The notes under the pieces: model-generated
Database searches by the model: none
Told to the model about the DNA's origin: nothing
Seen by the model: the letters and a program-made list of their open reading frames with translations, nothing else
Translations under genes and position numbers: made by a program
IMG/VR virus record: IMGVR_UViG_3300048091_000131
Span: 1 to 27,823 of that record
Length of the DNA stretch: 27,823 nt
Direction: 5' to 3' (one strand)
From: a virus
Part shown: positions 1 through 27,823 of the stretch, in pieces
How the letters are laid out: the number at the start of each line of letters is the position of its first letter
Numbering within the stretch: the first letter of the stretch is position 1

Positions 1-30
1 ATTCAGGTATTATGGCGCCCGCAACGCAAC

Positions 31-118
31 GGAGGTGTGGCCGAGTGGTTTAAGGCAACGGTCTTGAAAACCGTCGACTGTAACAGGTCCATGAGTTCGA
101 ATCCCATCGCCTCCGCCA
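31..118 (+). tRNA. tRNA-Ser (anticodon UGA)
   Basis: The 7-bp acceptor stem GGAGGTG (31-37) pairs with CGCCTCC (108-114), followed by discriminator G and an encoded CCA at 116-118. The anticodon stem ACGGT/ACCGT (58-62/70-74) closes the loop CTTGAAA, giving anticodon TGA at 65-67, which reads UCA codons. A long variable arm follows, as in class II serine tRNAs, and the T arm contains GTTCGAATC. The 3' end faces the prophage, which is the usual arrangement when a phage integrates into a tRNA 3' end, so this is the probable attachment gene. I did not find a second copy of the tRNA 3' end in the window, so the att core is not defined. Confidence 0.97.
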
Positions 119-128
119 TATTTGGTAC

Positions 129-163
129 CGACAAAGCCCTGATTATTCAGGGCTTTGTCGTTT
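129..163 (+). terminator. Intrinsic terminator after tRNA-Ser
   Basis: A perfect 14-bp stem (129-142 with 147-160) with loop TTAT is followed by TTTC. It lies 10 bp after the tRNA CCA end and would terminate the tRNA transcript before the + strand genes that follow. Confidence 0.85.
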
Positions 164-193
164 CTGGCGTCCTGAGAAATTTCTGTTGTGCCA

Positions 194-230
194 GACGCGT
201 TCCATAACTTTTATGGACGCGTTCCATAAC
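194..230. repeat. 15-bp direct repeat, two copies
   Basis: GACGCGTTCCATAAC occurs at 194-208 and again at 216-230, separated by 7 bp. The spacer side reads TATGGACGC, so the first copy can also pair as an imperfect hairpin (GCGTTCCATA with TATGGACGC). It lies between the tRNA terminator and the first + strand gene, where a recombinase or regulator site would be plausible. No known site was recognised. Confidence 0.7.
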
Positions 231-327
231 GCCCCTCATTTTCCCCTCTTCTATGGCGTCCTGCCGAACGTAAAACACTCTTCATGTAACACGGTGCTAC
301 GCTGGGTTCTTTCACGGAGGAAAACCC

Positions 328-537
328 ATGCCGAATTCAGATCTGCTCCCTTCTCTGCTTTACAAAATCAATGAGAACCAACTCGCTCTCGAAGCCGCCA
401 TCATGGAATTATCCAACTGGGTCGAGCAGCGCGGTTCTGCGGATGTCGCCGAGAACGTCCGGGGAGCTCTTTGGGCGATCGACAAGAACGAAGAATTTAT
501 CAAAATGACTTTGGCTGTGTTGATGACTCCCGACTGA
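328..537 (+). CDS. Small conserved protein of unknown function (69 aa)
   Basis: The ATG at 328 is preceded by GGAGG at 316-320 with a 7-base spacer, a strong ribosome binding site. The 69-aa product is predicted mostly alpha-helical (SLLYKINENQLALEAAIMEL, then SNWVEQRG), with no membrane segment or cysteine. I recognise the pattern as a small protein recurrent in Pseudomonas accessory regions, but I know no function for it. It precedes the SOS-box gene by about 80 bp and may be a separate unit. It reads opposite to the phage late operon, as expected of prophage-end cargo or flanking chromosomal DNA. A longer overlapping reading frame starting at 186 lacks a ribosome binding site and was not chosen. 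Confidence 0.75.
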   Translation: MPNSDLLPSLLYKINENQLALEAAIMELSNWVEQRGSADVAENVRGALWAIDKNEEFIKMTLAVLMTPD

Positions 538-580
538 CAGCTCGTCGCCTCCCCCTCGCCCACCTGTCTCGACTCGATTA

Positions 581-596
581 CTGTACATGCATACAG
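581..596. promoter_or_regulatory. LexA (SOS) operator
   Basis: CTGTACATGCATACAG matches the gamma-proteobacterial LexA rule CTGT-N8-ACAG exactly, including the alternating AT-rich middle. It ends 24 bp before the ATG at 621, where a repressor would block a promoter. A weak -10-like TACAGT follows at 602-607. This predicts that the 621-1346 gene is off in growing cells and switched on after RecA-dependent LexA cleavage. The match is seen directly; the regulation is inferred. Confidence 0.8.
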
Positions 597-620
597 CATT
601 TGTACAGTGAATCTCGCAGC

Positions 621-1346
621 ATGAATTTCGACCAAGCAAAAACCCTACGGCTCCAGCGATGGCGCGCGACTCTCGACGATCAGGACTTCCGCATGCAAAA
701 CCCAGAGGGGCATCGGGGAACTCTTCACGAAATGGCCGCTACGCTCCGCGATGAGAGCCTGATCGACCAGCTTGAACAGTTCGACATGAACGAGATGGCA
801 GACGCGGCCTATTGGCATGGTGTCGAGGAGTTGCAGAGTTCGCCAGGCCATTACCGCGGCGCATCGACTTATGACGTCGTGCAGGCAGATAACGGAAAGC
901 TACTCGGGACGATCAGCCGCTCGATTTTCAACTTCGCGAATGACGAGCCTCGCGGTGCCTCCTTCGCCTATGACGGGAAGATCTACTCCGATTCGGACGG
1001 AGTAAGGTTGACCTTGGGGCTTTCTCGGAGGATTGGGAAGATTTCAGGCTTGGCGCTGGAAATGAACAGGCACCGTTACCAGTTGATCGAGACCGAGCGA
1101 ATGATCGCCGGGATCACCCACCACCCTCTCTCTGACCCTGACGCCTATCGTGCGCTCGTAGATGCGGCACAGGTTGCACAAGAAGAACGGGATCTGCGCA
1201 CCTTTGAAAAAATGCGACCTCAGATCGAGGCGGCAGCTTTCTGCATCTGCCCTGGCTGCCTCGATCGCTTTGGTGCGCGTGATGACTGTCCGACATGTGC
1301 TGGAAAAGGTTTCGTGAAGAAGCCAGTGCCGACGTGTCTACGCTGA
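621..1346 (+). CDS. SOS-controlled protein with C-terminal Cys4 zinc-ribbon-like motif (241 aa)
   Basis: I chose the ATG at 621 because it lies just after the LexA box. The upstream in-frame ATG at 471 overlaps the previous gene and would place the operator inside the coding sequence. The first about 210 residues are hydrophilic and contain no motif I can name. The C-terminus holds CPGC then CPTCAGKGF, a Cys4 arrangement like a DnaJ-type zinc-finger half or zinc ribbon, which suggests nucleic-acid or protein binding. There is no signal peptide or membrane segment, so it should be cytoplasmic. The ribosome binding site is weak. It lies between the tRNA and the AT-rich cargo module and reads opposite to the late genes. 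Function unknown. Confidence 0.8.
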   Translation: MNFDQAKTLRLQRWRATLDDQDFRMQNPEGHRGTLHEMAATLRDESLIDQLEQFDMNEMADAAYWHGVEELQSSPGHYRGASTYDVVQADNGKLLGTISRSIFNFANDEPRGASFAYDGKIYSDSDGVRLTLGLSRRIGKISGLALEMNRHRYQLIETERMIAGITHHPLSDPDAYRALVDAAQVAQEERDLRTFEKMRPQIEAAAFCICPGCLDRFGARDDCPTCAGKGFVKKPVPTCLR

Positions 1347-1385
1347 AAGATCAATGTTCGAAGAAAGCGATGTGCGGAATTGCTG

Positions 1386-1454
1386 GCGTTTTGGTCTGGG
1401 GGTTTTAAAGGGCTTCGGGGGGCTATCAACCCCCTAAATCCCCCTTGAAAACGC
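1386..1454. repeat. Nested imperfect inverted repeats in the 1347-1565 non-coding gap
   Basis: Three nested arms are visible: GCGTTTT (1386-1392) with AAAACGC (1448-1454); GGGGG plus TTTA (1398-1407) with TAAA plus CCCCC (1435-1444), with one mismatch; and a G run at 1417-1422 with CCCCC at 1430-1434. Together they could form one long imperfect hairpin or cruciform. The strand lacks a clean T tract right after the outer stem, so it is a poor intrinsic terminator. It separates the SOS-controlled gene from the AT-rich module and may mark a module boundary. Confidence 0.55.
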
Positions 1455-1460
1455 AGGATT

Positions 1461-1482
1461 GGTACAAAAAGCGGTACAAAAA
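1461..1482. repeat. Tandem direct repeats GGTACAAAAA
   Basis: GGTACAAAAA is present at 1461-1470 and 1473-1482, a 12-bp periodicity. Short repeats of this kind resemble arm-type binding sites of tyrosine recombinases, and GGTAC also occurs next to the tRNA (TTGGTACC at 122-129). That would fit a recombination-related region, but the resemblance is short and no integrase is in the window. Confidence 0.5.
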
Positions 1483-1565
1483 CCCACAACCGATGGATGC
1501 CCAGTAGACTGCCGGCCGTGACCTGAATAATCTTCGGCGCCGTATCTAAATCAGAGGCTGAGGCA

Positions 1566-2240
1566 ATGGCATTCCCGGAAAGTATTTTTGTACCCATAGG
1601 TGTCGTTTCGGCGGCGCTGATTGCGGGAGCAATCGCATACGCGAGTTTCATTTCGACAAAGGAATCAAAAGTCTCTGAGTTCAGACAAAACTGGATCGAC
1701 GGACTTAGAGAAGAAATATCTCTATACGCTTCATGCATAAACTCATTGATAGAGCATATAACTAGAGAAAGCCTAAAAACCGATAAGCCGACATCCAGCA
1801 GCCTGCTTTGCAAGCTCGACGATAGCGAGCTTTATACAACTCTACTCAAAGCAAAAACGAGCATCGCACTTAGAATCAATGATAAAGAAAAAGAAAAAGA
1901 AGATTTCGAAAGAAACAAAGAATTTCTAAACCTAATCAATCTAACTCATAAAAACTTCGAAGAAGGAAATTTTGAAGGCACTCACAAAGCAATAGATTCT
2001 TTAATTTCAATATCAAGAGAACTGCTTAAGCATGAGTGGAATCGCGCTAGAGATGGCGAAAAAAAGTACCAAGACGCCAAGGCGACATCCCAATGGTCAA
2101 TCGGAACGGCTGGCGCATTCCTGATGGCGCTCTTAATGACAATTGCCTATGAATCCTTAGTTGCTGCGGAAAACATCCACACCCCCACACAACTACAACA
2201 CAAGCTTATTCAGACAAGCAATCTTCCTAAAACATTCTGA
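1566..2240 (+). CDS. Two-TM membrane protein of the AT-rich cargo module (224 aa)
   Basis: An N-terminal membrane segment lies at about residues 7-28 (IFVPIGVVSAALIAGAIAYA) and a second at about 178-202, separated by a large charged, helical domain rich in Lys and Glu. Just after the first segment is KVSEFRQNWIDGLREEI, a motif I recognise from uncharacterised bacterial membrane proteins. GAGG upstream of the ATG serves as ribosome binding site. The DNA is visibly AT-rich compared with the phage structural genes, a sign of separate acquisition. It is followed 16 bp later by the DUF2971 gene on the same strand, so the two are probably co-expressed. A membrane sensor or effector anchor is a reasonable guess, but its function is not known. 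Confidence 0.8.
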   Translation: MAFPESIFVPIGVVSAALIAGAIAYASFISTKESKVSEFRQNWIDGLREEISLYASCINSLIEHITRESLKTDKPTSSSLLCKLDDSELYTTLLKAKTSIALRINDKEKEKEDFERNKEFLNLINLTHKNFEEGNFEGTHKAIDSLISISRELLKHEWNRARDGEKKYQDAKATSQWSIGTAGAFLMALLMTIAYESLVAAENIHTPTQLQHKLIQTSNLPKTF

Positions 2241-2256
2241 AAAAGTGAACAATCAT

Positions 2257-3000
2257 ATGATTTTATATAAATACGTTAGTCAACTTGGATTAAAGGCAAT
2301 AATTGACAACCTGACCATTAGATTCACCGTGCCAAGCTTCTTCAACGACCCCTTTGACTGTGCACTCTCAAGCGGATCAACTCCCGAAACAAGCAACCTC
2401 GAAAATGTACTTTTATCACTCCATCACAGAAATAGATCCGGGGCCCTTTGTTTAACAAGAAACAAATTCAACCTGCTGATGTGGGCTCATTATGCGGAAA
2501 ATCACAAGGGTGCTGTTATCGGATTTGATACTGACATTGCAGAACTAGACTGCGAATCAAAAAATATAATTACTGCAAAAGCAGGATCTGTGATTTATAC
2601 ATCCATACGACCCTCAAGCTACGGCTCAGAACTACCATTTGAATTCAACTCTAAAAGTGACAGATCAGTTCTGGAGAAAATTTTTCTTCACAAATCCATA
2701 CACTGGGCATACGAAGAAGAAGTTAGAATCGTCAGAGTCTTACACCCTGAACTAGACGAAATGACCGTAATCCATAATGGCATGGCTCACAGAGATTTCA
2801 CCATACCCAAAAACGCCATTAGAGAAATATATCTTGGCACTAGATTTTGCAAGTCACAGGAAAATAATGCGTTAATCCACAAAATCTGCGATGAATTTAC
2901 GAATATAAGATTCGCCAAGTGCTATCTCGACGACCGAGAATGGAAAATGAAGGCAATTGCCATTTCTAAATCACATATAGATCACAATTTATTTTTCTAG
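2257..3000 (+). CDS. DUF2971 family protein (247 aa)
   Basis: Family hallmarks are present in order: LYKYVS at residues 3-8, FNDPFDC at 29-35, LMWAHYAENHKGAVIGFD at 74-91, and HWAYEEEVRIVR at 149-160. The usual length of about 250 aa is kept, so the gene looks intact. I start it at ATG 2257, which gives the normal N-terminus; GTG 2245 is an alternative and the longer frame from 2161 overlaps the previous gene. DUF2971 has no settled biochemical function that I know, but members are common in mobile islands and prophage cargo. The conserved polar and aromatic blocks suggest an enzyme. The gene ends 11 bp before the convergent spanin gene. A defence or toxin role is inferred from context only. 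Confidence 0.9.
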   Translation: MILYKYVSQLGLKAIIDNLTIRFTVPSFFNDPFDCALSSGSTPETSNLENVLLSLHHRNRSGALCLTRNKFNLLMWAHYAENHKGAVIGFDTDIAELDCESKNIITAKAGSVIYTSIRPSSYGSELPFEFNSKSDRSVLEKIFLHKSIHWAYEEEVRIVRVLHPELDEMTVIHNGMAHRDFTIPKNAIREIYLGTRFCKSQENNALIHKICDEFTNIRFAKCYLDDREWKMKAIAISKSHIDHNLFF

Positions 3001-3011
3001 CTCAGATAAAA

Positions 3012-3518
3012 CTATTTTCGATCTATTTCTTTTATGTAAGCCTGACAAGCCTGCAGCGCAATCAATCCCCTGTCGCCTTCGTCGGTAATGGCGATAATTC
3101 GTTGAGCATGCGCTGGGTCAAGTCGGGCGCGTACGGCTGCATGATCCACGCCGCCGGCGCCGGGAGCGGCAGACACTGAACAGCCACCGGCTGAATCCGC
3201 GTCGAGGAGGACTGACAACCGGACATCAGCAGTGGCAAGGCGATCGCGCAGGCGAGCCTGATCCTTTTGTGCATTGGTCATTTTCTCGAAGTGGGTTTGC
3301 TCGCTGGCTGCCAGCTTCTGCTCGAGCGCCAGCCGCTTTTCCTGCTCGGCCTGTTGCGCGGTGGCGGCAGCCTGAGTCAGTTGATTCATGGTGTCGGCGT
3401 GCTGCCGCGCCTGCTCGGCCAGCTGCCTGTCGTAGCGCCAGTCCTGAAACTGCCAAGCACTGCCGGCGCCGCTCAGCAACAGCGCCATCACTCCGACCAG
3501 CTTCCACGGCACGGTCAT
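3012..3518 (-). CDS. Rz: i-spanin (Rz-like lysis protein)
   Basis: The N-terminus MTVPWKLVGVMALLLSGAGS is a signal-anchor membrane segment, followed by a periplasmic coiled coil rich in Gln, Ala and Glu (about residues 28-100), the normal Rz plan. The start ATG overlaps the endolysin stop (TGATG), so GTG 3521 was not chosen. The i-spanin joins the inner membrane to the o-spanin in the outer membrane and fuses them in the last step of lysis. The o-spanin gene is nested inside in the +1 frame, as in lambda. It is the last gene of the late operon and converges with the DUF2971 gene. Confidence 0.88.
   Translation of the reverse strand: MTVPWKLVGVMALLLSGAGSAWQFQDWRYDRQLAEQARQHADTMNQLTQAAATAQQAEQEKRLALEQKLAASEQTHFEKMTNAQKDQARLRDRLATADVRLSVLLDADSAGGCSVSAAPGAGGVDHAAVRARLDPAHAQRIIAITDEGDRGLIALQACQAYIKEIDRK
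3062..3274 (-). CDS. Rz1: o-spanin lipoprotein nested in Rz
   Basis: This 70-aa frame lies wholly within Rz in the +1 register. The N-terminus is MHKRIRLACAIALPLLMSGC: a basic start, a hydrophobic core and the lipobox L-M-S-G with Cys20 as the lipidation site. The mature part is about 51 residues and contains the proline-rich stretch LPLPAPAAW expected of Rz1. Small size, lipobox, proline content and nesting together make the call secure. It would be anchored in the inner leaflet of the outer membrane and contact Rz across the periplasm. Confidence 0.88.
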   Translation of the reverse strand: MHKRIRLACAIALPLLMSGCQSSSTRIQPVAVQCLPLPAPAAWIMQPYAPDLTQRMLNELSPLPTKATGD

Positions 3519-3943
3519 CACGGCACATCCTTGAAGAAAACGTGCCCGCCCAGCCTCAGCGTCTGCTTAGCTTTCGCCGACCATGCCGGGGCCGTCTTCA
3601 TGGCAATCGCGTAGTAGTGCGTCGCTCCACCAGTAGGATCAGGCACCTTTCCGTCGATCACTTGGTCTGCTGCAATCCGCGCCTGCGCCAGTTCGCGAAA
3701 CGGGATCTGCTTCTCGCCGATCAGGTAGGCGGAGTTCGGATCGTTCTTGTTCCAGCAGCTGAACTGGTACGGCTTCTGGCAAACCCCGGAGTAGCCCTCC
3801 CCCCACCACGAATTGGTCTTGCCATCGAATACCCGGTTCCGGATCGTCCAGGCCACGGCCACCTGCCCGGCCGTTGATTCACCTCGGGCTTCGCCCCACA
3901 GCGTGCGCGCGAGGACGTCTCGGTCTTTTTCAGTTGCAGCCAT
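3518..3943 (-). CDS. Endolysin, SleB-type cell wall hydrolase (141 aa)
   Basis: The sequence begins close to LARTLWGEARGES, the signature of Hydrolase_2 (SleB-like) enzymes, with the catalytic Glu at residue 18 in WGEARGE. Later blocks AVAWTIRNRV, YQFSCWN and GGATHYY also fit. There is no signal peptide or SAR segment, so it needs a holin for release, and none is seen nearby. I chose ATG 3943 because GGAG lies 7 bases upstream; the frame also has GTG 3946, too close to that site. Its stop overlaps the Rz start. A terminator hairpin lies just upstream, so it may be expressed by read-through. Confidence 0.9.
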   Translation of the reverse strand: MAATEKDRDVLARTLWGEARGESTAGQVAVAWTIRNRVFDGKTNSWWGEGYSGVCQKPYQFSCWNKNDPNSAYLIGEKQIPFRELAQARIAADQVIDGKVPDPTGGATHYYAIAMKTAPAWSAKAKQTLRLGGHVFFKDVP

Positions 3944-3958
3944 CACTTTTCTCCAGGC

Positions 3959-3984
3959 AAAAAAATACCCGCTCAGTGGCGGGT
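3959..3984 (-). terminator. Intrinsic terminator between fibre chaperone and endolysin
   Basis: On the minus strand, stem ACCCGC/GCGGGT (3979-3984 with 3967-3972) is followed by a T-rich tract (3959-3965). The endolysin Shine-Dalgarno comes right after the T tract. One of a series of similar hairpins in the late operon. Confidence 0.75.
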
Positions 3985-4017
3985 GCGATCGTGGTTCTTG
4001 TGTTTCTTCAGTCCGGC

Positions 4018-4440
4018 TTACGCCCGGGCGACAGTGGTCTCATCGTTGTAGGGTTCTGGCTGCTCCGGCCAGGCCGGGACTGTTGGCCAGATAGGCTGGC
4101 CGGTGACGCGACCGAGGAAAACGCGGTACTTCTTCCACTCGGCCAGCATTTCCACCCGCACCGGTTTTTCTTCTACCTCTTCCGGCAGCGCGTAATCGCC
4201 ATCGACCGCATCATTGATTGCGTCAATCCGCCCTTGCAGAGCGGTGACCTGAGCGGTGGCCAACCGAGTTCGCGCGTTGAGATCCGCAGTCGTCTCGCGC
4301 AACAGATCCTGCGCAGCGATTGACTCGATCAGCGATTGCGGAATTTCCTCCACCAAAGTCTCACCAGGTGCCAGATCAGCGGTGGTGAATTCTTCGCCGA
4401 CGGCGCGCCAGCCATAGCTTGTGATTGCGTAAGGCATCAT
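4018..4440 (-). CDS. Tail fibre assembly chaperone (about 140 aa)
   Basis: It directly follows the tail fibre gene, with its ATG overlapping that gene's stop (ATGATG at 4440-4435), the usual position of fibre-assembly proteins. The N-terminal part contains SYGWRAVGEEF, and the C-terminus has WKKYRVFLGRV followed by a tryptophan- and proline-rich tail (PIWPTVPAWPEQPEP). This 'W..yR..L' ending is typical of the DUF4376/Caudo_TAP-like chaperones. The middle is a coiled coil (about residues 55-95). The upstream in-frame ATG at 4506 lies within the fibre gene and was rejected. The role is folding or attaching the fibre; the family is inferred from pattern and position. Confidence 0.75.
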   Translation of the reverse strand: MMPYAITSYGWRAVGEEFTTADLAPGETLVEEIPQSLIESIAAQDLLRETTADLNARTRLATAQVTALQGRIDAINDAVDGDYALPEEVEEKPVRVEMLAEWKKYRVFLGRVTGQPIWPTVPAWPEQPEPYNDETTVARA

Positions 4441-5633
4441 CTGTCCATCCCATAACCGATAATGTCGATCGAGAGCGATCCGCTCGCGCCTGAGTTGAAG
4501 TACCAAAGGTTTCCGGACTCATCCAGCGTAGTGTCACAAGACACTTTCCCGCCTGGCTCTGCGCCAACCATGGTGACGTTGAAGTTGCCGGGAGCAAGGT
4601 TGGCCACGGGGCTGCCGTTGTTGTTCAAGTTCAAGCGGACGCTTTTGGTCACGTTGATTGGAACAATTGCCGAGGTGACAACGATGGTCGGGGCCGTTGC
4701 TGCACCGTTCGAAAGAACACGGTACGGCGCGGCAATCATGTTGTCTCGATAGTTGAGAATCCCGTCGCTGCCCATCGCGAAGCCGAGAACCCCGCCATTG
4801 GTCCCGGAACGAAATGCGCCAATGAATCGGCGCGAGGTGTCTCCAGTTTTCGTCCGGGCTGTGCCCATGTACGGAGCGGCCGGAGCCGTAGTGACCAGCT
4901 CAATCGCAGCGGTACCTGCGCTCTCGTACAGATAGGCGTAATGCCAGACAGATGCCGGCAACGCCAATGCATTCAGGGTGATATCAGCGGACACCGTCAC
5001 CCTTCTGCCAAGGCCGGGAATGTACGCGGTACCCGTGGAGAACGAGAGCGACGTGGGCGACGGCCGGGCCGGGATCAGTCCAGAGATCAGCGCGGTATCA
5101 ATCACCGTGTTCAGGCTCGAAGCATCGGCCTTGGAGGCTTGCAACTTGCCGAGAGCTGCCAGCACGGTATCGGTCGCGACAACCGGCGTCTTCACCGTCA
5201 AATCAAGGCCGGTGAGCGTTGTACCGCGAACACCCGACGCAGTCATGTACTTGTTGGTGGCCCCCTCCGGGAGGCCATCTGTGTTCGTCAAGTTGAGAGA
5301 GGCGCGCACCCCCGCCTGAGTTGCGGTCTCGCCCAACACCGCCAAGACGCCACCGAACTGATTGACCAGCGCACGCAAAGCATCAGCTGAGTCCTTGACG
5401 TAGCCCTGCATCGGCGACAGCGCATAGGCTCCGGACGCGGCGGTGACGCCTTGATAGTTTGGGGAGATCGACAGCGCGGTATCGCTGGCGATGTTGGTCA
5501 CCTCGTACCAACCACCATCAGGGCCACGAAAGGCATCGCCGACCCGGCTATTGGCAATGAATGCAGTGCCTGTACCGATTACTGCGTTGGAATTTTGGAC
5601 GACAGAAACCGTCCCGGACTTGTACCAGGGCAT
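4437..5633 (-). CDS. Tail fibre protein (398 aa)
   Basis: I start at ATG 5633, with GGAG 7 bases upstream; the frame extends further but into the previous gene. The N-terminus MPWYKSGTVSVV, with GTGTAFI and VGDAFRGPDGGWYEV, is the short beta-rich head domain common in Pseudomonas phage tail fibres. A Gly/Ala/Thr-rich shaft follows, with YALSPMQGYVKDSADALR and repeated turns, and the C-terminal about 150 residues are Asn/Gly/Ser-rich and beta-like, suited to receptor binding. The N-terminal head should attach to the tail tip and the C-terminus recognise the cell surface. The adjacent chaperone supports the call. Confidence 0.85.
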   Translation of the reverse strand: MPWYKSGTVSVVQNSNAVIGTGTAFIANSRVGDAFRGPDGGWYEVTNIASDTALSISPNYQGVTAASGAYALSPMQGYVKDSADALRALVNQFGGVLAVLGETATQAGVRASLNLTNTDGLPEGATNKYMTASGVRGTTLTGLDLTVKTPVVATDTVLAALGKLQASKADASSLNTVIDTALISGLIPARPSPTSLSFSTGTAYIPGLGRRVTVSADITLNALALPASVWHYAYLYESAGTAAIELVTTAPAAPYMGTARTKTGDTSRRFIGAFRSGTNGGVLGFAMGSDGILNYRDNMIAAPYRVLSNGAATAPTIVVTSAIVPINVTKSVRLNLNNNGSPVANLAPGNFNVTMVGAEPGGKVSCDTTLDESGNLWYFNSGASGSLSIDIIGYGMDR

Positions 5634-5658
5634 TGTGGATCTCCATAAGTGGTGAGGC

Positions 5659-6321
5659 TCAGGCCAACAATTTGGCGCAAAGGAAAGGCCGATGGCCCTG
5701 GTCAGTCCAGGCCGTAAAGGCAAGGCTGTACATCATGATTCGGCCATTCGCGTAATCGACGCCCAGAGCGCACCCGCCCCCCGTGCCGTCGTTATGGCAG
5801 TTCATCGTAAAAGGGTTCAGTGATATGTACTCGCCGGGACTAAGCGCTTTGTTTATCCCCCAGATGTACCGACGTCCCACGCTGAGCTGCTCCAGCCCCA
5901 GATAGGCCCAGTTCCCCGCCGCGAAGGTCACAACGACCGCCGGCGCGCCACTGTCGTAAACGAGTGCCCCACCGCTGTCCCAAAGTCGCATGCCATAGGC
6001 GGCCGTACCCATCGAAGCCCAAGCCGCCACAAAGTACAGGCCGCTCAGATTGGCATCTACTACGGACGCACGCATGGAAAATCCGGTCCAGTTTCCTGGG
6101 CCGCCAGTAAACCAAACCGAAATGGGCACCTGAATGGTACCTGTCTGGTCTGGGCGGATGAACACCATGGGAGGATCAACGCTTGTCACTGCGCGGGTAA
6201 ATGTTCCAGAGGCGACGCTGCTACCTGAATATACCCCCTTCGTCAAAACGCACAGTCGCGGGGCGTCCGCATCAATCTGGACAAATGAGTTGTCGTTGAA
6301 GCTTTGAAAGCCATAGCTCAT
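5659..6321 (-). CDS. Tail-tip associated protein (220 aa)
   Basis: The start overlaps the stop of the preceding gene (ATGA), so translation is likely coupled. The N-terminal block MSYGFQSFNDNSFVQIDAD resembles that of the previous protein, MAQFGLRVFDESGQLAMD, which suggests a shared attachment domain. The rest is rich in Gly, Ala, Trp and Tyr, with no signal peptide or catalytic motif. Its place between J and the tail fibre is typical of small phage proteins of unknown function often annotated as tail proteins. It may link the fibre to the J tip. Function is inferred from position. Confidence 0.75.
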   Translation of the reverse strand: MSYGFQSFNDNSFVQIDADAPRLCVLTKGVYSGSSVASGTFTRAVTSVDPPMVFIRPDQTGTIQVPISVWFTGGPGNWTGFSMRASVVDANLSGLYFVAAWASMGTAAYGMRLWDSGGALVYDSGAPAVVVTFAAGNWAYLGLEQLSVGRRYIWGINKALSPGEYISLNPFTMNCHNDGTGGGCALGVDYANGRIMMYSLAFTAWTDQGHRPFLCAKLLA

Positions 6322-6674
6322 GTTGAGTACCTGATTGCATATCCCTTTGCTACGACGCGGCTGCCTGTTGTCGATCCAGTTGCGGACGGATTTCTAAAAC
6401 GCACAACCACCTGCCCGACAGCTGTGGTGACGTAGGGGTAGGATTTGGAGTTTCCCAGCCCGTCGGTTTCCGCCGACTGCACGTCCTGCAGCCTCGTTGG
6501 GATGATCATGAATACGCAGTTCGCAGGGTTGAAGCCCGGGATGTTCAGTGTGTAGCTGGGCGTGGTTCCACTGAAGTCGATCACGCCCTGCCAGAGCACC
6601 TGATAAGTAAAGCTGTTGGTGTCCATTGCGAGCTGACCGCTCTCGTCAAAAACACGAAGGCCAAATTGAGCCAT
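6318..6674 (-). CDS. Small tail-tip associated protein (118 aa)
   Basis: It begins 3 bp after the J stop, with a GGGG ribosome binding site. The N-terminal block FGLRVFDESGQLAMDT matches in pattern the beginning of the next gene's product, and the sequence ends with a conserved-looking VVAKGYAIRYST. No membrane segment or cysteine cluster. Tandem genes of this type after J occur in many lambda-like Pseudomonas and enteric phages. The structure is probably a beta-sandwich; its role is unknown, with tail-tip attachment the best guess. Confidence 0.75.
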   Translation of the reverse strand: MAQFGLRVFDESGQLAMDTNSFTYQVLWQGVIDFSGTTPSYTLNIPGFNPANCVFMIIPTRLQDVQSAETDGLGNSKSYPYVTTAVGQVVVRFRNPSATGSTTGSRVVAKGYAIRYST

Positions 6675-6677
6675 TGA

Positions 6678-9600
6678 TTACCCCAGATAGCCGAGTCGCA
6701 CACGCAACACATTGTTGGCGTCATAGACCGAGACGTTCAGCGAGTTGATCACCAGCCGGCCCTGTCCCGGGACAATGCCGTTGATCTCCAACGTTCCGTC
6801 TTTATTGAGAATCCAGCCTTGCTGGCCAGCGATGTAGTTGGTTGAGCTGATGTAGCTGCCAATTTTGGCGTTGGTGATCGTGCCGTCAGCGATGAATGCC
6901 GAGTTCATGAACACCTGCCCACCTTGCACCGCGAACGGCACCGATATGGCGCCGCCGGCGATGGTGTTGACGATGGCGAACCGATCCGCGGCGACCAGGA
7001 ACTGGCTTTGGAAAACCCCGTTCACGTTCTCGATGCCCAGACCAATCCCAGCGGCGATGTACTGCCCGTTCGCCGAGACCTGCATCTTCACAGACCACAT
7101 GGTTTTCAGATTGCCGTTTACGTCAGCAAAAGCGGTTGCGGTTTCCTGAATAGCGGCCGTGTTCTCGCCGACCTTCGCGGTTACCTGAGTGATCGCCTGC
7201 GCAGTGACCTCCTTGTCATTGGCAACTGTCCGGCGAAGTTCGGTCACGTTCGCTTCGTTCTCGCCAACCTTGGAATCGAGAGTCGAGAGCTTTTGTGCAG
7301 TGGCGAGATTCTCGGAAGAACTTACTCGGTCCTGATTGGCAATGGCGGCCGTACTCCCCCAATCTTTGAGCGCACCATCCAGATCACCCTGCCCATCGTC
7401 GTCACGCCAAGAAGCACGCAAAGCGTTGAATGCCGTTGAGGTGGCAGTGACCTCTCCGTCGAGCTCAGTAATCTCGGTCGTGTGGGTGGCTACTTGTTCG
7501 GCCAAACCATTAGCTGTCTCGAGAAGGTCGCCAACGTCCGCCCAGTACGTCAGGTTTGGCGGCGGTGTATCAAGCGGGACGTCCTGCACAGCTTGATAGA
7601 TGTTTCCACCCTCAACGATCAACTGCCCTTTGGTGTAGGGCAGCTCAGGGTCATATCCCTTCAGACCATCGAGCGCATCGATCTGATCTTGAAGACCAGG
7701 GATCTTGTCTATCTCGTCGAGGAGATCCTGCCCAAGCTCCGTGCGACCAATCTCCCCTGCGATCATTTCCAGAATTGCCGCCGCGTCTGAACTCGACTGC
7801 CCCTGTACACCGGTGCCGATCGGATACCAAGGCCCGATGTTGCCGATCTTGTCGACGATCCGCCCCCAGAAGTAAAACGTCACGCCGGCACGCAGGCCGA
7901 GCATGGAGAAGTCGCTTTGAGGGTAAGCCAGGTCGGTCAGTTTCGTGGCCGCATCCAGTTGAGTCGTCGGCCCGTACCAGATTTCAGTCCGCTGGCTATC
8001 CTCGGCGCCAGCAGGGAAGCCCCACTTCAGGTAAATGCCAAAGAGCAACGGCGTAGCTGTCAGATAGCTGAGTGCCGGCGGCAATCCCTGCTTGCCCTTG
8101 AGGTTGGTCAGGATCGAGTTGCGCCAGATCGACGAAATGTCGAACGCACTCACCGCACGGACGCGGGCCACGTAGGCACCAGCGTAGATGCCGACCACAT
8201 CGACGTTGGTCATGCCGGTGCGCTGAAGCTTGATCCAGTTGCCACTGTCCTTGCGCCACTCAACGTCGTAGCCAACCGCGCCATCCACGGCCGGCCAACT
8301 GATGGTCATTGTGGCCACGGCCAGACCCTGCACTACCGACGAGGTGGAGACGACGGTGACGCTTGCCGGCGCCGGAACAACGGTGATCGGAATCACGCTG
8401 ATCGGGCGCTCTTCCAGGCGCGCACCGGTGTCGATGTAAGCGAATTTGCTTGGGTCGTACTGCAGCGCACTGATCTCAAAATCGCCCTCGGTGGTGCGCC
8501 GAGTGCGCAGCACGCGATACAGCGGGATGGCCAGGTCATTGGCATCCAGCGCCCACTGCAATTGCGCGATCGGCGGCTCGCTGTAGTTCGTCGTGACGGT
8601 CACGGCGCGGCCATTCACGCTTTGCACCGTGCGGCCTTCGGCGCGTCCGCCGGGCAAGTTGATGATCAGACGATCACCGGCCTTGGCCTGAGTATCACGA
8701 TCGAGCGTGACCACGCGGCCCGATGCGGACGAGATACGCCCGCCCACCTCGCGACCAGCCAAGAGCGAATCAGCCACAGGGATGATGTGGCCCGGTAACG
8801 GAATCACACCTTCCATGCCAGTCTTGAACGACACGGTGCGATCTTGGTTGTTGCTGAGGATCGCCCACTTGCCGCGCCGCTGCGCCTCCGACGCCCGAGT
8901 GCAGCCAATGGCGCTCAGCTCCGTCGGCCGATCGCCATACCGGCGCTGCAATTCCAGATCAGCGAAAGGGATGACGTCGGTGTCGTAATTGTTTGCCGGG
9001 TTGTCGTAACTGACCAGCGCACGGGTATAGCGTGTCTTCGCTGAGGCGCTGCCATAGGAAAACTTGCCGTCGATGACGTTCGCGCGGGTGAAGACGTAGT
9101 CGAAGTCTTGCGCGCGCGGCATGTCGGCTTGCATCACCAACTGGCCTTGCGCCCAGTAGGTCATGCCCCGGTAAATGCCGGCGATATCGCGCAGCAGCGA
9201 CCAGGCATCCGCCTTGCCTTGCAAATTCATGTCGCAGAGAAAGCGCGGCTCTACGCGACCCAAGCCGTTCGGCACCAGCTGGTCGCAGTACTGCGCGATG
9301 CGGTAAAGCTCCCACTTGTCGACCATGAATGGCTTGATGCGCTTGCCCAGGCCGAACCGGTCTTCGGTGCATACGCCGTAGGTGATCCACGCCGGGTTGT
9401 TGGTCCACGCCGACTTCATGCTGCCATCCCACGTCCCGGTGTAGGTGCGCAGGATCGGGTCGTAGTTGCTCGGCACCATCCAGCGCCGTGCCTTGCACTT
9501 CACGGTCACGGCCGGGATGTTGCTGAACTGCTCCGCGTCGAACTCGATGTAGAGCAATGCGGTGTTCGGGTAGCGCAGCTTGGCGTCGATCACCTCGGTG

Positions 9601-10241
9601 TAACCGGCGATCAGCATGGTGTCGGCGATCTTGTTGCTGTTCTGGTTTGGCGTCAGGCGGCGCACGCGGATCTGCCAGCCGCTGGTGGCATCCGGTAGAT
9701 CAACGCGGATAGACCGCTCGTAGCGCGTAGTGGTCTTGCCGTCCACCGCGCTGGGAAACACCTGCTGATAAGCCCCGCCATCAGTGGCCAAATCGATAGC
9801 GAAGTCGATGCGGTAGCCGCCGACATTGCCTTCGTCATCTTGCCGCTGAAGCGCCGGCCAGGCAAAGCGCATACGAATTGCGGAAAGCTGAGTGTTGGTG
9901 ATCGAGCGCACCCAAGGTGCATCGCTGCGTAGTTCGACGTTCAACGAGGTCTCGTTCTCGACCGCCGGGATGCCCGGGATATACGTCTGGTCGACCGAGC
10001 CTGAACGCCAATCCCACCGGACGTTCGGGAAATTGTAGTTGCCGCTGGCATCGCGGATCGGCGTGTTGTCCAGATAGATGTCGTAATCGGTCGGGACGCT
10101 GTCGAACTCGCCCTCGCCCACAGCGATCAGGAGTTTTGCCAGGTTGGTCGAGCGCAAGCTGTCGCTGGCGTCGGTCGGCGACTTCGGCTTGCTGCTGCCG
10201 CCCTTCTCGCCGTGGATCTCGATGTGTGCTGCTGCGCCCAT
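6678..10241 (-). CDS. J: Tail tip / host specificity protein J, lambda-like (1187 aa)
   Basis: Length is close to lambda J (about 1130 aa). The N-terminal about 600 residues match the phage tail-tip region (KSPTDASDSLRSTNLAKLLIAVGEGE, YLDNTPI, then RWMVPSNYDP), which forms the hub of the tail tip. Fibronectin-III-like segments follow at about residues 630-715 and 735-830. A short module at about 863-910 (YTKGQLIVEGGNIYQA, ending TYWADVG) resembles a carbohydrate-binding CBM5/12 fold. The C-terminus (about 950-1187) has a coiled-coil stretch and the DUF1983-like region. A GGAGG site precedes the ATG. J fixes the adsorption receptor and starts tail assembly; it directly follows I. Confidence 0.95.
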   Translation of the reverse strand: MGAAAHIEIHGEKGGSSKPKSPTDASDSLRSTNLAKLLIAVGEGEFDSVPTDYDIYLDNTPIRDASGNYNFPNVRWDWRSGSVDQTYIPGIPAVENETSLNVELRSDAPWVRSITNTQLSAIRMRFAWPALQRQDDEGNVGGYRIDFAIDLATDGGAYQQVFPSAVDGKTTTRYERSIRVDLPDATSGWQIRVRRLTPNQNSNKIADTMLIAGYTEVIDAKLRYPNTALLYIEFDAEQFSNIPAVTVKCKARRWMVPSNYDPILRTYTGTWDGSMKSAWTNNPAWITYGVCTEDRFGLGKRIKPFMVDKWELYRIAQYCDQLVPNGLGRVEPRFLCDMNLQGKADAWSLLRDIAGIYRGMTYWAQGQLVMQADMPRAQDFDYVFTRANVIDGKFSYGSASAKTRYTRALVSYDNPANNYDTDVIPFADLELQRRYGDRPTELSAIGCTRASEAQRRGKWAILSNNQDRTVSFKTGMEGVIPLPGHIIPVADSLLAGREVGGRISSASGRVVTLDRDTQAKAGDRLIINLPGGRAEGRTVQSVNGRAVTVTTNYSEPPIAQLQWALDANDLAIPLYRVLRTRRTTEGDFEISALQYDPSKFAYIDTGARLEERPISVIPITVVPAPASVTVVSTSSVVQGLAVATMTISWPAVDGAVGYDVEWRKDSGNWIKLQRTGMTNVDVVGIYAGAYVARVRAVSAFDISSIWRNSILTNLKGKQGLPPALSYLTATPLLFGIYLKWGFPAGAEDSQRTEIWYGPTTQLDAATKLTDLAYPQSDFSMLGLRAGVTFYFWGRIVDKIGNIGPWYPIGTGVQGQSSSDAAAILEMIAGEIGRTELGQDLLDEIDKIPGLQDQIDALDGLKGYDPELPYTKGQLIVEGGNIYQAVQDVPLDTPPPNLTYWADVGDLLETANGLAEQVATHTTEITELDGEVTATSTAFNALRASWRDDDGQGDLDGALKDWGSTAAIANQDRVSSSENLATAQKLSTLDSKVGENEANVTELRRTVANDKEVTAQAITQVTAKVGENTAAIQETATAFADVNGNLKTMWSVKMQVSANGQYIAAGIGLGIENVNGVFQSQFLVAADRFAIVNTIAGGAISVPFAVQGGQVFMNSAFIADGTITNAKIGSYISSTNYIAGQQGWILNKDGTLEINGIVPGQGRLVINSLNVSVYDANNVLRVRLGYLG

Positions 10242-10257
10242 GCTTTCCTCCAGGCAT

Positions 10258-10281
10258 AAAAAAACCGCCTCGCGGGCGGTT
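10258..10281 (-). terminator. Intrinsic terminator between I and J
   Basis: Stem AACCGCC/GGCGGTT (10275-10281 with 10263-10269 on the minus strand) is followed by a run of T, and then by the J Shine-Dalgarno GGAGG. It would stop late transcription before J unless read through. Confidence 0.75.
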
Positions 10282-10299
10282 GGTGTGCTGCTTCTCTGA

Positions 10300-10908
10300 T
10301 TACGCTTTGTCTTCAGCCACGATCGAGGCCGAGATGATCATTCCGCCCCAACGGCGTTCGCCGATGCAGATCGGTACCGGGTTGCCGCTGGCCGTGGTGT
10401 TCTTTGCGCTGCCGAATGCGTAGGACGGGGCGTTTTCCGGAGAAGAGCTTTGTTTGAGGCCTGAAGCCTGCGGGCTGAGCATTTGGATAACGCCTCCGAG
10501 CGCCATGGAGGCGCCGGCTGCATACAGAAACGGTGACGCTGCTGCGAACGGAGTGAAAGAAAGGACATAAGCCGCAGCTACCAGCACTGTTCCGATGATT
10601 GTTTGCAGGCCACCCGCGCGCTTGCTTCCGCCAATCACGGGGACGATGCGGATTTCCCTCGTACCGCCCAGTTCAAGTCCATCCATCCCAATATTCGCTC
10701 GGTTTCGGAAGATCGCGAACTTGAGCCCAAGACGCTCAAGGCGCCTTATTTCCTCGGCGAAACCTTCGATTGTCGCGTTGAGCGCGCGGAAGACTTCCGC
10801 AACGGATCCGCCATCAAGCAGAAACGGCTTGCTGCGGAAGAATTTTTTCGCCAGTGAGCCCGACAGCATCACAGTAGTCGTCGGGGTGTAAGTAATTGCA
10901 GGACACAT
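10300..10908 (-). CDS. I: Tail assembly protein I, lambda-like (202 aa)
   Basis: The N-terminal part (VMLSGSLAKKFFRSKPFLLDGGSVAEVFRAL) and the central glycine/alanine-rich hydrophobic stretch (about residues 102-145, containing IIGTVLVAAAYV) fit lambda gpI, whose family has a hydrophobic centre. The end, GNPVPICIGERRWGGMIISAS, is also typical. Gene I acts with L, K and J in forming the tail tip initiator. CGGAGA precedes the ATG. In lambda it abuts K; here a cargo island of about 2.8 kb separates the two, though I itself is intact. Confidence 0.88.
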   Translation of the reverse strand: MCPAITYTPTTTVMLSGSLAKKFFRSKPFLLDGGSVAEVFRALNATIEGFAEEIRRLERLGLKFAIFRNRANIGMDGLELGGTREIRIVPVIGGSKRAGGLQTIIGTVLVAAAYVLSFTPFAAASPFLYAAGASMALGGVIQMLSPQASGLKQSSSPENAPSYAFGSAKNTTASGNPVPICIGERRWGGMIISASIVAEDKA

Positions 10909-10925
10909 ACCATTCTCCGGGCAAT

Positions 10926-10946
10926 AAAAAACCGCCCGAAGGCGGT
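10926..10946 (-). terminator. Intrinsic terminator after the lipoprotein gene
   Basis: Stem ACCGCC/GGCGGT with loop CGAA (10931-10946) is followed on the minus strand by a T tract. It closes the lipoprotein gene and lies just ahead of gene I, so it also sits in the path of late transcription. Confidence 0.8.
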
Positions 10947-10950
10947 CAGT

Positions 10951-11373
10951 TCAAAGCGTTGTTGGCAGTATGTCTATCTGCCCATCACCGCCGGTGAAAA
11001 CTCTATATTTCTTGATCGCGCCGTCTTTGACGATTGCTTCGCGCTCTACCCTGTCAGCGCCCATAGAGCAAATGCCAGAGCCGGTATATGCCGCTCCGAC
11101 TGAAACGGAATCAGGCGGAAGATAGAAAGATGCTTTCTCTCCCGGGTCGAGCTTCGCGGCCTGTTTGCCGTCAATGAAAACTGCCATTGAACAAAGGCTC
11201 CCTGTTTGTCCAGAGTCGCGGATCACTTGCAAGGTGCCGAATGATCCCGCTGGTTTGCTCTGATAAGCCGAAAGCTGACTTGCTGGGGCTTGTCTGGCTT
11301 CGCCTGAAGGCGTTGGCGAAGTTGCACACCCCGCCAACAGCGCTAACGCCAGCGTTCCTACGATCAATTTCAT
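10951..11373 (-). CDS. Prophage lipoprotein (140 aa)
   Basis: The start at ATG 11373 is set by GGAGG just upstream; an earlier in-frame start at 11409 lacks one. MKLIVGTLALALLAGC is a signal peptide with the lipobox L-A-G-C at residue 16, so the protein is lipidated. The residue after the lipid Cys is Ala rather than Asp, which favours the outer membrane. The mature part has a beta-rich region (FGTLQVIRDSG, SMAVFIDGKQAAKLDPGEK) resembling DUF2846-like lipoproteins. It is flanked by a terminator and a divergent gene, so it may be expressed from its own promoter in lysogens, for example for surface change or superinfection exclusion (inferred). Confidence 0.85.
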   Translation of the reverse strand: MKLIVGTLALALLAGCATSPTPSGEARQAPASQLSAYQSKPAGSFGTLQVIRDSGQTGSLCSMAVFIDGKQAAKLDPGEKASFYLPPDSVSVGAAYTGSGICSMGADRVEREAIVKDGAIKKYRVFTGGDGQIDILPTTL

Positions 11374-11559
11374 GCAAGTCCCTCCTGTGGAAATGAGAGC
11401 AATGTACATGCTGGAGCCAAATGCAAAAAGCCGAGCACTTGGCCGAGCTCACTCCAAACTGCGCTTATCCGTAATCCAACATGGATGGAATCCCAGTAGC
11501 GACCGTGGATCCAATCATAGTAATGTTGCGAGCTATTTATCACGAACAAAGGAAGCGGG

Positions 11560-11793
11560 ATGAGCAAGAAAACCCCTAGCGAATTCCAAGATTTTCTGGA
11601 CTGCATCCGTATAGAAATCTCAAATGATCATTACGCCGAAAGTCAGGTCACTGTAATCAAGCTTGAGCCAGACGAAATCGAAGAATTGGAAGCAATCAAA
11701 GCAAATCTTGAAGTGGAAGGACGCACTTTCGAATTCGATCCGAGCGCTAACAAGCTGAAAATCGATTCGTCAAACTGCCCTACAGAAGAATGA
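11560..11793 (+). CDS. Small acidic protein in the cargo island (77 aa)
   Basis: AAAGGAAGCGGG just before the ATG gives a good ribosome binding site, and a terminator follows 10 bp after the stop. Together they make a complete single-gene unit against the direction of the late operon. The product is strongly acidic (19 Asp/Glu against 8 Lys/Arg) with no membrane segment. The middle, KLEPDEIEELEAIKANLE, is helical. I do not recognise the family. A small acidic prophage cargo protein could be an inhibitor of host nucleases or of phage defence, but nothing in the sequence proves it. Confidence 0.7.
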   Translation: MSKKTPSEFQDFLDCIRIEISNDHYAESQVTVIKLEPDEIEELEAIKANLEVEGRTFEFDPSANKLKIDSSNCPTEE

Positions 11794-11803
11794 GGTGCAA
11801 ACT

Positions 11804-11828
11804 AAAAGCCCGGTAACTCGGGCTTTTT
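11804..11828 (+). terminator. Intrinsic terminator after the acidic protein gene
   Basis: AAAAGCCCG (11804-11812) pairs with CGGGCTTTT (11819-11827) around loop GTAACT and ends in a T tract. The A run on the other side means it could also work on the minus strand. Confidence 0.85.
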
Positions 11829-11902
11829 CTCGCCTTTACGAATCCTAGGTAACACCCGGACAATCAGCCTCTACCCATCCCCTCGCGAAAAAGGCCTCCG
11901 TT

Positions 11903-12202
11903 ATGAACATATCGAGAAGAGCGCTTCTCTCATTTCGCAACCGAAAGAAGAAGGCTTGGACCGATCTGAACGACTGGACGCTTGCTTTCATTGGCGCCCC
12001 AAGTTTTCTGGTGGGTAGCTTCTACCTGTGGGTCGTCGCGACTAATACTCCCGACTTGTTGGTCTTGTCTCGCGATCACGGCCTTCCACTGAAGGCAATT
12101 TTGGCCTTCGTCTTTTTGGGCGGTTTAGCATTGAGCAGCTGGTTCTTTTTGACGGTTGCGAGGCGGTGCAGCGAACTGCTTTACGAGCGAAATTTCAAAT
12201 AG
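11903..12202 (+). CDS. Small two-TM membrane protein (99 aa)
   Basis: A basic N-terminus (NISRRALLSFRNRKKK) is followed by two membrane segments at about residues 26-47 (LAFIGAPSFLVGSFYLWVVA) and 64-85 (ILAFVFLGGLALSSWFFL), ending in a charged tail. The positive-inside rule places both ends in the cytoplasm. A weak AAGG lies before the ATG. Size and topology would suit a superinfection-exclusion protein or a class II holin, but the gene is on the strand opposite to the lysis genes and far from them, so cargo is more likely. No family recognised. Confidence 0.6.
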   Translation: MNISRRALLSFRNRKKKAWTDLNDWTLAFIGAPSFLVGSFYLWVVATNTPDLLVLSRDHGLPLKAILAFVFLGGLALSSWFFLTVARRCSELLYERNFK

Positions 12203-12237
12203 CCCAGCCCAGCGGCCTTTGCCACCCATGATTGAGT

Positions 12238-12543
12238 ATGCATACGTCGATGAATAGCGAATACGCCGTATTGCCAGAAGCTGCCCTCACCTTTAAGTGT
12301 CTGCGCCATAACAAGCGTGATGACGGTTTGATTGGACGTTACAACCTGCAAGTCACTACCCGGAGCGGCAAGACTGCAACGATCTCTGTCGAACCCCAGC
12401 ACCTTGCGTCAGCCCGAAACATGAAAAGGATCCTTCTGGACCGGTGTATGTTCTACAAAGCAACGCGCGCGGAGCATGACCAGATGCTTCTTGAGATGTT
12501 TGCCCTTGTAAATGACCAAGCTGAGAGCGAAGACTCTCGCTGA
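12238..12543 (+). CDS. Small protein of unknown function, weak DUF927-like pattern (about 101 aa)
   Basis: Candidate starts are ATG 12238 and ATG 12250; neither has a clear Shine-Dalgarno, and TTG 12232 is also in frame. The core (TFKCLRHNKRDDGLIGRYNLQV, then ISVEPQHLASARNMKRILL, then AEHDQMLLEMFALV) recalls the N-terminal part of DUF927 proteins of P4-type primase-helicases. If so, this is either a fragment or a stand-alone version, because the helicase part is missing and the next stretch is a non-coding gap. It converges on the P63C gene. Moderate confidence that it is a gene, low in the family. Confidence 0.5.
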   Translation: MHTSMNSEYAVLPEAALTFKCLRHNKRDDGLIGRYNLQVTTRSGKTATISVEPQHLASARNMKRILLDRCMFYKATRAEHDQMLLEMFALVNDQAESEDSR

Positions 12544-12615
12544 GCTGAAGGGACGCGCATCGCAGGTCACTCCTGTGAGAAAGGGTGAACGATATCACTG
12601 GGGTGGGCGGAAATG

Positions 12616-12640
12616 AAAAAGCCCGGCGCCGGGCCGGGCT
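12616..12640 (-). terminator. Intrinsic terminator after the P63C gene
   Basis: Arms AGCCCGGC (12620-12627) and GCCGGGCT (12633-12640) are closed by a 5-base loop, and the minus strand continues with TTTTTC. It lies 21 bp after the P63C stop and would end both that transcript and late transcription arriving from K. Confidence 0.85.
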
Positions 12641-12660
12641 TACTCAACTAATTTTGAAAT

Positions 12661-13656
12661 CTAATCATCAATTCGCAATGACAGCTGTGCACCGCTCTTC
12701 GGTTTCGCTCGGTTTAGAGCTCTCATAAAACCTTCCCAGGTGTCGCTGGCTTTCATTAGCCAGATTGCGCTTTGGATGTGGGAAGAGAGCGCCGGGTGTC
12801 CAACGTCTTCCGTCAGCCACTGATGGTGCGTTGATTTCCTCCGACCAGACTCAGTCTTCGGATTTTTCACTTCAAGCTCCTCGACTAAACCTGGAGCGAG
12901 CCTTTCGTACACAATATCCATGGTGTATTTGCCGACAACGCCAGGCTTACCGCCTGAGACAGAGGGATACTGCCAACCCCTGAGCCGGAACATTTCCTTG
13001 TAGAATTCGTCAGGAAACCGTTTGGCCCAAGCGGCAAATTCTTGGAGTAGGTAAGTATCAAGAATCTTCTGAAGGGCTTGGCGATCCCTGACATCTTGAT
13101 ATCCAGTTGCCTCATCGACAAGGCCGATAATGCCCAACTTGGCAAAGCCATGCTGCAGCACTTCGGCCCGCTCCGCCATGTAAATCAATCGCTTATCAAG
13201 CACACCTTGATGGTGCGCTTTAATTAGAACGGAGCAAAGGTCGGGCAGTATGGTTGCTTCATAACCATCCGCTGGATTCCCGCCGTGAGGGGGGATGAAC
13301 TTAATTGGAGAATTTGCGCGCGCGATCAAGTCATTGATTTCAATGCCTTTTGCTGACAATCTGGCTAGTAAAAGCTGGATTTTGCTCGCGCCGCCAGATC
13401 CCCCCCCTTGAGACATACCTATAGCAGAGTGCAGGCCGCGCTGTGCCAATACCCTGGTCTCGTCTGGCAGCACGTAGCAGGAGATCTCGATTCCGCCGAT
13501 GCGAATGATCTTGTCTGCTCCACCATGCGTCGCGACCGGGATTTGATTGCCCCATCTGGCCACTGCCGCTTTTTTAGCAATTTCAGATCGGGCAGTTGGG
13601 GAGAGTGATTTTGCGCGGGCTACGCCGCCCTTCGCCTTTCCGGATGGTTCAGTCAT
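12661..13656 (-). CDS. P63C-domain protein (331 aa)
   Basis: The C-terminal half carries the P63C signature: DEATGYQDVRDRQALQKIL, AWAKRFPDEFYKEMFRLRGW, then VYERLAPGLVEEL and HHQWLTEDVGHPALSSHI (about residues 180-310). The N-terminus (about 11-37) has GGVARAKSLSPTARSEIAKK, a basic helical segment that could bind DNA. P63C proteins occur in phages and mobile elements; their biochemical role is not established to my knowledge. The gene sits between K and I of the tail operon but has its own promoter, operators and terminator. That marks it as an independent cargo gene expressed in lysogens. Defence or regulation is possible, but neither is shown. Confidence 0.9.
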   Translation of the reverse strand: MTEPSGKAKGGVARAKSLSPTARSEIAKKAAVARWGNQIPVATHGGADKIIRIGGIEISCYVLPDETRVLAQRGLHSAIGMSQGGGSGGASKIQLLLARLSAKGIEINDLIARANSPIKFIPPHGGNPADGYEATILPDLCSVLIKAHHQGVLDKRLIYMAERAEVLQHGFAKLGIIGLVDEATGYQDVRDRQALQKILDTYLLQEFAAWAKRFPDEFYKEMFRLRGWQYPSVSGGKPGVVGKYTMDIVYERLAPGLVEELEVKNPKTESGRRKSTHHQWLTEDVGHPALSSHIQSAIWLMKASDTWEGFMRALNRAKPKSGAQLSLRIDD

Positions 13657-13732
13657 GCAAGCATACCTCGGCAGTGGATGCTTGCATTAGGCTCTCGACA
13701 TGCAAGCATGTCAACTATTTATATGCTTGCAT
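13655..13732. promoter_or_regulatory. Array of four ATGCAAGCAT operators at the P63C promoter
   Basis: The decamer occurs at 13655-13664, 13678-13687 (as ATGCTTGCAT), 13700-13709 and 13723-13732 (as ATGCTTGCAT). Starts are 23, 22 and 23 bp apart, near two helical turns, so all sites face about the same side of the DNA. The first overlaps the P63C start codon, the second the -10 and start region, the third the -35/spacer boundary, and the fourth lies in the last codons of K. This is the layout of a cooperative repressor or autoregulator site. I found no match to an operator that I know. Confidence 0.85.
13686..13714 (-). promoter_or_regulatory. Putative sigma-70 promoter of the P63C gene
   Basis: On the minus strand, TTGACA (13714-13709) matches the -35 consensus exactly. 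After a 17-bp spacer comes CCTAAT (13691-13686), which matches 4 of 6 bases of TATAAT. Transcription would begin near 13679, about 23 bp before the ATG. It coincides with two of the decamer operators. Confidence 0.6.
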
Positions 13733-14477
13733 TATTGTGCCTGAGAATCAGGCGTGTTCTATCCAGCCACGGACCGCCGAAGACGATGATCTCGCTCGGG
13801 CGGCCATACAGGTGGTGTAACAGGAAAGGGCCCGGGCCGAATATCGCCGCATCCTCACCAGGCAGCGCCGGATCGGCGCCGAGGAATATCCCAGCATGGT
13901 TGGGATAGACGGTCCGCCCGACCTGCATCACGATCATGTCGCCGCGCTGCGGCTGGTCAACCTTGTAGAAGCCGGCCGCCTCGTAGTTCGCCTCGTACAA
14001 ACTGGTGTTGTCTTTGCTCTCCCACCAGCCGTCGGCGCGCTTGAAGGATTCGAATTCCACCCCCCACTCGCGCTTGTACCAATCGGCGCAGACCTGCCAG
14101 CAGTCCCACGCGCCATGCACAAACGGGCGTTTTAGCAGCGGGACGTCGCCAGTCGGGACGATGGTGCGCAGATCGCCCTCGGGCCAGCTCATGATGTGCC
14201 AGGGCATGGCAGTCGCTTCGCACATGGCCAGGTCGCGCGGTGACGGCCTGCTGGTCGCGTCCGGATGTGAATGAACCACGCCTATCACTTCGCCCTCGTC
14301 CTCTGCCGCCGCGTACTCCTCCGGATCGATGCGGAACTCTTCATTCGGTTCGGTGGAGATATTTCGGCACGGGAAGTACTGCTGCTTACGGCCCACGGCC
14401 AGCAACAACCCGCAGCACTCTTTCGGGTACTCGGCAGCCGCGTGCGCCTGGATCGCGTTCAAGATGTGCTTTCGCAT
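13719..14477 (-). CDS. K: Tail assembly protein K, JAMM protease plus NlpC/P60 (252 aa)
   Basis: Two domains are visible. The N-terminal JAB/MPN+ metalloprotease domain has Glu20 (YPKECCG), His69, His71 and Asp82 in HSHP-x6-S-x2-D, a complete zinc site. The C-terminal NlpC/P60 domain has catalytic Cys126 in WDCWQ and His194 in NHAGIFLG. This fusion is the lambda gpK architecture. It is needed for tail tip maturation and possibly local cell wall cleavage during DNA entry. It follows L by 1 bp. All catalytic residues are kept. The 3' end overlaps the upstream edge of the P63C operator array, so the cargo was inserted immediately after K without damage. Confidence 0.94.
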   Translation of the reverse strand: MRKHILNAIQAHAAAEYPKECCGLLLAVGRKQQYFPCRNISTEPNEEFRIDPEEYAAAEDEGEVIGVVHSHPDATSRPSPRDLAMCEATAMPWHIMSWPEGDLRTIVPTGDVPLLKRPFVHGAWDCWQVCADWYKREWGVEFESFKRADGWWESKDNTSLYEANYEAAGFYKVDQPQRGDMIVMQVGRTVYPNHAGIFLGADPALPGEDAAIFGPGPFLLHHLYGRPSEIIVFGGPWLDRTRLILRHNNASI

Positions 14478-14478
14478 G

Positions 14479-15228
14479 TCAGCTCCGTGCGATTAGGGAA
14501 ACAGCCGGGAAGCCACCGAATGGCAGCGCGTTGCCCTCGCCGAAGCGCGGGATGCAGCCCTTGCCCAGCGTCGCGTCACACTCGTCCAGCTCGGGGTTGT
14601 CGGTGACGATGCCGTCCTTGGTCACGTATGGCCCGGTATAGCCGCAGTTCGGCCCGCGATAGCCGCCGGTGAGACACCAGTGGCAAAGGGTCGTGGCTTG
14701 ACGGCCAATGGATTCATTGCCAACGTCGCCCGGGCTGGCCAACTCCCAACTGACCGTCTCGCCGTCCTCGTTCGTCTTCTGGTCGATGTACCAGACTTCA
14801 ATCGTCTCTTGGGTGGGGTCAGCAGCTGGGTTGCCGGCGGGAAAGTTCGCCGCGTCGAGGTAAGTGCCGAGCGTGTGGCGCATCGTCAGCTTGAACTCGA
14901 GTAGATCCTCGAAGGCCAGACAGAGTGCGGTGATGCGCCCGCTGACGTTCCCGACCGATAGCGTCGGCCGAACCGCAGTGCCGTCGCCGTTTGCCTCGAT
15001 GCCATCGATCTGCATTGGCCAGGCGCTGTACTCATTGCCCTGCCAGTAAATCGCTTTCGCCGGCAATTGATCGGCATTGGCACCGGCGGCGATCAGCTCG
15101 GCCGCCGTGTGCGGAATGGCGTGCCCGTGGAAGCGCAGAATGTCTGCGCCGTAATCCGTGCCGTCCAATTCAAAGAGCAGCACTTCGCTGCCAGGCTCAA
15201 GCACCTGGATATCACTGATCAGCGACAT
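14479..15228 (-). CDS. L: Minor tail protein L, iron-sulphur type (249 aa)
   Basis: Position between M and K and length (lambda L is 232 aa) fit. The C-terminus holds a cysteine cluster: CHWC, then GPNCGYTG, DECDATLGKGC, like the [4Fe-4S] site known in lambda gpL (CGYTG is shared). The N-terminal domain begins ISDIQVLEPGSEVLLFELD, normal for the family. It caps the tail tube at the tip and binds M and the J/I complex. The final residues NALPFGGFPAVSLI complete the domain, so it is not truncated. Confidence 0.92.
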   Translation of the reverse strand: MSLISDIQVLEPGSEVLLFELDGTDYGADILRFHGHAIPHTAAELIAAGANADQLPAKAIYWQGNEYSAWPMQIDGIEANGDGTAVRPTLSVGNVSGRITALCLAFEDLLEFKLTMRHTLGTYLDAANFPAGNPAADPTQETIEVWYIDQKTNEDGETVSWELASPGDVGNESIGRQATTLCHWCLTGGYRGPNCGYTGPYVTKDGIVTDNPELDECDATLGKGCIPRFGEGNALPFGGFPAVSLIARS

Positions 15229-15236
15229 GATCGCTC

Positions 15237-15575
15237 CTAGGGTCGAAATGCACGCTCGAACGTGGCTGTGAGTTTGAAAACGCCCCCACCCATTGGCGTG
15301 GGAGCGGGATTTTTGCAGGTGAACAGACCGAGTTGGCCGAGGGGCGTTGTCCAGAGAAACGCCTTGGCCCCGGCGTGTCGATCGAGGAAGTCCATGATCT
15401 CCAGCACCTTGGCCTTCTGACCGGTGAAGGTGATCGGGTAGGAGTCCTCCTTGTTGTTTGGCCCATCACCGACGTTCTGCGCATATCCGCCGCCGAACTG
15501 GGCGGTGCGCACCCGATAACCAATCTCGGGGGTGCCTCCGCGCTCGGTTGGCCAAGTGAACTTTTCGATCGCCAT
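15237..15575 (-). CDS. M: Minor tail protein M (112 aa)
   Basis: Length matches lambda gpM (109 aa), and it sits directly between tape measure and L. Visible features include the N-terminal FTWPTERGGTPEIGYRVRTAQFGGGYAQ, where YRVRTAQFGGGY is a family mark, and FERAFRP at the end. It forms part of the tail tip between tube and L. It begins 2 bp after the tape measure stop. Confidence 0.92.
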   Translation of the reverse strand: MAIEKFTWPTERGGTPEIGYRVRTAQFGGGYAQNVGDGPNNKEDSYPITFTGQKAKVLEIMDFLDRHAGAKAFLWTTPLGQLGLFTCKNPAPTPMGGGVFKLTATFERAFRP

Positions 15576-15577
15576 TA

Positions 15578-18500
15578 CTACCTCCGATTGATCTTTTGCC
15601 AGATCGCGCCACCTGGCTGCAGCTCCTTAGCAATCGCTCTATCCACCACGGACTGCGCAACTTGCTGCACTCCTTTCCCGAGATCGGCCGATGCTTGCTG
15701 GCTTGTTGCGGGCGACTCTGCTCCGCCGGCTGTCTGCACCGACACCGATACAGGGAAGTTGTAGGTGTTGCCGCCGCCGGTACCGGACATTGCGGCAAGC
15801 GCTGGCCCGCCACCGGAAGTCAGAGGTGTGACGCTACCGCCACTCGCGCCAGTCATGAGGTATGACCTGCCGCCCTGATTGAAAAGCTCTGGCCCGTTTT
15901 CATTCACTTCGTAGAAAGTGTTCGGTTCGACACCACCACCAACAGCGCGACCACCACCGAAAGACACGGATGTAGAACTGGCATCAAACTGACTGCCAAA
16001 ACTCTGAGCCCCGGCCTCCGCCCCGCCTGCCGTTGCAGACGCCGTGGCCCCGCCGCCCGTGAAGTAGCTGGTCGCAGCGCCAACCAAGCTGCTAAGCAGC
16101 GCCGAACTGGCCTGCCGAGTGGCAATGCGCGCCATGTCCGCCAGAATCGATTTGGTAAAGTCGGCGAACGACAGTTTCCCGGTCATGGCGAAATTGACGA
16201 TCGCGTCTTCCATCGAACTGAAGGCGTTGGTGAAAAGGCTTTTGGTTTGACCGGCGACATCTCGGGCCGATTCCAGATAGTTCTGCCACGCCGACGATGC
16301 GCCCGCACTCCAGTCGCCTTGGGCCGCCGTCATCTCGTCGTAGTTGGCTTGAACCGTGTCGTGCAGATCCTTCTGCGTGGCTTTAAGCGCCGCCAGTTTC
16401 TGGGTGTACTCGTCGAGGCTCATGCCGCGCGAGCCATCGCCATACTGGTTGGCCAGATCGAGCTTCTGCGAGTTGAAGCGGTCGTCGATGGCGTTCTGCT
16501 GATCCGTCAGGCCTCGCTGCCGGTCTCCCTGGCCAAGTCCCGCAGCGGCACGCTGGCCTTGTTCGCGCAAGGTATCAACTTGCTGCTGCAATGCGTTGGT
16601 GTAGGTTTGAACCGCCTGCTCCTGCTTCCTGAGCCGGCCTTGTTCATTCTTCGCCAGCACATCCAGTTCGCTGTCCGCAGCCTTTTGTGCCCGAACCATA
16701 TCCGCGCGCGCATCTTCGATTTTCTGGTCGATCTGAATACGCTGCTCGGCCGTGGTGCTGGCCTTGGCCTTCGCCGCTTCAAGCGCCGCAATCTCAGCCT
16801 CATAAGCGGTCGTAACCTCGTCCCTCTCGTTACCGATCAACGCTTCGCGCTTCAGCAGATATTCTTGCTGAGAAATCAGCCCGGCCTTCTGCGCGGCATC
16901 CAGTTGCTTTTGGGTGTTCGCGTATTCGGCCTGGATCTCCTTCAGGGCATTTTGTGCGGCGTTGTAACCGGTGAGGTCAACTGCGCCGGCGGATGGAGAC
17001 TTTGGATCTTTGTTGCGATCCTTGATGTTCTGAAGAGTCTTGGCGACGTAGTCGGCTTGAACCTTCGGATCGTCAGGGTTCGCCCTCTTAAGAACTTCGA
17101 CGTCCCGCAGGTAGGCTTTGATCAGCTTGTTGCGCTTCTCCGCATTGCTCAGGGTTGAGTCGCTGATCTGTTTGAGACGTTGCTCTGCCTCGATCCCTTC
17201 CTTCTGGGTCCGGGCATTGTCGCTGCCGATCTGGGCCTCTTGTTTCTCGGCGGCCTGCTTATCCTGTATCAGGCTCAGCTCGTCCTTGAGCGCGGTGAGA
17301 CGCTGTTTCGCGTCGCCGTCCTCGTAGCCGGTACCGATCGTTGATTGCAGGTATGCAATCTTCTGGTTGAGCTCAGTTACTCGAGCGCTTTCCGCCTGAT
17401 CCCTGCCGATGTTCTTAATCGCGTCCAGCGACTTGCTGGCCTCATCTTTAACGCCCTTCCAAGCGCGCTCAATGAATCCGAGGTTCTCGGTGATCTCCGT
17501 CGAGCGAGTTTTCACCGTGTCAGCGTAAGTGTCGGTCAGCAGCTTGGCGGCGCCGATGGTGTCGCCCTGCTCCTTGAGCGCGACAATTTGCGAGTAAACC
17601 GAGGCAGTAAGGAAGTGATACTGGTCGTTCAGCTCTTTTGCAGCAGCGACCGGATCCTTGGCGATCTTGACGAACTCGGCGATGGTTGCGTCGACCGATT
17701 TGCCGGTCGCGTCCTCCATGGCTGCCGCCGCATCAGCGATGTCCTTGAAGCTGCCGCCGGCAATAACGCCACTTGCTGCCAGCTTGGCCAGCGATGCCGC
17801 TGCCTCACTGGTGGTGCCGTTTGTTGCGCTCACCTGCTGCGCGAGGTTTGCCAGTTGTGCGGCCGAGGTGCCGGCGTAGTTGCCGGTCAGGATCAGCGAC
17901 TTGTTGTATTCGTCCGCTTCCTTGCTGCCCTGGCTGTAGCCGTAAATCAGCGTGCCAAGTGCAGCTGCGGCAGCGAGGATAGCCAAGGCAACGGCGCCAG
18001 CGCCAATTGTTACGCCGCTCATAGCTGGGGTGATTGCACCAACGGCTTTTTGCGCGTTTTCGGCGGCCTCGGCTGCGGTGTTTGAGCTCTCAGCCAAGTC
18101 GGATAGGCTTTCACTTGCCTCGCCTGCATTGTCAGCCGTGTCCTTTGCGCCTGACGCGATCCCCGCCAGAGATTCGCCGAGCGCAGCAGCCCCGGCACCA
18201 CCAGTGAACAATGAGCGGAATTTTTCCTTAAGCGCGTCCATCGTTGGACCGATGCCGCCGAAGGAATCCTTGATCTGGCCGCCCTGCTGGATCAATACCA
18301 TCAGCGGATTCTGACCGCCGGCCAGGCTGGTGAAAATATCCGTGAACTGCGAAGGAAGTTGGCGAAGCGCCGCTTCGGTCTGTTTCGAGCTGGCACCGGT
18401 TTTTTTCAGACCCTCATCAAAGTCGCCCAGCTTCTGCCGGGAGGCATCGATACGGGCGGAGTACTCCCGAAACGTGTCAGCATCGATAAGCCCTGCGGCC

Positions 18501-19171
18501 TTGTACTTCTGCAACTGCGCCTGTTGCTGATCAAGCTTGTCGAGCGCGGCAATGGCAGGATTGATCTTGCCGAGCAGTGCTTGCAGACCTTCTGCCTGAA
18601 CGCCGGTGGCAGCGGCCGCCTTTTTCGCCGCGTCGGCTTGCTTGTCAGTTGATCCAACCAGCGCATCCGAATCAGCCTTCAGGCGACGAGCAAGCGCCGC
18701 CAAACTGCTGGCCGAAGAGCCGGAAGCATCCATTGCCGCCGAATTGGTCTCCATGCTGGTGGTCAGGCGCTGGTAGTACTCGCTCGACTCCAAGGACGCT
18801 TTGGCCATCGCCAAAAGGCGACTTTTCGCCTCCTCCGATGACTCGCCCAGCTTCACTTCAGCGGTACTGAGCTCAGTGGTAGCCGCCGTAGTGGTTTTCA
18901 GCCCCTGCGTGACCTCCGCAAGCGAACGCCCCACCGTCGCCATCAACTGAGCGGTGGCGTCCTGCTTAGCATTTAGAAGCTGCAGCTCTTTTACGATCTG
19001 CTTGGTGTCACCTGCCATGCTGGCAAGTGCTTGCTCCCAGGCTGAGCCAGTTTTCTTTGCTGCCTCCTCCGCGTCCTTGCCCGCATCTACCAATTTATCC
19101 AGGTCGGTTGCAGCCTTGACCGCATCGCCCGAGTCAACCTCGATGCCTAACTGCGCGATAGTGCCCGACAT
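15578..19171 (-). CDS. H: Tape measure protein (1197 aa)
   Basis: The longest gene of the tail set after J, placed right after the G/T pair. Long alpha-helical and coiled-coil stretches dominate. A hydrophobic segment at about residues 384-410 (GAVALAILAAAAALGTLIYGY) could insert in the host inner membrane during DNA ejection. The C-terminal region at about 955-1030 (WQNYLESARDVAGQ, FADFTKSILADMARIA) matches the lambda-type tape measure C-terminal domain. Lambda H has 853 aa, so by length this virion's tail should be about 1.4 times longer, roughly 180-200 nm (inferred). It fixes tail length, and G/GT coat it during assembly. Confidence 0.96.
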   Translation of the reverse strand: MSGTIAQLGIEVDSGDAVKAATDLDKLVDAGKDAEEAAKKTGSAWEQALASMAGDTKQIVKELQLLNAKQDATAQLMATVGRSLAEVTQGLKTTTAATTELSTAEVKLGESSEEAKSRLLAMAKASLESSEYYQRLTTSMETNSAAMDASGSSASSLAALARRLKADSDALVGSTDKQADAAKKAAAATGVQAEGLQALLGKINPAIAALDKLDQQQAQLQKYKAAGLIDADTFREYSARIDASRQKLGDFDEGLKKTGASSKQTEAALRQLPSQFTDIFTSLAGGQNPLMVLIQQGGQIKDSFGGIGPTMDALKEKFRSLFTGGAGAAALGESLAGIASGAKDTADNAGEASESLSDLAESSNTAAEAAENAQKAVGAITPAMSGVTIGAGAVALAILAAAAALGTLIYGYSQGSKEADEYNKSLILTGNYAGTSAAQLANLAQQVSATNGTTSEAAASLAKLAASGVIAGGSFKDIADAAAAMEDATGKSVDATIAEFVKIAKDPVAAAKELNDQYHFLTASVYSQIVALKEQGDTIGAAKLLTDTYADTVKTRSTEITENLGFIERAWKGVKDEASKSLDAIKNIGRDQAESARVTELNQKIAYLQSTIGTGYEDGDAKQRLTALKDELSLIQDKQAAEKQEAQIGSDNARTQKEGIEAEQRLKQISDSTLSNAEKRNKLIKAYLRDVEVLKRANPDDPKVQADYVAKTLQNIKDRNKDPKSPSAGAVDLTGYNAAQNALKEIQAEYANTQKQLDAAQKAGLISQQEYLLKREALIGNERDEVTTAYEAEIAALEAAKAKASTTAEQRIQIDQKIEDARADMVRAQKAADSELDVLAKNEQGRLRKQEQAVQTYTNALQQQVDTLREQGQRAAAGLGQGDRQRGLTDQQNAIDDRFNSQKLDLANQYGDGSRGMSLDEYTQKLAALKATQKDLHDTVQANYDEMTAAQGDWSAGASSAWQNYLESARDVAGQTKSLFTNAFSSMEDAIVNFAMTGKLSFADFTKSILADMARIATRQASSALLSSLVGAATSYFTGGGATASATAGGAEAGAQSFGSQFDASSTSVSFGGGRAVGGGVEPNTFYEVNENGPELFNQGGRSYLMTGASGGSVTPLTSGGGPALAAMSGTGGGNTYNFPVSVSVQTAGGAESPATSQQASADLGKGVQQVAQSVVDRAIAKELQPGGAIWQKINRR

Positions 19172-19181
19172 GAGTGCTCCA

Positions 19182-19475
19182 TTACTTTGATTCGCTCATG
19201 ACGAGCAGGGCCTCGACCTCCATAGCCTGAAGGTCTGGGAAGATCTCTCTGAGTTGTTTTCTGGATGTGCCGACAAAGTCGGAGACGTCTCGAAGAGCCG
19301 TGTAATCAAGGCCGGTAGCCCCGCCCATGCCCGTGCGCCACTGAGTGGACATGGCGTTGAAGAGCACGAAGGTCGGCCAGTTTTCGGCCAGCACTTCGCA
19401 CTCTTCCTCGGGGATGTCAGAGATGGATAAGCCGAACGCCGCCAGATCCGCCTCAGACGGACCAGGCTCGTACAT
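19182..19475 (-). CDS. T: T part of the G-T tail assembly chaperone (frameshift product)
   Basis: This 97-aa frame (from an internal ATG) lies in the -1 register relative to G and has no Shine-Dalgarno of its own. It is reached from G through the slippery heptamer at 19502-19496, giving a fusion of 233 aa: 129 from G, 7 bridging residues (LTKVARL), then this part. Contents include WRTGMGGATGLDYTAL and the acidic SDIPEEECEVL. In lambda the T domain binds the tail tube protein, and the G domain binds the tape measure. The arrangement is the same here, so it should be annotated as a joined product with G. Confidence 0.85.
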   Translation of the reverse strand: MYEPGPSEADLAAFGLSISDIPEEECEVLAENWPTFVLFNAMSTQWRTGMGGATGLDYTALRDVSDFVGTSRKQLREIFPDLQAMEVEALLVMSESK

Positions 19476-19492
19476 CAGGCGGGCGACCTTCG

Positions 19493-19882
19493 TCAGTTTC
19501 CCAGCCGGGCCGCCGAGAAGGCCTTTTGGTAGGCATCGACAATCGCATCACCGGCGCCGGCCGAGGTTTCCACCAGGGCGCGAATCGATTCAGGGCTCAG
19601 CTTGTCTTCAAAGCCCCAGCCGGTGACCAGTTGAGTCACCTGCTCGACCTGCCGCTCGACGTGAGAGTCGGTGATCTCGATCAGAGTGAGGTCGTCACCC
19701 TTGGCCTTGAAACGCTCCTGGTCTTCCTTCGCGCTCTCCTGCCAGCCAGCGAAAAGCTTCGCGAGCTCCTTGCGATCGCGGTACTTGAATTCAAACGGCA
19801 CCTTGATCGTGGTGCCGCCGACGCGTGGAATATCGACGTCGGCTTTGAAGGTAGGGTTTTGAGCAATCTTGAACTTGGCCAT
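19493..19882 (-). CDS. G: Tail assembly chaperone G (129 aa)
   Basis: It lies between tail tube and tape measure, the fixed place of chaperone G. The sequence is FKIAQNPTFKADVDIPRVGG, then KVPFEFKYRDRKELAKLF, which is typical of phage tail chaperones (gpG-like). It ends ARLGN followed by a TGA located right after the heptamer GGGAAAC, so most ribosomes make G and a small part make G-T. G is not part of the virion; it keeps the tape measure soluble and recruits tube subunits. Confidence 0.88.
   Translation of the reverse strand: MAKFKIAQNPTFKADVDIPRVGGTTIKVPFEFKYRDRKELAKLFAGWQESAKEDQERFKAKGDDLTLIEITDSHVERQVEQVTQLVTGWGFEDKLSPESIRALVETSAGAGDAIVDAYQKAFSAARLGN
19496..19502 (-). promoter_or_regulatory. 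-1 ribosomal frameshift slippery site GGGAAAC
   Basis: The minus-strand reading is CTG GGA AAC TGA, so the heptamer is in the needed X XXY YYZ phase (G GGA AAC). A slip to GGG AAA keeps good pairing and continues into the T frame, with the TGA stop immediately 3' helping the slip. Lambda uses GGGAAAG in the same gene pair. The 407-nt offset between the G and T starts equals -1 modulo 3, as required. Confidence 0.88.
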
Positions 19883-19885
19883 GAG

Positions 19886-20542
19886 TTACACCACCGCCGC
19901 ATAACGGGTCGGACGGCCGGTCAACGCGACGCTGATAACGCGGGCCATCAGGTTGTTGCGCGACATGGTCGGAGTGGAAGTGATCGACACGTAGCCGTTG
20001 TAAATAATGCTGCTCCCGCCGGGCAGGTTCAGGCGCAGAACACGCGGTTGCTTGTCATCATCCGCAGCTTCGCAGACATCGACATAGGGCTTGGAAGGAT
20101 CGTCGGCGACCGTGATGGAAAGCGTGATCGGGTTCTTGGTGGTTGGCATCTGCCGATCATCATCGTCAGCCAGGAAACCGTAGGTCAGGAACTGCTGATC
20201 GCCACCGGTGGAGTTCAGTTCGGTGATCTGCGAGATCTCGGTGAATGAGGTCACTTCGCGTGCAGAGCCGACGCCGGAGCCTGCCGGATATTGCTGCACG
20301 TCGGTGGTGTTCACGCCGCCCAGTGCGAAAGTGCCGCTGGCGATATCGGCAACGCGAACGGCGCGACCGTCGAGGCGGGTCCAGCCGGAATTAACCGCGA
20401 TGATGTCGCCTTCGGCCAGGCCGTGAGCTGCGGCCGTGGCCACCGCCGGGTTGGCGTTGCTCAGTGAGGTAAATGGAATCGCTGTGCCGTAGGCAGAAGC
20501 AATCTCAAAGGTTGCGCCGTTGGGCATTTGAATGCCGGCCAT
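19886..20542 (-). CDS. V: Major tail tube protein (218 aa)
   Basis: MAGIQMPNGATFEIASAYGTAIPFTSLSNA starts the tube protein, which continues with Ig-like beta-rich sequence (ALGGVNTTDVQQYPAG, NLPGGSSIIYNGYVSI). Position between tail terminator and G, and size near lambda gpV (246 aa), agree. No separate C-terminal Ig domain is evident, unlike lambda V. GAGG precedes the ATG. It builds the stacked hexameric tube. An intrinsic-terminator-like hairpin lies just upstream. Confidence 0.9.
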   Translation of the reverse strand: MAGIQMPNGATFEIASAYGTAIPFTSLSNANPAVATAAAHGLAEGDIIAVNSGWTRLDGRAVRVADIASGTFALGGVNTTDVQQYPAGSGVGSAREVTSFTEISQITELNSTGGDQQFLTYGFLADDDDRQMPTTKNPITLSITVADDPSKPYVDVCEAADDDKQPRVLRLNLPGGSSIIYNGYVSITSTPTMSRNNLMARVISVALTGRPTRYAAVV

Positions 20543-20565
20543 GGGATTTTCCTCTTTCAGACATG

Positions 20566-20589
20566 AAAAAACCCGCTCAATGGCGGGTT
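20566..20589 (-). terminator. Intrinsic terminator between tail terminator and tail tube genes
   Basis: Arms AACCCGC (20583-20589) and GCGGGTT (20570-20576) on the minus strand enclose a 6-base loop and precede a short T tract. The tube gene's ribosome binding site follows closely. Confidence 0.7.
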
Positions 20590-20611
20590 CCGGGTTTGCC
20601 CAATGGGCGGA

Positions 20612-21031
20612 TTAAGTTGTGGTATCAGCGCGGTACTGGAAGGACACCGGCACTATGAAATTTGTGTCGCCGGGAATGCCCGGCCCCTGATCGACCGGGG
20701 TCATCGCCACAACGGTGATCGCCCCTTTCGTGTTCCGCGCATACAGTGGGAAAAGCGCGGCGATCTGATCAGCCAGCGCTCCGGCCGCCCCCCGGTACTT
20801 GCCCGAGGGCGTCACGATGCTGACCTGAAATACTCCGGTGAAAAGCCTGTGGTCACCGCCGAGTGTGTTGCTCGCGGTGTCGGCCGGTAGCGTGAAAGCC
20901 CTCAGGTAAGTGGCGTCGTCGCCGGGAGTAAAGGCCTCGTTCTCGACCACGACCTTCAGTGGATTCGGCAACGCTTTTGCCCAGGCGATCAGCTTGGCTT
21001 CGTAGATCGAAGCAATGACGTTGTGGCTCAT
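20612..21031 (-). CDS. Tail terminator protein (U-like, DUF4128 type; 139 aa)
   Basis: The start shares ATGA with the stop of the preceding gene. Motifs include IASIYEAKLIAWAKALPNPLKVVVENEAF at the N-terminus and the C-terminal FIVPVSFQYRADTT, which I recognise from the DUF4128 tail terminator family; the size matches lambda gpU (131 aa). It forms the ring that ends tube polymerisation and joins the tail to the head connector. It precedes the tube protein, as in lambda. Confidence 0.85.
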   Translation of the reverse strand: MSHNVIASIYEAKLIAWAKALPNPLKVVVENEAFTPGDDATYLRAFTLPADTASNTLGGDHRLFTGVFQVSIVTPSGKYRGAAGALADQIAALFPLYARNTKGAITVVAMTPVDQGPGIPGDTNFIVPVSFQYRADTTT

Positions 21032-21684
21032 ACCTGATTGTTCCTGATGGCCTCAAGCACGATCTGCTGGAAGCGAGCCACAGTGATGCGAACCATCCCG
21101 CCCGGCGCTTGAGTGGAATGCCCGAACTCCAGGGGAATCGCGTAACCAAGGCTGTTGGTGATGTAGCAGGTATCCCCTGCTTTGAACTCAATGGCACCGG
21201 CAACGATTCGCGCCGTAGATTTGGCACCGCTCGGATCGACTTCTTCCGTCGTCGTAGTGTCCGCCGCGCCGATGCTGAACATCCAGTTTCCGCGAAACCG
21301 ACCTCCGACGTAGCCCTTGCCAGCCACCAAGCCATTAACATTGAAGTTCTGTTCACGCTCAGCCTTGGTCAGCGGCTTAGCGTATTTCACACTGCTGCGG
21401 AGCTTGCCGGCCTTCGTGAAGTTCGACTCATCGAGATTGATGATCGTGTTGCGAATATTGACCTTGAAGTCGTAATCGTCTGCCGCCCGGGTGTTCGCTT
21501 CGCGATGAACGACGTTTGCAGCCCAGATTTCTGGATTGCCCACTGGAGACATGCGGATGACGCTGTTGCCAAGTTCGATGATGATCTCGCGAAGACTGGC
21601 GTCGATGGCTTCCGTGGCTTTGGCTGCGAATTCGGCGAGGCTCAGGGCGAAGCTGCCGGACTGTCCGGCGCCCGCGCGGCTCAC
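21028..21684 (-). CDS. HK97 gp10-like / Z-like tail-joining protein (218 aa)
   Basis: I start at GTG 21684, which overlaps the stop of the preceding gene (GTGA); the longer frame from 21804 runs through that gene. The N-terminal half is helical (LAEFAAKATEAIDASLREI), then beta-rich with VGGRFRGNWMFSIG. The last third contains FGHSTQAPGGMVRITVARFQ. The 'yaiplEfGhS.qAP.GmvR' end is typical of HK97 gp10-type proteins. The likely role is a connector between head completion proteins and tail. Confidence 0.78.
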   Translation of the reverse strand: MSRAGAGQSGSFALSLAEFAAKATEAIDASLREIIIELGNSVIRMSPVGNPEIWAANVVHREANTRAADDYDFKVNIRNTIINLDESNFTKAGKLRSSVKYAKPLTKAEREQNFNVNGLVAGKGYVGGRFRGNWMFSIGAADTTTTEEVDPSGAKSTARIVAGAIEFKAGDTCYITNSLGYAIPLEFGHSTQAPGGMVRITVARFQQIVLEAIRNNQV

Positions 21685-22049
21685 GACCGCACCTGCAATT
21701 CGTAGAGGACTGGTGTGCCGGCCGGGTTTATCTCTTTCAAGGGCGGGACAATTGACCAGGTGCGTCCGTTGACGATCACCTTGTTCAGCAAATCGGGAGC
21801 CCACTCCAGCCCCTGCGCGGCGATCTTCAGTTTCTTGTCGCCCTGCTTGATGAGGGTGTTGTTTTGGAATTCCTGACCAGTAAAGTCGAGCAAGATGCCT
21901 TGGGCGGTCTGCTCTTTCCTGTTGTCGGGTGGTGCGGTACCGGTTTCCGGGTCGTACTCGCCGACGGTTGTTGCGCGGATAGTCACGGGCTGACCGAACT
22001 CTGTGATCATCTCCAGAGCCATTACGGCCATTTCGTCGTAGAAGGCCAT
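21681..22049 (-). CDS. Head closure / head-tail joining protein (122 aa)
   Basis: MAFYDEMAVMALEMITEFGQPVTIR is a helical N-terminus followed by a small beta-barrel with repeated Val, Ile and Leu (KLKIAAQGLEWAPDLLNKVIVNGRTWSIV). Position between connector and gp10-like protein, plus size, correspond to head completion proteins (FII-like or HK97 gp9-like). The 'dkVivnGrtWsIv.p....pa....yelqvr' ending supports this. The exact family is uncertain. Confidence 0.75.
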   Translation of the reverse strand: MAFYDEMAVMALEMITEFGQPVTIRATTVGEYDPETGTAPPDNRKEQTAQGILLDFTGQEFQNNTLIKQGDKKLKIAAQGLEWAPDLLNKVIVNGRTWSIVPPLKEINPAGTPVLYELQVRS

Positions 22050-22065
22050 GGTGGCTCCTGCTCAG

Positions 22066-22569
22066 CTATGCGCGGACCGCGAATAGGCCCCGCTTCTGTA
22101 GGTAATCGGCAAACTGCGTTGCGCTCGGCCGATCTGGCGCCGCCGGCAATAGACGGCCGCTGGTGTTCTGGATCGTCGCGTACTCGCGAGTTACCGCGCC
22201 TTCGACACGCTCTAGCGTCACAGCGCCTTTGCGCTTGTCGATGGGGTCGATGTCGTCAGAGTGGATCTCTGCAGCCAGCGCCATCTGCCCGTACTGGATT
22301 CGCGCAGGCAAGTAGTTGTCGGGCTTGATTTCGTAATCCAGCTCGACGCCGCGGCGTGGCCAGGACAACGCCTGATCGCTGTTGCTCTTGCGCCCTTTCC
22401 ACGTCATGCCATCCATCGCCAGCGCAGCACGACGCAGCAGCGCTTCCTGCGCTGGCACTTCCACCGGAATGGTCACGCCGAATTTCACGGCGTACATGGC
22501 CAGGTCTTCGGCGGATGCATAGCTTTCGGCGTCGGGCTTGCCGGTACCGTCCTCGATGATGAGAGTCAT
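22066..22569 (-). CDS. DnaT-like head-tail adaptor protein (167 aa)
   Basis: MTLIIEDGTGKPDAESYASAEDLAMYA matches the start of the phage 'DnaT-like ssDNA-binding' family, with a helical centre (QEALLRRAALAMDGMTWKGRKS, then LSWPRRGVE). Databases name the family after DnaT, but its constant place between capsid and tail joining genes indicates a structural adaptor that binds below the portal. No replication gene is nearby. The name is from family knowledge; the adaptor role is inferred. Confidence 0.82.
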   Translation of the reverse strand: MTLIIEDGTGKPDAESYASAEDLAMYAVKFGVTIPVEVPAQEALLRRAALAMDGMTWKGRKSNSDQALSWPRRGVELDYEIKPDNYLPARIQYGQMALAAEIHSDDIDPIDKRKGAVTLERVEGAVTREYATIQNTSGRLLPAAPDRPSATQFADYLQKRGLFAVRA

Positions 22570-22626
22570 GAATCAGCTCGCTGTGGGGTTCTGGATCGGG
22601 CGCCACGCTGTTGGGCACCCGGATGA

Positions 22627-23217
22627 TTACGCCTTCGGCAGCTCAGAAACCGCTTTTTCGAGCGATTCTACCGAAGCATTCGCCCGATACTGCACATTGG
22701 CGGCGTCGAGTTGCGCCTTGAGGCTTGCGATCTTCTCGACATTGTCGACCGGCTCCGCTGCCGCCTTGAGACGTTCGACTTCAGCGTTCAGCGATTGAAC
22801 CTCACCCGCCAAACTATCGCGCTCCCCCTTGAGGGTGGCAACACCTTCGTGAACTGCTTTCAGCGCATCGAACAGGCGGATAGGCAATTCGCCGGCGCCT
22901 GGGTGTTCCAGCTCCGACAGACCTTCGGCGGCTTCGATCATTCGCAGGACGCCGACACGCTCAATACGGAGCTTGTCGTTTTCCTGCTCCAGGCTGGCAA
23001 TGGCGTCAGCATCACCCCAATCAACTGGCTGGCTGATCAAAGGCTTCAACACCGAGACTTCGATGCCAAGCGCCTCATAAGCGTCGACCACCTTCGGCCA
23101 GCCGCCAATCACAACTGCATGGGTCACACCCGCTTCAGGCCGATCAAAGTGCGCTGGATTGCGGTACCGCTTTTCCGGATCGAAGTCCGAATTCTGAGTG
23201 GAGTAAACCAGTTCCAT
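22627..23217 (-). CDS. Coiled-coil protein downstream of the capsid (196 aa)
   Basis: The first about 65 residues form a small globular region (VYSTQNSDFDPEKRYRNPAHF, VTHAVVIGGWPKVVDAYEAL). The rest is charged and helical, with a coiled coil at about 125-160 (LKGERDSLAGEVQSLNAEVERL). No catalytic motif or membrane segment. Proteins of this type lie next to the capsid gene in several Pseudomonas phages, but their role is unknown; candidates are a minor capsid or an assembly factor. GGAG precedes the ATG, and a hairpin lies between it and the capsid gene. Confidence 0.75.
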   Translation of the reverse strand: MELVYSTQNSDFDPEKRYRNPAHFDRPEAGVTHAVVIGGWPKVVDAYEALGIEVSVLKPLISQPVDWGDADAIASLEQENDKLRIERVGVLRMIEAAEGLSELEHPGAGELPIRLFDALKAVHEGVATLKGERDSLAGEVQSLNAEVERLKAAAEPVDNVEKIASLKAQLDAANVQYRANASVESLEKAVSELPKA

Positions 23218-23228
23218 AAAATCTCCGT

Positions 23229-23248
23229 AGCGGCCATTGCTGGCCGCT
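23229..23248 (-). other. Stem-loop after the capsid gene
   Basis: A perfect 8-bp stem AGCGGCCA/TGGCCGCT has loop TTGC on the plus strand. There is no T tract after it on the minus strand, where GGAG and ATG follow within about 12 bases. So it is unlikely to terminate, but it could protect the 3' end of the capsid message or lower translation of the next gene. Confidence 0.55.
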
Positions 23249-23261
23249 TTCAGGGCAAGTA

Positions 23262-24224
23262 TCAGCCGCCGGCTGGTGGCGTAGTGGTCAGAGTGATCAG
23301 CACACCAGCAGTCACCTTGTTGCTGTTGGAATGCTTGACCCAGTTCGCAGCCGAACCCACAGCGGCAAGCGTAGGGTTCGCGCCGCCCGCGGTTTCCTTC
23401 CAGCTGTAGCCGAGAACATCGATGTTGACGGTGCCTTCTGCGCGATAGCCGATACCCAGGTTCTCTTCATCGTTCACCGCATACGAACGGAAGCCCGGCG
23501 CCTGCGACTCGGTGATTACCACAGCGTTTGGCAGCAGGCCGAAGATCACATCTGCGGGCGCGGTGTCGGTGACCAGCACCGGCTTGCCGAGAGTGCCGGG
23601 CAGACCGCCGTAGATGACGACACCCGCCTCTTCGTAGACCTTGTTCGCGATCGCCTCGTCCACGATGTCGAAGTAAGCGCTGGAGTGCATGACCCACAGC
23701 GCGATGCGGCCGAACTTGTCGCCGAACTTGCGCATGCCGCGGGTCAGCGTCTTCTTGCCGTCAGTCTCGATGTTGGCCGAAACCACCATTTCAGCGTTGG
23801 AGCTGATGGAGGCGCGCAGCGCAGCAGTGGCGTACTGGATGAAACCTTCCAGAGTGGCGTCAGCAACGTCGGCGCCGATGATCTGGGAGAACTCATCGAC
23901 CGGACGACCGCGGCGCTTGAAGGCCTCTTCGGTGGTCTGGTACGGACCGTACTTCCAAGGTGCTTTGACGCCAACGGCTTCGCCCGCGCCGATCTTCTTC
24001 GCGGTCACTTTGCCGGTGGAATTGACGTCGCGATGCTCCAGCGAGCCGCCGATCTTGTAGAACGAGCGCTTGCGGAAGTCGCCTTCGATCAGCTCGTTGT
24101 CGAGCACAATCGCACCGTTGGACGATGCGTTGAACACATCGAGGTTGTCCTGGACTCGCTCCAGGTATGCGGTCTGCGCCTCATCGTTGTAGATGATCAG
24201 GTCGCTGTTAACAGTCGTTGCCAT
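23262..24224 (-). CDS. Major capsid protein (320 aa)
   Basis: The order scaffold, this gene, then connectors fits only the major capsid protein, and the length is usual. Sequence marks are TVNSDLIIYNDEAQTAYLERVQDNLDVFN at the N-terminus, GAGEAVGVKAPWKYGPYQTTEEAFKRRG, and IALWVMHSSAYFDIVDEAI. The last fits the core of HK97-fold capsid proteins of the 'gp13-like' family (no N-terminal delta domain visible, scaffold supplied by a separate gene). The C-terminal about 45 residues (AAVGSAANWVKHSNSNKV) are Ala/Asn/Thr-rich. About 415 copies form a T=7 head in similar phages. Confidence 0.88.
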   Translation of the reverse strand: MATTVNSDLIIYNDEAQTAYLERVQDNLDVFNASSNGAIVLDNELIEGDFRKRSFYKIGGSLEHRDVNSTGKVTAKKIGAGEAVGVKAPWKYGPYQTTEEAFKRRGRPVDEFSQIIGADVADATLEGFIQYATAALRASISSNAEMVVSANIETDGKKTLTRGMRKFGDKFGRIALWVMHSSAYFDIVDEAIANKVYEEAGVVIYGGLPGTLGKPVLVTDTAPADVIFGLLPNAVVITESQAPGFRSYAVNDEENLGIGYRAEGTVNIDVLGYSWKETAGGANPTLAAVGSAANWVKHSNSNKVTAGVLITLTTTPPAGG

Positions 24225-24236
24225 GGGTGGATCCCC

Positions 24237-24965
24237 TTACTTGGGCAATTGCAGGTATGCGGTTTGGCCGTGCTTGCGCTGGTAATCGCGCTTTTGCTCG
24301 GCAGTCATTTCGGAGCGCTTGAATGCAGCCTGGCCGCCACCCCCGCCCGGGGCTTGTGTCCCTGAAGCCCTTGGCCACAGATGAGGTGCGCTTTCGCGCA
24401 GGGATTCCGCCCATTCGAGCGGGGTCAGAGGGGTCTTGCCGTCTTTGCCGAGGATGACCTGGCCGGATTCATCAACGGCGACCGCTTCACCCTCTTCGTT
24501 CAGCGAGAACACGCCTTTGGCGCGCAGGATGATGTCGTCGGTTGCTTCCGGCAGTGCGCCGGCTTTAAGCGCTGCACCGCGTACCGAATCGCCCAGGACT
24601 TTGCCCTGGAACTTGGCGGCGAATGCTTCGGCCTTCTCGGCCCGTGCGGTGACGGTCTTCAACTGCTTGTCGTAGTCGCCACGCAGGCGCTCGGTGCGGC
24701 GGTTGAAGACCTCGTCGACCTTACCCTCAGTCAGCAGCTTGGTTTCTTCGTCCTGGCCGGCACGACTGAGCAAGCCTTTCACGGCGTCAATGTCGATGCC
24801 TTCGAACTGCGTTTCGAACTGAGTAAGCTTGCCGGTGGTGTCTTTCAGTTTGCCCAGCAGCTCGGTGTTCTTGGTTTTCAAGCCAGAAACAGAGGCATCA
24901 ACAGCAGTCGCGATAGCGGCCTTGATTGCCGGATTGTCCAGGTCGATTTCGTTTTCTTCTGCCAC
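24237..24965 (-). CDS. Head scaffold protein (242 aa)
   Basis: I start at GTG 24965, where AAGGGG lies 7-8 bases upstream; the longer frame with starts at 25007 and 25073 passes through a terminator. The protein is almost wholly helical and charged, with a coiled coil (LLGKLKDTTGKLTQFETQFEG), which is typical of scaffold proteins. It ends in basic QKRDYQRKHGQTAYLQLPK, the region that contacts capsid proteins in related scaffolds. It immediately precedes the capsid gene. No protease motif is visible in it. Confidence 0.85.
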   Translation of the reverse strand: MAEENEIDLDNPAIKAAIATAVDASVSGLKTKNTELLGKLKDTTGKLTQFETQFEGIDIDAVKGLLSRAGQDEETKLLTEGKVDEVFNRRTERLRGDYDKQLKTVTARAEKAEAFAAKFQGKVLGDSVRGAALKAGALPEATDDIILRAKGVFSLNEEGEAVAVDESGQVILGKDGKTPLTPLEWAESLRESAPHLWPRASGTQAPGGGGGQAAFKRSEMTAEQKRDYQRKHGQTAYLQLPK

Positions 24966-25007
24966 GTTGATGCACCCCTTGGGTTTGTTTGCCCGCTTTG
25001 CAGGCAT

Positions 25008-25030
25008 AAAAAAACCCGCCGAAGCGGGTT
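25008..25030 (-). terminator. Intrinsic terminator after the 124-aa cargo gene
   Basis: AACCCGC/GCGGGTT arms with a CGAA-type tetraloop (25013-25030) run into a seven-base T tract on the minus strand. The 124-aa gene ends 16 bp before, and the scaffold gene starts about 40 bp later. It divides the head genes, so transcription must pass it for capsid synthesis. Confidence 0.85.
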
Positions 25031-25045
25031 GATAGGTTGTGAGTT

Positions 25046-25420
25046 TCAGTACCTGAGCATCTTTAAGCTGCACAGTCCCTCATCGCCAGTAACGAATTGG
25101 TAAATCTGATCAGTGAGAAATAGAAGATCTGACCTGGCCTGAGCGACCTGCGAGAGCGAGCGATTGGGATCAGAGATGCCGATGGCATAATTACGAACTT
25201 CTTTCTTTAGCCATCCTTGCGTGAGGATGCTATTTAGCACCAAATTGATAGCCCCGGCGTGTTCGAAGGACTGATCTTTACGATAAGACCTGATCCAAGA
25301 TATTGCCTTTCTGCGAATGGCAAGTCGCTCCGCTACATCACCAGGCCAACCAGGGTAGAACACGACAACCAGCAGTTGAGAAAGCTCTTTCCTTTCATTT
25401 TCAGATATGAAACTCAACAC
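25046..25420 (-). CDS. Small cargo protein between head genes (124 aa)
   Basis: GTG 25420 with AAGGA 8 bases upstream is the chosen start. The product is helical (RKELSQLLVVVFYPGWPGDVA, RKAISWIRSYRK, then INLVLNSILTQGWLKKEVRN) with no membrane segment. The spacing of hydrophobic residues is faintly like effector-associated domains (EAD1 type) of bacterial immune systems, but I am not confident. It lies between the head morphogenesis gene and the scaffold, where related phages often have no gene, and is followed by its own terminator. The base composition looks less GC-rich than its neighbours. I interpret it as a moron, function unknown. Confidence 0.7.
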   Translation of the reverse strand: MLSFISENERKELSQLLVVVFYPGWPGDVAERLAIRRKAISWIRSYRKDQSFEHAGAINLVLNSILTQGWLKKEVRNYAIGISDPNRSLSQVAQARSDLLFLTDQIYQFVTGDEGLCSLKMLRY

Positions 25421-25455
25421 CTTGCACGTCCTTTCGCTTTAGTGATTTCTTTGGA

Positions 25456-26541
25456 CTATACGCCAGCTCGCTCGAATGCCAACGGCTCCAGCACCTTCAT
25501 CTGCGCCAGGGTCAGTGGCGCAAAGTTGCGGTCGAGCTGCAGCTCGGCGAAGCGCTGGACGCTTAGCCCGCCCTCACGGAACAGCTTTGCCCGTACCGGG
25601 CCTATGGCAACGTCCTGGAACGAAGCTGGCTGCTGCTGTAGCCAGTGGTAGTAGTCGAGGCTCGCGCTGACCTGTCCCGCACCATCCGCACCGACCGACG
25701 CCCGCGTAGCGCCCTTGGCGAACATCTCGCTGAGCTTGGTCAGGAGGACGAACGTGGTTCTACAATTCGGGTGAAACGGCGGGCGGGGGCCAGAGTCGAC
25801 CGGAAACCGTCGCTTATCCATTGATCGACACTGCTGGCTGGTTTTGCTATCCAGCGTGGCGACCATCTCAACCTCGGAAACGATGTCCGTGTTGGCTTTG
25901 GCCACCTCCATGCGTGCCTGGGACGACACATGCTGAATCGCGGTATGCACCACCGTGCTGGCATTACGGTTGGTGGTGGCGAGAATGCCGTCCTTATAGC
26001 CGGCAAGCTTCGTACCGCGGATGTTGCGGATGATCTGGAAGTTCGTTTGCCCTTCGAAGAAGCCCTGCCGAATGGTGCCGGTGACGCGCTCGCGCTCGGC
26101 ACTGGTCCAGCCCTTGATGAACGACTTCAGCAGCTTGCCGCCGCCGGTACCACGCACACTTAGTGGGTTGGTCAGCACCGCAGTGCGGATAGCTGCAGCC
26201 GTCGGCGCGACCACATCCAACGAGACACCAACCAGCACCGAACGGGCTAGGCTCGACGCTTCAAACTCAGCCTCGTAGTTGGCGATGTCGATCAGGTCGA
26301 GGTTCAGTTGCGCGCTGTAGCGGTCGAAGATGCCCAGAAGCAAGCTATCGACCTCCTTCAGCAGCGCCTCCAGCCGCTTGACGTTGTACAAGGTCAGATC
26401 TGACTGCGTGAGCCGGTCGCGGATCGAGCGGTCGATCTCCTTTAGGAAGGGGGCAAACTTGCCGACCTCCCCGGCCTTCAGCTTTTCGAGAAAGACCGCG
26501 TGCCGAATCGTGGCGTCAAGGAATGCTTGGTTTGCCGCCAT
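25456..26541 (-). CDS. Mu F-like head morphogenesis protein (361 aa)
   Basis: The start overlaps the end of the portal gene by 26 bp, typical of portal and head morphogenesis pairs. The C-terminal third has the Mu gpF/SPP1 gp7 mark: TLDSKTSQQCRSMDKRRFP, then RPPFHPNCRTTF (about residues 225-263), with cysteine and histidine conserved. The N-terminal half is helical. The family forms a minor head component carried in by the portal, needed for infectious particles. No ADP-ribosyltransferase or other fused domain is evident. Confidence 0.9.
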   Translation of the reverse strand: MAANQAFLDATIRHAVFLEKLKAGEVGKFAPFLKEIDRSIRDRLTQSDLTLYNVKRLEALLKEVDSLLLGIFDRYSAQLNLDLIDIANYEAEFEASSLARSVLVGVSLDVVAPTAAAIRTAVLTNPLSVRGTGGGKLLKSFIKGWTSAERERVTGTIRQGFFEGQTNFQIIRNIRGTKLAGYKDGILATTNRNASTVVHTAIQHVSSQARMEVAKANTDIVSEVEMVATLDSKTSQQCRSMDKRRFPVDSGPRPPFHPNCRTTFVLLTKLSEMFAKGATRASVGADGAGQVSASLDYYHWLQQQPASFQDVAIGPVRAKLFREGGLSVQRFAELQLDRNFAPLTLAQMKVLEPLAFERAGV

Positions 26542-27823
26542 CTACTTTGTCCTCGTCGTCCAGGCCTAAGCCGTCGCCCTGCTCTGCCAGCTCGCCATCA
26601 ATCTGCTGGTCTGTGCGCTCAGGCGCGATCAGGCCCAACTTACGCAAGTACGCTCGAAGATCTGCTTTGGCGAATCCGCCGTTCTGCCAGAGCCCAACCA
26701 GAGCGGTGATCATCTGAGGATCCGCCGTTAACTCAACGAACTCCTGATTGATCTGGTAAGCGACCTTCGCATCGTCGACGCCCATGTAGGTGCAGCACCA
26801 CATGATCGCCCGCGTGTAAGCCTCGCTGACGTTGGCCACGCAGCCGGCGAGCACCGACGTCGATGCGGACTGATCACCACGGGCTTCGGTCGCCGTCTTG
26901 GACGACAGAGTCGCCACGACCATCCGGGCGCCAAGCTCGATCATCATCTGGTTCTTGTCGGCCATGGCCTCCTTCACCAGCGTGTTCGGCAGTGGCTGCG
27001 CATAACCGAAGGCGCCACCTGTTGGCAGCATCATCGGGGCGCGAGAGCCGACGTAAACACCCGTTTTCTCCATCCAGTCGCGCCACTGTTCGTCCAGACC
27101 GGAAATCCATGGCTGTGCCTGGCCGCACCAGAAGACGCTGTCTTCATAGTCGGCGCTGTTCCGATAATGGCCCAGGTTGATCATGGCGATATCGTAGAGC
27201 GGTGACTCGTCAATGCTCGGGTCATTGTTCTGTGCGCCTACGAAGGTGAACGGGATCTCCTTCAGGCGGCCGGCGGCGCCGGTGGGTTTGAATTCCTGCA
27301 CAACGGCCAGCGGCCCGCCACCCTTCGGCCCGGATCGGCGCCAAACGCGGCAGACAAAGCCATCATCCTCGAGAGCCAGTTCCCGGTATTGCTCTACCAC
27401 CTTGAAGCCGAAACCGTCTTCGATTTCCGGCGATTCGCGCAGCACCACCAAGGTCAGCACGCAGTGTCCGTTCACCATGCCCGTACGCCAGTTGATGATG
27501 TCTTCAGCGCAGTACGACAGGATCACCGAGTGCCCACCGGCGCCGGCGTCTTGGTGATAGTCGACGTACAGACCATGCCGTCCAGCCTCGAGCACCTTTT
27601 CCAGCGTGCCTTGCGAATGCTGGTAGATGCTCACGCCGGAACCGTTGGCGTTGTCCTGTAGATACTCAAGCTTCTTCGCCACGGCAAGTGTCGGATCTTT
27701 GTGGAAGGCAAGGCCGAGCAGCCCATTACGCGTGTGGCCGGTGGCGTTCTTGAACACCGCTCGCTCGCGATAAGCCTTATTGCGATCAACGTTCTCTGGC
27801 GATTTATCGTGAGCATTGATGTA
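26516..27823 (-). CDS. Portal protein, DUF4055 type (5' end outside the window)
   Basis: The frame is open to the right edge, so the N-terminus is missing; 435 codons are visible. RERAVFKNATGHTRNGLLGL near the visible start, LEYLQDNANGSGVSIYQHSQGTLEKVLEAGRHGLYVDY, and later TGGAFGYAQPLP and MIELGAR are hallmarks of DUF4055, a phage portal family. The C-terminus is helical and acidic (LAEQGDGLGLDDEDKVDGG). It forms the dodecameric DNA gate, binds terminase and starts head assembly. It should be preceded, outside the window, by terminase large subunit. Confidence 0.9.
   Translation of the reverse strand, partial: YINAHDKSPENVDRNKAYRERAVFKNATGHTRNGLLGLAFHKDPTLAVAKKLEYLQDNANGSGVSIYQHSQGTLEKVLEAGRHGLYVDYHQDAGAGGHSVILSYCAEDIINWRTGMVNGHCVLTLVVLRESPEIEDGFGFKVVEQYRELALEDDGFVCRVWRRSGPKGGGPLAVVQEFKPTGAAGRLKEIPFTFVGAQNNDPSIDESPLYDIAMINLGHYRNSADYEDSVFWCGQAQPWISGLDEQWRDWMEKTGVYVGSRAPMMLPTGGAFGYAQPLPNTLVKEAMADKNQMMIELGARMVVATLSSKTATEARGDQSASTSVLAGCVANVSEAYTRAIMWCCTYMGVDDAKVAYQINQEFVELTADPQMITALVGLWQNGGFAKADLRAYLRKLGLIAPERTDQQIDGELAEQGDGLGLDDEDKVDGGKPSIP

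Follow-up and report, generated by a model that had tools for sequence, protein, structure and literature searches.

The window, by which we mean the whole 27.8-kb stretch of DNA analyzed here, is a virus record that does not extend to its own CI and integrase genes, and it begins with a short cassette on the plus strand, situated between a tRNA gene and the end of the late operon (Table 1). An Rfam scan of the window recovers only this tRNA, and no DNA similarity of the window to sequenced phages was found. The preliminary description of this DNA had reported a perfect operator 24 bp in front of an ORF for a 241-aa protein, read against the late operon at the prophage end and next to a tRNA attachment gene, and this arrangement is confirmed in every respect: the candidate LexA operator CTGTACATGCATACAG ends 24 bp before the ATG, and the late genes, including the lysis genes at their end, lie on the opposite strand. 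An alternative TTG start at position 600 was rejected, 1–2 nt indels being present between TTG and ATG in some relatives.

Table 1. Coordinates of the features discussed in the text, as positions in the window.
Feature	Position	Strand	Remark
tRNA-Ser(TGA), integration target	31–118	+	
Putative attL core	59–180	+	from the anticodon loop to past the tRNA 3' end; right limit approximate
69-aa ORF (phrog_12397)	328–537	+	usual, not constant, upstream neighbor
Second conserved cis element AGCTCGTCGCC	539–549	+	41–43 bp 5' of the LexA box in the family, 42 bp (start to start) in the window
Putative LexA operator CTGTACATGCATACAG	581–596	.	matches the Pseudomonas consensus in PMC13114513
First cassette gene, 241 aa, Zn-finger-type family phrog_19595	621–1346	+	
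Codons of the invariant CxxC-x9-CxxC, residues 210–226	1248–1298	+	
SRAP start remnant ATG TGC GGA (MCG)	1370–1378	+	23 nt after the stop, canonical spacing
224-aa protein with predicted membrane segments	1566–2240	+	at the place of SRAP
DUF2971 protein, candidate defence family PDC-S31 (PADLOC)	2257–3000	+	
Lysis-region genes, convergent, end of late operon	3012–3946	-	

A single perfect match to CTGTN8ACAG is not significant by itself, because about 0.4 such sites are expected by chance in the window (27.8 kb/4^8); the box is the sole perfect one, and allowing one mismatch yields 10 sites versus 8.6 expected. Unlike the lone match, the position and conservation of the operator are significant, as judged from a census of 129 non-redundant family members having upstream sequence. 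Their promoters contain a perfect site in 97 cases and a site with one mismatch (mostly CTGTN8CCAG) in another 27, compared with 0.5 and 2.6%, respectively, of 5,759 random 125-bp windows from the same loci. Homologues devoid of the operator, which the preliminary description had named as evidence that would refute its proposal, are limited to five of the 129 promoters. Four of these belong to one clade (L104, L223–L225), with a perfect box located 434 bp upstream of the L104 gene, ahead of the next ORF on that side; in the fifth (L059), the sequence before the gene is unrelated. The box starts at -33 to -40 in the family promoters, except for two cases at -51, and its 5' end is found 38–40 bp before the start in the close relatives from GTDB and IMG/VR. 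In more distant homologues, which were collected with the family profile from 399 Pseudomonas genomes, from the phages Meadow and LPPA36 and from further scans, the letters of the box and its center vary while the half-sites are kept (e.g., CTGTATGTAAATACAG, CTGTACAAATAAACAG, and CTGTATGCGCATACAG), down to protein identities of 26–29%. In three of six records examined, the phage records G002, G004, and G005 of 53–57 kb, the box is also the sole perfect site. The closest clade additionally shares a conserved TTTGTACAGYGAA block at 599–611, which places an extra half-site GTACAG 11 bp past the right half of the box. A sigma-70 scan did not detect a consensus promoter at the box, and a -35/box/-10 layout at the operator is a guess.

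The same type of site is present in the hosts themselves. The published consensus for LexA of P. aeruginosa is CTGTATAAATATACAG (PMC13114513), the lexA promoters of five host genomes carry a perfect CTGTATAAAAAGACAG plus a one-mismatch box, and the umuD promoter of host genome G001 contains CTGTACAAATATACAG. The operator of the cassette is thus close to the gene start, conserved among orthologues and of the same type as at host SOS genes, as expected for a member of the LexA (SOS) regulon. Hence, the direct control by host LexA suggested earlier is backed by the operator in 124 of 129 promoters and by its likeness to the lexA and umuD sites: the sequences strongly suggest that the 241-aa gene is LexA-controlled, and binding of LexA as well as induction by DNA damage are predicted accordingly from the box. 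An assignment of the box as an operator of the phage repressor CI is unlikely, because the CI proteins of G002 and G005, each consisting of an HTH part and a Peptidase_S24 domain (E 2e-18 and 3e-17), differ in their HTH parts while the box type is the same; a second phage-repressor operator in place of a LexA site was rejected on these grounds. The CI genes of both phages are located tens of kb from the gene of the 241-aa family.

Genes of prophages under host LexA are known from the antirepressors Tum of phage 186, AntC of N15, and GftA/GfoA of the Gifsy prophages (PMC3121763), and the cassette resembles them in being a LexA-boxed prophage gene far outside the immunity region. The 241-aa protein might therefore be an antirepressor of this kind, which would inactivate the phage repressor and trigger induction. 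However, the repressors in the Tum, AntC, and GftA phages are not inactivated by cleavage, whereas G002 and G005 possess CI proteins with S24 domains, which are expected to be self-cleaving and to need no antirepressor, and their HTH parts differ while the family of the first gene stays constant. Moreover, a length of 241 aa contrasts with the small size of repressor-binding proteins, searches with family libraries revealed no sequence similarity to Tum, AntC, or GftA, an SRAP gene follows in the operon, and the slot also accepts an unrelated coiled-coil gene (see below), all of which makes an antirepressor unlikely.

The 241-aa protein is matched over its full length by the phrog_19595 profile of PHROGs v4 (residues 4–239, E 7e-98), and the homologues from Meadow, LPPA36, and other clades are also members of this family. 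The entry lists the function as unknown, and PHROGs records neither the operator nor a link to SRAP. Matches to the profile occur in 165 of 399 Pseudomonas genomes, some of them covering the N-terminal domain alone and about 30 being full-length or nearly so. The family was detected in Pseudomonas only: a search of 369 genomes sampled from the class recovered a single match, in the Pseudomonas genome used as the query. The dN/dS values of 0.08–0.135 versus seven relatives indicate strong purifying selection on the gene. The Cys4 motif noted at the outset proves to be invariant across 43 aligned members (C210-x2-C213-x9-C223-x2-C226), together with the residues W14, P28, E69, Y84, Y176, and R177. 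Two CxxC pairs are thus conserved throughout the family, as in zinc ribbons or zinc knuckles, and the motif would be expected to bind zinc.

Searches of Pfam, NCBIfam, and PADLOC produced no match above cut-off for the 241-aa protein, nor did PADLOC for SRAP; the best Pfam values of single members (JTB, MtxA) were below the cut-offs, looked unrelated, and were discarded, and a sequence search of the PDB with the family returned nothing significant. A certain likeness exists to the zinc knuckles of the DnaJ cysteine-rich domain and of anti-TRAP, with which the 241-aa family shares the arrangement CxxC...CxxCxGxG, but the family has two CxxC pairs only. The corresponding scores are all below the curated cut-offs, with E 0.25 for PF00684 in one of 43 members, E 0.066 for the PDB entry 1exk, and E 0.018 for the anti-TRAP family in four members. 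The zinc finger also connects two of the 43 members to TIGR02642 (best E 0.015) and thereby to a Q-like late antiterminator. This match is weak and probably reflects the Cys motif alone, and the gene is convergent with the late operon and situated past its 3' end, so that an antitermination function seems extremely improbable.

Structure prediction depended on the homologues supplied: 31 close ones gave a poor model (pLDDT 58), 43 diverse ones a good model (pLDDT 87.1, pTM 0.76). The latter shows a helical bundle at the N-terminus, a beta domain (about residues 80–167), two helices, and the Cys4 motif at the tip. Foldseek searches against the PDB and viral models gave no hit at E ≤ 0.001. A VIA search, which spanned residues 1–75 only, related the helical bundle to ribosomal protein bS20 with Z up to 9, but the arrangement of helices is a common one and homology to bS20 was not accepted. 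Because the recognizable part of the fold is limited to this common bundle, the model gives no clue to an activity. A stand-alone version of the N-terminal 70 residues is found on Pseudomonas plasmids and chromosomes as well; in the plasmid loci L077–L080, the domain is either a stand-alone protein of 73–80 aa or part of a longer protein, similar to phrog_6137, and the LexA box is absent from the four plasmid loci of this domain that were checked. A modulator of LexA or RecA, providing feedback in the manner of GIL01 gp7, DinI, or PsiB and tuning the SOS response during induction, would suit the autoregulatory position of the gene in the SOS circuit, and GIL01 gp7 (PMC4551915) offers a precedent. 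Yet the family lacks similarity to gp7, DinI, and PsiB and is conserved in association with SRAP, not with SOS regulators, which makes such a modulator quite unlikely.

The location of the cassette beside the attachment site can be traced in complete genomes. Three complete host genomes (G024, G259, and G306) contain prophages of 52.5–56.6 kb that carry the gene and are flanked by direct repeats of 83–121 bp, which begin in the anticodon loop and include the 3' end of the tRNA. The matching repeat core of the window begins near position 59, and the family gene lies 1.3–3 kb inside one repeat copy in all three genomes, in agreement with the assignment of tRNA-Ser(TGA) as the attachment gene. 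The prophage of G002 is bounded by a 47-bp repeat of the 3' end of a tRNA-Pro instead; an integrase gene adjoins the tRNA at one end, and the family gene is found at the opposite end, about 240 bp inward from the second repeat copy. The position of the gene beside att is therefore kept although the target tRNA differs. In phage Meadow, the family gene adjoins the integrase gene. An excisionase-like or otherwise att-linked function could be read from this vicinity to att, at a few hundred to a few thousand bp, and to the integrase of Meadow. It appears very improbable, because the same family and promoter are found at tRNA-Ser and tRNA-Pro sites alike, and because the protein has 241 aa, no recognizable HTH motif, and SRAP as its partner. 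The role in excision considered in the preliminary description is thus not supported, and no evidence was obtained for a role in lysis timing, which had been raised along with it.

The most informative context of the gene is provided by its downstream neighbor. Among 140 relatives, the next gene on the same strand codes for an SRAP (YedK/HMCES) protein in 63 intact and 15 partial cases, its start being most often located 23–24 nt past the stop of the first gene. Its identity is evident from the matches to PF02586 (E 4e-46) and to YedK structures (E 3e-52). All 84 intact copies have Cys2, and 83 of them have the Asn, Glu, and His motifs. In the other 62 relatives, the first gene persists although SRAP is missing; SRAP is thus a common but not an obligatory part of the cassette. 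SRAP is also present in distant contigs resembling LPPA36, whose first gene shares only about 27% identity with that of the window. A mirror-tree comparison of the Cys4 protein with SRAP (r 0.47, 0 of 999 permutations) reflects a shared ancestry of the loci, co-adaptation and linkage being inseparable by this method. At least one SRAP gene was found in each of 14 Pseudomonas genomes examined, and the LexA box was absent from the seven chromosomal SRAP copies examined, which suggests that the prophage supplies an SOS-controlled copy.

The window itself belongs to the loci that have lost SRAP. The frame following the stop of the first gene retains the sequence ...KAMCG and then diverges, and blastn alignments of the window to the SRAP-bearing loci L010, L011, and L014 stop at position 1378. 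The SRAP-containing form of the operon exists in relatives, and the MCG start alone is left of SRAP in the window. The genes for the 224-aa protein and the DUF2971 protein found in its place recur as a pair in L071, and L031 has the 224-aa protein without DUF2971; the pair may possibly represent a prophage-borne defence unit.

The promoter of the cassette contains a second conserved element, AGCTCGTCGCC, upstream of the LexA box, which was recovered with at most one mismatch from 83 of 125 non-redundant promoters versus 4 of 3,490 controls. The similarity of the window to many relatives begins at this element. When 399 Pseudomonas genomes were scanned for the composite pattern CTCGTCGCC-N28-34-CTGTN8ACAG, 47 contained it, whereas the reversed control gave only a handful of hits. 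When 49 loci with the composite promoter were read, at least 33 turned out to carry an unrelated first gene for an apparently coiled-coil protein of 93–130 aa (252 aa in one case) with a DDWLGxPT motif (L270–L318, e.g., L273, L286, and L311); a few loci classed as "other" contain variants of this protein. Annotation of this family above cut-off was not obtained, and a YabA-like match is below the curated cut-off and may be due to coiled-coil bias. The surroundings resemble those of the Cys4 gene: at least 8 of the coiled-coil loci continue with SRAP, 11 of 33 have the 69-aa ORF upstream, and 19 of 33 share the convergent lysis genes. Loci of both types are interleaved in the SRAP tree, and the SRAP following a Cys4 gene (L244) is 95% identical to the one following a coiled-coil gene (L286), indicating that different first genes are exchanged between a constant promoter and SRAP. 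In L315 (G338:C16, about 538 kb), the composite SOS promoter is located ahead of a long ORF (355 or more aa) with RHS-like sequence.

From these data, we tentatively propose a dedicated slot for SOS-controlled genes, common to Pseudomonas prophages and located just inside att, where two or more unrelated first genes are swapped between one composite promoter and the same SRAP. The two first genes might then be functionally equivalent, assisting or regulating the crosslinking of abasic sites, or else encode SOS checkpoint proteins, and a second regulator different from LexA would read AGCTCGTCGCC; we regard this extended scheme as possible rather than probable. SOS-induced inhibitors of cell division are small, unrelated to each other, and lineage-specific. 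Two unrelated, swappable first genes under one promoter would fit well to such a situation, namely a phage-encoded inhibitor of division or replication initiation similar to SulA, YneA, or SidA, which would buy time for repair or phage replication. But neither sequence nor fold of the 241-aa protein is similar to known inhibitors, and the similarity of the coiled-coil proteins to YabA does not reach the cut-off, so that we consider a checkpoint function rather unlikely, if still worth keeping in mind.

The reading we prefer, with a probability of roughly 0.5, is that the cassette represents a LexA-controlled, CI-independent accessory operon of Pseudomonas lysogens involved in DNA-damage tolerance. 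In an undamaged lysogen, host LexA would occupy the operator and keep the operon off, and cleavage of LexA upon DNA damage would allow its direct transcription, bypassing the phage CI. In its usual form, the operon would provide the Cys4 protein together with an SRAP protein capping abasic sites in single-stranded DNA, and the Cys4 protein may act in the same pathway, either in damage tolerance or in protecting phage and host DNA at stalled forks. Where the phage SRAP is lost, as in the window, it would work with the chromosomal SRAP of the host. The operator, its conservation, the operon context, the prophage location, and the selection on the gene are strongly supported by sequence data, whereas LexA binding and induction, zinc binding, the partnership with SRAP, any biochemical activity, and a benefit are inferred. 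Speaking against this reading are the loci without SRAP, the window among them, the uninformative fold, and the lack of a consensus sigma-70 promoter at the box. That the gene heads an operon with SRAP in about half of the relatives suggests a role in DNA-damage tolerance, and the earlier suggestion of an effect on host SOS gives way to this narrower one.

Several aspects of this arrangement have precedents. LexA-controlled prophage genes are already known, and so are SRAP genes in SOS operons with Zn-ribbon partners: the occurrence of SRAP in temperate phages and beside Zn-ribbon proteins in Ku neighborhoods was noted earlier (Aravind et al., 2013, PMC3765255), and the partners in known SRAP operons are UmuDC, ImuAB-DnaE2, DinB, or Ku (PMC3765255). 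The cassette resembles those operons in combining SRAP with a Zn-chelating protein in an SOS-type operon, but differs from them by its Cys4 or coiled-coil partner, its location on prophages, and its composite promoter, and in the case of the window by the missing SRAP. Open-licence PMC papers yielded no description of the LexA control of the family, its pairing with SRAP, the AGCTCGTCGCC element, or the exchange of first genes, and the text read of PMC2647930, which deals with P. fluorescens Pf-5 and its prophage 06, mentions neither an SOS gene nor a LexA box. Further LexA boxes were observed elsewhere. Perfect ones are present just upstream of genes for D12-class (Dam-like) DNA methylases in Meadow (L075, 8809–8824) and G001 (L239, 701–716), and these methylases may possibly be another LexA-controlled gene of mobile elements. 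LPPA36 contains a second perfect box (L111, 6724–6739) before the next gene, coding for a GAF-domain protein, and a second box likewise follows the family homologue in Meadow (L075, 6694–6709).

The cassette would tie prophages of a widespread genus to the LexA circuit of their hosts by a route outside the phage repressor, and the fixed AGCTCGTCGCC element may point to a further regulator. The partners of bacterial SRAP proteins are largely unknown, which lends interest to the Cys4 and coiled-coil proteins, and the swappable first gene offers two unrelated proteins that can be compared for a shared task with SRAP. If the proposed function in damage tolerance is true, lysogens would gain an additional SOS-controlled protection, which may be relevant for their survival of antibiotics and UV light.
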